Assembly (NCBI RefSeq): GCF_003144535.1
Contig: NZ_PHFJ01000001.1
Coordinates: 496,001-560,000, forward strand
DNA: 64,000 nucleotides
Direction of reading: 5' to 3'
Source of the DNA: Proteus penneri
GTDB taxonomy: Bacteria; Pseudomonadota; Gammaproteobacteria; Enterobacterales; Enterobacteriaceae
Below the pieces are notes generated by a model that searched no databases, was not told the origin of the DNA, and saw nothing but the letters and a program-made list of their open reading frames with translations. The translations under genes and the position numbers were made by a program. Below, piece by piece: positions 1 to 64,000 of this stretch (position 1 is its first letter; each line of letters begins with the position of its first letter).

Positions 1-521
1 GGTAGGATAATGGCAGGTAATGTTATTAGGCGTTGCCAAAATGAACCATCAAGAGGTACACCTCGTGCTAATTGTGCTTCTCTTATATTGTGTAATTGTT
101 GGCGTAGCTGTTCTACAAGTAACAAAGGACCTGCAAATAAATAGGAAAGGCTTATAGGTAGGCGGCTAGCAAATAAGGCTCTAATAAATTGTTCAGTTGT
201 AGTGTACTGCAACCACAATTGAGCACCACTTATTATTGCTAATAATCTTAGCCATAGCGTTATTGCCATGGTTTGTTTACTGGTATCTAAAATGCCACCT
301 GTTAACCAATAAGCAAGCCAACCGCTATGAACTAACCATAAACCTATCGCCATGGGGATCATCAGCCATGCAATAAGACGCCAACGCCAGCGAGAGGCTT
401 TCCAAAGTAATAAGCCAATAAAAGTACCACTGCTGATAATCAACAGTGGTAAGCTTAATGATAAGAAAAGCACACTAGCACTTAGCCAAAGCCATAATGC
501 CAGTGAGGTAAAGGGATGCAT
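1..521 (-). CDS. ECF transporter T component (EcfT/CbiQ-like), 3' end outside window
   Basis: Reading the minus strand from the ATG at 521 gives an open frame to the window edge (173 codons, no stop). The protein starts MHPFTSLALWLWLSAS and has several hydrophobic segments. Near the visible end is an Ala-Arg-Gly signature (AQLARGVPLDG), typical of the cytoplasmic coupling helices of energy-coupling-factor T subunits, which dock onto the ATPase pair. It begins 2 bp after the stop of the S-component gene, so the two are probably co-translated. The ATPase gene or genes would be expected further along, beyond the window. The subunit type is well supported; the transported vitamin is not known from sequence. 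Confidence 0.82.
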   Translation of the reverse strand, partial: MHPFTSLALWLWLSASVLFLSLSLPLLIISSGTFIGLLLWKASRWRWRLIAWLMIPMAIGLWLVHSGWLAYWLTGGILDTSKQTMAITLWLRLLAIISGAQLWLQYTTTEQFIRALFASRLPISLSYLFAGPLLLVEQLRQQLHNIREAQLARGVPLDGSFWQRLITLPAIIL

Positions 522-523
522 TA

Positions 524-1105
524 TTAGCGAACCTTAGCCATTGCAGGAAAATTACGTTGTGTTCTTTGAGGTAATTGACGTACTAATAACCAAGCAATAA
601 TCGCTGATAATATTTTATCGGCGAGATTGGCACCTAATACAGTGATTGCAACGGATTCAATCAGCCCTTCACCAACCGCATGGAAATAAGCGACAAAGAA
701 ATCTGCACCACTGCCTGTGGCACCACCAAATAAATAAGTACGAATTGGAACGGCAACGATCATTAACGCTAAAGTAATAATAGTGCCTGAGCCAATAACT
801 CGAATTAATGAACGAAAACCGCCTGCACGCGCTAATAAACCTGCACTTAATCCTATCATCATGGCAACGGGTGCAAATGCAGCCGCTATTGGACCACTAA
901 TTAATCCCCATAATAAGTTGGTTAATAATCCAGTAAATAATGCAACCCATGGGCCACCTAATAAGGCACAAATAAGTGTACCGATAGAGTCTAAAAAGAT
1001 AGGAAGTTTGACCATTGAGGTGATTTGACCACCGATCATATTTATTGCAATAGAAACGACAATGAGCACAAGAGTGCGGCTCGAAATTTGAGGAGTTGTA
1101 GACAT
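524..1105 (-). CDS. ECF transporter S component (substrate-binding membrane subunit)
   Basis: A 193-residue, very hydrophobic protein with about five or six membrane segments. It carries the Gly/Pro-rich loop pattern of ECF S components near the N-terminus (KLPIFLDSIGT, about residues 33-43) followed by a GGPW loop. In this family the S subunit binds a vitamin or precursor and associates with a T subunit and ATPases. Here the T gene follows with a 2-bp gap and a PPC-domain gene precedes it by 80 bp, suggesting one minus-strand operon. No riboswitch that would reveal the ligand was recognised upstream. Substrate remains open. Confidence 0.8.
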   Translation of the reverse strand: MSTTPQISSRTLVLIVVSIAINMIGGQITSMVKLPIFLDSIGTLICALLGGPWVALFTGLLTNLLWGLISGPIAAAFAPVAMMIGLSAGLLARAGGFRSLIRVIGSGTIITLALMIVAVPIRTYLFGGATGSGADFFVAYFHAVGEGLIESVAITVLGANLADKILSAIIAWLLVRQLPQRTQRNFPAMAKVR

Positions 1106-1185
1106 AGTTTAAAAAGCCTTTACAAAGGATAGTTATTATTGGTTTTATTATTTTGCGTCAATAAGGTTCTCTGCAAAAAAGACGA

Positions 1186-1611
1186 TTAACGCGGTGTGAT
1201 GACCAACTCCTCATAACCAGAGTATTCACAAGGCTGACGGCTAAAAGTCACTTGCTCTAACTCACCAATAACGAGCTCTAGCGTCGTGCGCACTATACAA
1301 CCTGGCATCATATGTCCACCACACATAATTCCATTTTCATCTGATACGGCTAAATGAAGATGCTCGCCGGTGGCATCTAATGTGCCAATCAGTGAGACAA
1401 CTTCGAATTTACCAGTAAGATAGCGATTTTCTTCGCGTCCTGCAAAGCGCAATGCAACATCGGTTAGGCTACCTACACAACCTGCAATGTAAGACGATTG
1501 CAGTTGATTATCGGCGATTATCTGTCGTAATGCCACAATCACATCTTCACCTGGAATAAGGCGAACCGCAATAAAGCGGACATGAGAAGAGGGACACTGT
1601 GTTTGAGACAT
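1186..1611 (-). CDS. PPC/DUF296-domain protein
   Basis: A 141-residue single-domain protein matching the PPC (plant and prokaryote conserved, DUF296) fold. The recognisable elements are the Arg-Leu-Ile-Pro-Gly-Glu-Asp start of the domain, an Ala-Gly-Cys-Val-Gly-Ser-Leu turn (about residues 43-49), and a histidine-rich stretch EHLHLAVSD...CGGHMMPG (about residues 82-103) that holds the conserved HxH and GGH residues. Bacterial members form trimers with a possible metal or nucleotide site, but their function is largely unsettled. Its position first in a putative operon with ECF transporter S and T genes suggests a link to a cofactor or vitamin. The start is the only ATG with an upstream AAGG (about 1623). 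Confidence 0.8.
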   Translation of the reverse strand: MSQTQCPSSHVRFIAVRLIPGEDVIVALRQIIADNQLQSSYIAGCVGSLTDVALRFAGREENRYLTGKFEVVSLIGTLDATGEHLHLAVSDENGIMCGGHMMPGCIVRTTLELVIGELEQVTFSRQPCEYSGYEELVITPR

Positions 1612-2067
1612 GATGATTTACCTTATGATTAATTGCACCGCATTAGTGAAGTTAGCTAATTCTAAAGGTTGTTATTATTAGGCGAGATAAGAGTAAATAC
1701 AATTTATTCTGTTTATAAGATAGAAAAGGGCATATAACCTAATTTATCTTTAAACTCGATTTTGCAGTATTACTCTTTATAATCGTTACCAGTATTACTG
1801 ACTAAAGCTGTAGCATTCCAACATTTCATATTTACTATTGTATTGTACGGAATTTTGGCAAAGTGGATTTGCTACCTGTTCTGTTGATAAGCAGATGGTT
1901 AGTGTGGTAACTATAAACGACAATGATTTTATAATATTTTTAAATCTTAATGTTGTTCCTTTTATTATAGCGTATTTGATTAATGATTTTTATAGTGTTT
2001 ATGACATGAATATAAAACAGATTAAAACTATTTAATCTATTTCGATATAATTACATAGGGGAGCATC
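1612..2067. other. Divergent intergenic region without a recognised gene
   Basis: This 456-bp AT-rich stretch separates the minus-strand PPC/ECF operon from the plus-strand orphan gene at 2068. It should contain the promoters of both. I see no riboswitch aptamer, tRNA or convincing coding frame; a 65-codon TTG-started frame at 1838 has biased, low-complexity composition and no ribosome-binding site. Confidence 0.6.
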
Positions 2068-3141
2068 ATGATTAACGTATTGCAAAATTTAAAATCATAT
2101 TTATCTAATAGAGCATTATCTGCGCCTGATTTGACACATAACAATCTATCTTTAAATAATACTTCTCTCCCAGGTAACTTACTAAGTTGTGAAATAAAAA
2201 ATAAGGACATCACATTGAGTAATAGAAATAAAGATTTTGAAAATGAAAAGTTTAAAGATATTAAATTTGATTTTTTAGCTTCTAATCTAAGTAATGTTAA
2301 TTTTACAAATGAAAATCTCGATGGTGTCGAACTTAATTCTAAAACGAAATCTTTTAATAAAACTGAAAGTGCTTATCTCTTAAACGGAAAGTTAAGTGGT
2401 AATACATTAAATAAATTAAACACAATAAATACAATAGATGATAAATACAAAGAAATAAAAATAAAACTTGTAAAACAGATTATAGAATCAATAAATAATA
2501 GTGGTGAGGTGAAGTTGGAATCATTTCCTATTGATTCAATAATTGATAATATAACGTCTAAGAAATATTATTTAGAAGATGGTGTTATTAAAGATTTTGC
2601 TGAAAATTTATTAAATACTAAGTATTTAAAAGAGAAGGTTAACATGTATTCTGATAAGCTCTCTTCTGGTATTTTATCCTTTAATTTAGATCTAATCAGT
2701 GAACTTGATAATGAAAAAGTCAAAGAATACATGATGAAAAAAAATGGATGTTTTATTAAATTGATGGCATTGACTGTTTATCATGATGACTTAGCTATTC
2801 AGGAAAAAGGAAGGTCTTTATACAATAGTTATCTTGAAATAGAAGAAATAAAAGACTTTGCTAAAGAAGAAAATCTTTGGAATAATAAAACAGTTGACTG
2901 GAGCGATAAGAAAAATAAAAATTATATTATTGTAAGTGGTGATAAAACGATAGTTGTTAGCCATGAAGACCTAGTAAATATGTTATTTCCTGATGAGATA
3001 GGGATGAATGCAAGTTGGAGTAAGTTTTCTCTTTATATCAAAGGTAAAAGAAAACTTATTGAACAAACTAATTATTATGACTTATTTAATAAAGACTTTG
3101 AGATGTTTAAAGATAGTTATAATGCACTCCACAAAAAGTAA
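2068..3141 (+). CDS. Orphan AT-rich protein, possible secreted effector
   Basis: Not recognised by family. The 357-residue product is rich in Asn, Lys, Ile and Ser and has no signal peptide or membrane segment. Residues about 60-95 contain loosely repeated pentapeptide-like steps (FLASNLSNVNFTNENLDGVEL), a pattern seen in the N-terminal part of some type III effectors such as SopA/NleL, but too short here to fold as a full right-handed helix. The remainder is mostly predicted helix. The start has a good ribosome site (GGGGAG, 2056-2061). The gene stands alone between two operons and its base composition is more AT-rich than its neighbours, as is the effector-like gene at 29392. An effector role is inference only. 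Confidence 0.55.
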   Translation: MINVLQNLKSYLSNRALSAPDLTHNNLSLNNTSLPGNLLSCEIKNKDITLSNRNKDFENEKFKDIKFDFLASNLSNVNFTNENLDGVELNSKTKSFNKTESAYLLNGKLSGNTLNKLNTINTIDDKYKEIKIKLVKQIIESINNSGEVKLESFPIDSIIDNITSKKYYLEDGVIKDFAENLLNTKYLKEKVNMYSDKLSSGILSFNLDLISELDNEKVKEYMMKKNGCFIKLMALTVYHDDLAIQEKGRSLYNSYLEIEEIKDFAKEENLWNNKTVDWSDKKNKNYIIVSGDKTIVVSHEDLVNMLFPDEIGMNASWSKFSLYIKGKRKLIEQTNYYDLFNKDFEMFKDSYNALHKK

Positions 3142-3289
3142 AGTTAGATAAGTTATTACGGTTATTAAACTTAGAAGTAGATATAATGTTTAATCGACAT
3201 ATAACAATATATTGGACACGATTTAAATAAAAAATATTTTTAAATTGAGAATATGGCTTGGAAGCCCAATATGAGACGTTTTCGTTTAA

Positions 3290-3326
3290 AAAACACAAAG
3301 CTCATTTGTAGTGGGCTTTGTGTTTT
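3290..3326. terminator. Bidirectional hairpin terminator
   Basis: A 12-bp perfect stem (AAAACACAAAGC at 3290-3301 pairing with GCTTTGTGTTTT at 3315-3326) has T or A runs on both sides. It lies between the convergent orphan gene (2068-3141) and alsS. Confidence 0.85.
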
Positions 3327-3373
3327 GATTTAATTCTTCTTGGTAGCTTCTTTGTGATTAGTTCTGTATCATG

Positions 3374-5053
3374 CTAAATAATCAAATTATAATTTATATG
3401 TTCCATTAATTTAGCGTTATCACAGTAATCGACGGGAATAGCAAGAACAGCAGGGCCATTAACAGTCATTGCTTCATGCAAGACGGTACGTAATTGAGAA
3501 GCACATTCAACAGAAAATCCTTTAGCTCCGAAGGATTCAGCATAACGTTTAAAATCAATTGCACCAAATTTTACGCCAGAATAACGACCATATTTTTCTT
3601 GCTCTTGCATTTCTACCATATTATAAGCGTTATCTACCCAGATAATATGCAAGATATTTGTATTTAAACGAACCGCAGTTTCTAATTCCATGGACGATTG
3701 CATAAAGCCACCATCACCAGAAACAGAAATAATTTTATCAGAAGGTCGAACAAAAGAAGCACCAATTCCCCAAGGTAATGCAACTCCCATAGTTTGTTGT
3801 CCATTAGAAATTAACATTTGTCTTGCTCTAAAGCTATAAAGATAACGTGCAAGCCATATATGAAAACTTCCCATATCAATACAGAGTGTTACATCGTTAT
3901 CAATAATATTTTGCATCTCATGGATGATGGTTAAAGGGTGAATAGGGGAACCATGTCGAAAATAACTATTTTGTTGTAAAATTTCTCTTTGGTGACGAAT
4001 TTTCTCTAAAATCTGACGAGTATTATTTGAGAGTGTAATTTGAGATGTAGATTGTTTAGCAAAATACTGAGTTAAATTATTAATTGTTAATTTGATATTA
4101 CCTGTTAATTCTAAATCAGGACAGTAAGCTAAATCAATTTCAGCAGGGATCTCGTCTATATGAATAATATTGGCATTATTGTGGTTCCATAATGACGGTT
4201 CATATTCTATAGGGCTATAACCCAAAGTAATCACTAAATCGGCATGAGATAATAACTCATCACCCGGTTGATTATTAAATAAGCCAATACGGCCAGCAAA
4301 CAAAGGAAAATGGCGTTGAGCGATCGCACCTGCTGATTGATAAGTGCCTACAATCGGGAGCGGGCAAATATCGAGTAGTGATTGTAATGCTAATGCATTT
4401 TCAGGGTAACTAACTTGTAGTCCTAATAAAATAACGGGGCTTTTAGCATTCAGTAGTAATTTAACGGCTTCTTGGATAGCATCATTATTAGCGCTCCCCA
4501 TATTAGATTTTGATTTTGGTACTAATATTGGGCTATCAACTTCATTATTTAAAATATCCATTGGAAAAGTTAAAAAAGCCGAACCTGGTCTTCCTGATTC
4601 TGCATGGCGAAAGGCATTAGCCATGGTTTCAGAAATAGATTTTGAAGAATCAATTTCTGCACAGAATTTAGTGATAGGATTAAACATGGTAACGGTATCC
4701 ATGCTTTGATGAACTAGTTTTAATCTATCTGAGGACTTTACTGCTCCTCCCAATGCAACTAATGGATCGCCTTCTGATGTGGCTGTGGCGATGCCTGTCG
4801 CAAGATTAGAGCATCCAGGTCCCGATGTTGCGATAGCGACTCCCGCTTTGCCTGTTAAACGTCCAACTGCGGCTGCCATAAAGGCAGCGTTAGCTTCATG
4901 ACGGACCACCACTGTTTCAATAGTTGAATCAACAAGAGAATCAAATACACGATCTATTTTTGCACCCGGAATACCAAATACTTGTTTAATGCCATGTTGT
5001 TCTAATTGTTTGACAACTAAATCTGCACCACATTTCCAATGAGAAGTATTCAT
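3374..5053 (-). CDS. alsS: Catabolic acetolactate synthase
   Basis: The 559-residue enzyme joins two pyruvates into 2-acetolactate with thiamine diphosphate, the first step of acetoin/butanediol fermentation. The N-terminal pyrimidine-binding domain has the catalytic glutamate region (VVRHEANAAFMA, about residues 48-59), followed by the TSGPGCSNLATG loop. The C-terminal diphosphate-binding motif GDGGFMQSS...VDNAYN lies at about residues 444-478. The LVHQSMDTVTMF segment and the absence of an FAD-type insertion fit the catabolic AlsS/BudB type rather than the biosynthetic IlvB type. No small regulatory subunit gene is nearby. It lies 67 bp downstream of budA on the same strand, forming a two-gene unit. 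BudB is an alternative name. Confidence 0.93.
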   Translation of the reverse strand: MNTSHWKCGADLVVKQLEQHGIKQVFGIPGAKIDRVFDSLVDSTIETVVVRHEANAAFMAAAVGRLTGKAGVAIATSGPGCSNLATGIATATSEGDPLVALGGAVKSSDRLKLVHQSMDTVTMFNPITKFCAEIDSSKSISETMANAFRHAESGRPGSAFLTFPMDILNNEVDSPILVPKSKSNMGSANNDAIQEAVKLLLNAKSPVILLGLQVSYPENALALQSLLDICPLPIVGTYQSAGAIAQRHFPLFAGRIGLFNNQPGDELLSHADLVITLGYSPIEYEPSLWNHNNANIIHIDEIPAEIDLAYCPDLELTGNIKLTINNLTQYFAKQSTSQITLSNNTRQILEKIRHQREILQQNSYFRHGSPIHPLTIIHEMQNIIDNDVTLCIDMGSFHIWLARYLYSFRARQMLISNGQQTMGVALPWGIGASFVRPSDKIISVSGDGGFMQSSMELETAVRLNTNILHIIWVDNAYNMVEMQEQEKYGRYSGVKFGAIDFKRYAESFGAKGFSVECASQLRTVLHEAMTVNGPAVLAIPVDYCDNAKLMEHINYNLII

Positions 5054-5120
5054 ATAGCCTTCTTTAATTTTGCAAGTGAATAAAAAATTAGATTGAGAAT
5101 AAAATGAAGCGGCTTTTAAA

Positions 5121-5948
5121 TTAATTTTCGGCTTGCTCTATTGCCTGGTGAAGATTATCTGGCATTAAGTTCGCTTGGAGGAAAGTTGAATGACAGGGTA
5201 AGTCAATAGTAAGGCGGGAAATAACACCGATTTGTAAGGTACCTTGTTTTAAATAATAATCAAGGACGTGACCACCGCCTTGGCGTTGTTGATTAATATA
5301 ATGTTCATGAAACCCTGCAATATTTATTCCTTGAGTAAATTGTGGTGAGCGAAATCCAGCAATAATTCCGGTCTCATTGTGAAATGTAAAAATAGGTTGA
5401 TTTTCGATAGCCTCTAACATCGGAAGATAGGGTGGTGTTTGACGGGGGACGGTACGTGTTTTGACTAATTCAAATTCGCCTTCAATTTTGATCGCACAAA
5501 ATAGATTGTCAGAAGGAACATACTGATTAATGATATTGTGTATCTCTTTTTGTGATGCACCATAAGAAAAGTGATGTTCAATATCACAATTAAAAAATGT
5601 CATTACAGCAAAAGGAGATTTTTGAGAATGCAAAGCTTCACGAGCACTACCATCAGAGCGTAATTGAAAAACATTATTGTCGAATGCAACGAGTTCGCCA
5701 TCAAGTTGTTCAAATGTGCCTAAACCAAAATCACCATGCTTTAATAATTCAGCAATTGTGATATCACTATCATAAACACCTGCAATCAAACTGCTCATTA
5801 ATGAGTTTTGATAAACAGTACACTCAGGATGTTTATTAATATAATTATTTAAGTTTGTAATTATTTCTCGTCCACATTGACAATAATTATTTTTATTATT
5901 TTCTATATCACTATTATCTCGCACATTAGATTGAAAATTATTATTCAT
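5121..5948 (-). CDS. budA: Alpha-acetolactate decarboxylase
   Basis: This 275-residue cytosolic enzyme decarboxylates 2-acetolactate to acetoin. The family hallmarks are present: the DFGLGTFEQLDGEL strand (about residues 73-86), a GFRSPQF segment, and the zinc-binding histidines in IAGFHEHYI and GGGHVLDYY near residues 210-230. The first roughly 40 residues (Asn-rich, with CxC at 23-25) extend beyond the usual start of the domain. It is first in the operon and is followed by alsS. A butanediol dehydrogenase gene (budC) and the LysR regulator usually found next to bud genes are absent here, so control must come from elsewhere or from the long upstream region. Confidence 0.93.
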   Translation of the reverse strand: MNNNFQSNVRDNSDIENNKNNYCQCGREIITNLNNYINKHPECTVYQNSLMSSLIAGVYDSDITIAELLKHGDFGLGTFEQLDGELVAFDNNVFQLRSDGSAREALHSQKSPFAVMTFFNCDIEHHFSYGASQKEIHNIINQYVPSDNLFCAIKIEGEFELVKTRTVPRQTPPYLPMLEAIENQPIFTFHNETGIIAGFRSPQFTQGINIAGFHEHYINQQRQGGGHVLDYYLKQGTLQIGVISRLTIDLPCHSTFLQANLMPDNLHQAIEQAEN

Positions 5949-6646
5949 GGTAAAGTCATTCCTTTATTTAAGAAACAATAATCATTAACTGATTATGAAT
6001 TAAGTATTAGCCTTGTTCATAAATATTTCAAATGTTTTTTATTGTAATTAAATAAGAAGTGATAGTTATGATTGTGTAAATTAAATATAACTTAATTTTT
6101 ATAATTAATTATTTTTTAAAAGAAATTAATCAGTGGGATTTTATTAATAAGATAGAGTTATAATATATGATAAGTGAAAGAGCTAGCTAAAAAGAGTTAG
6201 ATTAATAGTTTTATAGGTGAGTTACTAGAAAGATAAATTATCTTTTGATATCTAAAATATGTGCTTTGGGTGACGAAAGTGTATGCGAATAGGTTCAGGA
6301 AAAGACGTGAATGTAATAGTGAGTATTGTAGTTTCTATTTGTAATTATTAGTTAATGGAAGGAAATTTTTTAATGACAAGATTTAAATTAAAATGAAATA
6401 TCGATAAAAAACCCACGAATGATTCGTGGGTTTAGATATGATGTTTAATATAAATAGCTATTGCACATTAAACCTAAATTTATTGTGTATCATTTTGATT
6501 TATAATGATTTAATTTTAAGTTGTTTATTTTGCACTCAGCGGTGTACTCATTTAGAACAAGGTGTCTGCTAAAATAGTACTTATAAGATTATCAAAGTAA
6601 AATTACATCAGTATAAAACACTAATCTATTGCATAGAGTATAACAT
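5949..6646. other. AT-rich intergenic region upstream of budA
   Basis: About 700 bp with no credible coding frame. The part next to 5948 should hold the bud promoter. A terminator-like hairpin lies at 6409-6433 although no plus-strand gene ends before it, so it may end a small RNA or a lost gene. I found no regulator gene and no repeat array. Confidence 0.55.
6409..6433. terminator. Orphan hairpin terminator
   Basis: AAACCCACGAA (6409-6419) pairs with TTCGTGGGTTT (6423-6433) around a 3-base loop. A-runs lie on the left and a short T-run on the right. No recognised gene ends here on either strand. Confidence 0.6.
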
Positions 6647-6683
6647 AATCTGACAGGCCGCTTGGTGCTAGAAGCGGACGTTG
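6647..6683. repeat. Left copy of 37-bp inverted repeat
   Basis: The segment starts AATCTGACA and ends AGAAGCGGACGTTG. It matches the reverse complement of 10769-10805 with both end blocks identical (9 and 14 bp) and a 14-bp centre about half identical. It also contains its own small stem, CCGCTT...AAGCGG (6658-6677). It bounds one side of the two-gene accessory unit. Confidence 0.75.
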
Positions 6684-6766
6684 AAAGCTACACCATGTGT
6701 TAAGTAATGGAAATACAGAATAGGGATCGATAATGTTTATGGCAGCTATCAAGGCTGTAACCATTC

Positions 6767-7275
6767 AACAATTGCCGTAAGGCTAATTTAGAAACAAAAT
6801 TTCGGCATGTTCAACTGTCAGATGGTCGCTCAGTCCGCTTACTGAATATTATCAATGACTTTAATCGTCAAGCCTAGTACTAAAAGCTGATTTGCCTCTA
6901 TCCGCTATTTGTGTCGTTAGGATTTAGTGGGATATCGATTCGCTATGACAATATTCCAGAATATGTAGGTAATACTCTAATAGCATGGGCTAAGTAATAG
7001 CATGGGCTAAGCAACAAGGTATCAGAATAAACTTTATCCTATAGGGTAGATCCTAGCAAAATGCTTGTATTAAACGTTATAATGAGCAGCTTGCTATGGC
7101 TGACTTAGTCAGAATCTCTAGCTCAATAAACGAGAGGCTGGGATATTCTACAAAGTAGCAATGATTTTATAATCATGAGCAACCGAATATGGCGTAGAAT
7201 AGCTTTATACCAATGCAACATACACATCACATAAACTGATTCTACTTATTACCATTTAAAAATGGGGAGAGATTA
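6767..7275 (+). pseudogene. IS3-family transposase (OrfB) remnant
   Basis: Several frames on the plus strand read as broken pieces of an IS3-type DDE transposase. DGRSVRLLNIINDFNRQA (6822-6875) matches the region around the first catalytic Asp. IRYDNIPEYVGNTLIAWAK (about 6938-6994) matches the second catalytic block, usually R-DNGPE-. Later come AKQQGIRINFI and a C-terminal YNHEQPNMA. Stops and shifts separate them. A 17-bp unit (TAATAGCATGGGCTAAG) is tandemly duplicated at 6978-6994 and 6995-7011 and itself breaks the frame. No intact OrfA or clear terminal repeats remain, so the element is dead. The boundaries given are approximate. Confidence 0.8.
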
Positions 7276-7346
7276 CCATTTACCCTACCTCTCCTTATAT
7301 TAAAAACATTCACTGCTTGAGTGGCGGTATAGCGAGGCACAGGGAA

Positions 7347-9077
7347 ATGTCATTAGAAGAAATAAAAACCTGCTTACTGGCTGCAAATAAAACGGCGGAG
7401 AGTCTGCTTGCTCAAGTTAGCGATTTTTACGCCCAGGAACGACGTTTTGAAGAGAACATTTTGACAGAAGCACTATCTGAGTTGCACAACTCAGGGGAGA
7501 TTGACTTCGTCAAAATAGTAAAAGGAGTTGATAAAAGTTCCTGCAAAAACGATTTTTTTAGGATTTTGAATTCCTTTGAAAACACACTACCTTTACTAAA
7601 CTCAAAAGTTGAAGATGTCCTACATTGTCTGGCTCATCTTAAGCAACAAGCCGATAGTGGTGGAATCTATGGGGCCTTTCAGCATTTCTGTAATGTGGAT
7701 GCACAACGTTCCAAAGATAGTGTTGAATTTATCCTGAAACAAAGTGAGCTTAGTTCGTATGCCACTTTTCTTTCCAGTTCAATCCTCGCATATGACTCAA
7801 ATCGTATGGTTGAGGCTATCCAAACGACAGAAAATCTGATTACTAACAGTAATCAGACTGTCAGAAACCAAGCCTATTTTATTTTGGGGAGGCTCAATGT
7901 CGATGAAACTCAGGCAAGTATCATCTGGGGGCTACTTAGCGCTAGTGCCGTGAGTGAGGATGACAGCGATTGTCGTGCTTCGATACTGAGGGCAATACTT
8001 CACTTCGGGGAAAAATTTCCAACTTACTGGTCGCAAATAGAAGAGCTTCTAATTCCGTTTGTTGGTGTAGCTCCTCCTGAGATACTCTATGCAATATCGA
8101 ATATTATGGCATTTCAAAGTGGCGATCTTCCAGAGAGTGTTCTGCGTCTTCTGGTAAAACAGTTAACCAATATCTCCCCAGAGCACACAGGTACCGTAGA
8201 TAACATTGATCATTTACTAGTCAAGTTGGTTGAAGGTAATTCATGCTCTCTTGCTGTCGAATTATTGGAATCGATTTTGGCTGTGGGTGTGGAATTTACA
8301 TCACTAGACTATTTCTCCAACGAGCTATTGGATAAGCATCAAGAATTACGCAATCATATCACCACAAAGTGGTTTTTATCTGGAGAATCATCACTTTGTC
8401 ATGCGATCTCAGATCTGCTTCATGATGTAACGGGTAAGGACATAGAGCTAAAGGCAGATATGGCATTGCTAGGGGATGATAAGTGGCAAGCATTTGTTAG
8501 CCACAAGGCGATCGGTTGGCTGTTTACACGACCTATCGCGGCAGCAAGTTTCATACTGTCTATTTGCGAAACAGCTTCAACAACTACACTTCACAACCTT
8601 GAACAGGTTTTGTACGATCCTTTGCTCCTAAGTTACCCGGGAGAGCTTGAACGATTCTTCCTATCATGCATTGATAAAGATGTTCAAGGACAACTGTGTG
8701 AGCGCTTGCTTGGAAAACTTCAGACCTATCACGCTGATATTGAGAAAGTGTCTGAATTGAATGAGTTAATGGCTCCCAGTGAAAATGTAAGAGCCTATTG
8801 GAAAGACTTTGATAAAAGTATGCAAGAAGCCCACGAAAACGCATCAAAATCTTCTATTCTTCAGATAATTGCGACGAAGCAGAGATTATTGTACGGCAAC
8901 AGTTCGATTTATTATATACATCAAGGAGATGGGGACCCTGTACGACAGGAGACGCAAATGCACTCTTTTTCCCATTCGACTGAAATGCCAAGATTGAACG
9001 TTTTAGATCCTGAGTCGCTAGATTACGTTTTGCGCATGTATCGCTACGGGAGAATGAAAAATGAAGCTAATTCTTAA
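7347..9077 (+). CDS. Alpha-solenoid-like protein, first gene of a two-gene accessory unit
   Basis: Not recognised. About 576 residues from the ATG at 7347, which has GAGG 10 bases upstream; a TTG at 7317 would add ten residues. The protein is almost entirely predicted helix. Residues about 120-330 show successive paired helices with the spacing of HEAT/ARM-type repeats (for example the stretches around SELSSYATFLSSS, NQTVRNQAYFILGRL and DCRASILRAILHFGE). There is no signal peptide, membrane segment or Walker motif. The C-terminal about 70 residues look more irregular and may be a separate tail. Its 3' end overlaps the start of the nuclease-like gene by 17 bp, implying translational coupling. 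A scaffold, sensor or inhibitor of the nuclease is a reasonable inference, but the function is unknown. Confidence 0.7.
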   Translation: MSLEEIKTCLLAANKTAESLLAQVSDFYAQERRFEENILTEALSELHNSGEIDFVKIVKGVDKSSCKNDFFRILNSFENTLPLLNSKVEDVLHCLAHLKQQADSGGIYGAFQHFCNVDAQRSKDSVEFILKQSELSSYATFLSSSILAYDSNRMVEAIQTTENLITNSNQTVRNQAYFILGRLNVDETQASIIWGLLSASAVSEDDSDCRASILRAILHFGEKFPTYWSQIEELLIPFVGVAPPEILYAISNIMAFQSGDLPESVLRLLVKQLTNISPEHTGTVDNIDHLLVKLVEGNSCSLAVELLESILAVGVEFTSLDYFSNELLDKHQELRNHITTKWFLSGESSLCHAISDLLHDVTGKDIELKADMALLGDDKWQAFVSHKAIGWLFTRPIAAASFILSICETASTTTLHNLEQVLYDPLLLSYPGELERFFLSCIDKDVQGQLCERLLGKLQTYHADIEKVSELNELMAPSENVRAYWKDFDKSMQEAHENASKSSILQIIATKQRLLYGNSSIYYIHQGDGDPVRQETQMHSFSHSTEMPRLNVLDPESLDYVLRMYRYGRMKNEANS

Positions 9078-10764
9078 ACAATATTTGGCTTCACTAAAAG
9101 AACGAGCAGAATTAGATGCTGTACTGCCAGACTTGTTGAGTAGTATGGGTCTGAATGTGTTTATCTCACCGACGCGTGGGGTTAAAGAGTATGGTGTTGA
9201 TATAGCAGCCGTAGGGCGAGTCAATGGTGAGGAAGAAAAAGTTTATTTGTTCTCAGTTAAATCTGGGAACCTTACTCGTGAGACTTGGAATGGGGCAACA
9301 GCCCAAGCTCTTATGCCTTCGTTAGATGAAATTCAAAACTCATTTATTCCTAGCCGTATACCATCTGAACATAGAAATAAGAAAATAGTTATTTGCTTAT
9401 GTTTTGGTGGAGATGTTAATTCAGGAATTAGGCAAGATGTATCTGGTTACGAGCAACGAAATACACGAGACAATATCTCTTTTGAAGAGTGGAATGGCGA
9501 TAAATTATCAGAGTTTATTCAACGATATTTGTTGAAAGAAGAGTTGCTACCTAGCTCAAGTCAGGCTTTGTTAAGAAAATCCTTAGCCTTACTCGAAGAG
9601 CCGGAGAGTTCAAGCAAATACTTTTCTCTATTGATCGATAAGGTGCTGTCAAACGCCACCGATACTGATTCTGTTGCATCGTCCATAACACGGATAAACG
9701 TCTGCTTATGGGTTCTATTTTCATGGTGCCGTGATGGTGGAAATTTAGAAGCCGCCTATCTTTCATCTGAGCGAGCATTACTATTGGCTTGGGATAAAGT
9801 TAAAGGCCACTATACAGGAAGGAACAAATTCTCAAAATCATTTGATAGTATTTTAGATACTTACCAACAAGTTACTGATTGTTATGTGGATCGATGTTTA
9901 ATTCCGTATGTTGAATTTAGATATGCGCTTTCGCATGCTGTTCACTCACCTTGTTCTATTGATGTAAATATTAGGCTCTTTGATGTGTTAGGGCGCTTAT
10001 CAGTCAAAGGTCACTGGATTTTAGATTTACTATCAAATAGTTACGTTGAGAATCCACCAGTGCGCGGAGATAGTGAAGAACAAGAAAAATTATGTCTGCG
10101 CCTTAGAGAAATAACAAAGTCAATTAGCCTGTTGGTTGTTAATAACCCAATACTATTGTCACCATACAAAGATTCGCAAGCCATTGATATTGGTTTGGCT
10201 CTAACGCTGCTTTCAAATAATTCAGAACTCGACGAATTTGTGCGGAGCTGGCTCTCAGAAATGGTCAATAGGTGCATATTCTCTTTTGAGAGTAATGGCA
10301 TGTATCCAGTTGTGCATGAGTCTTACGAAAATCTGCTTGAACATAGGAAAAAAGACAGGGCTGACAATAGTTATAAGAATAAAGTTACGGAAGCCAGTAT
10401 TTTATACCCGTTGCTAGCAGTATTTTGTTCTCTGTATAAATTAGATTCAATAAGCCAAAAACTAGAAAAATTTGCCGCAGATAAACTAAAACATTGTACG
10501 TTACAATACTGGTATCCAAATCAAGACAGCGAACAAAGTATGTACTCGAACTCAGATATACATGGTTCAGCATCAACTCACTTTCCAATGAATGGAAAAT
10601 TAGCAATAGGGCATATAGTTCAAGAGTGCGGCAATTCCGATTCGTTCAAAAGATTGTCAGCCGTTACTGAAGGGAAGGCTCCATTGGTACTGACAGCCTG
10701 TCGCTGTTACCGATATCCAGTGCCTTTCCATTATATTGAAGATTGGCTGCTAGATCCCCTATAG
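9061..10764 (+). CDS. PD-(D/E)XK-like nuclease-domain protein, second gene of accessory unit
   Basis: A 567-residue protein. The N-terminal about 165 residues resemble Mrr/restriction-endonuclease-like domains: a first helix containing Glu15/Glu18, then GVKEYGVDIAAVG with Asp47, then the strand VYLFSVKSG with Lys67. This gives the D-(X)n-(S/Q/E)-X-K core, with Ser65 in the position often held by Glu or Gln. A following strand (KKIVICLCFGG) and an SFEEWNGDKLSEFI element complete the fold. Residues about 170-567 are helical and unassigned, perhaps a target-recognition or sensor part. The start ATG has GGGAG at 9047-9051 and lies inside the end of the preceding gene. No methylase or helicase accompanies it, which argues against ordinary restriction-modification. 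The nuclease call is inference from motif spacing. Confidence 0.65.
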   Translation: MKLILKQYLASLKERAELDAVLPDLLSSMGLNVFISPTRGVKEYGVDIAAVGRVNGEEEKVYLFSVKSGNLTRETWNGATAQALMPSLDEIQNSFIPSRIPSEHRNKKIVICLCFGGDVNSGIRQDVSGYEQRNTRDNISFEEWNGDKLSEFIQRYLLKEELLPSSSQALLRKSLALLEEPESSSKYFSLLIDKVLSNATDTDSVASSITRINVCLWVLFSWCRDGGNLEAAYLSSERALLLAWDKVKGHYTGRNKFSKSFDSILDTYQQVTDCYVDRCLIPYVEFRYALSHAVHSPCSIDVNIRLFDVLGRLSVKGHWILDLLSNSYVENPPVRGDSEEQEKLCLRLREITKSISLLVVNNPILLSPYKDSQAIDIGLALTLLSNNSELDEFVRSWLSEMVNRCIFSFESNGMYPVVHESYENLLEHRKKDRADNSYKNKVTEASILYPLLAVFCSLYKLDSISQKLEKFAADKLKHCTLQYWYPNQDSEQSMYSNSDIHGSASTHFPMNGKLAIGHIVQECGNSDSFKRLSAVTEGKAPLVLTACRCYRYPVPFHYIEDWLLDPL

Positions 10765-10768
10765 TAAA

Positions 10769-10805
10769 CAACGTCCGCTTCTCGCTCAAACCAGATTGTC
10801 AGATT
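10769..10805. repeat. Right copy of 37-bp inverted repeat
   Basis: It begins CAACGTCCGCTTCT four bases after the nuclease-like gene and ends TGTCAGATT. It is the inverted partner of 6647-6683, with the same overall length and the same 14-bp spacing between the two identical blocks. Confidence 0.75.
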
Positions 10806-10806
10806 T

Positions 10807-10839
10807 AATTGTGCTAACAGTTAACCTGTTAGCACAATT
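10807..10839. repeat. Perfect 14-bp palindrome, possible terminator or recombination site
   Basis: AATTGTGCTAACAG (10807-10820) is followed by TTAAC and then the exact reverse complement (10826-10839). It abuts the right inverted repeat. There is no T-run after the stem on the plus strand, so it is a weak intrinsic terminator at best. Because it is so exact it could also be a protein-binding or recombination site. Confidence 0.6.
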
Positions 10840-10854
10840 CTGAATAATGTGAGG

Positions 10855-11190
10855 CTAAATTTGGCTTTTCCAATAAATCAAATATCGCAAATAATCCCCT
10901 CCATCCTCTTGCAGACCATGCACCAACGGTTTCATGCTTTTATTGGGGAAGTCAGGCCACTCACCAATTCCTCTTGTTTGATGAATGTTTTCCTCACCGA
11001 GGCTTTCCCAGCCAGCCTCATTCGGCACCCATAAACCTTGCCACTCTTCCTGTGCTATACGTTATCTATATATGGCTATAGTATGGGGATATTGGGATTT
11101 GCTATTTTCGCCTAGACCACGAGTTGTTGCTCTTAACTGATCGCTTTGAGTAGCTGGCACGGGTGTTTGACGCTTTCTTGGTTTTTCTAA
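10855..11190 (-). pseudogene. 3' remnant of an unrecognised gene
   Basis: Reading the minus strand toward a TAG at 10855-10857 gives a protein-like frame of about 110 codons broken by a single TAA. The upstream part is basic (EKPRKRQTPVPATQ). The downstream part (EEWQGLWVPNEAGWESLGEE, then GEWPDFPNKSMKPLVHG and DGGDYLRYLIYW) is rich in Trp, Gly and Asp and looks like the C-terminus of a real protein. I do not recognise the family. No start codon is credible, so it is a truncated and stop-interrupted relic in the mobile region. Confidence 0.5.
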
Positions 11191-11246
11191 TTACCTACTA
11201 AAAAATGGGGTTAGCGGTAACTCCACTAAAAAAGGTATTTGCGTAA

Positions 11247-11279
11247 TTCAATTTACTATTAACAACATGGTAAATTGAA
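11247..11279. promoter_or_regulatory. Inverted repeat abutting a start codon, possible operator
   Basis: TTCAATTTAC (11247-11256) and GTAAATTGAA (11270-11279) are exact inverted copies separated by 13 bases. The right arm ends directly at the ATG at 11280. Such placement suits an autoregulatory operator, or a hairpin that hides the ribosome site, for the now-broken gene that follows. Confidence 0.5.
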
Positions 11280-12656
11280 ATGACAGCATATATCACCAAA
11301 GATAACATTCTTGTTACAGAAGCTACAGTAGAAGCCTATAAAGCAATTGTTCTGAGCGTTCCCTTTGATAATACCGTCGATCAACGTCATAAACCTCAAT
11401 ATTACAGTGAAATTGGCTTGTTCTTACAGCATATTATCTGTAGTGCGACGGTTAGCAAAAATACGAAGAAAAAATCGAGGTTTAAAGGAGATAAAGAGTG
11501 GACGTATTCAGTACCATTTTCCGCTGAACTGGGAAAAGAGAAATTTCCTATGATTTTTAAGCAAAGTCGCGATTTAGGCTTAGAACGCGGTTTAGAGTTT
11601 TTGGAACAAGCTAAAATCATTAAAATTATCCAACATAGCTATGGAACCCATAAGTGCCGAGAATTTGCTTTATCTAAAAGTGTCCTTAAAGCTTTATTTC
11701 CCGGTAAACGAAAGGATTATCTTAAACGTACAGATCGCTATACCTATTTGACGAATATTTTGATAAGCGTAAGAAACCCGAAACACTGTATGAATTGATG
11801 TTAAAAAGCTCTATTCCAACGATTATGTATCAGAAATACTGGAACATTGGAAATTAGAGACAACAGAGCTACGCGAAAGCATAAATCAACTCATTGACGA
11901 GTATCTAAAAATAGGAAAGAAAAATAGGCATGGGCTTTCTGTCGTGAATGAGGTTGAGCAACCATTTAATACGACAAAGCGAAAAACAAAAAATGGGGAA
12001 TGGAAAAAGTGGCATCGTGATGTGATGCGACGTAAGTTACTTGCTCACATGATTCAAGGGTTAGCAGTAACACGATATCAGGTGATATTGATACTCCCCA
12101 AGTTAAAATTAGAGATCAAGGTATTGCTTTTTCTAATAGTGCTATTTTACTGACCGAGCAATTAATGGGCCAAGTAGTAACTGCATATAAAGCTAAAGAG
12201 AGAAAATCTAGATACTCACCGTTGACAGCCAAAAGGCTATTAACAACGTTAAAAGATAAAATTCCGGATATTTATAAAGGTTATATTCCAGACAATCCAT
12301 ATTTAGAAGTTAAACAAGATTTGTCCGCATATATTCCGATGAGAAAAAATGGATTAAGTGATGTTGCGACAGTAATATCTGCAGATTATTTAGATGTTGA
12401 GCGAAGGTCCACTCGTTTTTATGAAGCAATGAGAGATCTTTCTTTAGTAAATATGGCCTCCAAGGGAAAAACTAATTCAAAAAGTGCTTTTGTGTTAAAA
12501 CCCCAAGGGATGACCCGTTTATCAAACTCGCTCAGGAAGAGTATTGACGGTGAAATAGAGATGTTTAAGTACCAAGCCAAAGATAGAAGTTTTGAAGTGG
12601 TCATATGCGATGATTCGGATGATTTTGTCACTAAAGCATTATCTTGGTGCGCTTAG
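11280..12656 (+). pseudogene. Frameshifted gene, possibly a plasmid/element replication protein
   Basis: Three frameshifts split what was one protein of about 460 residues. The first piece runs from 11280 to about 11755. The frame then moves at DEYFDKRKKPETLYELMLK, again near 11822 at DYVSEILEHWKLETTELRE (running on through MNEVEQPFN and WHRDVMRRKLLAH), and near 12083 into GDIDTPQVKIRDQGIAF, which continues to the stop at 12656. Each shift joins uninterrupted sequence in the next frame, so they are real disruptions of one gene or sequencing indels. The family is not recognised. The basic, helical character and the operator-like repeat at the start suggest a replication or DNA-binding protein, but this is a guess. 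Confidence 0.7.
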
Positions 12657-12681
12657 TTAATTGAATATAGATGTTTTTTAT

Positions 12682-12759
12682 GAGCTGCGTTAAGGTTACA
12701 TTTGCCCAAATCATATAACCTCCTTGATGTCGGTTTTTGATTTGGAACTAACGTAGCTC
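12682..12759. repeat. Imperfect nested inverted repeat
   Basis: GAGCTGCGTTA (12682-12692) pairs with TAACGTAGCTC (12749-12759) with one mismatch. Just inside the left arm is AGGTTA, and a TAACCT follows within the loop, giving a second small stem. It could fold into a forked hairpin of about 78 bases. It does not fit integron attC core sites. Function unknown. Confidence 0.4.
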
Positions 12760-12865
12760 TCACATAAGATGTAAGAGTAACTTCTAACTTCCTCAGTTCG
12801 CTCAAAGCAGATGGAAATGAAGTGACATTGTGCTGTAAAATTTTTAACTAGAAAAGTGATCTATA

Positions 12866-12893
12866 TTGCCATATAAAACAAAGCTGATAAAAT
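12866..12893 (+). promoter_or_regulatory. Sigma70-type promoter for the small ORF at 12924
   Basis: A -35-like TTGCCA (12866-12871) and a -10-like TAAAAT (12888-12893) are 16 bp apart. They sit 31 bp ahead of the ATG of the 54-codon gene. Confidence 0.5.
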
Positions 12894-12923
12894 GCACTAT
12901 CTTCAGTTTGAAGTGAGACTACC

Positions 12924-13088
12924 ATGAAAAAGAATGAATTAATTCAAGCAACAAGACCAACTCGTACTCAACTTATTCGTTCGGTAGCAACCTCTACGGC
13001 GATTGAAACAGGGCAGGAGTCTCGTCGTCTTGAAGAAGAGATGAAAGCGAAGCGTGAGAAGTTTGGGCACTTGAAACTCGCGATTTAG
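12924..13088 (+). CDS. Small basic protein, possible Fic antitoxin
   Basis: A 54-codon frame with a plausible promoter and AAGTGAG about 10 bases before its ATG. The product is basic and helical, with an Arg-Arg-Leu-Glu-Glu-Glu stretch. Small Fic inhibitors (VbhA/YhfG-type) carry an inhibitory helix with the motif (S/T)xxxE(G/N). Here Ser24-Thr-Ala-Ile-Glu28-Thr and Ser33-Arg-Arg-Leu-Glu37-Glu come close, but neither has the final Gly or Asn. Its stop overlaps by four bases the stop of the Fic gene on the other strand. Known antitoxins usually lie upstream on the same strand, so this convergent layout is unusual and the role uncertain. Confidence 0.5.
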   Translation: MKKNELIQATRPTRTQLIRSVATSTAIETGQESRRLEEEMKAKREKFGHLKLAI

Positions 13089-13702
13089 TTCGTTTTCAAG
13101 GCTTCGTTAACCCAATATTTCATGGGTTCATAGTTAAGGTTTAACCCTGCGTGGATTGCTGCAATATACTGCTCGGGGTGTTGAGTCCAACGTTCATAGT
13201 CTAACGGCTGGTAGCCTGCTTGTACTGCCATCACATCAGCAAGTAAGCGCGATAAGCGCCCATTCCCCTCCCTAAACGGATGTATCAGAATTAACTCCAC
13301 ATGCACTGTGGCTATAGCTTCTATGACTTGTTCTCGGCTCATATTGGTGCAGGGTGTGTACTTCGCTAGAAACTCTTTTTCAAATTGAGCAAGTAACTTT
13401 GCAACTCGACTCGCAGGGGCAAACATAAAGCCACCCTTGCTAATATTCACTGTACGTAACTGACCAGCCCACTCGTAAACATTCCCTAACCATTGGCGGT
13501 GCCAACGCTGAATAAGTGATACGGTAATTTGCTCAGTGGAAAATTGTTCTTCAAAAATGACTTGATACAGTTTTTCTAACAGGACAAGCTCAGCATCATT
13601 GATATCATCAACGTTTGAAAGCCCTAGCTTATTAGCTAGCACTTCTTCATCAGAACCATCAGCAAATTTTCCTTCGCTGTTAAACACATCGTATTTATTC
13701 AT
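13085..13702 (-). CDS. Fic/Doc-family protein (probable AMPylase toxin)
   Basis: A 205-residue Fic-domain protein. The catalytic loop HPFREGNGRLSR (residues 141-152) matches HxFx(D/E)GNGRxxR fully, so it should be able to transfer AMP or a similar group to a target hydroxyl. The beta-flap region (NISKGGFMFAPASRV, about residues 86-100) that positions the target is also present. No own inhibitory (S/T)xxxE(G/N) motif is visible at the N-terminus, so an external antitoxin would be expected. It resembles the short Fic proteins found on mobile elements. Neighbours are a small convergent ORF on one side and an integrase stub on the other, placing it in the accessory island. Confidence 0.88.
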   Translation of the reverse strand: MNKYDVFNSEGKFADGSDEEVLANKLGLSNVDDINDAELVLLEKLYQVIFEEQFSTEQITVSLIQRWHRQWLGNVYEWAGQLRTVNISKGGFMFAPASRVAKLLAQFEKEFLAKYTPCTNMSREQVIEAIATVHVELILIHPFREGNGRLSRLLADVMAVQAGYQPLDYERWTQHPEQYIAAIHAGLNLNYEPMKYWVNEALKTN

Positions 13703-13844
13703 ATAAGCGTGTTCTTGTGGTGTGGGTATGAATTTTGTACGTTATAATGCTAAAAACATCAGATAAATAATAACTACCTATAAATCAACGGATTAATTAA
13801 GTGTAGGTTGAATTGTAGGTTTTGCTGAAAAATAATAAATATCG

Positions 13845-14005
13845 TTATATTTCAACGCCAACACGCCCATGCATCATGATTTTGCGCTCTTCAAGATAAG
13901 TTGCATGATTATATGAACGTCTAACGCTATTTAAGTCCATATGGGCTAATTGTGCTTCGATAGCATCAGGTCGATATCCTAACTCATTTAATCGCGAGCT
14001 TTTAT
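13845..14005 (-). pseudogene. P4-type tyrosine integrase, 3' remnant
   Basis: The minus-strand frame ending at the TAA at 13845-13847 reads RLNELGYRPDAIEAQLAHMD, then NSVRRSYNHATYLEERK. This is the C-terminal block of P4-like phage/island integrases with the LAH histidine and the catalytic-tyrosine segment. Everything before it, including the box I arginine, is gone: the frame becomes unrelated upstream of about 14005. It marks the edge of a former integrated island. No intact integrase occurs elsewhere in the window. Confidence 0.8.
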
Positions 14006-14024
14006 GAAACTTAATGAGACATAA

Positions 14025-14070
14025 AAAAAAGCATAAAGCCCAGTTAATGTTATGAATTTTATGCTTTTTT
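14025..14070. terminator. Bidirectional terminator downstream of ychF
   Basis: AAAAAAGCATAAA (14025-14037) pairs with TTTATGCTTTTTT (14058-14070). On the minus strand it follows the stop of ychF and provides a T-run. Confidence 0.75.
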
Positions 14071-14117
14071 ATTATGAAATGATACTTTATGAAACAGTAT
14101 GAGACTAGAGTGTAAGT

Positions 14118-15209
14118 TTACACATTAAATAAGAAGTTCATTACATCGCCGTCTTGAACGATATACTCTTTACCTTCTGCTCGCATTTTACCAGCTTCTT
14201 TTGCGCCTTGTTCACCACCGTAAGTGATAAAATCGTTATAAGCGATAGTTTGAGCACGGATAAAACCTTTTTCAAAGTCAGTGTGGATTTTACCTGCGGC
14301 TTGTGGCGCGGTTGCACCTACAGGGATTGTCCATGCACGTACTTCTTTAACGCCAGCAGTGAAGTAAGTTTGTAAGTTCAGTAATGAGTAACCCGCGCGA
14401 ATAACACGGTTTAAACCAGGCTCTTCAATGCCTAAATCTTGCATAAATTCTTCGCGTTCTGCATCTTCTAACTCAGCTATGTCTGCTTCGATAGCGGCAC
14501 AAACAGGAACAACCACAGAGCCTTCTGCTTCTGCGATTTTGCGAACAGTTTCAAGATATGGGTTATTTTCAAAACCATCTTCATTAACGTTTGCAATATA
14601 CATTGTTGGTTTTAACGTTAAGAAGCTTAAATAACGAATCGTTGCTTTTTCTTCTTCCGTTAAATCTAAAGCACGTAACATGCCAGCGTTTTCTAAATGC
14701 GGTAAGCATTTTTCTAACACTTCCATTTCTGCTTTAGCAATTTTATCGCCACCTTTTGCTTTTTTCTGATTACGGTGCATTGCACGTTCACAGGTATCTA
14801 AGTCAGAAAGCGCTAATTCAGTATTGATAGTCTCGATATCTTCAGCAGGATCAACTTTACCCGCAACGTGAATGATATTGTCATTTTCAAAACAACGAAC
14901 GACATGACCAATCGCTTCAGTTTCACGGATGTTCGTTAGGAATTGGTTACCTAAACCTTCACCTTTAGATGCGCCTTTTACTAAGCCAGCAATATCAACA
15001 AATTCCATTGTTGTAGGTAAAATACGTTGTGGCTTAACAATTTCAGCGAGTTTATCTAAGCGAGGATCAGGCATTGGAACAACACCTGTGTTTGGCTCGA
15101 TAGTACAGAATGGGAAGTTGGCTGCCTCAATACCTGCCTTAGTTAAGGCATTAAACAGTGTAGATTTCCCTACGTTAGGCAGACCGACGATACCACATTT
15201 AAATCCCAT
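14118..15209 (-). CDS. ychF: Redox-responsive ATPase/GTPase YchF (Obg family)
   Basis: A 363-residue P-loop NTPase of the Obg/YchF family, the usual length. The Walker A motif GLPNVGKS (residues 9-16), the PFCTIEPN switch (about 33-40) and [20 protein letters not shown] (72-91) are intact. The G4 position reads NVNE rather than NKxD, which underlies the ATP preference of this family. A TGS domain forms about the last 85 residues. The family binds ribosomes and affects stress responses; no substrate is firmly established. It lies downstream of pth on the same strand with a 183-bp gap. This gene starts the core region after the accessory island. Confidence 0.97.
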
Positions 15210-15392
15210 AAACGTTCACCTTGTCACATAAAAACAACAGAAGGGAGTATTCCTGTTGTGTGCTGTTAAAAAAATTTGGCGCTATTATAGAGCAAATCCC
15301 TGTTTGATTAAATCATCAGGAATTAATCGCACAAAAGAAGAGGGCATTTTACCCTCTGAATATTGAAATTGCTTAATTTATCAATGCAATGA

Positions 15393-15977
15393 TTATGCTT
15401 TAAAGCTATGTAAGCGGTTTATTGCTTTCTCATAACCATCACGCATTAAAATATCTGTGCACGAAAGTGCTTCATTGATAGCGTCATCAATTAATTTTTG
15501 TTCACTCATTGGTGGCTTGCCTAATACAAAGCCAACAACTTTATTTTTATCACCAGGGTGACCAATACCAATGCGCAAACGATAGAAATTTGGATTATTG
15601 CTAAACTTACTTTGAATATCTTTTAATCCGTTATGGCCGCCATTACCACCACCTAATTTCATTTTGACAACACCGGGCGGTAAATCGAGTTCATCATGTG
15701 CAACTAAAATTTCATCAAGTTCAATACGATAAAAATTCGCCATTGCTTGTACTGCTTTACCACTCAAATTCATAAAAGTGGTCGGAACCAATAAACGAAC
15801 ATCATTACCATTTAAATTAATGCGTGCGGTGTAACCAAAAAATTTGCTCTCTTCTTTTAGAGATTGCTGATGACGTTGAGCCAATAAATCTACATACCAA
15901 GCTCCCGCATTATGGCGAGTCTGGGCATAATCTGCACCGGGGTTTGCTAACCCGACGATAAGTTTAATTTTACTCAC
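15393..15977 (-). CDS. pth: Peptidyl-tRNA hydrolase
   Basis: A 194-residue enzyme, the same length as in E. coli, that releases tRNA from prematurely dropped peptidyl-tRNAs. The signature GLANPGxxYxxTRHNAG occupies residues 9-25 with catalytic His22. The second active-site region [28 protein letters not shown] follows at about 94-121 with the essential Asp and Asn residues. It is transcribed toward ychF, an arrangement conserved in enteric bacteria. Its divergent neighbour is ychH. Confidence 0.97.
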
Positions 15978-16321
15978 AATAGCCTTTCACTGTTATCGTC
16001 TTAAAAGAAAGCCCATAGTTTACCCGTCTAAGCACAGAAGCACAAAATTGATTGCATAGAATGTTTTTTGAAATGATAGTCAGAGGAAATATCACTTCTT
16101 TGACTTAACAAAAAAAGCGAAAGTGACAAATTTGGCGCTATTTTCTTCTTTTGAAAGATAAAAACACATTTTTTGTTAAGAATTATCAATAAATTTCGGA
16201 GCGATGTGATCCCTTCGACAATAACTTCTTAGCATTTATGGCTATAATAACTACAAAGAATAAAAGGTTATTCGATGTATTTTGTTGTTGAATCGTCTGA
16301 CGACGCGCTTGGAGGTGCAAC
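15978..16321. other. Divergent promoter region between pth and ychH
   Basis: A 344-bp region with no coding frame. A TATAAT hexamer (16243-16248) and the GGAGG ahead of the ychH ATG belong to ychH. No other feature was recognised. Confidence 0.5.
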
Positions 16322-16600
16322 ATGAAATATAAACATGCATTTGCAGTTGGTAATTTATGTATGGCTACGGGGATGATAGTAATGCTCGGTAGTCTTGGTT
16401 ATACGCTTCTTAGTCATATTTTCCCATTAGGATTGCCTGAATTTTTAGCCGATATCTCTTTAATGGGGATCTTTATTGGTGCTCTGGTTTGGCTAGCAGG
16501 TGCCCGTATCGGGGGTAGAGAAACAATAGCAGAAAGATATTGGTGGTTACGTAATCATGATGAACGTTATCGTCGCCATGATAATCACCGTTATCCATAA
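16322..16600 (+). CDS. ychH: Inner membrane protein YchH (DUF2583)
   Basis: A 92-residue protein with two membrane segments (about residues 9-33 and 43-61), followed by WLAGARIGGRETIAERYWWLRNHDER and a His/Arg-rich tail. This matches the E. coli stress-induced YchH in length and conserved WLAGAR-GG and RYWW blocks. The start has GGAGG at 16312-16316. It stands alone between divergent pth and convergent prs, the same place as in E. coli. A general stress role is known for the family; the biochemical role is not. Confidence 0.9.
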   Translation: MKYKHAFAVGNLCMATGMIVMLGSLGYTLLSHIFPLGLPEFLADISLMGIFIGALVWLAGARIGGRETIAERYWWLRNHDERYRRHDNHRYP

Positions 16601-16707
16601 TGTTGTTATCACAAATAAATATCAGGACAGATAAAAAAACAAATAAGCTAAAACTGATATTAGGTGAATGAAAGTTGTCATTATGTGTTGTAATACACAT
16701 CTATAGA

Positions 16708-16733
16708 CCCGTTTAATAATAACGGGTTTTTTG
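16708..16733 (+). terminator. ychH terminator
   Basis: ACCCGTT (16708-16714) pairs with AACGGGT (16722-16728), followed by a run of T. Confidence 0.7.
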
Positions 16734-16769
16734 TTGCCTAAAATTTTTAATCTAGAAAAAACAACAAAA

Positions 16770-16804
16770 AAACCCACTATAACAAACGCTATAGCGGGTT
16801 TTTA
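16770..16804 (-). terminator. prs terminator
   Basis: AAACCC-CTATA pairs with TATAG-GGGTTT around an 8-base loop (16770-16804). A-runs to its left give a T-tract on the minus strand just after the prs stop. Confidence 0.75.
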
Positions 16805-16837
16805 GTTATCTCAAATTGCAATGAATGTTATAACAAA

Positions 16838-17872
<1,035 letters not shown>

Positions 17873-18748
17873 TTACGGGTGCAATAACACAGGTATCCTT
17901 GAGCGGAATAAATGCAGAGGAGAAATGTTGACGCCTTGCGCTACAAACCCATGCACCCACTCAGGGGCGTTAATTAACACTTCACTAGCGGCAACTTGTG
18001 ATCCGAACTCACCGAACACACAGGCACCTGTCCCAGTTAAGCGTGACGGTGCATATTCTAACAGCCACGAAAGCAGATATTCAACCTCACGAAAACGTTT
18101 TCTTGCGATCATTTCACAGTCATTCTCGAACGGAGCCTTTAATAATGCGCCAAGAGAGCGAATAGGCGAATTACGTTTTAATTCTGGATCTGTGAAGATT
18201 GTCGGGGTTGGAATGGAAATTCCAGGGTGTGCAACCAAATACCATTGTTCTTTTGGTTCTGCTGGGGTCAAAATTTCACCAACGCCTTCGGCGAACGCAG
18301 CATGACCTTTTACAAAAACAGGGACATCAGCCCCTAAATTTACCCCTAATTCAGCTAAGGTTTCATCACTTAAACCCGCTTGCCAGTGGTAATTAAGTGC
18401 AATTAATGTGGTTGCGGCGTTAGAAGAGCCTCCGCCTAAGCCACCACCCATTGGTAGCTTTTTATCAACACTAATATCTGCGCCTTGATACCTCAAAGGA
18501 ATATGATGTTGTTGGCAATAATCACGCAGTAATTTAGCTGCTTTAATAATTAAATTATCTTTATCTTCTACGCCTTCAATCGGCGTTAAGATAGTTAACT
18601 GAGTATCATCACGAGGAGTAATCGTTAATGTGTCACCATAATCTAAAAATTGGAATAATGTTTGTAGATTATGATAACCATCCGAGCGTTTCCCTGTGAT
18701 ATAGAGAAAAAGATTTAATTTGGCAGGCGAAGGCCAACTTAGAGTCAT
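17873..18748 (-). CDS. ispE: 4-diphosphocytidyl-2-C-methyl-D-erythritol kinase
   Basis: A 291-residue GHMP-family kinase in the non-mevalonate isoprenoid pathway; it phosphorylates the 2-hydroxyl of CDP-methylerythritol. Hallmarks are [20 protein letters not shown] (residues 7-26) and the ATP-binding [15 protein letters not shown] (99-113), plus the C-terminal [12 protein letters not shown] loop. Its ATG overlaps the stop of lolB by four bases, indicating coupled translation, and prs follows. Slightly longer than E. coli IspE. Confidence 0.96.
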
Positions 18749-19383
18749 TGCTGTATATCCCAGTTATCCATTTTTAATTTGATGATGCGTTCGCCTTGTT
18801 TTAACTCAAGACGCTGTGGCAGGTTGGGGGTGGTACTTGAATCATAAGCTTGGTAAGTCACGATCCAATCACCTTCAGGTGCTGGTAATGTGACAGATTT
18901 TAATAAGTGATTAGCATCTAACTCAAAATGAGTTGCATCACCCGGTAAACCAACAAGCCAAGCACGTAGATTTTTGAGTGGAATAACCATGCCAGTAAGT
19001 TGGTAGATCATCTCTGCTGGGTTATCGCTATAATACTTTTTACCTTTATTGTCAGTGACTTCAATGACACCTGGCATAACATTTAAATCAAGCTCAGTGG
19101 TACCTAGCGGATTCGTCAATAATAAACGATAACGCTCATCTGCTTTGTCTTGCCAATAGAATCGGGCATAGGTTTTGTTTGTATCTTCGATATAAGCAAA
19201 AGCGCCTCGAGTTTCATATTGTGAAATTTTCTTTAATGCTTGTTGGCGAGCTTGCCATTGCATATCGTTATCAGATGCTGAACCTTGTGTCTTTATCTGA
19301 TTTAGATTACAGGCACTCAGCAACAACGCCGTTAGCGGGATAAGGCGCAGGAGTTGTTTGGTTGAAAAAAAGCGTGAACGCAT
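18745..19383 (-). CDS. lolB: Outer membrane lipoprotein LolB
   Basis: A 212-residue lipoprotein that accepts lipoproteins from periplasmic LolA and inserts them into the outer membrane. A signal sequence ends in the lipobox LLSAC with lipidated Cys25; residue +2 is Asn, compatible with outer membrane sorting. The mature part shows the LolA/LolB beta-barrel pattern, including [10 protein letters not shown] and [16 protein letters not shown]. It is first in the lolB-ispE-prs cluster and is divergent from hemA across a 240-bp promoter region, as in E. coli. Confidence 0.95.
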
Positions 19384-19623
19384 AGCTGAGACATTCCTTT
19401 AATTCGTTATTAGTTGAAAAAAAGAGTATCATAAACCTCATGATATAACGATATTTCGTTAAATTGTGTATAGAAATCTCTTATCACTCAAGTAAGCTCT
19501 TTTATTGAATCTGTTCATCAAGTAGAATGGCGGGAATGAAGAGTCCATACTAAATGCGCTGTTTTAGGTTTACACTAAGTCAAGTCGCGAGGCGGTATTT
19601 ATTCATAACTCGATATAGTTGAT

Positions 19624-20886
19624 ATGACGTTATTAGCATTAGGTATTAATCATAAAACAGCCCCCGTTGCTTTACGTGAGAAAGTCTCTTTTTCTCCTGA
19701 TACCATGGGTGATGCCTTAAATAACCTTTTACAGCAACCTGCTGTCAGAGGTGGTGTTGTGCTGTCTACTTGTAACCGTACTGAGCTTTATCTTAGTATG
19801 GAAGACAAAGAAAATAGTCATGAACAGCTTATTCGCTGGTTATGTCAATATCACCAAATAGAGCCAAATGAGCTGAAAAACAGTGTTTATTGGCATCAAG
19901 ATAATCAAGCTGTCAGCCATTTAATGCGAGTGGCAAGTGGTTTAGATTCTCTCGTATTAGGTGAACCTCAAATTTTAGGGCAAGTTAAAAAAGCCTTTGC
20001 CGATTCCCAAAATTATGACTCGCTCTCTTCAGAGCTGGAACGTTTGTTTCAGAAGTCTTTTTCAGTTGCGAAAAGAGTGAGAACAGAGACACAGATCGGT
20101 GCTAATGCCGTTTCTGTTGCTTTTGCTGCTTGTACATTAGCGCGTCAAATCTTCGAATCGTTATCCTCTTTGACTATTTTATTAGTGGGCGCAGGCGAGA
20201 CGATAGAATTAGTTGCTCGTCATCTTCGTGAACATCAAGTTAAAAAAATCATTATTGCTAACCGAACTAAAGAGCGTGCTCAGCGTTTAGCTAATGAAGT
20301 CGATGCGGATGTTATTACATTATCAGAGATTGATGAATGTTTATCGCAAGCTGATATTGTTATTAGTTCTACCGCAAGTCCTTTGCCTATTATTGGCAAA
20401 GGGATGGTTGAAAGGGCGCTTAAAAAGCGTCGCAATCAACCTATGTTGCTGGTGGATATTGCGGTTCCGCGAGATATTGAACAAGATGTTGAAAAACTCA
20501 ATAATGTCTACCTTTATAGTGTCGATGATTTAGAAGCGATTATTCAACATAACCGCGAACAACGCCAAGCGGCTGCTATTCAAGCCGAACATATTGTTCA
20601 ACAAGAAAGTGGACAATTTATGGATTGGCTACGAGCGCAAGGTGCTGTGGGTGCGATTAGAGAATATCGGGACAGTGCTGAAATGCTACGTGCAGAAATG
20701 ACAGAAAAAGCCATCACATTGATACAAAATGGCGCAGATGCAGAAAAAGTTATTCAGCAACTCTCACATCAATTGATGAATCGTCTAATTCACACACCTA
20801 CGAAATCTCTTCAACAGGCTGCCAGTGATGGTGATATTGAACGCCTGAATTTATTACGCGAAAGTTTGGGTATTACCCATAATTAA
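19624..20886 (+). CDS. hemA: Glutamyl-tRNA reductase
   Basis: A 420-residue enzyme that reduces glutamyl-tRNA to glutamate-1-semialdehyde, the first committed step of haem synthesis. The nucleophilic Cys50 lies in [10 protein letters not shown] (48-57). A conserved N-terminal GINHKTAPV and a central NADPH-binding domain with [14 protein letters not shown] (about 191-204) follow. A helical dimerisation domain ends the protein. The N-terminal Thr2-Leu-Leu region in related enteric enzymes is where haem-dependent proteolysis is controlled, so similar control is plausible. It leads the hemA-prfA-prmC-sirB1-kdsA cluster, with prfA 28 bp downstream. Confidence 0.97.
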
Positions 20887-20914
20887 CTTTGTCTAACAGG
20901 ATCTTAATCTACGA

Positions 20915-21997
20915 ATGAAGCCTTCTATTGTCGCTAAGTTGGAAGCTCTACAAGAGCGTTATGAAGAAATTCAGGCTCTTCTGTCAGAAGCCGATGTGAT
21001 TGCCTCTCAGGAGCGTTTTCGTGCGCTTTCAAAAGAATACTCTCAATTAACCGACGTCACGGCTTGTTTTAGTCAATGGCGGAAAGTGCAAGACGACATC
21101 GAAGCAGCAGAAATGATGCTTGATGATCCTGAAATGAAAGAGATGGCGCAAGAAGAGCTGAAAGAAGCGCAAGCACTAAACGATGATTTAGAGCAACAAT
21201 TACAAGTGCTGTTATTGCCTAAAGATCCTGATGATGAATTTAACTGTTTCCTTGAAATTCGGGCAGGAACAGGTGGGGATGAAGCTGCATTATTTGCTGG
21301 TGATTTATTCCGTATGTATAGCCGCTATGCAGAATCACGTCGCTGGCGTATTGAAGTCATGAATGCTAACGAAGGTGAGCATGGTGGCTATAAAGAAGTC
21401 ATTGCAAAAGTAGTGGGTGATGGCGCTTATGGGGTATTGAAATTTGAATCAGGCGGTCACCGTGTTCAACGTGTACCAGAAACAGAATCTCAAGGTCGTA
21501 TTCATACCTCGGCTTGTACGGTTGCAGTATTAGCTGAAGTGCCAGAAGCTGAATTACCTGATATTAGTCCAAGCGATTTACGTATTGATACATTCCGTTC
21601 GTCAGGTGCGGGTGGTCAGCACGTTAATACCACCGACTCTGCTATCCGTATTACGCATATTCCAACGGGGATTGTAGTGGAATGTCAGGATGAGCGTTCA
21701 CAGCACAAAAACAAAGCCAAAGCGATGTCTGTATTAGGCGCACGTATTCGTGCTGCTGAAATGCAAAAACGTCAAGAAGCCGAAGCGTCTGAACGTCGTA
21801 ACTTATTAGGTTCTGGCGATCGTTCTGATCGTATTAGAACGTATAACTTCCCACAAGGGCGAGTGACAGATCATCGTATCAACCTCACATTTTATCGTTT
21901 AGATGAAGTGATGGAAGGGAAATTAGATCCTCTAATTCAGCCTATTGTCACTGAATATCAAGCGGACCAGCTTTCTGCACTTTCTGAGTTAAATTAA
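20915..21997 (+). CDS. prfA: Peptide chain release factor 1
   Basis: A 360-residue class I release factor that terminates translation at UAA and UAG. The catalytic GGQ is in [19 protein letters not shown] (about residues 228-246). The codon-recognition domain with the REPTES-like segment ([16 protein letters not shown]) precedes it. The Gln of GGQ is methylated by PrmC, encoded immediately downstream. Its TAA shares one base with the prmC ATG, so the two are translationally coupled. Confidence 0.98.
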
Positions 21998-22845
21998 TGA
22001 ATTATGAACAATGGCTGCGTCAAGCAGCCTTGCAATTAATTGAAAGTGACAGCCCTAAACGTGATGCTGAAATTTTACTTGGGCACGTAACACAGCGTGC
22101 TCGAACGTACTTAATGGCTTTTAATGAAACGTTGCTTTCACAAGACGAATTAACACAATTATCGCAACTACTTACTCGACGCATTAAAGGTGAACCTATC
22201 GCTTATCTAGTGGGTGAAAGAGAATTTTGGTCACTGCCTTTAAAAGTCTCACCTGCAACATTAATTCCTCGACCTGATACTGAATGTCTTGTTGAACAAG
22301 CGTTAGAAAAACTACCAACAGAGCCAATAACTATTCTTGATTTAGGAACGGGAACTGGGGCTATTGCGCTTGCTATGGCATCAGAGCGCCCTGACTGCCA
22401 TATTATTGGTGTGGATTTTCAAGCCGAAGCCGTAGCGTTAGCGCAAGAGAATGCGACCCGCTTAGCATTAAACAACACAGAATTTATGGAAAGTTGCTGG
22501 TTTAGTTCACTCTCTGGGTATCAATTTGGTATGATAATTAGTAATCCTCCTTACATAGATGAAAATGATGAGCATATTCATCAGGGGGATGTTCGTTTTG
22601 AACCTTTAACCGCATTAGTTGCTGGTAATAACGGTTTTGCTGATATCGAGATTATCATTGAAACCGCCCGTCAGTTTTTAACTGATAAAGGCTGGGTATT
22701 ACTGGAGCACGGTTGGCAGCAAGGTGAAGGTGTTCGCAAAATTTTTACTGATAAGGGTTACTGCTGTGTGGAAACTTTCCGTGATTATGGCGGTAATGAG
22801 CGAGTGACAGTAGGTCGTTGGAATTATGATAGAAACCATAGCTGA
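21997..22845 (+). CDS. prmC: Release factor glutamine methyltransferase
   Basis: A 282-residue SAM-dependent methyltransferase that modifies the GGQ glutamine of release factors. The SAM-binding loop ILDLGTGTGAIALA is at about residues 114-127. The substrate-binding NPPY motif is in IISNPPYIDEND (about 180-191). An N-terminal helical domain covers the first about 80 residues. The ATG overlaps the prfA stop by one base, and its own end overlaps sirB1 by 20 bp. Confidence 0.97.
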   Translation: MNYEQWLRQAALQLIESDSPKRDAEILLGHVTQRARTYLMAFNETLLSQDELTQLSQLLTRRIKGEPIAYLVGEREFWSLPLKVSPATLIPRPDTECLVEQALEKLPTEPITILDLGTGTGAIALAMASERPDCHIIGVDFQAEAVALAQENATRLALNNTEFMESCWFSSLSGYQFGMIISNPPYIDENDEHIHQGDVRFEPLTALVAGNNGFADIEIIIETARQFLTDKGWVLLEHGWQQGEGVRKIFTDKGYCCVETFRDYGGNERVTVGRWNYDRNHS

Positions 22846-23638
22846 TTACGAATTTAATAAAGCCCCTTTAGTTAAGGGCATGATCCTTATCTCTCAGGCT
22901 ATTCGACCTGATTTTCCGACTACTTCTGTTGGTTATCAACTAGCACAACTTGTTGAACAAGCAGAAGCTGAAATTCCTAAGCAAGGAAACATCAAAGAGC
23001 AAATAGAAGCATTACTAAAACTGTTTTATAAGCAGTGGCACTTTAGTGGTGCAAGTGGTAAATATTGTCTTTCTGATACTTTGTGGTTAGATAAAGTATT
23101 AGCGACTCATGTAGGTTCTCCTGTTTCTCTGGGTTCGATTCTTATTTATATCGCACAATTGTTAAATTTACCGTTAGCGCCTGTTATTTTTCCTACACAA
23201 CTTATTATCAGAATAGATATTCCTAACGAACAACCGTTATTTTTAAATCCAATAAATGGCGAATATCTATCACAACATACCCTAGAAGTTTGGTTAAAAG
23301 GGAATGTAGGAAATAATTCGGTGCTATTAGAGGCAGATTTAGAAGAGTCAGAATACAGTTCCATTATTCGTAAACTTTTGGATACATTAAAAGTTTCTTT
23401 AATGGAAGAAAAGAATATGGAGCAAGCATTAAAAGCGAGTGAAACGGTATTAATGTTTGATCCTGAAGATCCTTACGAGATACGTGATCGCGGACTTATT
23501 TTTGCTCAGTTAGAGTGTAACCATGTGGCGATTTCTGACTTAAACTATTTTGTTGAGCAATGTCCTGAAGATCCTATTTCAGAGATGATCAAAATCCAAA
23601 TTCATTCGATAGAACAAAATCCTATTGTTCTACATTAA
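22826..23638 (+). CDS. sirB1: SirB1 family protein (YchA-like)
   Basis: A 270-residue protein of the SirB1/YchA family. It has an N-terminal transglutaminase-like region (about residues 40-150, with SGASGKYCLSDTLWLDKVLATHVGSPVSLGSILIYIAQLL) and a C-terminal TPR-like helical part (MEQALKASETVLMFDPEDPYEIRDRGLIFAQLE). The biochemical function is unknown. It starts within the end of prmC and precedes kdsA. The separate sirB2 gene seen between sirB1 and its neighbours in some enteric bacteria is absent. Confidence 0.88.
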   Translation: MIETIADYEFNKAPLVKGMILISQAIRPDFPTTSVGYQLAQLVEQAEAEIPKQGNIKEQIEALLKLFYKQWHFSGASGKYCLSDTLWLDKVLATHVGSPVSLGSILIYIAQLLNLPLAPVIFPTQLIIRIDIPNEQPLFLNPINGEYLSQHTLEVWLKGNVGNNSVLLEADLEESEYSSIIRKLLDTLKVSLMEEKNMEQALKASETVLMFDPEDPYEIRDRGLIFAQLECNHVAISDLNYFVEQCPEDPISEMIKIQIHSIEQNPIVLH

Positions 23639-23659
23639 AAATTTAAGAAACGTACTTGA

Positions 23660-24550
<891 letters not shown>

Positions 24551-24558
24551 AATGTGTT

Positions 24559-25482
24559 ATGCAACTACACACGGTTGTTAATATGTTCGGCGCTGATCTT
24601 CAGCGCCGTTATCACGAAAAAATTCATAAAATCACCCTTCATGGCGGTTTCAACTGTCCTAATCGAGATGGTACATTGGGGCGGGGAGGTTGCACTTTCT
24701 GTAATGTCTCTTCTTTTGCTGATGAGCAAACACAATATCACTCAATTGAAGAACAGATTGCATTACAAGCTAAAAATATTAACCGTGCACATCGTTATCT
24801 TGCTTATTTTCAAGCCTATACCAGCACTTATGCCGAAGTAGAATACTTACGTACTTTATATGAAACCGCGCTATTACAAGCCGATATGGTAGGGTTATGT
24901 GTAGGAACCCGGCCAGATTGTGTGCCAATTAGTGTGTTAGATTTATTGCAAGGTTATCGTGATCAAGGTTATGAAGTGTGGTTAGAACTCGGTTTACAAA
25001 CAGCTCATGATAAAACATTGAAGTACATTAATCGTGGGCATGATTTTCAATGTTACCAAGCGACGACTCGTGAAGCTCGCCAGCGTGGTTTAAAAGTGTG
25101 TACGCACCTTATTGTCGGGTTACCACGAGAAGATCATCTGCTTAATATGCAGACATTAGAACGAGTGGTTGAAACGGGTACTGATGGGCTTAAATTGCAC
25201 CCTTTGCATATTGTTGAAGGCAGTACGATAGCTAAGGCATGGAAAGCAGGGCGTATTAATGCATTGACGCAAGAACAATATGTTTATACAGCGGGTGAGA
25301 TGATCCGCCATACTCCTCCTGAAATTATTTATCATCGTGTTTGCGCTAGTGCTAGAAAACCTACGTTATTAGCTCCTGAATGGTGTGAAAATCACTGGTT
25401 AGGAATGAACGCACTTTATCAAGATTTATTAAAAAAAGGTGTGCAAGGTAGTGGGATTGGCAAAGCATTTATTCCTTATTAA
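24559..25482 (+). CDS. yhcC: Radical SAM protein YhcC (TIGR01212 family)
   Basis: A 307-residue radical-SAM protein. The cluster-binding cysteines are at 33, 45 and 48 in FNCPNRDGTLGRGGCTFCN; this wide first spacing (CX11CX2C) is typical of the YhcC family. Other conserved blocks are AYFQAYTSTYAEV, VGLCVGTRPDC and LKLHPLHIVEGS. The reaction is not established. It starts 8 bp after kdsA, probably reading through from that operon, and converges with dauA across a terminator. Confidence 0.92.
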   Translation: MQLHTVVNMFGADLQRRYHEKIHKITLHGGFNCPNRDGTLGRGGCTFCNVSSFADEQTQYHSIEEQIALQAKNINRAHRYLAYFQAYTSTYAEVEYLRTLYETALLQADMVGLCVGTRPDCVPISVLDLLQGYRDQGYEVWLELGLQTAHDKTLKYINRGHDFQCYQATTREARQRGLKVCTHLIVGLPREDHLLNMQTLERVVETGTDGLKLHPLHIVEGSTIAKAWKAGRINALTQEQYVYTAGEMIRHTPPEIIYHRVCASARKPTLLAPEWCENHWLGMNALYQDLLKKGVQGSGIGKAFIPY

Positions 25483-25502
25483 GTGAATTACTCATAATTA
25501 AA

Positions 25503-25541
25503 AACGCCTTCAATCTTTATTTAATATTGATTAAAGGCGTT
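25503..25541. terminator. Bidirectional terminator between yhcC and dauA
   Basis: AACGCCTT (25503-25510) pairs with AAGGCGTT (25534-25541), with further pairing inside, flanked by A and T runs. Confidence 0.75.
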
Positions 25542-25568
25542 AATTTTTTATCTTAAAAATCTAAATAA

Positions 25569-27269
25569 CTACTGAATTAATTCCAAGTCATCCAGTGCTT
25601 TTTGTAATGAAGGATAAAAATTAAGTTCTCCTTCAATAGGCGTGACTCTTGCTCTTGCCAACGTTTTTAATGGCTGGAAAGGAATATCACACACAATCAC
25701 ATGGGTATCATGTTTTACATCAGTAACGAAATGTTGGAACGCATGTAAGCCCCCTGCATCTAATACAGGAACCGCATCCCATTGCATAATAATGGTTTTA
25801 TAACCTTTACTGCGTTCGCGTAACTCATTAAAAATACGTTCAGCTGCTGCAAAGAATAATGGACCATTAACACGCACAACTAATAACTGCTTATCATCAT
25901 CAGTATAAGGGGATTCAGTTATTTTGGTCATATTGGCAATACGACGCATAAATAACAGTGAAGCTAATACAATACCGATAGTAATGGCAATGACCATATC
26001 AAAGAGAACGGTGAGTGATAAACATAACACTAAGACAATAATATCATCTTTAGGGGCGTGACGAATAAGATCAATAACTTTACGCGCTTCACTCATATTC
26101 CATGCAACAATTAGCAGTAGTGCTGACATTGCGGCTAAAGGTAAATATGAAAGAAATGGGGCTAATACTAGCAAAGTTAGTAATACCAACAATGAGTGAA
26201 CAATGGCAGAAACTGGTGATGTTGCACCCGCACGCACGTTAGCAGCTGAACGTGCAATCGCTGCAGTTGCTGTTATACCACCAAAGAAAGGTGCGACAAT
26301 ATTACCAACCCCTTGTCCTAGTAATTCACCATTAGAGTGATGTTTTTTGCCTGTCATGCCATCAAGTACAACGGCACACAGTAACGATTCGATAGCGCCT
26401 AGCATTGCCATTGAAAAAGCTGCGGGTAATAAAGCAGAAACTGTGCTCCAATTTAATTCAAGAGATGCTCCAGTACTTGGTAAATTCCAAGGTAAAACAA
26501 ACTGAGGCAAAATAGGTGGAATACCTTGCCCAGCTGATCCATCTGGAAGTAGATAACTAAACTGTGAGCCAATCGTTGCAACTTCATGGCCAAACATATT
26601 CACAATACCCATTACTGCAGTACCCGCGATTAAAGCGGGTAAATGCCCTGGTAGGCGTAAATTTAATTTTGGCCAGTAGATTAAAACAAACAGTGTTGTT
26701 AAGCCGATAAGCGTATCACCAAGGTGAATGGTTGGTAATGCAGAACCTAAGGCAATAATTTTATCGATATAAGTTTCTGGTACATGCGCCATCTCAAGAC
26801 CAAAAAAGTCTTTTATTTGCATGGTCGCAATGGTGATTGCAATCCCTGAGGTAAATCCAAGTGTTACAGAAACAGGAATATACTCAATGAGTTTACCAAA
26901 GCGGGCTAATCCCATAACAACTAAAATAACGCCAGACATTAATGTGGCAATCAATAAGCCACTTAAACCGAATTGCTGAGATACAGGATAAAGTATCACA
27001 ACGAAAGCCGCTGTGGGGCCTGAAACACTGTAGCGAGAGCCACCAGAAACAGCAATGACTATACCGGCAATAGCTGCGGTATAAAGACCGTATTGCGGAG
27101 GAACACCGCTACCAATTGCCAGTGCCATGGCTAAAGGTATCGCGATAATTCCGACGGTGATCCCTGCAATAATATCTTTTAATAAACGCGCAAAAGAGTA
27201 AGGCTCTTTTACACATGCATCAATAAATGCACTAAAGGGGCGAACCCGGTTAACTTTATGAGTTTTCAT
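25569..27269 (-). CDS. dauA: SulP-family C4-dicarboxylate transporter DauA (YchM)
   Basis: A 566-residue SulP/SLC26 transporter. The N-terminal about 430 residues contain 11-12 membrane segments, with the family signature region [34 protein letters not shown] at about residues 27-60. A cytoplasmic STAS domain spans about 450-566 ([20 protein letters not shown] and [17 protein letters not shown]). E. coli DauA is an aerobic succinate/aspartate transporter. It is a single gene, convergent with yhcC, and is preceded by a long noncoding region. Confidence 0.88.
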
Positions 27270-27804
27270 TTAGGATTAAACCAAAATAAGAAGTCAGATG
27301 CCGAATAACGGCGATAAGGAAAAGAGAGGATATCGCTTTTATTCGCTGATAATAATGTGATACATCAAATTATTAATGCATATCTTAAAGCTTAGTAGAA
27401 ATAAAATCAATTAAACTAATAAGTTAACCTAAATAGATAATGTAATGTATCTTATTGTGTTTATTCTGTTGCTTGCATGAGAATAAAGTTTAAATTTATA
27501 TTAAAATTATAAAAAGTGTTTTGTTTTAGAATAAATGTCGTTTATAAATAGGATAATAAAATCTTTTTATGCCATAAAAATAGGATAGATATAAATAACA
27601 ACTACATAAGTTTTTTCAACTCATTAAAATTAATTATCAGAGATTGTTAAGTGATAACAGATTATTAAATAAAATAATTAAGCAAAAATAAAATAAAAAA
27701 TGTGTTGTATGCTAACAATAATACCATCAAAAAATGAAGAATAGTGGATATAAATAACTTAGTGAAGAGAAACGAGACTAGAAGTGTATATTTTTAATAC
27801 CAAA
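27270..27804. other. AT-rich noncoding region upstream of dauA
   Basis: About 535 bp separating dauA from the tRNA-Ser terminator. The end near 27269 should hold the dauA promoter. I found no coding frame, repeat or RNA in the rest. Confidence 0.5.
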
Positions 27805-27840
27805 AAATAGAGCCTAGCTAAAAAAGCTAGGCTCTATTTT
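27805..27840 (-). terminator. Terminator of tRNA-Ser
   Basis: AAATAGAGCCTAGCT (27806-27820) pairs with AGCTAGGCTCTATTT (27825-27839), a stem of about 15 bp. The left A-run provides a T-tract on the minus strand just after the tRNA. Confidence 0.85.
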
Positions 27841-27846
27841 AGAATA

Positions 27847-27934
27847 TGGCGGTGAGAGAGGGATTCGAACCCTCGATACGTTGCCGTATACACACTTTCC
27901 AGGCGTGCTCCTTCAGCCTCTCGGACATCTCACC
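27847..27934 (-). tRNA. tRNA-Ser (anticodon GGA)
   Basis: The minus strand gives an 88-nt class II tRNA: acceptor GGTGAGA...TCTCACC, a discriminator G and an encoded CCA at 27847-27849. It has a D-loop with GAGAGGCTGAAGG, an anticodon loop CTGGAAA (anticodon GGA, reading UCC/UCU serine codons) and a long variable arm. The T-arm has GGTTCGAATCC. Confidence 0.97.
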
Positions 27935-28251
27935 GTGTTGTTGTTGGATATGTACTTAACATCTCTCAACGGGGCGCTACTATATGGAAAAGGTTCATAG
28001 GCGTCAACAGCTAAATGCATTTTTCCTTTAACTTTTGTATCAAGCAGTCAAATAAAAAACAATATGCACAAATGCTAGACAAATTATGCAGTAAACCAAT
28101 TCATGCAATAGGTTAGCGTATTGAAAAAAGAATTGAGAATTTCGTTAACTGGTTAACATTCTCAACATTTTTATTAACAACTTATTCAAAGAGACTTGAA
28201 ATCAGAACGTAACCCTCGCACCCTATGATAAAAATGCTGGAGGAAGGCAAA
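27935..28251. other. Divergent region between tRNA-Ser and ghrA
   Basis: 317 bp with the tRNA promoter on the left and, presumably, the ghrA promoter on the right. No gene seen. Confidence 0.5.
27979..28007 (-). promoter_or_regulatory. Promoter of tRNA-Ser with GC-rich discriminator
   Basis: On the minus strand TTGACG (-35, 28002-28007) and TATAGT (-10, 27979-27984) are 17 bp apart, followed by GCGCCCC. A GC-rich discriminator is typical of promoters under stringent (ppGpp) control. Confidence 0.8.
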
Positions 28252-29193
28252 ATGAATATTATTTTTTATCATCCTTTTTTTGACGCAGAAACATGGATCA
28301 ATGGCATGAAGGCGCGTTTGCCAAATGCCAATATACGTATTTGGGAACCTGGCGATAATCAACCTGCTGATTATGCTATGGTTTGGCTTCCTCCTTATGA
28401 AATGCTTGCCAGTCGTAATCAGCTTAAAGGTATTTTTGCATTAGGGGCAGGCGTTGATGCTATTTTAAAGCAAGAACAACAAAAGCCTGGCACATTACCT
28501 ACAGGTGTTCCGGTTATGCGTTTGGAAGACACAGGAATGGGGCTTCAAATGCAAGAATATGCGATTGCGAAAGTGATGTATTATTTTCGTCGTATGGATG
28601 ATTATAAACGCCAACAATCACAACGTTTATGGAAACAGCTTCCTGCGCATTCTTATGATAATTTTGTGATCGGCGTTTTAGGCGCAGGAGCTTTAGGTGG
28701 GTGTGTTGCGACTAAACTTGCCGAACTTGGTTTTAAAGTTCGCTGTTGGAGTCGCAGTGAAAAACAAATTAAAAATGTTGAAAGCTTTTATGGTAAAGAT
28801 CAACTCAGTGATTTCCTCAAAGAGTGTAATCTACTGATCAATTTATTACCTTATACGTCTGAAACTCACGGTATTTTAAATTTTTCTCTATTTGAACAAC
28901 TCAAGCCTTCTTCTTATTTAATTAATCTTGCCCGTGGTGCGCATTTAGTTGATCAAGATTTACTCGAAGCGATAGATCAAGGATATATTTCTGACGCGAC
29001 TCTTGATGTTTTCTCTCAAGAACCTTTAGCAGGAATGCATCCATTTTGGACGCATCCTCGCATTTCTATTACGCCACATATTGCTGCTTTTACCATTCCT
29101 AATATTGCAATGGATACAATTGTTGAAAATATTCATCGAATTGAAAAAGGCGATGTACCTTTGGGTGTGGTTGATATGAAGAGTGGGTACTAA
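28252..29193 (+). CDS. ghrA: Glyoxylate/hydroxypyruvate reductase A
   Basis: The ATG at 28252 is preceded by GGAGG and gives MNIIFYHP..., aligning with E. coli GhrA; an in-frame ATG 27 bases upstream lacks support. The 313-residue product is a D-2-hydroxyacid dehydrogenase reducing glyoxylate and hydroxypyruvate with NADPH. The Rossmann motif GVLGAGALGGCVA lies at about residues 141-153. The catalytic Arg (INLARGAH), Glu (DVFSQEP) and His (ITPHIAAF) are present. A terminator follows directly. Confidence 0.95.
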   Translation: MNIIFYHPFFDAETWINGMKARLPNANIRIWEPGDNQPADYAMVWLPPYEMLASRNQLKGIFALGAGVDAILKQEQQKPGTLPTGVPVMRLEDTGMGLQMQEYAIAKVMYYFRRMDDYKRQQSQRLWKQLPAHSYDNFVIGVLGAGALGGCVATKLAELGFKVRCWSRSEKQIKNVESFYGKDQLSDFLKECNLLINLLPYTSETHGILNFSLFEQLKPSSYLINLARGAHLVDQDLLEAIDQGYISDATLDVFSQEPLAGMHPFWTHPRISITPHIAAFTIPNIAMDTIVENIHRIEKGDVPLGVVDMKSGY

Positions 29194-29222
29194 GTCTATT
29201 TTATTTATTTTTAATTTTAGAT

Positions 29223-29259
29223 AATAGACGGTAAAATTTAGTTTACTGTCTATTTTTTT
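29223..29259 (+). terminator. ghrA terminator
   Basis: ATAGAC-GTAAA pairs with TTTAC-GTCTAT, with one mismatch, followed by eight T. Confidence 0.8.
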
Positions 29260-29391
29260 TATGTCAGCTTTCAAAAAAAATACTTTTCTTAAATTCCATA
29301 TAATGTCATAAAAATCTAGTTGTAAAAAGATATCCTTTGCAAATTATCTTGTTGATTATTTCCTCATTATTTTAAAATGATGAGGTATATT

Positions 29392-32337
29392 ATGGTTAAT
29401 GGAATAAAAAAGATAGACAGTAAATTAACACCTATGGGCACTTTTCATGGACGTAAAGAAGGAGACTTGGTAAGAGATATAAAGAATAGCGATAGTATCT
29501 ATACTAAAACGTGTGATAAGCAAAAAGAAGAAAAACAATTTAGCTTAAATAACATTAATAACTATGTATATTTAGGCTCAACCAATACACCTTTACTTAA
29601 TAATATGGGGATCACGCTTGCAGATGATGGTTCTTTGATCTTAATTAAAGGAAAAACATATGATTTATTTACAGGAGTATATCAAAAACATTTTAATGGA
29701 GGATTTAAATATAATGTTTTTAATATAGAGTCTCAAAAAGTTGATAGCATGAAGTTTAAAGAACTTTATGTTGATTATAATGGTTTTTTAATTGGAAGTA
29801 AGAGAGGTGAAAATAAATCTAATAGTATAGAAGAAACCAAGAATGAGTTATATAAAATTAAGTTTAATAAAATTGAAAAAGAATATGATTTAAATGATTT
29901 TTCATCAAATAATATTGATGGTAACTTTATTGTTGAGTATGAAGAATATATAGTTAATGATAATCAAAAACAAGATTTATCAAATATTAATAATGTTGTT
30001 GAATTAGAAGAAAATAATATTATAAAAATAAATAGAGAAGGTCTAAACATTACAGTTGAAGTTAAAGATAACCAGCTTTTTACAACTGGATTACCTGCAA
30101 TATTAGAGTCGGAATATGATCAGTTTGACTATGCTAAAACTGATGGTAATATTGAACTTGAAAAGCATAGAATAAAACTTCCATTGAAGAAAACTGATAA
30201 AATATTAGCTATTAAGCCAATATTAAATCAGATTCAAATTATTGTTGATAAAGGTAATAAAATAAAAATATATTATCTAGATCCTTTCAATATTTTTGCG
30301 ATTAAAGATTATCAGTATGAGGTTACTCGTTTAAAACAGGAGCCTCCTTTATCTTTTTACTCAATGGTTGGTGAAAATAATTATAAAAATTATCATTCAG
30401 GACAACCATTTTCGACTCAGACAATCGGAAATTTTAGTAGCCGAAATATCCCTTTTTTATCATCTCTTATTGATAATATTAGAGTAAATGTTAGTAAGGC
30501 TAAAGAACAATATGCATTAAAAAAATATCGATCAATGTTGATAAATATTGCTAAAGCTATTGATCCTGGATTTATAGGAACCGTTTGTAATATAAAACGA
30601 CTTATTAATTCTTCGAACACTATATATAGAAGTAAGCCAATGGCATTACATGGTATTAAAGAAAATATAAGGAAAGGCTATGATGTGTTAAATCGTATTG
30701 TGAAAGGTGTAAAAAATGGTTTAACACAAGGTGAGGTAATTCATTTATTGGTTAATGATCTAAAAAATAAAGAAAGTATTACAATCGGACACCATAATGA
30801 GCTTTTAGCTTTCTTTGGTTTTAATGCATTTAGTTTACCCTATAATATAGGAGTTAACGCTTTTATATTAGCTTCTTATGCAAAATCGCACTCAATTACA
30901 TTATCAAAAAGTGAAGATAATAAAATCACTTTTTCTTTTATTAATAATAAGACGAGACTTTTATCTACGGGGTTGTCCGCGGGTATTGGTGGATATGAAA
31001 AAAGATGGGGTACAAAAAGTGTAAATTATGGTTTTGTTACTCCTGTCATGGCAAGCGCTATATTAAATGCCACTTATGCTAAAAAATCTAATTTCTCATT
31101 TAGTATTGATATTAGCGAGGTCAAAAATTTTATTAATCAAGGGCTTAATTTAAATGAAAATGAATTAATCACTAATACTATCCTTGAAATGGATAAAAAT
31201 ATGAGTGTTTCTGTGGGAACTGAACTAAGAAATGAAGTGAGTTTTGATGTTGATGTAGTTGCTAATCCCGATATGGAATTAACTATACCAAGAAATGCTA
31301 TTGGTGTAAATTTTATTCTCAATTTATTAAAACTAAATTTAAATATTAATGAATTAATTGATATTGGTGAAACAGATGTCACAAAAAAAACAAAAAGGCT
31401 TGATCTCAGTTTAATCGAGCTTGGTTTTGATTTTTATCGTGATTTGAGAATTATGCCTTCTACAACGACTTCTGATTATTCTGTTCAATGGTATCCATTA
31501 ATATCCGTAAAAGATTTCGAATTAATGGTGAAAAAAAGAATAAATAGCTTATTGAATTTTACACTTTTTAAAAGTGAAAAATTAATAGAAGCAGAAACTC
31601 TGGAGAAAGATAATAAAAATATAAAAGGAATTTATAAAAGAGTATTAAAGTTAAATAAGTTATTAGAAAGTTATCCAGAAAAATATCAACTTTCTAATAA
31701 TATTAATAAATTAAATAAAGTCTATTTAAATTTATCATCAGATAAAAATCCGATTAATGAATTAAAAGATAATGTTGATGAAAATGTTATTACTGATGAA
31801 AATATTATTACTGTCCCACCTCAAAGTAAAGAAGATAATTTTCAGAATCAAATAACAAAGGAAAATAGACAATATAATATTCGCCTTTTTTTAGCCTCAT
31901 TAAAGGAAAGAAAAGAGACTTTGTCTTCTCAGAAAAAAAATAACATGAATGAAAAATTTAAGCCTTATTTTATATCTAATTATCAGTTGAATAAACAAGG
32001 GTGCTCAATTCGTTATGATTTAAAAAAAGAAATAAATCATCTAATTGAAGAGTGTAGAAGTAATAAAAAAATTGATTTAAATATAATCAAAACAAAGCTG
32101 GATGATTTATATACTGAATATAAACAGCAGTTTACTAATGTTAAATATCAAATTGAATCTACAGATATTATGTCTATTAGTGAATATTCATACAAAAAGA
32201 AAACATTACCAACAATATTTATACGACCAAACAGTGAAAAAGCGATTACGCATACTCAAGTTAAAGGGAATATTAATTATATTTTTAATGGGGATGAAGA
32301 GACAATCGAAAAAATATCAACTAGTTATTATTTCTAA
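29392..32337 (+). CDS. Large AT-rich protein resembling AvrE/DspE-family type III effectors
   Basis: About 981 residues from the ATG at 29392 (GATGAGG about 7 bases upstream). There is no signal peptide. The N-terminal half is beta-rich with repeated short strand pairs such as MGITLADDGSLILIKGKTYDLF, compatible with a beta-propeller. The middle (about 370-500) is helical. The next part has alternating-strand segments and the block SFSIDISEVKNFINQGLN, which resembles the repeated "FT-P--E---FI" barrel segments I remember from AvrE/DspE/WtsE effectors. The C-terminus is helical and Lys/Asn-rich. Those effectors are usually longer (about 1,600-1,800) and have a chaperone gene beside them; none is seen here. 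It is more AT-rich than its neighbours, suggesting acquisition. The family call is tentative. Confidence 0.5.
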   Translation: MVNGIKKIDSKLTPMGTFHGRKEGDLVRDIKNSDSIYTKTCDKQKEEKQFSLNNINNYVYLGSTNTPLLNNMGITLADDGSLILIKGKTYDLFTGVYQKHFNGGFKYNVFNIESQKVDSMKFKELYVDYNGFLIGSKRGENKSNSIEETKNELYKIKFNKIEKEYDLNDFSSNNIDGNFIVEYEEYIVNDNQKQDLSNINNVVELEENNIIKINREGLNITVEVKDNQLFTTGLPAILESEYDQFDYAKTDGNIELEKHRIKLPLKKTDKILAIKPILNQIQIIVDKGNKIKIYYLDPFNIFAIKDYQYEVTRLKQEPPLSFYSMVGENNYKNYHSGQPFSTQTIGNFSSRNIPFLSSLIDNIRVNVSKAKEQYALKKYRSMLINIAKAIDPGFIGTVCNIKRLINSSNTIYRSKPMALHGIKENIRKGYDVLNRIVKGVKNGLTQGEVIHLLVNDLKNKESITIGHHNELLAFFGFNAFSLPYNIGVNAFILASYAKSHSITLSKSEDNKITFSFINNKTRLLSTGLSAGIGGYEKRWGTKSVNYGFVTPVMASAILNATYAKKSNFSFSIDISEVKNFINQGLNLNENELITNTILEMDKNMSVSVGTELRNEVSFDVDVVANPDMELTIPRNAIGVNFILNLLKLNLNINELIDIGETDVTKKTKRLDLSLIELGFDFYRDLRIMPSTTTSDYSVQWYPLISVKDFELMVKKRINSLLNFTLFKSEKLIEAETLEKDNKNIKGIYKRVLKLNKLLESYPEKYQLSNNINKLNKVYLNLSSDKNPINELKDNVDENVITDENIITVPPQSKEDNFQNQITKENRQYNIRLFLASLKERKETLSSQKKNNMNEKFKPYFISNYQLNKQGCSIRYDLKKEINHLIEECRSNKKIDLNIIKTKLDDLYTEYKQQFTNVKYQIESTDIMSISEYSYKKKTLPTIFIRPNSEKAITHTQVKGNINYIFNGDEETIEKISTSYYF

Positions 32338-32574
32338 TGTAATCATTTGTTTTGCTTATAGTTAACGTGATGTAACTTATAAAATCATTCTTAGGTGAAC
32401 AAGGGGTTTAAAAAGATGAGTGGTGTTAAATTTTGTTTAATCTGTTATTTTTAATTTTTATGGTATTTATTGCTAATTAATTGACGTAATCGAAAAGATA
32501 AGTTTATTAAATTGTAATTTTGTTTAACTTGGTGATATAAAGTAGTTTCCCATGTTTATCAGGCAATATACCTA

Positions 32575-33183
32575 ATGAATATAGCAAAACTTCTTGAGCA
32601 AATAGCGGAGAAAGGATGGTGTGTATGGGATAATTTCCTTACACCAGAAGCTGTTCAACAATTACGTGCTTGTTTTAATGGCGATGCACAACAAGCTCGT
32701 ATTGGGCGTCATGAAAATCGACAGGCAGAGATAGCGATACGGAGTGATAAAATTCGTTGGCTAGAACCCGAAATGGGAACACCCGTTCAGCATTATTTAA
32801 TGCAAATGGAGTCTATTCAACGTGCTGTGAATCGTGAATTTTTTCTTGGACTTTTTGAATATGAAGCGCATTTTGCTTGCTATGAAAAAGGCGCTTTTTA
32901 TAAAAAACATCTGGATGCATTTAAACAGAATGTTACTCGACGTTTAACGACAGTATTGTATCTTAATGAGGATTGGAAAAAAGAAGATGGAGGTGAGTTA
33001 GTTATTTATGATTTGGAAGATAATGAACTTGCAACAGTCGCTCCTAAAGGTGGGCGTTTGGTCGTTTTCCTTTCAGAACAATTCCCTCATGAAGTACTCC
33101 CTACTTATAAAGAGAGAATCAGTATTGCAGGGTGGTTTCGTGTAAATGGTGTAAGAGATAACTTTCTCGATATAGCCAGTTAA
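32575..33183 (+). CDS. 2-oxoglutarate/Fe(II)-dependent oxygenase (prolyl-4-hydroxylase type)
   Basis: A 202-residue single-domain dioxygenase. The iron ligands His112 and Asp114 (KKHLDAF) and His172 (FPHEVLP), plus the 2-oxoglutarate-binding Arg181 (ERISIAGWF), are all present in the P4Hc/EGL-9-like arrangement. Related bacterial enzymes hydroxylate proline or other residues of proteins such as EF-Tu, but the substrate here cannot be read. It is a single gene with a terminator downstream. Confidence 0.88.
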   Translation: MNIAKLLEQIAEKGWCVWDNFLTPEAVQQLRACFNGDAQQARIGRHENRQAEIAIRSDKIRWLEPEMGTPVQHYLMQMESIQRAVNREFFLGLFEYEAHFACYEKGAFYKKHLDAFKQNVTRRLTTVLYLNEDWKKEDGGELVIYDLEDNELATVAPKGGRLVVFLSEQFPHEVLPTYKERISIAGWFRVNGVRDNFLDIAS

Positions 33184-33264
33184 AAAGCATTAGAATGCTG
33201 TTGTCATAAAGTTGTTTTAATATTTTTATAAAACTGCTTTAGAAGATAAGTAGCATGGGATTAG

Positions 33265-33314
33265 GCGCGTTTCTTATATTAAGTAAAAGACTTAATAATA
33301 AGAGCGCGCTTTTT
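33265..33314 (+). terminator. Long-stem terminator after the 2OG oxygenase
   Basis: GCGCG-TTCTTAT-TTAAGT pairs with ACTTAA-ATAAGAG-CGCGC, followed by TTTTT at 33310-33314. Confidence 0.7.
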
Positions 33315-33435
33315 CTGTTTTAAGCGATTAAAGAGAGTAAGCTTAATATTGACAATAAAAGAGATATGACGAAAAAAGTTGATTTTCTTACCATTAAAAG
33401 CACAATAACGCGAAACTTTTTAGGATAAAAATACA

Positions 33436-34017
33436 ATGAATGAATTTTCAATAGTTTGCCGACTTTTAGGCACATTATTTCAGCGTGATCCCAAAGATCC
33501 TATTTTATCACCAATTATTAAAATGATTGCTGAAGGGAAACTTAGTCAGTTATGGCCATTAGAGCAAGATGAGCTATTTAATACATTAAAAAGTAGCGTC
33601 AAAGATTTGGCTATCGTTGAAGCTGATTATCAATCTCTTTTTGCTGGTGAAGCGCCAGCTGTGTCAGTTTACGCCCATGATTATGAAGAAATCAAAGAAG
33701 ATGATATCCGCCAATTCTTAGTCACAAGAGGGATGCCTGTTACTGATAATGCAACAGACAGTTTTGGTGCTTTATTACTTGCTGCTTCATGGCTTGAAGA
33801 TAATTCTGCGGAAGATGAAATATTAGCACAAATACAATTATTTGATGAATATTTGCTACCTTGGGCTGGAACATTTTTAGGAAAAGTTGAAGCTCATGCA
33901 ACAAGTGGTTTCTATCGTACACTAGCAGGTATTTCACGTGGTGCATTATCAGCATTGCGCGAAGAACTCTCTGATGATCAAGAGAGTGATAAGGCAGAAG
34001 ATCCAGAAGTAGAGTAA
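33436..34017 (+). CDS. ycdY: TorD-family molecular chaperone YcdY
   Basis: A 193-residue helical protein of the TorD/DmsD family. Conserved segments are EADYQSLFAGEAPAVSVYAHDYE (about residues 61-83), DSFGALLLAASWLED and EYLLPWAGTFLGKVEAHATSGFYRTLAGISRG. E. coli YcdY helps activate the zinc enzyme YcdX; ycdX is not next to it here, although ghrA is nearby as in E. coli. The acidic C-terminal tail varies among homologues. Confidence 0.85.
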   Translation: MNEFSIVCRLLGTLFQRDPKDPILSPIIKMIAEGKLSQLWPLEQDELFNTLKSSVKDLAIVEADYQSLFAGEAPAVSVYAHDYEEIKEDDIRQFLVTRGMPVTDNATDSFGALLLAASWLEDNSAEDEILAQIQLFDEYLLPWAGTFLGKVEAHATSGFYRTLAGISRGALSALREELSDDQESDKAEDPEVE

Positions 34018-34057
34018 TATAACTATTTCTTTGTAAAAGTATTTTATTATTCATAAA

Positions 34058-34083
34058 AAAGGCAAACCATTAGGTTTGCCTTT
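34058..34083. terminator. Bidirectional terminator between ycdY and yceB
   Basis: AAAGGCAAACC pairs with GGTTTGCCTTT around a 4-base loop. Confidence 0.85.
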
Positions 34084-34126
34084 CTCATTAATGACGATAA
34101 ATATTTTTAATCAACTCGCGTAACAA

Positions 34127-34681
34127 TTAGAGTTGGATCACGAATTTACCCGGTTTAACTTCAATTCCTTTAGCTAGTTTAAATGCGGCAGCTTCAGCAC
34201 TGTTTTTTTCTGGATTAAGAACATATACAGGATGATTATCAAAGTAAGTCGTGATTGTGGTATCTAAATAAGGTTTTAGTGCGATAACCACGGCATCCAT
34301 TTTTTCTGGAGAGACTTTGTAGCTATCAATAACCATTGATTTTATGTATATCGCTCCTTTATCAGCTTGATAAGAAGGTTGGCCTGATAACGTAAGCTCA
34401 ACTTTAGCGCTTGTCTTGCCAAAAAATGAATTAATCATCAGGTCGGTTGTACCGGAAAGACTAATTTTACCCGGCTCAGTGCGGCCAATTTGAATGGAAA
34501 GATTGCTTAATTTAATATCTGCGGATACAACTTCATCTTCACCAATATGTTTCTGGAGATTTATTTTTTGACGGATGTAGTCATTAATAAGGTTTTCACT
34601 CACATCAAATTGCTTGAGCTGATCACACCCTGTGACTAAGCTTGTTAATACGAATATAGCGGTTAGAAAAATTGCTTTCAT
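34127..34681 (-). CDS. yceB: Lipoprotein YceB (DUF1439)
   Basis: The ATG at 34681 has AAGGAG five bases upstream; an in-frame GTG two codons earlier overlaps that site. The 184-residue precursor has a signal peptide ending VTGC (Cys19), so it is a lipoprotein. The mature part fits DUF1439 (ENLINDYIRQKI, then a long beta region). E. coli YceB is a minor outer membrane lipoprotein of uncertain role. It lies next to mdtH on the same strand, as in E. coli. Confidence 0.85.
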   Translation of the reverse strand: MKAIFLTAIFVLTSLVTGCDQLKQFDVSENLINDYIRQKINLQKHIGEDEVVSADIKLSNLSIQIGRTEPGKISLSGTTDLMINSFFGKTSAKVELTLSGQPSYQADKGAIYIKSMVIDSYKVSPEKMDAVVIALKPYLDTTITTYFDNHPVYVLNPEKNSAEAAAFKLAKGIEVKPGKFVIQL

Positions 34682-34723
34682 AAACACTCCTTGATCATTG
34701 ATAACTAAAAGTTTACTCGATCT

Positions 34724-35926
34724 TTAAGGAGTAAGCATGGCTGTTTCTATTTTTTTACGATTAAATTGGCGATGTAATGCATAAAGTGTTATTAAACCCA
34801 CGGTTCCTAGTAAGAACCAAGGCAATTCAGGCATATCAAATTGATTGCCTAAGTCATACATCCATCCACCACCTGTATATCCAATTGCACCACCAAACGC
34901 TAAGCCTAACCGGCTAAATCCCATATAACTACCACGAGCTCGAGGATCGGCAAGTGAGGCACTTAATGTTTCGCGTGCAGGCTCTGCTGTAATAGTACCA
35001 AGATAAAATAGGCCAATAATCAAGAAAATACTTTGTAATGAATGGATCATACCAACAGGGAACATGCTGATGCTCATTAAAAATAAGCCGGCCATTAAAC
35101 GCTGTTCTAATCGGAAACGTTTCTCACTCCAGCGAGCAATCGGATAAAGTAATGTTAAAGAAAGCAGGGCTTCAATGGCATACATCCATTTTACTGCTGT
35201 TGGTGTACCCGCAATATCGTTGACGATGATAGGAAACATCAACATGACTTGAACGGATAATACAAAATAGCCTGTCAGTGTTAAGACATAACTGACAAAA
35301 CGCTTATCAAGAAATACTCGTTTTAACCCTTCTTTAATTGGTGTTCGGGTTGTGGATATACGATAAGCGGGTAATAACCAAGCATTAAATAAGGCTGCGA
35401 TAACAAAAACACCAGCACCGACCCAGCAAACTAAATGAAAATCATATTGTAATAACCAGCTACCGATGAGTGCACCAATCACGGCGCCGGCGCTATCTTG
35501 CATCAATAATAAAGAGTAAAAACGACCGCGCTCATAAGGACGGGTTAATTTGATAACTAGCGCTGTGCGAGGAGGATCAAATAACGTTCCACCTAATGCA
35601 GATAAAATGCAAGATAACCAAAGTATCCAAGGTTGATCTGCGATTGCCATTAAAGCAAAACCTAAAGCTCGTAATAACATGCCTGTTATTATCATTGGTT
35701 TTGCACCAAAACGGTCTGCAATAGCACCACCAAAAATGCCGAGGCCTTGTTGTACTAATTGTCTAAGCCCTAATGCAAAGCCGACAATAACACCAGCCCA
35801 TCCTAATTGTTCGACGAAACGAATAGAAATCAGTGGAAAAACGACGAAAAAACCTAAGACAACTAACATATTGTCAATTAGGAGAAAGTATTTACCCAAA
35901 GTACGGGCTTGTGTTACCAGCGCCAT
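34724..35926 (-). CDS. mdtH: MFS multidrug transporter MdtH
   Basis: A 400-residue transporter of the major facilitator superfamily with 12 predicted membrane segments and the loop 2-3 signature [18 protein letters not shown] (about residues 61-78). Length and the neighbouring yceB and rimJ genes match E. coli mdtH, whose overexpression raises resistance to fluoroquinolones such as norfloxacin. Physiological substrate not known. Confidence 0.92.
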
Positions 35927-36123
35927 TACTCACCATCAATAAGCAAATAATTTAAATAAAATAAGGGAGGAATGAAATAATTTATTTCTTCGACTATTCT
36001 GTCTCTAAATGTGCATAATTCCTAGTAAATTAAAGATGATATTTTTTTATTAAGGTTAGTGGCAGAATAAGAAGAGTTGCTTCAGAATTAGACTTATTTA
36101 TATCAAAGGATAATGAGATTGTA

Positions 36124-36705
36124 ATGTTTGGTTATCGTGGCGGAATTCCTAAAATTCGTTTTGAAACACAAAGAATGGTCATTCGTTTAGCATACGAGCG
36201 AGATGCTGAAAGATTGGCCAATTATTATACATTAAACCGTCGTTTTTTAATTCCATGGGAACCCGTAAGAGATAAAACACATTATTTACCTTCTGGTTGG
36301 GAACACCGTTTACAATTTATGAATGAATTACACCGACAAGAAAGTGCTTTTCATTTTCTGCTATTAACACAAAAAGAGGATGAAATTATTGGCGTTGCTA
36401 ATTATAGCAATGTTATGCGTGGCGCTTTTAATGCCTGTTTTTTGGGATATTCAGTCGGTGAAAAATGGCAAGGTCATGGCTATATGTCGGAAGCGTTAAC
36501 GGAAACACTTCGCTATATGCAAAGACAACAAGGGATGCATCGTATTATGGCGAATTATATGCCTCATAATTTACGCAGTGGAAACCTATTAGCTAAACAT
36601 GGTTTTGAGCGTGAAGGATACGCCAAAAATTATCTACAAATTAATCAAGAGTGGCGAGATCACGTACTGACGGCATTAACAACGCGAGCTTATTTTAAAC
36701 GTTAA
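36124..36705 (+). CDS. rimJ: Ribosomal protein S5 alanine N-acetyltransferase
   Basis: A 193-residue GNAT-family enzyme that acetylates the N-terminus of S5. The acetyl-CoA loop [18 protein letters not shown] is at about residues 109-126, followed by [13 protein letters not shown] near the C-terminus. It is divergent from mdtH and lies upstream of murJ, the same neighbourhood as in E. coli. Confidence 0.94.
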
Positions 36706-36940
36706 TCATTACTTTCCGAATAAAAACTCGATTATTGAGGGTGAGATACACGCTATGGTGGAAGTAATGTTGAGAAAAATACTCACGAAACCATAAATAA
36801 CTATTTTTTAATCGCTTTGATTAGTCCAAGATAGGCTGGATCAGCATATTCTTAGCCAATTGAAGATTGATTTTTCGATGTTAGAGACGGAGTATAGTCC
36901 CTTTCTTTTTATTCTATTTAACAAAAACCTGAATGACTTT

Positions 36941-38476
36941 ATGAATTTACTTAAATCACTTGCTGCAGTGAGTTCTATGACCTTATTTTCACGGGTGCTA
37001 GGATTTATTCGTGATGCAATTATTGCGCGTATTTTTGGCGCAGGTATGGCAACCGATGCCTTTTTTGTTGCGTTTAAACTGCCAAACTTATTACGTCGTA
37101 TTTTTGCGGAAGGCGCATTTTCTCAAGCATTTGTTCCGATCTTGGCAGAATATAAAAGTCAGCAAGGCGAGGAAGCAACGCGTACCTTTATTGCTTATGT
37201 TTCGGGTATGCTGACACTTATTCTCGCTGTGGTTACCGTAATTGGTATTATTGCCGCGCCTTGGGTGATTTATGTTACAGCACCAGGTTTTAGTAGTTCA
37301 CCCGATAAGTTTCAATTAACGACAGATTTATTACGGATCACCTTTCCTTATATTTTCCTTATTTCATTAGCTTCATTGACAGGCTCTATTTTAAATACTT
37401 GGAATCGTTTTTCAGTACCCGCTTTTGCTCCAACACTACTCAATGTCAGTATGATCTTTTTCGCTTTAGTGGTCGCCCCTTATTGTAATCCTCCTGTTAT
37501 GGCATTGGCGTGGGCGGTTGTTGCTGGGGGAATATTGCAGCTAGGTTATCAATTACCACATTTGAAAAAAATCGGTATGCTTGTTTTACCGCGTGTATCA
37601 TTTAAAAATAGCGGTGTTTGGCGTGTAATGAGACTGATGGGACCGGCTATTTTGGGGGTGTCGGTTAGCCAAATATCGTTAATTATCAATACTATTTTTG
37701 CTTCTTTTTTAGTGTCTGGCTCAGTTTCTTGGATGTATTATGCAGACCGTTTAATGGAATTACCGACAGGGGTATTGGGTGTTGCATTAGGTACAATCTT
37801 ACTTCCTTCATTATCTAAAAGTTTTGCCAGTGGTAATACTGAAGAATATAGAAAATTGATGGATTGGGGATTAAGACTGTGTTTCTTACTAGCATTGCCT
37901 TGTACTATTGGTTTAGCGATATTATCTGGGCCTTTAACTGCGTCCTTATTTCAGTATGGTAATTTTAATGCCCATGATGCACTAATGACACAACAGGCAT
38001 TAATCGCTTACTGTGTTGGGTTAATGGGGCTGATCATCATAAAAATATTAGCGCCAGGTTTTTATTCACGTCAGGATATTAAAACACCAGTAAAAATTGC
38101 AATTGCTACATTGATACTCACACAATTAATGAATCTTGCGTTTATTGGTAGTTTAAAACATGTAGGTCTTGCGCTCTCAATCGGTATTGCTGCTTGTTTT
38201 AATGCCTCTATGTTGTTTTGGCAGATCCGTAAAAAAGATATTTATCAGCCTTTAGCTGGTTGGCCTGTATTCTTATTAAAACTTATTATCGCGCTTGCCG
38301 TAATGGCGGCTGTATTAGTTGGAATGTTGTGGATCATGCCAAGTTGGGATGTCGGCAACATGCTAATGCGTATCTTGCGCTTGCTACTAGTTGTAGTAGT
38401 CGGAGCAGGAAGCTATTTTGTTGCGTTATATGCGTTAGGATTTAGACCTCGCCATTTCTCACTACGTGCGTTATAA
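36941..38476 (+). CDS. murJ: Lipid II flippase MurJ
   Basis: The start at 36941 ([22 protein letters not shown]) matches E. coli MurJ; an upstream in-frame ATG would add 27 residues of unlike sequence. The 511-residue protein has 14 membrane segments of the MOP exporter superfamily and moves undecaprenyl-linked peptidoglycan precursors across the inner membrane. Conserved motifs include [36 protein letters not shown] and [13 protein letters not shown]. It stands alone on the plus strand. Confidence 0.97.
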
Positions 38477-38491
38477 CTGATAACACTGAAC

Positions 38492-38515
38492 CCTCGCTTT
38501 TGTATAAAAGCGAGG
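38492..38515 (+). terminator. Hairpin after murJ
   Basis: CCTCGCTTTT (38492-38501) pairs with AAAAGCGAGG (38506-38515), a 10-bp stem. There is no T-run after it. Confidence 0.5.
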
Positions 38516-39075
38516 AGTTGCAAAATTAACAATCTTTCAAACAATGCAACTCTCCTTATTTAGAACCTTTCTCTATTTTTAGACTATTTTTAATGCCACA
38601 TTGATCACACTTCTAACATTTAGTTATGTAGATTTGCTCCATCCTTTAAAAAAGAAAAAGTAAGGAAAATGCAAAAATCTTTTTTCTCTCTATTTTTTTA
38701 TTAAATTTTTTTTCCAATTTCTAAATGATTTATACAGTTTTTCGGTGTTGGAATGTGTTTTTTAATCAATATTGATAAATTTATCTAAACATTAATCATA
38801 TCGAATATCTTTAGACAATTTGTTTACTAGCCGTGATATTCTACATAAAGTAAAAAAATAGACGCTATATTCTAGGTACTTACGGTTTGACGAATTATCT
38901 TTTTTTAGATAAACTCTCTTGTGCTGTGTAGGTTTAAAAATTGACACATCTGTTAAATATTTCTTACTTAATGATGAGATATTACGAATATTTCAAAATA
39001 TTGCAGTATATTTTAAAACATTTGATTTTTTTGATTTAAGACATATTATTATTTCTTTATTCAGGTAGATTAACC
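38516..39075. other. AT-rich region without a recognised gene
   Basis: About 560 bp of strongly AT-rich sequence downstream of murJ. No ORF with coding character, no RNA and no repeat array was recognised. Confidence 0.5.
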
Positions 39076-39183
39076 GTGACTGTAAAGTTATTTGCTTGTT
39101 ATCGTTCAGTACTACTGAAAGTGATCATATCTATTTTGTCTGCGCTTCAAATAGGTAACACGATTGCTGGGGATAAGCAGTAA
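39076..39183 (+). pseudogene. Signal-peptide-like 5' stub of a lost exported protein
   Basis: A GTG-started 35-codon frame (MTVKLFACYRSVLLKVIISI, then LSALQIGNTIAGDKQ) has a basic start, a hydrophobic core and an Ala-Gly end, like the signal sequence of an exported protein. AGG lies about 10 bases upstream. After the TAA at 39181 the same frame continues for about 17 more codons (TISRVNNEINAKSIVNR) before another stop. This suggests the 5' remains of a larger secreted-protein gene. Family not recognised. Confidence 0.35.
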
Positions 39184-39487
39184 ACAATAAGTCGTGTGAA
39201 TAATGAAATTAATGCTAAATCTATTGTTAATAGATAATTAGATTACTGAAAATTCAGTATGGTACACTAATTACTGCTTTCATTTGTCCGCCATTGTTTT
39301 CTGTTTTTCCCTCTCTTTTCTATCCCTTCTCAATATTTCTTATTCATAGCTCAATAACTCAAATATTTCTCCATTTATTCGTTATACTCAAAACAGTTAT
39401 AATCATCAGGTATTTTTAGTTTAAGACTACTAAATAATCACTCAGTGATTTTGGTAAAAATAACAATAAGAGAGTCAAGGAGCTACT

Positions 39488-39760
39488 ATGAAAAAAGCAA
39501 TTATCATTTCTGTATCATTAGCTACATTATTTCTTGCTGGCTGTACTGCTGATGGAAAAATTAAAACATCAAGATTGACGCCAGTGAATTGTGTCGGCGT
39601 TTTTGATAAAACGAATGAGAGAGTAAGCTTTACAGCGAAAGACGTTGACCAGCGCTTATATAGTCCCGATAAACCTATTGATAGTGTTGATGGTTGGATT
39701 GAAAGTAAAGATATCTCAGGATTATTGTGCCAAGATGTTATTACAGCTAACGAAGATTAA
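39488..39760 (+). CDS. Small lipoprotein of unknown function
   Basis: A 90-residue precursor with a clear lipoprotein signal (MKKAIIISVSLATLFLAGC, lipidated Cys19). Residue +2 is Thr, so outer membrane sorting is likely. The mature 72 residues contain two further Cys (in NCVGVFD and LLCQDV) that could form a disulfide. AAGGAG lies about 7 bases ahead of the ATG. Family not recognised. It is a single gene convergent with argS. Confidence 0.75.
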   Translation: MKKAIIISVSLATLFLAGCTADGKIKTSRLTPVNCVGVFDKTNERVSFTAKDVDQRLYSPDKPIDSVDGWIESKDISGLLCQDVITANED

Positions 39761-39841
39761 TAATTAAGGCGTATTGGAAATTTGTTTGAGCCATTGTTTG
39801 ACGTATTTTTTAGCTATCTTGAATTAAAATTTAACGCATAA

Positions 39842-39877
39842 AAAACCGATGGTATTATGAATTAACCACCGGTTTTT
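39842..39877. terminator. Bidirectional terminator before the argS stop
   Basis: AAAACCG-TGGT pairs with ACCA-CGGTTTT, flanked by A and T runs, between the small lipoprotein gene and argS. Confidence 0.7.
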
Positions 39878-39905
39878 TTATCACTATTATTAAAAACAGT
39901 GATGA

Positions 39906-41636
39906 TTACATTCTATCTACTGTTTCAATACCTAAAGTATCTAAACCTTGTTTTAAGGTTTTCGCGGTTAAACGAGCTAGTTTTAGACGGCTTTGGCGAG
40001 TGTTTTCATCTTCAGCTGATAAGATAGGGCAGTTTTCATAAAAGCCAGAGAAAGCTTGTGCCAAATCGTAAAGATAAGCACACATAACGTGAGGTGTTCC
40101 TTCACGAGAAACTTGCATAATCGTCTCATCAAATTGGACTAAACGCAATGCAAGCTGTCTTTCATGAGATTGTGTTAGTACGATAGGTTGCGTTAGTGCA
40201 TTTTCATCAATGTCTGCACGTTTGAAAATTGAAGCAACACGAGTATAAGCATATTGCATATAAGGTGCTGTGTTACCCTCGAAACTTAACATCAGATCCC
40301 AATCAAAGATGTAATCTGTTGTACGATTTTTAGATAAATCCGCATATTTAACTGCGCCGATACCCACAACACGAGCAACGTTATTTAATTCGTCTTTATC
40401 CATATCTGGATTTTTTTCAGCGATTAATGCGCGAGCTCTTTCTTGGGCTTCATCGAGTAAGTCGGTTAAACGAATAGTGCCACCGGAACGAGTTTTAAAC
40501 GGACGACCATCTTTACCTAACATCATACCGAACATATGGTGTTCAAGTGACATTGAATCAGGGATATAGCCTGCTTTACGAACAATCGTCCAAGCTTGCA
40601 TTAAATGCTGGTGCTGACGAGAGTCGATGTAATAAAGTACGCGATCAGCATGTAATGTTTCATGACGGTATTTTGCACAAGCAATATCTGTCGTTGTATA
40701 TAGATAGCCGCCATCTTTTTTCTGAACGATAACACCCATAGGTTCGCCTTCCTTATTTTTATATTCATCAAGGAAAACAACCGTTGCACCTTCACTTTCT
40801 ACAGCAAGGCCTTTTGCTTTTAGGTCAGCAACAATACCAGGTAACATTGGGTTATAAAGACTTTCACCCATAATGTCATCTTCGGTTAACGTGACGTTAA
40901 GACGCTGATAAGTTGCTTGGTTTTGTTGCATTGTGATATCAACAAGTTTGCGCCACATTGTACGGCAGTATTCATCACCACTTTGCAATTTCACAACATA
41001 ATTACGGGCACGTTCTGCGAATACTTCATCTTCATCATAGTGTTTTTTCGCTTCACGATAGAACTCTTCGAGATCAGATAATGCCATATCAGCGGCATTT
41101 TCATTCTGCTTTTTCTCTAAATACGCAATCAACATACCAAATTGCGTACCCCAATCACCAAGGTGATTAGCACGAACAACATTATGACCCAAGAAAGATA
41201 AAGTACGTGCACTTGCATCACCAATAATGGTCGAGCGTAAGTGGCCAACGTGCATCTGTTTCGCAACATTTGGGGATGAATAGTCGATAACAATAGTTTG
41301 AGGTTCAACGGGGGTTACGTTTAGGTGTTCATCTACCAATGCGTCTTCAGCTTGCTTTGCAACCCATTGTGGAGATAAAAAGATATTGATAAAACCTGGG
41401 CCTGCGATTTCAACTTTATCTGCAATATCCGTAATATCAAGCTTTTCTAAGATCTTTTCTGCGAGTTGTCGGGGTGGGATCCCCATTTTTTTTGCAGCTC
41501 CCATGACACCATTTGCCTGATAGTCACCAAATTGTACTTTGGCTGACTGACGGACAAGAGGTTCGCTATCAGCGGGTGCGCCAGCAGCACACATTGCCAC
41601 ACTGATTTTTTCTGAAAGAAAAGCCTGAATATTCAC
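39906..41636 (-). CDS. argS: Arginyl-tRNA synthetase
   Basis: A 576-residue class I synthetase. The HIGH-type motif reads [13 protein letters not shown] (about residues 129-141), and the KMSKS region is replaced by [11 protein letters not shown], as is usual for ArgRS. The N-terminal about 110 residues form the tRNA D-loop-binding Add-1 domain, and a helical anticodon-binding domain ends with IETVDRM. The start is GTG, as in E. coli argS. It is a single gene divergent from yecM. Confidence 0.97.
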
Positions 41637-41808
41637 CGGGTTACCTTAAATTATTGAGAAAATAAAACCTGACGACAAGAGTCTGACAGGTTTCTTATAA
41701 AGAATTAGGATTAACCTTGAATTTATAACATATTCCGGCTAGAACATGCTACCATCTCGACCTTATCTTTAAGGTTTTTTCTCTGTTTTTTCATTAAGGT
41801 TATTCAAA

Positions 41809-42363
41809 ATGGCGTTATTTTCTTCAATTTCTCAATTAAATGATTTAACTCGTGAGCTTTCTTTGTTTGAAGAAAATATGACACTATTGGCCGATAGTTT
41901 AGGTATGGATTTAGCTATTTATCCCACTGATCATGTGTCGTTACGTTGTCACGAATTGGCATTGGCAGAGCAGTGGCGAATAGGATTAAGTCAGTGTGGA
42001 AAGTGTATTTCTGATAATGTGATTAATGGGCGCCCAATATATCTATTTCAATTAGAGACGCCATTAACGATTTTAAATCAATCAGTTTCAATTGTTGAAC
42101 TGCCTTTTCCCACAAATAAAAAATATGAATATCAAGGTTGGGAGCATATTGAGCAAGTGATCTCCGTCGAACCAAGCGAGTTAGTAAGTAGAGTCATGTC
42201 TTTTTTACCCCAAATGTTACCGGAGAATGTGAGCTTAAAAATCAGTGAACCTAAAGGTGAGAAAGAGCGTTTACCTAATCCAACGGTGGCTATTTCTAAT
42301 GGAAAAGTCACTGTGAAGTATCATCCTTATTCGTTACTTGAAATCGTAGAAAGTGAGTGTTGA
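41809..42363 (+). CDS. yecM: YecM family protein (VOC-like fold)
   Basis: A 184-residue protein matching E. coli YecM, whose structure resembles isomerase/oxygenase metalloproteins. Visible segments are DHVSLRCHELALAEQWR (about 44-60, with possible metal ligands), NGRPIYLFQLETPL and VELPFPTNKKYEYQGWEHIE (about 103-122). The catalytic role is unproven. It lies between divergent argS and cutC, as in enteric genomes. Confidence 0.88.
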   Translation: MALFSSISQLNDLTRELSLFEENMTLLADSLGMDLAIYPTDHVSLRCHELALAEQWRIGLSQCGKCISDNVINGRPIYLFQLETPLTILNQSVSIVELPFPTNKKYEYQGWEHIEQVISVEPSELVSRVMSFLPQMLPENVSLKISEPKGEKERLPNPTVAISNGKVTVKYHPYSLLEIVESEC

Positions 42364-42517
42364 ACGACACTTTCAGAAAATAGTTTGCTTGTGTCAGCAC
42401 AAAATTCTGATAGTGGAATTGAATGAATCACGATATTCGACAACTATTGTTAGTAATCGCTGAGAAATGATATTTATTTTCTGATTACTTTCTTTATTAA
42501 GGATGGAGAGGGATGAT

Positions 42518-43270
42518 ATGGCTACATTGGAGATTTGTTGTTTTGGCGCTGAATGTGCGTTGGTAGCAGAACGAGCAGGTGCAGACAGAATAGAGCTGTG
42601 CACAAGTCCGGCAGAAGGAGGTATTACGCCAAGCTTTGGAATGCTAAGACAAGTCAGAGATCTGGTTCGTATTCCCGTTCATCCTATTATTCGCCCTCGA
42701 GGGGGAGATTTTTGTTACACACAAGCTGATTTTTCAGCAATGAAAAATGATATTAGTCTGATCCGTGATATGGGATTTTCAGGGGCAGTTGTTGGTCTTT
42801 TAAATGAAGAAGGGCATATTGATTTGCCTAAAATGGAAATTTTAATGGAACTTGCAGGTCCATTGGCCATTACTTTTCATCGGGCTTTTGATATGTGTAT
42901 TAATCCATTATTAGCGTTAGAACAACTGACTCAGCTGGGGGTTTCTCGTATTTTAACGTCAGGACAGCAACCGAATGCAGAACTCGGTCTGCCATTATTA
43001 CGAACGTTAAATGAAAAAACACAAGGCCCTATAATTATGGCGGGTGCTGGTGTAAGGCTTAGCAATATCCAAAAATTCCTAGATACAGGATTAAAGGAAA
43101 TACATAGCTCAGCAGGAAAAGTGGCACCTTCAACCATGATTTATCGTAAAGCCGGTGTCACAATGAGCTCAGACAGTGAAGTTGATGAGTTTACCCATTA
43201 TTGTGTGGATGAAGATACCGTTGAAGCGATGAAAGATATTATGAGTATTTATGCGCCATTAGCCTCTTAG
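42518..43270 (+). CDS. cutC: CutC family protein
   Basis: The ATG at 42518 has GGAGAGG about 7 bases upstream and gives [14 protein letters not shown], aligning with E. coli CutC; the ATG at 42503 would overlap its ribosome site. The 250-residue TIM-barrel protein carries the family blocks [36 protein letters not shown] and TFHRAFDMC, then ILTSGQ. Linked to copper tolerance in older work, but the direct function is disputed. Confidence 0.93.
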
Positions 43271-43297
43271 TTTTAATTAACTTTAGTGGCCGATTTT

Positions 43298-43328
43298 AAA
43301 ACTGCGCCTTTTATTGCGCAGTTTTTTT
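43298..43328. terminator. Bidirectional terminator between cutC and the ABC-F gene
   Basis: AAACTGCGC pairs with GCGCAGTTT, followed by seven T on the plus strand. Confidence 0.8.
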
Positions 43329-44901
43329 ATGCAGTTTCATCTAATACTAAAGTATGTGTTATACCACAATGTTCAACAAAGGTTTCATCATGGGAAACCA
43401 GTAATAATGTGCCTTGATATTCAACGAGTAGATTTTCCAATAGTTGTTTAGATTCGATATCAAGGTGATTATCTGGCTCATCAAATAATAATACTGCAGG
43501 TGGCTTGGGGCTATGTGTTAAAGCCAATAATGTTGCTTTTAATTGTTCGCCACCACTTAGTTTTTCTAGAGGGAGTAATGATTTATCACCTCTGATCCTT
43601 AACATACCCAGCCGTGTTCTCCATTGCTCGATAGAAATAGCGGGTTGATATTGGTGTAGTGCTTGTGCAACGGGTAATGTTTTATCAAGTAAAGCAATAT
43701 GTTGATCAAGATAACAAAAATCTTTGTTGAGACGAAATTCACCAGCAAGTGGTGCGCACTGCTCGATCAAACATTTTAATAACGTTGATTTGCCACATCC
43801 ATTTTTACCTTTAATATGCCAATGTTCGTTTCCATAAGCTGAAAATGAAATAGGGTGTTGATAACCATACGGAAGCTGAAGATTATCCACAAATATATTT
43901 AAGCGATGTCCATCGCTTTGATAATTCAAGACTATTTTCTGCTGATGAACATGCATTTTTTCTTCATCGACACCTTGTTTTTTAGATTGCATATCTTCTA
44001 TTACACGCAGATGCCGTTTTGCTACGGCTGATTGGCGTTGTTCTGCTCGATTTTTTTGCATATCTAATAAAAGTAAGCACTGAGAGCCACTTTTCCTAAT
44101 TGACTCGCCTTGTCGTTTTCGTTGCGTTGTTTTTTGCAAGGTGGCTTGTTGTTGGCGTTTTTCATTTTTAATTTGGCTATTTAGTCGATCACTTGCTGCT
44201 TCCAACGATGCTATTTCTGCACGTTTTTGTGTCTCATATAAAGTATAATTTCCACCATATTCAAATAAACCTTTCTCACTTAATTCAAGAATGGTATCAG
44301 CATATGAAAGCAAGTTTCGATTGTGACTAACAATAAGAGAGCCAGCTTTGTGCTGAGCCAACTGTTTTACTAGCCATTGTTGACCTTGATAATCAAGGTG
44401 ATTATCTGGCTCATCCAAAAGAAGAAAACTCTCTGTTTGTAAAAATACACGGCAAAGTGCTAAACGTGTTTGTTCTCCGCCACTTAAATGCGCAATAGGG
44501 GTATCTAATGCGACAGGAAGTTGTGCTGAATCTAATAAATTCTCCCACGTAACAGGAAGTTGCCATTTGCCATCAAGCAACTCAATATCTTCTAATGTAG
44601 CAATGCCTGCATCAACGCGTTGGAATGCTTGATAAATTTCATGAATATCTAACGCTTGAGCAAGTGTATTACCTTGTAATCGTGTTAATTGATCAACGTG
44701 AACAAAAGGCATATTCCAATTAACTTGCCCTGCTGAAGGCGTTATTTTTTGTGCTAATAATCTTAGTAGTATGGATTTCCCTTTACCGTTATGGCCGATT
44801 AATGCATTTTGCTGACAAGCCAATGAGCGAGTTAATGGCGGAAAAAGACGTGCTTGATTAAACTCGATAGTAAGTTGTGAGAAGTGACAGGCTATTGTCA
44901 T
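43327..44901 (-). CDS. ABC-F family ATPase
   Basis: A 524-residue protein with two ABC ATPase domains and no membrane segments. Domain 1 has Walker A GHNGKGKS (about residues 36-43), signature HLSGGEQTRLAL and Walker B LLLDEPDNHLD. Domain 2 has GKNGCGKS (about 369-376), LSGGEQLKATLLAL and LLFDEPDNHLD. Both Walker A loops have unusual residues (K or C in place of the common S/A). The linker (about 225-310) is long, basic and Gln-rich. ABC-F proteins usually act on the ribosome. It does not look like Uup, EttA, YbiT or YheS in the parts I can compare; the specific role is unknown. Confidence 0.85.
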   Translation of the reverse strand: MTIACHFSQLTIEFNQARLFPPLTRSLACQQNALIGHNGKGKSILLRLLAQKITPSAGQVNWNMPFVHVDQLTRLQGNTLAQALDIHEIYQAFQRVDAGIATLEDIELLDGKWQLPVTWENLLDSAQLPVALDTPIAHLSGGEQTRLALCRVFLQTESFLLLDEPDNHLDYQGQQWLVKQLAQHKAGSLIVSHNRNLLSYADTILELSEKGLFEYGGNYTLYETQKRAEIASLEAASDRLNSQIKNEKRQQQATLQKTTQRKRQGESIRKSGSQCLLLLDMQKNRAEQRQSAVAKRHLRVIEDMQSKKQGVDEEKMHVHQQKIVLNYQSDGHRLNIFVDNLQLPYGYQHPISFSAYGNEHWHIKGKNGCGKSTLLKCLIEQCAPLAGEFRLNKDFCYLDQHIALLDKTLPVAQALHQYQPAISIEQWRTRLGMLRIRGDKSLLPLEKLSGGEQLKATLLALTHSPKPPAVLLFDEPDNHLDIESKQLLENLLVEYQGTLLLVSHDETFVEHCGITHTLVLDETA

Positions 44902-45136
44902 AGTAATACCTCCTAAGCGAAATAGGTGGCAGACAGCCGAGATCTTTTTCTAGATGCGACGAAATAAATTATTGTCTGCCAGTAACAGAAAATGAATACC
45001 CAAAAAGGTATATGAAAAATTTTCTGGCAGAATTTAGTTCATCGTAGGGAAGTGCCTTCTTAAAAAGAGAAATAATTGAAGAGATTACGCATGCATTTAA
45101 GCATGAATAAAGATGAACAACAAGCTCAGAATAAGG

Positions 45137-45952
45137 TTATCTATGTGTGGCTCTTATTTTACGAGCTTTTATTCTGAATATTATGCGTTTATATATCGAT
45201 GACATATTAATATAGGTAATGCAAGCTAAAGGAATACCGTAGAATAATGTGCCGTAAGCCATACCAACATGTGGAATATTAAAATAATCGCTATGCTGTG
45301 GAATTAAATAAAGATAGTTAATTTCATTTAAATATTGGGGCGTTAACCCACCATAAGGGACTAAGAACTTAAAAATCATGACAGAAAAAAGGCATAGCAT
45401 AAAATTTAAAACTAATAGTGCAGAATAGAATAAATTCTTTCCCATTTCTTCTTTAGTTTTTACTTGATAACCACTGATAATTCGATTAGCAACAATTACA
45501 GCATAAAGCCAAATAATCAGGTTTTCATCACCCATAATCATACTATTTATGATAAGAGCAAATATTCCATAAAAGGGAATAAGAGCAAAAACAAGTTTAG
45601 TACGAGCAAATGCAGCCATAAAAACACCAGAATGCACGAGAATAAACTCAAATAAAAATAGAACGGTTAGATTATAAATTGTTTGAACTGAGAAATGTTC
45701 AGGAAACCACCAAACGGTAATAATAAACACGATATATAAAAGTTGTGTGGCATAGTCAAATAATGAAAAAAAGAGTTGAACACCTCGTTGTAATGGCGTT
45801 AATGGAAGGCGTTTTGCTGATGTGGTTTCGACAAAGGACGAAAAGATAGGATCATTATATTTCTGACGCTTATTCTTTTGTAAAAGAGCGTGTTGTTTTT
45901 TTTGTGTTATTTCTTTTTGAGTAGCAACTTTGCTCTTTGGTGTCTTTGCCAT
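45137..45952 (-). CDS. Polytopic membrane protein of unknown function
   Basis: A 271-residue protein with a basic, Gln/Lys-rich N-terminal tail (about 50 residues) followed by six or seven predicted membrane segments (the first around LLYIVFIITVWWF and the last around LFYGIPLACITYI). The C-terminus is strongly basic (KARKIRATHR). Family not recognised. It lies alone downstream of cmoB, separated by a hairpin. Confidence 0.75.
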   Translation of the reverse strand: MAKTPKSKVATQKEITQKKQHALLQKNKRQKYNDPIFSSFVETTSAKRLPLTPLQRGVQLFFSLFDYATQLLYIVFIITVWWFPEHFSVQTIYNLTVLFLFEFILVHSGVFMAAFARTKLVFALIPFYGIFALIINSMIMGDENLIIWLYAVIVANRIISGYQVKTKEEMGKNLFYSALLVLNFMLCLFSVMIFKFLVPYGGLTPQYLNEINYLYLIPQHSDYFNIPHVGMAYGTLFYGIPLACITYINMSSIYKRIIFRIKARKIRATHR

Positions 45953-46034
45953 AGATTTCTTTAATCGTTCATCTGCAAAATAAGAGGGCGTATAAGGTGT
46001 CTTTAATAAAAAAACAAGATGAATATTATGAAAG

Positions 46035-46065
46035 AAAGGGATATTGAATAACTTGATATCCCTTT
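46035..46065 (-). terminator. Hairpin downstream of cmoB
   Basis: AAAGGGATAT (46035-46044) pairs with ATATCCCTTT (46056-46065). It follows the cmoB stop on the minus strand; the T-run is weak. Confidence 0.55.
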
Positions 46066-46081
46066 AGATCTCAATAAAAAA

Positions 46082-47055
46082 TTAAGGCTTAGTGGCAATT
46101 AATATCGCACGTTTAGGGGCGGGATAACCTTCAACTGTTTTTGTTTTATCATCAGCATCTAAGAATGCCTCTAATGAATCCGTTACCATCCAATCTGTTT
46201 TACGTTGTTCATCCAGAGAAGTTGTGTTTTCATCGACAATACGCACATCTTTAAAGCCACATTTCTCTAGCCAAACTTTTAGCATTTTTGCCGATGGAAT
46301 AAAATACACATTACGCATTTGCGCATAACGTTCACCAGGGATCAGGCATTGGAATTCATCACCATCCACAACGAGGCTTTCTAATATTAACTCACCGCCC
46401 GAAACTAATTGATTTTTTAATTGCCATAAATGATCAAGTGGTGAACGACGATGATAAAGTACACCCATTGAAAATACGGTATCAAAGGCTTTTAATTCCG
46501 GCATTTGTTCAATACCAACAGGAATTAAATGTGCACGTTGATCATTCCCTAATAATTTTCTGACGGCTTCAAATTGGCATAAAAAAAGTTGAGTAGGATC
46601 GATTCCCACAACAAACTGAGCACCTTCACCTAGCATTCGCCACATGTGATAGCCACTGCCACAACCGACATCTAATACTAAACGGCCTTCAAGAGGAGAA
46701 AGGTGAGGTAAAACACGATCCCATTTCCAATCTGAACGCCACTCTGTATCAATATCGACCCCATAAAGAGAGAATGGGCCTTTTCGCCATGGCATTAAGG
46801 ATTTCAGAATATTATTTAAACCCAGTTGTTCGCCAGCACTTAATGAAGGTGTTTTATTGGCAATCACTCCATTTTTTAAATCAAGTTCTGTAGGGGTTAT
46901 TTCGGGCAAACCATCGAGCATTCTTTCCCATGAAGAAAAGTGACCGTGTAACGCATTTGAGCGCCATTCTGATAATTGAGCAGGTAAAGTATCTAACCAA
47001 TGAAATAAGCGCTCATCTTGCGCAATAAGTTGATAGAACGAGCCAAAATTAATCA

Positions 47056-47056
<1 letters not shown>
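46082..47056 (-). CDS. cmoB: tRNA U34 carboxymethyltransferase
   Basis: A 324-residue SAM-fold enzyme that uses carboxy-SAM (made by CmoA) to convert 5-hydroxyuridine to cmo5U at tRNA position 34. Motifs include [36 protein letters not shown] (about residues 110-145) and [20 protein letters not shown]. The start codon shares one base with the cmoA stop, so the pair is translationally coupled. Confidence 0.96.
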
Positions 47057-47865
<809 letters not shown>

Positions 47866-47995
47866 TCACAAAGTTGCATTATTTAGAAAGAAATTGGGAA
47901 AAATAAATAAACCTTTTTGATACCTTGCCGTTATTAGACACAACAGCAAGGATGTCAGTTTTGATCATGGATGATCATGTTATTCCCACGAGGAC

Positions 47996-48394
47996 TTAGT
48001 AATAAAAGGAAAAGATTTGTATCCAAGGAAGGAAATAAATATTAGCAATGATCATCAATATCATTGATAAGTAAGTGGCTGCCATTCCTGAACGACGCCA
48101 GCTAAGTTCACGATGTTTTAATCCATAAGAGTGTAAAAAGCGACCTACGATTAAAATTGAGCCACAGATGTGTACCATCCAAACAAAAGCACCATTCATT
48201 TCCATCACCAGCAATAAGATCATGGAAATGGGGATATATTCTACTGCATTGCCGTGAACACGGATGGCTGTTTGTAATTCATAAAAGCCACCATCGCCAT
48301 AAGCAACCCGATATTGTGTTCTGAGTTTTACGACATTGAGGGACAATTTAATCAATAACAGTGCGCCCAGTATGATATAAAGCGAGCTAACCAT
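47996..48394 (-). CDS. yecN: MAPEG-family inner membrane protein (YecN)
   Basis: The ATG at 48394 has GGAGAA just upstream and gives MVSSLYIILGALLL, matching E. coli YecN; longer in-frame starts lack support. The 132-residue protein has four membrane helices and the MAPEG block GFYELQTAIRVHGNAVEYIP (about residues 36-55). Related eukaryotic proteins are glutathione transferases/peroxidases; the bacterial role is unproven. It is close to cmoA, as in enteric genomes. Confidence 0.9.
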   Translation of the reverse strand: MVSSLYIILGALLLIKLSLNVVKLRTQYRVAYGDGGFYELQTAIRVHGNAVEYIPISMILLLVMEMNGAFVWMVHICGSILIVGRFLHSYGLKHRELSWRRSGMAATYLSMILMIIANIYFLPWIQIFSFYY

Positions 48395-48659
48395 CTTTTC
48401 TCCATTGCCAAAGCCAAAAAACGGCGAATTAATGATAAACCTCAAAGCGACTTCTGTCGCTATAAATAATTATTATTAATTAATTGTTTGGGGATTAGCA
48501 AATCCTTGAAAAGATGTATCATATAAACTAGGTCTATACTCTTATCTCCGGAAAGAATTTTCGTTATAATGTCTGCCTTTTTTTTGACACTACTCGAAAA
48601 AGACTATTGCCAAAATTTCCGCAGCAGAAAGCACAACAAGCTGAGTAAAAGGATATTGT

Positions 48660-50444
48660 ATGCGTACTAATTATTGTGGGCAGTTGAATAGCGCCCATGT
48701 GGGCCAAAAAGTGACTCTTTGTGGTTGGGTTAACCGTCGCCGTGATTTAGGTGGGCTTATCTTTATTGATATGCGAGATCGCGAAGGTATTGTTCAAGTC
48801 TTCTTTGACCCAGAGCAGAAAGAGGCATTTTCTCAGGCTTCAGAACTGCGTAATGAATTTTGTATTCAAGTCACAGGAACAGTACGCGCTCGCCCTGATA
48901 GCCAAGTTAATAAAAATATGGCAACAGGTGAAATTGAGTTAGCGGCAGAATCTCTGTCTATTTTTAACCGTTCAGAGCCATTACCGTTAGATAGCAATCA
49001 AACAAATACTGAAGAGCGTCGTTTAACTTATCGTTATTTAGACCTGCGTCGCCCAGAAATGTCAGATCGCTTAAAAACCCGAGCTAAAATCACAAGCTTT
49101 GTTCGCCGTTTTATGGATGGTGAAGGTTTCCTTGATGTTGAAACCCCTATGCTGACAAAAGCGACACCAGAAGGTGCGCGTGACTATTTAGTACCAAGTC
49201 GTGTACACAAAGGTAAATTCTACGCATTACCACAATCACCACAGCTTTTTAAACAGCTGTTAATGATGTCTGGCTTTGATCGTTACTATCAAATCGTAAA
49301 ATGCTTCCGCGATGAAGACTTACGTGCCGACCGTCAGCCTGAATTTACACAAATCGATGTTGAAACCTCTTTCATGAGTGCAGATCAAGTGCGCGAAGTG
49401 ATGGAGCGTATGATCCACGCATTATGGTTGGATATTCTTAATGTCGATTTAGGTGCGTTCCCTGTCATGACCTTTGCTGAAGCAATGCGCCGTTATGGTT
49501 CAGACAAACCTGATTTACGTAACCCAATGGAACTCAAAGATATTGCTGATTTAGTCAAAGATGTTGAGTTCAGTGTGTTTGCACAAGCAGCCAACGATGA
49601 AAAATGCCGTGTTATTGCATTGCGTGTACCAGGTGGTGCATCATTAACCCGTAAAAATATCGATGAATATACCCAATTTGTTAGCATTTACGGCGCTAAA
49701 GGCCTTGCGTGGATGAAAGTCAACGAAAGTGCTAAAGGCATTGAAGGGGTACAAAGCCCAATTGCCAAATTCCTGACTAATGATGTTGTTAACGCTATTT
49801 TAGAAACAACGGGTGCAACGGATGGCGATTTAATCTTCTTTGGTGCGGGACGTAAAGGCACTATGAGTGATGCAATGGGGGCTCTGCGTTTGAAAGTGGG
49901 TCGTGATCTTGAACTGACTGACTTAAATGCATGGAAACCATTATGGGTTATCGATTTCCCAATGTTTGAAGAAGATGAAGAAACCGGTAGTTTAAGTGCA
50001 ATGCACCATCCATTTACTTCACCAAAAGACTTATCACCAGCTGAATTGACTGCACACCCAGTCGGTGCTGTGGCAAATGCGTATGATATGGTTATTAATG
50101 GTTATGAGGTAGGTGGCGGTTCAGTACGTATTCACCGTAATGAAATGCAACAAGCGGTATTTGGTATTTTAGGTATTACACCGAATGAGCAACAAGAGAA
50201 ATTTGGTTTCTTATTAGAGGCTCTTAAATTTGGTACGCCACCACATGCAGGTTTAGCCTTTGGTTTAGACCGTTTAGTGATGTTGTTAACGGGTACTGAT
50301 AACATTCGTGATGTTATTGCATTCCCTAAAACAACAGCTGCCGCGTGTTTAATGACTAATGCACCAAGCTTTGCTAATGAAGATGCTTTAAAAGAGTTAG
50401 CGATTGCAGTAACTCAAAAAGAAGTTAGCGAAGATAAAGAGTAA
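48660..50444 (+). CDS. aspS: Aspartyl-tRNA synthetase
   Basis: A 594-residue class IIb synthetase. An N-terminal OB fold binds the anticodon ([22 protein letters not shown], residues 22-43). Class II motif 2 is [19 protein letters not shown], and motif 3 is [13 protein letters not shown] near the C-terminus. The bacterial GAD insertion domain lies between (about 285-420). Its TAA directly abuts the nudB ATG, so nudB is probably co-translated. Confidence 0.98.
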
Positions 50445-50882
50445 ATGATGAAATATAAGCGCCCGATATCCGTTTTAGTTGTTATTTATGCAAAAGAAAG
50501 TAAACGGGTGCTTATGCTAAAGCGTCGAGATGATCCTGATTTCTGGCAATCTGTGACTGGCAGTTTAGAAGAGGGCGAAACCCCTTTTCAAACGGCGTTG
50601 CGTGAAGTGCAAGAAGAGGTTGGAATTGATATCATAAAAGAAAATCTTGAGTTGGTGGATTGCCATCGCTCAATTATTTTTGAAATTTTTGCACATTTTC
50701 GGCATCGTTATGCACCCGATGTTACTCATTGTCAGGAGCATTGGTTTACGTTAGCACTGCCCGCAGAGCGAGATATTGTGCTAACTGAGCATTCTCAATA
50801 CCAATGGCTAGACGCGCCACTGGCGGCAAAACTAACAAAATCCGCCAGTAATCAGCAAGCGATTGAAGAATTTGTTATTTAA
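50445..50882 (+). CDS. nudB: Dihydroneopterin triphosphate pyrophosphatase
   Basis: A 145-residue Nudix hydrolase acting early in folate synthesis. The Nudix box GSLEEGETPFQTALREVQEEVGI (about residues 38-60) fits GX5EX7REUXEEXGU. Flanking blocks LMLKRRDDPDFWQSVTG and FAHFRHRYAPDVTHCQEHWFTLALP match E. coli NudB. The ATG immediately follows the aspS stop; a second ATG at 50448 is also possible. Confidence 0.95.
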   Translation: MMKYKRPISVLVVIYAKESKRVLMLKRRDDPDFWQSVTGSLEEGETPFQTALREVQEEVGIDIIKENLELVDCHRSIIFEIFAHFRHRYAPDVTHCQEHWFTLALPAERDIVLTEHSQYQWLDAPLAAKLTKSASNQQAIEEFVI

Positions 50883-50909
50883 TGATTAGACCACGTTTGG
50901 AGATATTTC

Positions 50910-51665
50910 ATGGCAGGTCATAGTAAATGGGCCAATACAAAACACCGTAAAGCAGCGCAAGATGCGAAACGCGGTAAAATTTTCACTAAAATCATCCGTG
51001 AATTAGTTACAGCAGCACGTTTAGGTGGTGGTGATCCTGCAACTAACCCGCGTTTACGTGCGGCAGTTGATAAAGCATTATCAAACAACATGACTCGTGA
51101 CACCTTAAACCGTGCGATTGCACGCGGTGTGGGTAATGATGAAAATGATAATATGGAAACTATCATCTATGAAGGCTATGGCCCTGCGGGTACTGCTGTG
51201 ATGGTTGAATGCTTAAGTGATAATCGTAACCGTACTGTTTCCGATGTTCGCCATGCATTTACCAAAACAGGTGGTAACTTAGGAACGGATGGTTCAGTTT
51301 CTTATCTTTTCACCAAAAAAGGTGTTATTTCTTACGCACCGGGTGTTGATGAAGATGCTGTTATGGAAGCGGCGTTAGAAGCAGGTGCGGATGACGTTGA
51401 AACTTATGATGATGGCGCTATTGATGTATACACCACACCAGAATCTTTTGGTGAAGTAAAAGATGCGATGGATGCAGCAGGTTTTGTTGCTGAGTCAGCC
51501 GAAGTTTCAATGATCCCATCGACTAAAGCAGAATTAGATATTGAAACTGCACCAAAATTAATGCGTCTTATTGATATGTTAGAAGACAGTGATGATGTAC
51601 AAGAAGTGTATCACAACGGTGATATCTCAGATGAAGTTGCAAAACAACTGGAAGATATCCTGTAA
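50910..51665 (+). CDS. yebC: YebC/TACO1-family protein
   Basis: A 251-residue protein with the YebC start [31 protein letters not shown] and three-domain layout (conserved [21 protein letters not shown] about residues 92-112). Bacterial members were long called transcription regulators; related proteins are now known to help ribosomes at difficult sequences. It lies between nudB and ruvC, the enteric order. Confidence 0.95.
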
Positions 51666-51789
51666 TCGTTCTAACGATTATCGAAAATAACGGTGTTTAA
51701 CGCTGTTGTTAAAAGTGCGAAGAGAAGAGCAGAGCAGACTTTTTTGCTCTTTTCTCTCGCCATCGACCATATCGGCAACAGGAATTGAT

Positions 51790-52311
51790 ATGGCTATCAT
51801 TCTAGGTATAGACCCCGGTTCACGTGTTACAGGCTATGGCGTAATTCGACAGCAAGGGCGACAACTTATCTATTTGGGAAGTGGTTGTATTCGCACACAA
51901 GTTCCCGACCTTCCTAATCGACTTAAACGTATTTATGCTGGTGTCAGCGAAATCATTACTCAATTTTCGCCAGATGTGTTTGCGGTTGAACAAGTATTTA
52001 TGGCTAAAAATGCCGATTCTGCACTTAAACTTGGGCAAGCGCGTGGTGTAGCAATACTTGCTGCCGTTAATAACGATCTTCCTGTTTTTGAATATGCCGC
52101 TCGTCAAGTCAAACAGACCGTTGTGGGTACGGGTGCAGCCGAAAAAAGCCAAGTACAGCATATGGTGCGTTCAATATTAAAATTATCTGCCGCACCACAA
52201 TCAGATGCTGCCGATGCGTTGGCGATTGCAATTACACATTGTCACTTTAACCAAAATTTATTACGTGTGGGTGATCCGCGTCTGGTTTTAACGCGAGGTC
52301 GGTTAAGATAA
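51790..52311 (+). CDS. ruvC: Holliday junction endonuclease RuvC
   Basis: The ATG at 51790 gives [17 protein letters not shown], the standard RuvC start; an upstream in-frame ATG would add 28 unlike residues. The 173-residue nuclease cuts four-way junctions. Catalytic acids Asp7, Glu66 (FAVEQVF) and the Asp pair in [10 protein letters not shown] (about 138-141) are intact. A terminator separates it from ruvAB. Confidence 0.97.
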
Positions 52312-52345
52312 GTTGTTATCTTGGTAAATGTCTTTGGTTTTTCAC

Positions 52346-52372
52346 AAGCTGGATATACGTCCAGCTTTTTTT
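52346..52372 (+). terminator. ruvC terminator
   Basis: AAGCTGGA pairs with TCCAGCTT around a 6-base loop, followed by a T-run. Confidence 0.85.
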
Positions 52373-52414
52373 ATGTTATAAACTTGACGTAATTATTTTT
52401 GCGGAGGCGTTAGG

Positions 52415-53035
52415 GTGATAGGTCGTATCAGAGGAATTATTCTTGAAAAACAGCCACCAGTGGTGCTAATCGAGGCGGGTAATGGTGTGGGTTATGAAAT
52501 CAATATGCCAATGACCTGTTTTTATGAACTGCCTGATATTGGCCAAGAAGCCATTATCTATACGCAATTTATCGTACGTGAAGATGCTCAATTACTTTAT
52601 GGCTTTAACCAAAAAAAAGAGCGTGCACTCTTTCGTGAATTAATTAAAGTCAATGGCGTCGGCCCAAAACTGGCACTCGCTATTTTATCGGGGATGTCGG
52701 CTCGTCAATTTGTGACCGCGATTGAAAATGAATCTATCTCTTCATTAGTAAAATTACCGGGTGTCGGTAAGAAAACAGCCGAGCGTTTAGTGGTTGAAAT
52801 GAAAGATCGTTTTAAAGGCCTTAATGGTGATTTATTCGAAAATAGTGATATCGAGTTACCAGAAAGCACTCCATCTAAAGCACCAAAAGCGGCTGATATT
52901 GAAGCCGAAGCCTCTGCTGCATTAATCGCGTTAGGCTATAAACCACAAGAAGCTGCAAAAATGATCAGCAAAGTGGCAAAACTGGGTACAGATAGTGAGA
53001 CGCTTATCAGAGAAGCGTTACGCGCGGCTATTTAG
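52415..53035 (+). CDS. ruvA: Holliday junction DNA helicase subunit RuvA
   Basis: A 206-residue protein with GTG start and GCGGAGGCG upstream. RuvA binds four-way junctions and loads RuvB. An N-terminal OB fold, paired helix-hairpin-helix motifs ([15 protein letters not shown] and [16 protein letters not shown], about residues 71-124) and a C-terminal UBA-like domain ([21 protein letters not shown]) are visible. ruvB follows 12 bp downstream. Confidence 0.97.
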
Positions 53036-53047
53036 GAGTAACACATT

Positions 53048-54058
53048 GTGATTGAAGCAGATCGCCTGATTTCAGCAGAAATTCAACAACCTGAAGAAGA
53101 AATTATTGATAGGGCTATTCGCCCTAAATCTCTTGCCGAATATGTTGGGCAACCGCAAGTTCGAGAACAAATGGAGATTTTTATTCAGGCGGCTAAATTG
53201 CGTCATGATGCACTCGATCATTTGCTAATCTTCGGACCTCCCGGATTAGGTAAAACCACATTGGCGAATATTATTGCTAATGAAATGGGGGTTAATTTAC
53301 GTACGACATCAGGCCCTGTACTTGAAAAAGCGGGTGATCTCGCGGCTATGCTAACTAACCTTGAGCCTCACGACGTATTATTTATTGATGAAATTCATCG
53401 TCTTTCACCTGTTGTCGAAGAAATTCTTTACCCAGCAATGGAAGATTATCAACTTGATATCATGATTGGTGAGGGGCCTGCGGCTCGTTCAATTAAAATT
53501 GACTTACCTCCATTTACCTTAGTAGGCGCAACTACAAGAGCGGGTTCTTTAACATCGCCATTGCGTGACCGTTTTGGTATTGTTCAACGTCTCGAGTTTT
53601 ATCATGTTGACGATCTTCAACACATTGTTTCTCGTAGTGCTAGTTTTATGGGACTAGAGATGACAGATGAGGGGGCTCGTCAAATTGCTATGCGTTCACG
53701 AGGCACTCCGCGCATTACTAACCGATTGTTACGCCGTGTGAGAGACTTTGCCCAAGTAAAAGGCAATGGTGCTATTGATGAAGAGATTGCTTCTAAAGCG
53801 CTTGATATGTTGAATGTGGATGCGGCAGGTTTTGATTATTTAGATCGTAAACTCCTTTTCGCCATTATTGATAAATTTATGGGTGGCCCAGTAGGATTAG
53901 ATAACCTTGCGGCTGCTATTGGTGAAGAGCGTGAAACCATAGAAGACGTATTAGAGCCTTATTTAATTCAGCAAGGTTTTATTCAGCGCACACCACGAGG
54001 CCGAGTTGCTACTAATCACGCCTATCGCCATTTTAATCGTATTGTAGAAGAGCCTTAA
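53048..54058 (+). CDS. ruvB: Holliday junction branch migration ATPase RuvB
   Basis: A 336-residue AAA+ motor with GTG start and AGGAG upstream (53034-53038). Walker A is [12 protein letters not shown] (about residues 61-72) and Walker B is [10 protein letters not shown] (about 107-116). Sensor-type [16 protein letters not shown] and a C-terminal winged helix follow. It works as a hexamer with RuvA to move junctions. It converges with znuB across a terminator. Confidence 0.97.
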
Positions 54059-54092
54059 TATTTATATCTGTATGAGGTTGAAGGTGATTTAA

Positions 54093-54194
54093 ATGATAGA
54101 ACTGACTCGAGGCAATCTTTTAATGGAACCCTTAACGGATGTTAGTGTGCTAATTTATGCTCCTATAGATGAAACAGAATTAAGTAAAAAATAG
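54093..54194 (+). pseudogene. Short frame resembling a macrodomain N-terminus
   Basis: A 33-codon frame begins MIELTRGNLLMEPLTDVSVLI. The first ten residues resemble the opening strand of macrodomain proteins (I-L-QGNL-). It ends in a stop long before a domain could form. AAGGTGA lies upstream. It may be a decayed gene start or chance. Confidence 0.25.
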
Positions 54195-54231
54195 AAATAT
54201 TAGTTTTCAGATAATTAATGAAAAAAGATAA

Positions 54232-54270
54232 AAATAAACCCCAATAACATAGCGTTGTTGGGGTTTATTT
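54232..54270. terminator. Bidirectional terminator between ruvB and znuB
   Basis: AAATAAACCCCAA (54232-54244) pairs with TTGGGGTTTATTT (54258-54270), with extra pairing inside. Confidence 0.85.
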
Positions 54271-54289
54271 ATCTAACAGGCTGGAAATA

Positions 54290-55075
54290 TTACTGTTTAG
54301 TTGGTGCAAATAAACTTAAGATAAATAGACAACTCGCCGCTAAAACCACAGAAGGGCCTGCTGGAGTGTCATAGAAAGCAGAGAAGGTTAAACCGCCAGT
54401 AATTGCCAGCATACCAACAGCGATTGCAATCAGAGCCATTTGTTCTGGTGAGCGCGCAAAACGACGTGCCGTTGCGGCAGGAATAATGAGCAGTGAGGTG
54501 ATAATTAATGCTCCAACAAATTTCATGGCTAAACCAATGGTTAGTGCAGTGATCATCATTAGTTTTAAGCGTTCTCGCTGAATATTTACACCATCAACAA
54601 ATGCCATATCTTGATTAATTGTCATGGAAAGCAATGGACGCCATGAACGGATAATCACACATAAAACAATTACAACGCCAATAAAAATACTAATGACATC
54701 TTGATAGTTAACTGAGAGCAAATCACCAAATAGGTATGCCATTAAATCAACGCGCACATTGGACATTAAACTCACAACCACAAGCCCTAAAGAAAGCGCA
54801 CTGTGTGCCATGATCCCTAAAAGAGTATCAACAGAAAGTTGAGGTTTTAATTCTAACCACACTAATAAAATAGCAAGAAGAAGTGTGACGGCAATAACAG
54901 CATAAAAAGGCTCGATATTAAACAGCAAACCAAAAGCAACACCAAGTAGTGAGGCGTGTGCTAGTGTATCACCAAAATAAGACATACGGCGCCAAACGAC
55001 AAAAGAGCCCAAAGGGCCTGCCGCCATTGCTAAGAGCATACCGGCAATCCAACCCGGTAACAGCAACTCAATCAT
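54290..55075 (-). CDS. znuB: Zinc ABC transporter permease ZnuB
   Basis: The ATG at 55075 gives [27 protein letters not shown], matching E. coli ZnuB; the longer open frame upstream lies within znuC. The 261-residue permease has about eight membrane segments and the block [21 protein letters not shown] (about 29-49). It imports Zn2+ with ZnuA and ZnuC. Its start overlaps the znuC end by 8 bp. Confidence 0.96.
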
Positions 55076-55793
55076 GACGACACTCCTTACTATGCTGATG
55101 ATGATGACGATAAATACCAAGTTGCTCAGCACCACGACTTCCAAACATGGCAATAAATTCAGGGTGTGAAGAAACAACGTCAGGTGTGCCCGAACAGCAA
55201 ATATGACCATTTAAACAGAGCACTTCGTCTGTTTTTGCCATCACAAGATGAAGATCATGAGAAACCATCAAGATGGCACAACCTAATTCATGACGGAGCT
55301 GATTAATTAAATCATAAAGTGCTAATTGACCATTAACATCAACACCTTGGGTGGGTTCATCTAAAACTAAAAGTTGAGGTTGATTAAGTAATGCTCTTGC
55401 TAACAATACACGTTGAGACTCACCACCAGAAAGTTTCTGCATTGGTTGATCAATTAATTTAGCCGCATTAACTCGTTCTAAAGCGGGGAGAATATCTTTA
55501 TTATGGACACCCGGTTTTAGTGTCATAAAACGTTTAACGGTGAGTGGCATGGTTGGCTCAAGATAAAGTTTTTGTGGCACATAACCTACTCGTAGCGCGT
55601 TTAGACGCTCAACTTTTCCTGAGGTTGGATTTAATAAACCAAGAACTAAACGGATAACTGTAGATTTACCGGCACCATTAGGGCCAAGTAAAGTAAGAAT
55701 ACGGCCTGCTTTTAGATTAAAAGAGATATCTTTTAAAATTTCTCTTTCACCAAAAGAAACACAAACCGATTTTAAACAAATCAAGTCAGACAT
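55068..55793 (-). CDS. znuC: Zinc ABC transporter ATPase ZnuC
   Basis: A 241-residue ATPase with Walker A GPNGAGKS (about residues 37-44), signature [16 protein letters not shown] and Walker [13 protein letters not shown]. The C-terminal tail is His-rich ([14 protein letters not shown]), as in zinc-transport ATPases. It is divergent from znuA; a Zur-type palindrome lies between the two starts. Confidence 0.97.
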
Positions 55794-55817
55794 AAAATTA
55801 GCACTTGCAGAATCATT

Positions 55818-55840
55818 GAAACGTTATAATATAACATTCC
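55818..55840. promoter_or_regulatory. Zur box in the znuCB/znuA divergent promoter
   Basis: A near-perfect 23-bp palindrome: left arm GAAACGTTATA, centre A, right arm TATAACATTCC. It fits the enteric Zur consensus (GAAATGTTATA-N-TATAACATTTC) with only two arm positions differing. Zinc-bound Zur should repress both transcripts from here. Confidence 0.9.
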
Positions 55841-55867
55841 CAATGATGATTCACGAGAATTCTTCCT

Positions 55868-56812
55868 ATGTTACATAAAAACAACAAATTTGCGCATCGT
55901 TTTTTATTGAAATCATTTTTAACGACAGCGATGATAAGCTCATTCAGTGCTTCAGTGCAGGCTGATGTCGTCGTTTCCATTAGGCCATTAGGATTTATTG
56001 CGGCAGCTATCGCTGATGGGGTAACACCAACAGAAGTTTTATTGCCAGATGGGGCATCTCCACACGATTATGCATTAAAACCTTCTGATTTGAAAAAAAT
56101 CACCTCCGCAGACCTGATGGTATGGGTGGGGCCTGATATGGAAGTGTTTTTAGATAAGCCATTAAATAGGCTTACTGACAATCATAAGTTGGCTTTAACG
56201 GAAACTAAAGAAATAAAGTCGCTTTTATTGAAAGATGAAGGTGACAATGTGCATAAACATGAGGAAAATCACGAACATCATTCTCACGGTGATTATAATA
56301 TGCACATCTGGTTATCACCAGAAATTGCGTTGTCGTCTGCAAAACAGATCCACGAAAGGTTAATTACACTCTATCCAGATAAAAAAGAACTTCTGGACGT
56401 AAACCTAGGTAAATTCAGCGAACAACTCAAGCAAACTGATAAGAATCTTGTTAATATTCTGTCGCCTGTGAGAAATAAGGGTTATTTTGTCTTTCATGAT
56501 GCTTATGGCTACTTCGAAAAACATTATAATTTAAAGCCGTTAGGTCATTTTACTATCAACCCTGAAATACAGCCGGGTGCACAGAAATTACATCAAATAC
56601 GAACACAGTTGGTTGAGCAAAAAGCAACCTGCATTTTTGCTGAGCCACAATTTAGGCCGACGGTAATAGAAACAGTGGCGAAAGGCACTGGGGTTAAAAT
56701 GGGTGTATTAGATCCCCTAGGAAGTGGGATTGCTCTGACTCAAGAGAGCTATATAAAATTCCTTACCCAACTAGCTAACCAATATGCGAGCTGCCTGAAT
56801 GAAACACAATAA
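55868..56812 (+). CDS. znuA: Zinc ABC transporter substrate-binding protein ZnuA
   Basis: A 314-residue periplasmic zinc-binding protein. A signal peptide (about residues 1-32) ends SVQA before DVVVSIRPLGF. The cluster A-1 zinc ligands include His in DGASPHDYALKPSD, HIWLSPEIA and FHDAYGYFEKHYNLKP. A charged His loop (HKHEENHEHHSHGD, about 132-145) lies between. Transcribed away from znuCB; mepM follows 12 bp downstream. Confidence 0.96.
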   Translation: MLHKNNKFAHRFLLKSFLTTAMISSFSASVQADVVVSIRPLGFIAAAIADGVTPTEVLLPDGASPHDYALKPSDLKKITSADLMVWVGPDMEVFLDKPLNRLTDNHKLALTETKEIKSLLLKDEGDNVHKHEENHEHHSHGDYNMHIWLSPEIALSSAKQIHERLITLYPDKKELLDVNLGKFSEQLKQTDKNLVNILSPVRNKGYFVFHDAYGYFEKHYNLKPLGHFTINPEIQPGAQKLHQIRTQLVEQKATCIFAEPQFRPTVIETVAKGTGVKMGVLDPLGSGIALTQESYIKFLTQLANQYASCLNETQ

Positions 56813-56824
56813 GGAATTAATAAC

Positions 56825-58150
56825 GTGCAGCAGAAGAAATCCATTGCACAGGTATATTTAAGTTTACCACTCCCACATAAAATCATGCTTGGTTCATTAA
56901 CTGCAGCAACACTGGCCGTCGCAATTTGGCGACCAGTGGTTCTTCAAAATGAGCAAAACCGAGAAGTTCCTGTCAGTATTCAAATGCCTTCCGCAGTACA
57001 AAGTGAAAATACAGATGACATTATCACTGATAGTAGTGATCAACTTACTGATGAAGGGTTGGTTGGTGCGGAAGATGGTACAGATACAAGCACTGCAGTT
57101 GCACAAGTCCCTCATACTTATATTGTCTCTAGTGGTGATTCACTAAGTTCAATATTGACTCAGTTTGGTATTGATTCTTCTGATATCGCAACTATTTCTA
57201 ATCAAAATAAAGATCTCAGAAATCTCAAGATTGGACAATCAATTAGCTGGGAACTTGATGATAATGGGTTGCTTCAAGAATTAAACTGGGGTGTTTCTCG
57301 TCGTGAAACTCGCGTTTATACCCGAACAGAAACAGGATTCAAAGAAACAAAAGAGTTTCAAAAAGGGGAATGGAAAAACAGCGTTACCAGCGGTGTTATT
57401 CGTGGTAGTTTCTCTGTTAGCGCAACAAATGCAGGTTTAACTAATTCAGAAGCTCGTGCAGTGACTAAAGCATTGCAATGGCAAGTAGACTTTAAAAAAC
57501 TACAAAGTGGCGATCAATTTGCTGCACTTTTTTCTCGTGAAGTGCTTGATGGTCGTACAGAGCAAAGTGAACTTATTGGTGTGCGTTTACGTAGTGCTGG
57601 TAAAGATTATTATGCATTCCTTGCTGAAGATGGTCGTTTTTACGATAGCCAAGCTGGTGGATTAGAGCGTGGATTTATGCGCTTCCCAACAGTGAAGCAG
57701 TTTAGAGTTTCCTCTCAATTTAATCCTCGTCGTATTAATCCTGTTACGGGACGTTTAGCTGCCCATAAAGGTGTCGATTTTGCTATGCCAGTAGGAACCC
57801 CCGTATTAGCAACAGGGGATGGTGAAGTTATTGTTGCGAAATACAGTGGTGCTGCGGGTAACTTTATCGCTATTCGTCATGGCAGCCAATACACGACACG
57901 TTATATGCATTTACGTCAATTATTAGTAAAACCTGGGCAACGTGTTAAACGTGGCGATAGAATTGCCTTATCAGGGAATACCGGTCGTTCTACTGGGCCT
58001 CATTTGCACTATGAGCTGTGGATCAACCAACAAGCAGTCAATCCACTAACGGCAACGTTGCCTCGAGCTGATGGTTTAACGGGTAAAGATAAACAAGAAT
58101 ATCTTGCTAAAGTAAAAGAGATTAAACCTCAATTAGTGCTAGCTGATTGA
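56825..58150 (+). CDS. mepM: Murein DD-endopeptidase MepM
   Basis: A 441-residue protein with GTG start. An N-terminal membrane anchor (about residues 18-35) is followed by a LysM-like domain (HTYIVSSGDSLSSILTQFGI, about 97-116) and a C-terminal M23 peptidase domain. The zinc ligands are in AHKGVDFAMP and GPHLHYELW, plus the YMHLRQL His. It cleaves D-Ala-mDAP cross-links to let the wall expand. It is 12 bp after znuA, so some expression may follow zinc status. Confidence 0.95.
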   Translation: MQQKKSIAQVYLSLPLPHKIMLGSLTAATLAVAIWRPVVLQNEQNREVPVSIQMPSAVQSENTDDIITDSSDQLTDEGLVGAEDGTDTSTAVAQVPHTYIVSSGDSLSSILTQFGIDSSDIATISNQNKDLRNLKIGQSISWELDDNGLLQELNWGVSRRETRVYTRTETGFKETKEFQKGEWKNSVTSGVIRGSFSVSATNAGLTNSEARAVTKALQWQVDFKKLQSGDQFAALFSREVLDGRTEQSELIGVRLRSAGKDYYAFLAEDGRFYDSQAGGLERGFMRFPTVKQFRVSSQFNPRRINPVTGRLAAHKGVDFAMPVGTPVLATGDGEVIVAKYSGAAGNFIAIRHGSQYTTRYMHLRQLLVKPGQRVKRGDRIALSGNTGRSTGPHLHYELWINQQAVNPLTATLPRADGLTGKDKQEYLAKVKEIKPQLVLAD

Positions 58151-58179
58151 CAATAAACATGATTTTAAAGACATAAAAG

Positions 58180-58205
58180 CGGATGATTGATATCATCCGT
58201 TTTTG
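58180..58205 (+). terminator. mepM terminator
   Basis: CGGATGAT pairs with ATCATCCG around TTGAT, followed by TTTTTG. Confidence 0.75.
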
Positions 58206-58255
58206 TTTTAATGTTTTTTACGCCTATTTAGGGTATCAATTCAGAGAGTTATCTG

Positions 58256-59230
58256 ATGAATAAAGAAAAAGATACAGATAGCAAAGCGGGTTATGTACCC
58301 ACTTTTCACTGTGCTTATTTGCATCCTCGTCATTGGGGAACATGGTTAGGTGCAGGTGTATTAAGTGTTTTAGCTTATATGCCAGTAAAGTGGCGTGATC
58401 CATTTCTTGCTGCTATTGGTCGTTTTGTTGGACGTAAAGCGAAAAGCGCAAGACGTCGTGCAGATATCAACTTGAGATACTGTTTTCCAACATGGAATAA
58501 AACGCAGCGTGAAAATGTACTCGACAGCATGTTTGAAACTGCACCTCAATCCTTTGTGATGTTGGCAGAGCTTTGTTTAAGAGGGCCTGAGCACATATTA
58601 AAACGAACAAGCTGGCAGGGCTTAGAGATCATCGAACGTTTTAAAGAGCAAGGCCGTAATGTTATTTTTATGGTGCCTCATGGCTGGGCAGTAGATATTC
58701 CTGCCATGTTATTAGCCGCTAAAGGCCAGCAAATGGCGGCGATGTTTCACCACCAAAAAGATCCCGTGGCTGATTATTTATGGAATAAAGCCCGTCATCA
58801 TTTTGACGGTCGATTACATTCTCGCGAAGCAGGTATTAAGCCTTTTATTTCTTCTGTGCGACAAGGTTACTGGGGCTATTATTTGCCAGATCAAGATCAT
58901 GGCGCAGAGCATAGTCAATTTGTGGATTTTTTCGGCACCTATAAAGCGACATTACCTGCGATTGGGCGGTTAATGAAAGTATGCCGAGCAGCTATTGTAC
59001 CGTTGTTTCCAGTGTATTGTCATAAAACACATCAGCTTCACATTATTATTCGTGAACCAATGGATGATATTGAAGATAAAGATGATACGTACATTGCACG
59101 CAGAATGAATGAAGAGTTAGAAGCACTCGTGACACCGACACCAGAGCAATATACGTGGATCTTAAAATTACTGAAGACACGTAAAGAGGGCGAAATAGAG
59201 CCTTACGCTCGTGAAAATATATTGGATTAG
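58256..59230 (+). CDS. lpxM: Lipid A biosynthesis myristoyltransferase LpxM
   Basis: A 324-residue inner-membrane acyltransferase of the LABLAT family that adds the last acyl chain to lipid A. The catalytic HX4D is in VPHGWAVDIP (about residues 141-150). Other family blocks are PRHWGTWLGAG near the start and YYLPDQDHG (about 209-217). It lies downstream of mepM with its own promoter gap and converges with pykA, the same order as in E. coli. Confidence 0.95.
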   Translation: MNKEKDTDSKAGYVPTFHCAYLHPRHWGTWLGAGVLSVLAYMPVKWRDPFLAAIGRFVGRKAKSARRRADINLRYCFPTWNKTQRENVLDSMFETAPQSFVMLAELCLRGPEHILKRTSWQGLEIIERFKEQGRNVIFMVPHGWAVDIPAMLLAAKGQQMAAMFHHQKDPVADYLWNKARHHFDGRLHSREAGIKPFISSVRQGYWGYYLPDQDHGAEHSQFVDFFGTYKATLPAIGRLMKVCRAAIVPLFPVYCHKTHQLHIIIREPMDDIEDKDDTYIARRMNEELEALVTPTPEQYTWILKLLKTRKEGEIEPYARENILD

Positions 59231-59250
59231 TCAGCTAATAAGTCAATATA

Positions 59251-59280
59251 AAAACGGGCACTTAATTAAGTGCCCGTTTT
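59251..59280. terminator. Perfect bidirectional terminator between lpxM and pykA
   Basis: A 30-bp perfect palindrome: AAAACGGGCACTTAA followed by its reverse complement. Confidence 0.9.
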
Positions 59281-59304
59281 GCTATTAAGATTGACAACTC
59301 GGTA

Positions 59305-60747
59305 TTATTCAACAGTCAAAATACGGCATGTATTAGTGCTGCCGATTGTACCCATTTGGTCACCTTGAGTGACTAACACTAAATCACCTGAGACTAAGAA
59401 ACCCTTATCACGTAAACGACCTATTGCTTCATTAGCCGCAGCAATACCATCAGTATGCGTACTACAATAGACAGGGGTCACGCCACGATAAAGTGCCGTT
59501 TGGTTTAATGTTTTCTCATGGCGAGACATTGAGAAAATAGGTAAACCAGTACTAATACGAGACATCATGCGTGCAGTACGACCAGATTCTGTCATCGCAA
59601 TAATGGCATTAACGCCTTTCATATGGTTAGCTGCATACATGGTAGACATCGCAATGGCTTCTTCCACGGTATCAAACACCATATCTAAGCGATGCTTAGA
59701 AACATTAGCTGCTGGCATTTTTTCAGCGCCTAAGCAGACCTGTGCCATCGAAGCGACTGTTTCTGCTGGATATTGTCCTGCTGCAGTTTCTGCTGAAAGC
59801 ATAACGGCATCAGTACCATCTAATACGGCGTTAGCAACATCCATTACTTCGGCACGGGTTGGCATTGGATTTGTTATCATTGACTCCATCATTTGAGTGG
59901 CAGTGATAACGACCCGATTAAGCTGACGAGCACGACGAATTAATTTTTTCTGTACGCCAACTAACTCAGGATCACCTATTTCAACGCCTAAATCGCCACG
60001 CGCAACCATAACTACATCCGAAGCAAGGATGATTTCATCAATGATTTCATCATTAGCAACTGCTTCAGCGCGCTCTACTTTTGAAACTATTTGGCATTCA
60101 CAGCCTGCATCACGAGCTAAACGGCGGGCAAGGTTAAGATCTTCGCCCGTTCTTGGGAATGAAACAGCAAGGTAATCAACACCGATTTTTGCAGCGGTGA
60201 TAATATCTTGCTTATCTTTTTCTGTTAATGCATCGGCAGAGAGGCCTCCACCGAGCTTATTAATGCCTTTATTGTTAGATAATGGGCCTCCGACAGTCAC
60301 TTCAGTAAAGACTTTTAAACCATCTACTTTGAGGACTTTTAACTGAACTCGACCATCATCAAGAAGTAAAATATCACCTGGAACTACATCGGCTGGTAAG
60401 CCTTTATAATCAATACCCACTTGATTTTGATTACCTTCGCCTTTTTCGAGCGCTGCATCAAGTAAGAATTTATCACCGACATTCAGGAAAACTTTTCCAT
60501 CTTTAAAGGTAGATACACGGATTTTAGGGCCTTGTAAATCCCCAAGAATAGCAACATGGCGACCTAATCTTGCAGCAATTTCACGCGTACGATTTGCGCG
60601 AGCAAGATGATCTTCCGCAGAACCATGAGAGAAATTTAATCGAACAACATTCGCACCAGCAATAATAATTTTTTCTAGGTTATTATCACGATCTGTTGCT
60701 GGGCCTAAGGTGGTAACAATTTTTGTTCTTCTGAGCCGTCTGGACAT
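59305..60747 (-). CDS. pykA: Pyruvate kinase II
   Basis: A 480-residue pyruvate kinase, PEP + ADP to pyruvate + ATP. The start [20 protein letters not shown] and length are those of enteric PykA, not PykF. The metal/substrate motif [14 protein letters not shown] (about residues 246-259) and [26 protein letters not shown] follow. It lies downstream of hexR on the same strand with a 231-bp gap that contains a Cra-type palindrome. Confidence 0.97.
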
Positions 60748-60830
60748 GTATTACTCCGTTGACCTTGAACGAAAGGTGTTGGCAATTGGATAAAACAGAA
60801 ATCAGACTGTGTTTTGCCCAATATGTTAAG

Positions 60831-60842
60831 TGAAACGCTTCA
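60831..60842. promoter_or_regulatory. Cra (FruR)-type operator upstream of pykA
   Basis: TGAAACGCTTCA matches the core Cra consensus (TGAAWCGNTTCA) at every position. It lies 84 bp ahead of the pykA start, suggesting repression when fructose phosphates are low. Confidence 0.65.
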
Positions 60843-60978
60843 AGCTAATTGCAACATACACTACTGTTTTCAGTATATGCGAGAGTTAGCTCGCAGATAT
60901 GCTACCATTTTTCAAAAAGTTATCTAGTCAGGGGCACAATCGTAAGTGTGACAATACTAACAGAATAATTAAAAACGG

Positions 60979-61821
60979 TTACTTATCAAACCGTGAATCA
61001 CGTAAAGCTTCTTTGACGCGCTTCAAGTTATCTCTGAATTTTGGTCCTCGGCGTAAAATAAATCCTGTTGCGAGAACATCAATAATAGTGAGTTGTGCAA
61101 GGCGAGAGATCATTGGCATGTAGATATCAGTATCTTCAGGCACATCAAGTAAAATAGGGAGGGTGGCTTCAGAGGCTAAAAGTGAGCCAGGTGTCGTAAT
61201 AGCAATTACTGCGGCATCGTTTTCACGCGCAATTTTAGCTATTTCAATGAGATTTTTAGTGCGTCCTGTATGGGAAATAACAACGACCACATCACCATCA
61301 GTACTATTTATGCAACTCATACGTTGCATAACAACGTCATCAAAGTAAGTGACAGGAATATTAAAACGAGAAAACTTATTCATGGCATCGTGAGCTACCG
61401 CTGCTGATGCGCCTAAGCCAAAAAAAGAGATTTTCTTAGCTTGCGTCAAAATATCAACTGCACGATTGATTGCGGCGATATCAATATTATTTTTAACGTC
61501 CTCAAGTCCCGCCATTGCAGATTCAAAAATTTTATTGGTATAAGAAGAGACCGTATCGGAATCATCAATATTACGATTTACATAAGGCGTGCCGTTAGCA
61601 ATGCTTTGTGCTAATTGTAATTTGAAATCAGGAAATCCTTTTGTTGCCATGCGTCGGCAAAAACGATTAACAGTCGGTTCACTGACATCAGCTGTTTTAG
61701 CCATTAAGGCAATACTTGAATGGATAACTGTTTGTGGCGCAGTTAAAACAGCCTCTGCGACTTTTTTTTCTGATTTACTCAAGATGTCCAGATTAGACTG
61801 AACCCTTTCCAATATATTCAT
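60979..61821 (-). CDS. hexR: HexR, RpiR-family regulator of central carbon metabolism
   Basis: A 280-residue regulator. The N-terminal RpiR-type helix-turn-helix (KSEKKVAEAVLTAPQ...ALMAKTADVSEPTVNRFCRRM, about residues 16-58) binds DNA. The C-terminal SIS domain (KISFFGLGASAAVAHDAMNKF and VVVVISHTGRTKNLIEIA, about 130-210) binds the Entner-Doudoroff intermediate KDPG. Divergent from zwf, with two HexR-type palindromes in the shared promoter region, and upstream of pykA, the E. coli order. Confidence 0.95.
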   Translation of the reverse strand: MNILERVQSNLDILSKSEKKVAEAVLTAPQTVIHSSIALMAKTADVSEPTVNRFCRRMATKGFPDFKLQLAQSIANGTPYVNRNIDDSDTVSSYTNKIFESAMAGLEDVKNNIDIAAINRAVDILTQAKKISFFGLGASAAVAHDAMNKFSRFNIPVTYFDDVVMQRMSCINSTDGDVVVVISHTGRTKNLIEIAKIARENDAAVIAITTPGSLLASEATLPILLDVPEDTDIYMPMISRLAQLTIIDVLATGFILRRGPKFRDNLKRVKEALRDSRFDK

Positions 61822-61998
61822 TAAATATACAGATCCTTGGCTTTGCCAATTTCAATAAAAGGAGAAATCTATAACGGTTTTATGAAAATATACTACGCAA
61901 AGAACAAGGCTTGCAGTGTAAACCATCGGTAAACAGAGCTTTTTTCGTTAAAGTATGACGTGTGTCTAACTTTCAATACTGAAAACAAGAAACAAAAC

Positions 61999-62013
61999 TG
62001 TAGTAAAGTTACA
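61999..62013. promoter_or_regulatory. HexR-type operator, distal
   Basis: TGTAGTAAAGTTACA fits the HexR consensus (TGTART-WAA-TTACA style, with conserved TGTA and TACA ends). Confidence 0.65.
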
Positions 62014-62133
62014 AGAAAAGATAAAAACATGGGTCATAAAATGAAGCATTACAATATGTGTGGTAAGTTAGAGACTAAAATGTGCAAGTGTATTTACTGA
62101 ATACATCCAAAAGAGTACATTAATACAAAATTC

Positions 62134-62148
62134 TGTAACAAAATTACA
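62134..62148. promoter_or_regulatory. HexR-type operator, proximal to zwf
   Basis: TGTAACAAAATTACA is a 15-bp palindrome with TGTAA and TTACA arms, fitting the HexR consensus. It ends 25 bp before the zwf start. Confidence 0.7.
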
Positions 62149-62173
62149 AAATCTCATCATGAGGAGACGTTCT

Positions 62174-63649
62174 ATGGCAGCGATATCGACTGCTCAGGCT
62201 TGTGATCTGGTTATCTTCGGTACGAAAGGGGATCTAGCACGCCGTAAGCTCATTCCATCATTATATCAATTGGAAAAAGCAGGATATATTCACCCTGACT
62301 CTCGTATTATTGGTGTCGGCCGTGCTGATTGGGATGTTGAGGCATATAAAAATGTCGCTCATGAAGCGTTAAAAACCTTTTTAAAAGAAGAAATTAATCC
62401 TGAAATTTGGCAACGTTTAAGTGATCGTCTCGATTTTTGTAATCTTGATGTCAATGAAACAGACCATTTTATTGAATTATCAAAACACCTAAAACAAGAT
62501 AAGTTACCTGCTATCTACTATTTTGCGATGCCACCTAGTACCTTTAGTGCAATGTGTCAGGGATTAGGTCATGCAAAATTAAATAAAGAGCCAAACCGCG
62601 TCGTAATGGAAAAACCATTAGGGACAGATTTAGCCTCTTCAGTTTCTATTAATGATAGTGTGGCAAAATACTTTAAAGAGAGCCAAATTTATCGTATTGA
62701 CCACTATTTAGGTAAAGAAACGGTATTAAACCTTCTAGCTCTTCGTTTTGCCAATTCCCTTTTTGTTAACAACTGGGACAATAAAACGATTGATCATGTC
62801 CAAATTACAGTTGCAGAAGAAGTGGGTATTGAAGGGCGTTGGGGATATTTTGATCAAGCAGGTCAAATGCGTGATATGGTGCAAAATCACCTATTACAAA
62901 TCCTAACTATGATTGCGATGTCTCCACCAGCTGATTTAACTGCTGACAGTATTCGTCAAGAAAAAGTGAAAGTTTTACGCTCATTACGCCGTATTGATAA
63001 CACAAATATTCGCGAAAAAACGGTTCGTGGACAATATACTGGTGGCTTTGTACAGGGTAAAAAAGTACCCGGTTATCTTGATGAAGAAGGTGCCAATAAA
63101 ACCAGCAATACAGAAACATTTGTGGCAATTCGTGCTGATATCGATAATTGGCGTTGGGCTGGTGTTCCGTTCTATTTAAGAACAGGTAAGCGTCTACCAA
63201 GTAAATGTTCAGAAGTTGTGGTTTATTTTAAAAAGCCTGCGCTGAATATTTTCAGTGAGACTTATCAAGAGTTACCACAAAATAAGCTTACTATACGTTT
63301 ACAGCCAGATGAAGGGATCGATATCGAAGTGCTAAATAAAGCGCCAGGACTCGATCATAAACACCGTTTACAAACAACTAAGCTTGACTTGAGTTTCTCG
63401 GAAACATTCAATCAAACGCATTTAGCAGATGCTTACGAGCGTTTATTGTTAGAAGCCATGCGTGGCATTCAAGCGTTGTTCGTGCGTCGTGATGAAGTAG
63501 AAGAAGCATGGAAATGGGTTGATTCAATTATCAATGCATGGGAATGCGATAATGAGCTACCTAAGCCTTACCAAGCGGGTACATGGGGACCTGTTGCATC
63601 TGTAGCAATGATCACTCGTGATGGTCGTTCATGGAATGAAATTGAATAA
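62174..63649 (+). CDS. zwf: Glucose-6-phosphate 1-dehydrogenase
   Basis: The ATG at 62174 (GAGGAG upstream) gives a 491-residue protein, the E. coli length; an ATG 15 bases earlier overlaps the ribosome site. The NADP-binding loop FGTKGDLARRKL (about 15-26) and the active-site RIDHYLGKE (about 173-181) are intact, as are VMEKPLG and the substrate loop YFDQAGQMRDM. It makes 6-phosphogluconolactone and NADPH at the entry to the pentose phosphate and Entner-Doudoroff routes. Confidence 0.98.
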   Translation: MAAISTAQACDLVIFGTKGDLARRKLIPSLYQLEKAGYIHPDSRIIGVGRADWDVEAYKNVAHEALKTFLKEEINPEIWQRLSDRLDFCNLDVNETDHFIELSKHLKQDKLPAIYYFAMPPSTFSAMCQGLGHAKLNKEPNRVVMEKPLGTDLASSVSINDSVAKYFKESQIYRIDHYLGKETVLNLLALRFANSLFVNNWDNKTIDHVQITVAEEVGIEGRWGYFDQAGQMRDMVQNHLLQILTMIAMSPPADLTADSIRQEKVKVLRSLRRIDNTNIREKTVRGQYTGGFVQGKKVPGYLDEEGANKTSNTETFVAIRADIDNWRWAGVPFYLRTGKRLPSKCSEVVVYFKKPALNIFSETYQELPQNKLTIRLQPDEGIDIEVLNKAPGLDHKHRLQTTKLDLSFSETFNQTHLADAYERLLLEAMRGIQALFVRRDEVEEAWKWVDSIINAWECDNELPKPYQAGTWGPVASVAMITRDGRSWNEIE

Positions 63650-63676
63650 TTGGTTTTAATTGTCCATTCTCAAGAG

Positions 63677-63705
63677 AAAACACCCAGTTATGCTGGGTGT
63701 TTTTG
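63677..63705 (+). terminator. zwf terminator
   Basis: AAAACACCCAG pairs with CTGGGTGTTTT around a 5-6 base loop, with a short T-run. Confidence 0.85.
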
Positions 63706-63975
63706 TATCAGCTAAACACCTTTAAGCATAATTCCAGCAATTTAGATGAATAAAACTACTGAAGGAGCGTAAAACTGTTGATTAACTATGCAATCTGATT
63801 TTGGCTAGAAACTAAAACTTAAATAAAACCAATCAATTAACAAAAATATTTTGCGAAAAGGCATTGCTTTAAATAATTCGGCATGATAGAAATATGATGT
63901 AACATTTAACCATCTTATATGAGGGTTCGGAGTATATCGTGCGGATGGTCTGTGCGATGAAAGAATAAATAATCA
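63706..63975. other. Intergenic region after zwf
   Basis: 270 bp with no gene recognised. It probably holds the promoter of a gene that starts near the window end. Confidence 0.45.
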
Positions 63976-64000
63976 TGACTAGCGCCAAAAGCGTCAAAGT
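63976..64000 (+). CDS. Possible gene start cut by the window end
   Basis: An ATG at 63976 begins an open frame (MTSAKSVK) that runs to the last base. No clear ribosome-binding site precedes it and only eight codons are visible, so it may be chance. Confidence 0.3.

Follow-up and report, generated by a model that had tools for sequence, protein, structure and literature searches.

Olokun, a two-gene anti-phage system made up of OloA and OloB, is reportedly first described in the work of Millman et al. in 2022. Later sources treat it as a defence system in work on the E. coli pan-genome (PMC10121019) and on Pseudomonas islands (PMC12629846); it is called not thoroughly characterized in a paper on Enterobacter ST 78 (PMC12592470), is placed under nuclease activity in a table (PMC10855318), and is grouped under the mechanism 'Unknown' in a 2026 review (PMC12926258). 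Our search of the open-access literature found no paper on the mechanism of Olokun. Gabija is likewise a two-gene anti-phage system and adjoins one relative of the locus described here, but its GajA and GajB proteins are an ATPase-nuclease and a helicase, and the proteins studied here match neither in PADLOC. We compared with these systems a gene pair from a 64,000-nucleotide stretch of a Proteus penneri contig, referred to below as the window, which has the following features.

6647 to 6683, + strand: left arm of an imperfect 37-bp inverted repeat
6805 to 7292, + strand: relic of a broken IS3-family (ISKpn20/ISXac2-like) transposase with 'integrase core domain' matches; context, outside the system
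7347 to 9077, + strand: oloA (ATG at 7347, stop at 9077), encoding the 576-aa alpha-solenoid (HEAT-like) protein of Olokun
8847 to 9074, + strand: C-terminal tail of OloA (residues 501-576), its most conserved part and a candidate docking element for OloB
9061 to 9077, + strand: 17-bp overlap of the oloA and oloB reading frames
9061 to 10764, + strand: oloB, encoding 567 aa with a predicted N-terminal restriction-endonuclease-like domain and a helical C-terminal part (PADLOC match; model pLDDT 88.0)
9061 to 9537, + strand: nuclease-like domain of OloB (residues 1-159), with D47 at 9199-9201 and K67 at 9259-9261
9538 to 10761, + strand: helical C-terminal part of OloB (residues 160-567), from the secondary structure of the model
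10769 to 10805, - strand: right arm of the 37-bp inverted repeat, just past the oloB stop codon

Identity of the gene pair

Both Olokun profiles in PADLOC-DB are matched almost end to end, with OloA of the window matching PDLC03925 over its residues 16-571 (profile positions 20-595 of 596; 392 bits, E 1.5e-117) and OloB matching PDLC03926 (688 bits, E 3.8e-207, residues 1-562 on positions 1-553 of 556). The locus shares with Olokun both proteins, the gene order, the overlap, and the mobile context, and to judge by sequence the pair is almost certainly this system. No Pfam family above cut-off was found for OloA or OloB, and neither has any family in NCBIfam or PHROGs, and this explains how the two genes could pass for something new. 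The preliminary description took it for an undescribed defence system and set a confident match to a named system as the refuting outcome; with such matches found for both proteins, and with Olokun counted among the defence systems by the five papers cited above, we reject that proposal as scarcely credible, even though the lack of family assignments speaks for it. The pair is, by its profile matches, a well-kept copy of an already-named system, and we found nothing that sets the window copy apart.

The same description held that the two genes are intact, overlap by 17 bp, and are under selection, and all three points are borne out. The mechanically called reading frame of oloA begins upstream of its ATG, at TTG 7317. 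Against seven close relatives, dN/dS is 0.18-0.28 for oloA and 0.065-0.108 for oloB, so that purifying selection clearly maintains both frames, with OloA evolving faster than OloB. The divergences of the two proteins are correlated (r 0.974 over 32 pairs, in a comparison that left out L008, L012, L019, L031, L033, and L037). Neither promoters (10 found, 11.6 expected from shuffles) nor terminators (3 found, 2.8 expected) rose above background.

Predicted folds of OloA and OloB

The model of the OloB N-terminal domain contains the alpha-beta-beta-beta-alpha-beta core of the PD-(D/E)XK superfamily, and structure prediction shows it as a FokI-like restriction-endonuclease-fold domain. The FokI cleavage domain (2fok, residues 395-561) has 7% identity to it. 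FokI carries a D-x-K motif and a DNA-recognition part, whereas OloB has S-x-K and, in place of the recognition part, its helical C-terminal part. Two other restriction-endonuclease folds, AF1548 and MspJI, have no sequence match to OloB, and their structural scores are near those of unrelated rows. A Foldseek search with the whole OloB model gave no match that reached E 0.001. The weaker rows listed are taken up by helical proteins, 14-3-3 among them, and those covering the C-terminal part we read as reflecting a common helical arrangement. No credible sequence relative of OloB was found in the PDB, where two weak matches (E 0.56 and 0.025) are to unrelated proteins.

D47, on the second strand, and K67, on the third, are invariant in 50 of 50 OloB sequences, as are E14, E17, D19, and R73, down to ~24% identity; E14, E17, and D19 lie in or just before the helix of residues 15-28. 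This set includes close relatives, so that its rows are not independent, and G165 (L042) was left out. Position 65, two before K67, is occupied by S (41 sequences), T (4), I (3), or V (2), and never by D, E, or Q, so we describe OloB as having the nuclease fold but a variant site, and not as a canonical PD-(D/E)XK member. The initial reading of a D47...S65-V-K67 core, in which the three residues were correctly placed, thus stands for D47 and K67 and falls for S65, which is not a conserved catalytic residue; its restriction-endonuclease-like N-terminus and helical C-terminus for the second protein, and its helical, HEAT-like first protein, all reappear in the models. The alignments comprise the window with 32 of 37 loci (A1, structure) and the window with 31 of 35 (A2), and a 42-row alignment left out L031, L033, and L037, two of them truncated and one with oloB split in two frames.

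In (D/E/Q)xK enzymes position 65 holds a metal ligand, and its occupation by S, T, I, or V would fit an OloB N-domain that is a dead nuclease fold and only binds nucleic acid, with OloB sensing infection and another step stopping the phage. Against this stand the six invariant residues, since relics of nuclease folds that only bind usually lose residues of the catalytic type, and we regard a dead fold as unlikely. That OloB is an active nuclease seems to us the better supposition, if by no wide measure, and its most likely role would be that of the effector that cuts DNA. A more specific proposal, which we advance tentatively and as less likely than not, is that OloB is an active nuclease of FokI fold in which E14, E17, and D19 replace the missing strand-3 acid around D47 and K67, and in which the OloA tail completes or gates this rearranged metal site.

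The OloA model is a superhelical solenoid of helix pairs, helical up to about residue 508 and of low confidence after about residue 460, and matches HEAT solenoids in a second-look structure aligner run on Foldseek's own list. Pfam HEAT families do not match OloA of the window, and among 32 relatives 9 show a weak match to HEAT_2, the best of them at E 0.009. The PP2A A subunit and other HEAT solenoids are ~10% identical to OloA, whose conserved C-terminal tail lies outside the matched part, and the common fold shows no shared function. Across 32 sequences the tail has a mean pairwise identity of 0.44, compared with 0.27-0.31 for residues 1-310; folded alone it is largely of low confidence, with block pLDDT values of 38-65 from residue 501 to 560.

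Two Klebsiella plasmids (L050:7096-9674 and L051:7096-9686) carry a divergent Olokun pair with a half-length OloA of 300 aa, corresponding to the C-terminal half only, in which a similar tail is visible by eye. Their OloB is ~24% identical to that of the window and has I at position 65. G529 (L065) resembles them in its short OloA match (415-586).

Relatives and genomic setting

When OloB was used to scan genome contigs, 37 loci emerged, with identities from 37 to 86%, and oloA lies directly upstream on the same strand in 35 of them, the other two ending at a contig edge; in one (L019), oloA is split in two frames. OloB occurs in 4 of the 369 genomes of a class sample, one of them being that of the window, and in 8 of the 398 genomes of a phylum sample, always with an adjacent OloA; both counts include the doubtful G165, a member of both samples. 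An OloA fragment without OloB was found in 1 of the 398 genomes (G584). Used alone at E 0.001, the OloA profile matched 38 of the 369 class-sample genomes, strongly in the 4 with OloB. The other 34 matches, at E 1.5e-7 or weaker and 30 bits or less, we attribute to helical repeats matching one another's profiles, and the OloA profile also matched 2 of 14 control genomes; because the profile alone is unspecific, E 1e-10 was used in the phylum sample. In G165 (L042), two neighbouring genes are matched by the PADLOC models of OloA and OloB (OloB at 171 bits), yet not by the OloB profile built here, and the second protein ends with GGITDLSL...PIELKA, by eye like a D...ExK motif. This pair is either a remote analogue or the product of a composite PADLOC model, and is doubtful as Olokun.

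More widely, the pair's DNA was matched in 14 of 5,426 E. coli genomes (~75% alike over the pair) and the OloB protein in 34 of 72,556 plasmid records, and OloB was found in none of 50,697 records of sequenced phages at E 1e-5. By record titles, the family reaches Chloroflexota, Nitrospirota, Cyanobacteriota, and others, partly via metagenome-assembled genomes.

We compared the flanks of 15 loci (13 close genome loci, one from E. coli, and one from a Photobacterium plasmid), with L008 and L012 excluded upstream, where their flanks end at a contig edge. DNA likeness to the window takes in all or most of the pair, extending at most 146 bp before and at most 24 bp after it, one 32-bp stray match apart. 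Since the likeness is limited to the pair, the shared unit is the two genes, and the comparison shows oloA and oloB to be one exchangeable cargo of prophages, plasmids, and islands. Three E. coli copies sit among prophage genes, adjoining tail-fibre genes and a broken IS4. Among 11 annotated regions with the pair, which were chosen and not random, five have defence-type neighbours, namely, by annotation, a helicase and methyltransferase (L045), NACHT (L052, L059), and SIR2/TIR (L054), and, verified by profile, a Gabija pair adjoining the Olokun pair of L051. Three are prophage sites, and three have no clear defence-type neighbours (L050, L057, L058); a twelfth region (L053) is without annotation and lies outside this tally. 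On this point the preliminary description holds, as the genes stay paired and their setting is mobile and in some cases of a defence type.

In the window, the pair and the IS relic are enclosed by the inverted repeat (81%). The relic has 63.8-64.0% DNA identity to annotated IS transposases among the matches listed and agrees with the decayed mobile surroundings first noted for the locus. An integrase of the PF00589 (Phage_integrase) kind, also claimed, was not found beside the pair: a genome search with this profile gave nine matches, all of them outside the window, and on this contig the nearest lies ~444 kb away. Three exact genome copies of the 16-bp core of the repeat were found, two in the arms and the third elsewhere (C18), and with up to two mismatches the counts of 6 and 8 equal those of a backward control (5 and 9). 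Of 13 other loci scanned, 11 lack an exact 8-base core of the repeat, which L009 and L010 carry upstream; in L002, L008, and L044 the sequence after oloB is somewhat similar by eye. Scanning of 10 neighbouring proteins assigned Pfam families to 7, with 3 lacking a match, and revealed no methylase or helicase, as initially stated, and on that ground we reject restriction-modification.

The window flanks at 3374-6115 and from 14118 on are also present in P. mirabilis, but the DNA between them is not the same there, which marks the interval as a variable site (6116-14117, between the alpha-acetolactate genes and ychF); at 14.1-39.0 kb of the window, identity to P. mirabilis is 83.3% over 82% of the length. 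P. mirabilis H110 has at this site ~14 kb of other sequence, in which open frames are 1295 and 791 aa long. Downstream of the pair, two short and apparently broken open frames (11280-12656, +) include a weak match to phage family phrog_14695, function not assigned (12165-12656, E 9.6e-6), and positions 11803-12059 are 73% alike to P. mirabilis DNA. They are followed by a Fic-domain protein (13085-13702, -) that matches PDC-S04, a candidate defence class of PADLOC (E 1.8e-98), in a segment (12925-13702) with 92% DNA likeness to P. mirabilis elsewhere on that chromosome. A very AT-rich gene (2068-3141, +, ~25% GC) matches NF011904, a HECT-type ubiquitin-ligase secreted-effector family, weakly and over part of its length (68 bits against a cut-off of 500). 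A 986-aa protein (29377-32337, +), in an AT-rich region (25-30% GC) among ordinary chromosomal genes, has no Pfam match at E 0.01.

A proposed division of labour between OloA and OloB

The explanation that best covers the locus, and that we consider probable as a whole, is an Olokun system in which OloA senses and controls and OloB cuts DNA on infection. A strict division into OloA as sensor and OloB as effector is plausible, at a little short of an even chance. The fast-changing N-terminal half of the OloA solenoid would most likely sense an infection cue, and its conserved, flexible C-terminal tail would most likely dock on OloB, keeping the nuclease silent, or positioning it, until infection. 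Recognition of a phage product could then rearrange the complex, and OloB in the rearranged complex could cut the DNA of the phage, alone or along with that of the host.

The gene order, with oloA first, the overlap, and the occurrence of the two genes together wherever both sides are readable would also suit toxin-antitoxin logic, in which OloA inhibits OloB and its removal by phage attack frees the nuclease; the faster change of OloA points the same way. Typical antitoxins are small, however, and OloA is large and carries a solenoid and a conserved tail. The OloA fragment of G584 stands without OloB, an observation that says nothing on OloB alone. We hold this logic to be unlikely, on a par with the dead fold. 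Still less probable is a modification-dependent (type IV, Mrr-like) restriction enzyme that cuts modified phage DNA with OloA as its recognition subunit, as the PADLOC type IV model is matched at only E 0.052 and the Pfam families listed for the window proteins and their relatives include no domain that reads modified bases.

A supposed new defence system is settled as the known Olokun, which gains a map of residues (OloB D47, K67, E14, E17, and D19) and domains, together with the tail of OloA and a form of OloA that is naturally half as long. If the rearranged-site proposal is true, the half-length OloA of Klebsiella would identify the C-terminal half as the switch and the N-terminal solenoid as a sensor that can be exchanged. 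The OloB residues and the short-OloA variant make the mechanism of Olokun testable.
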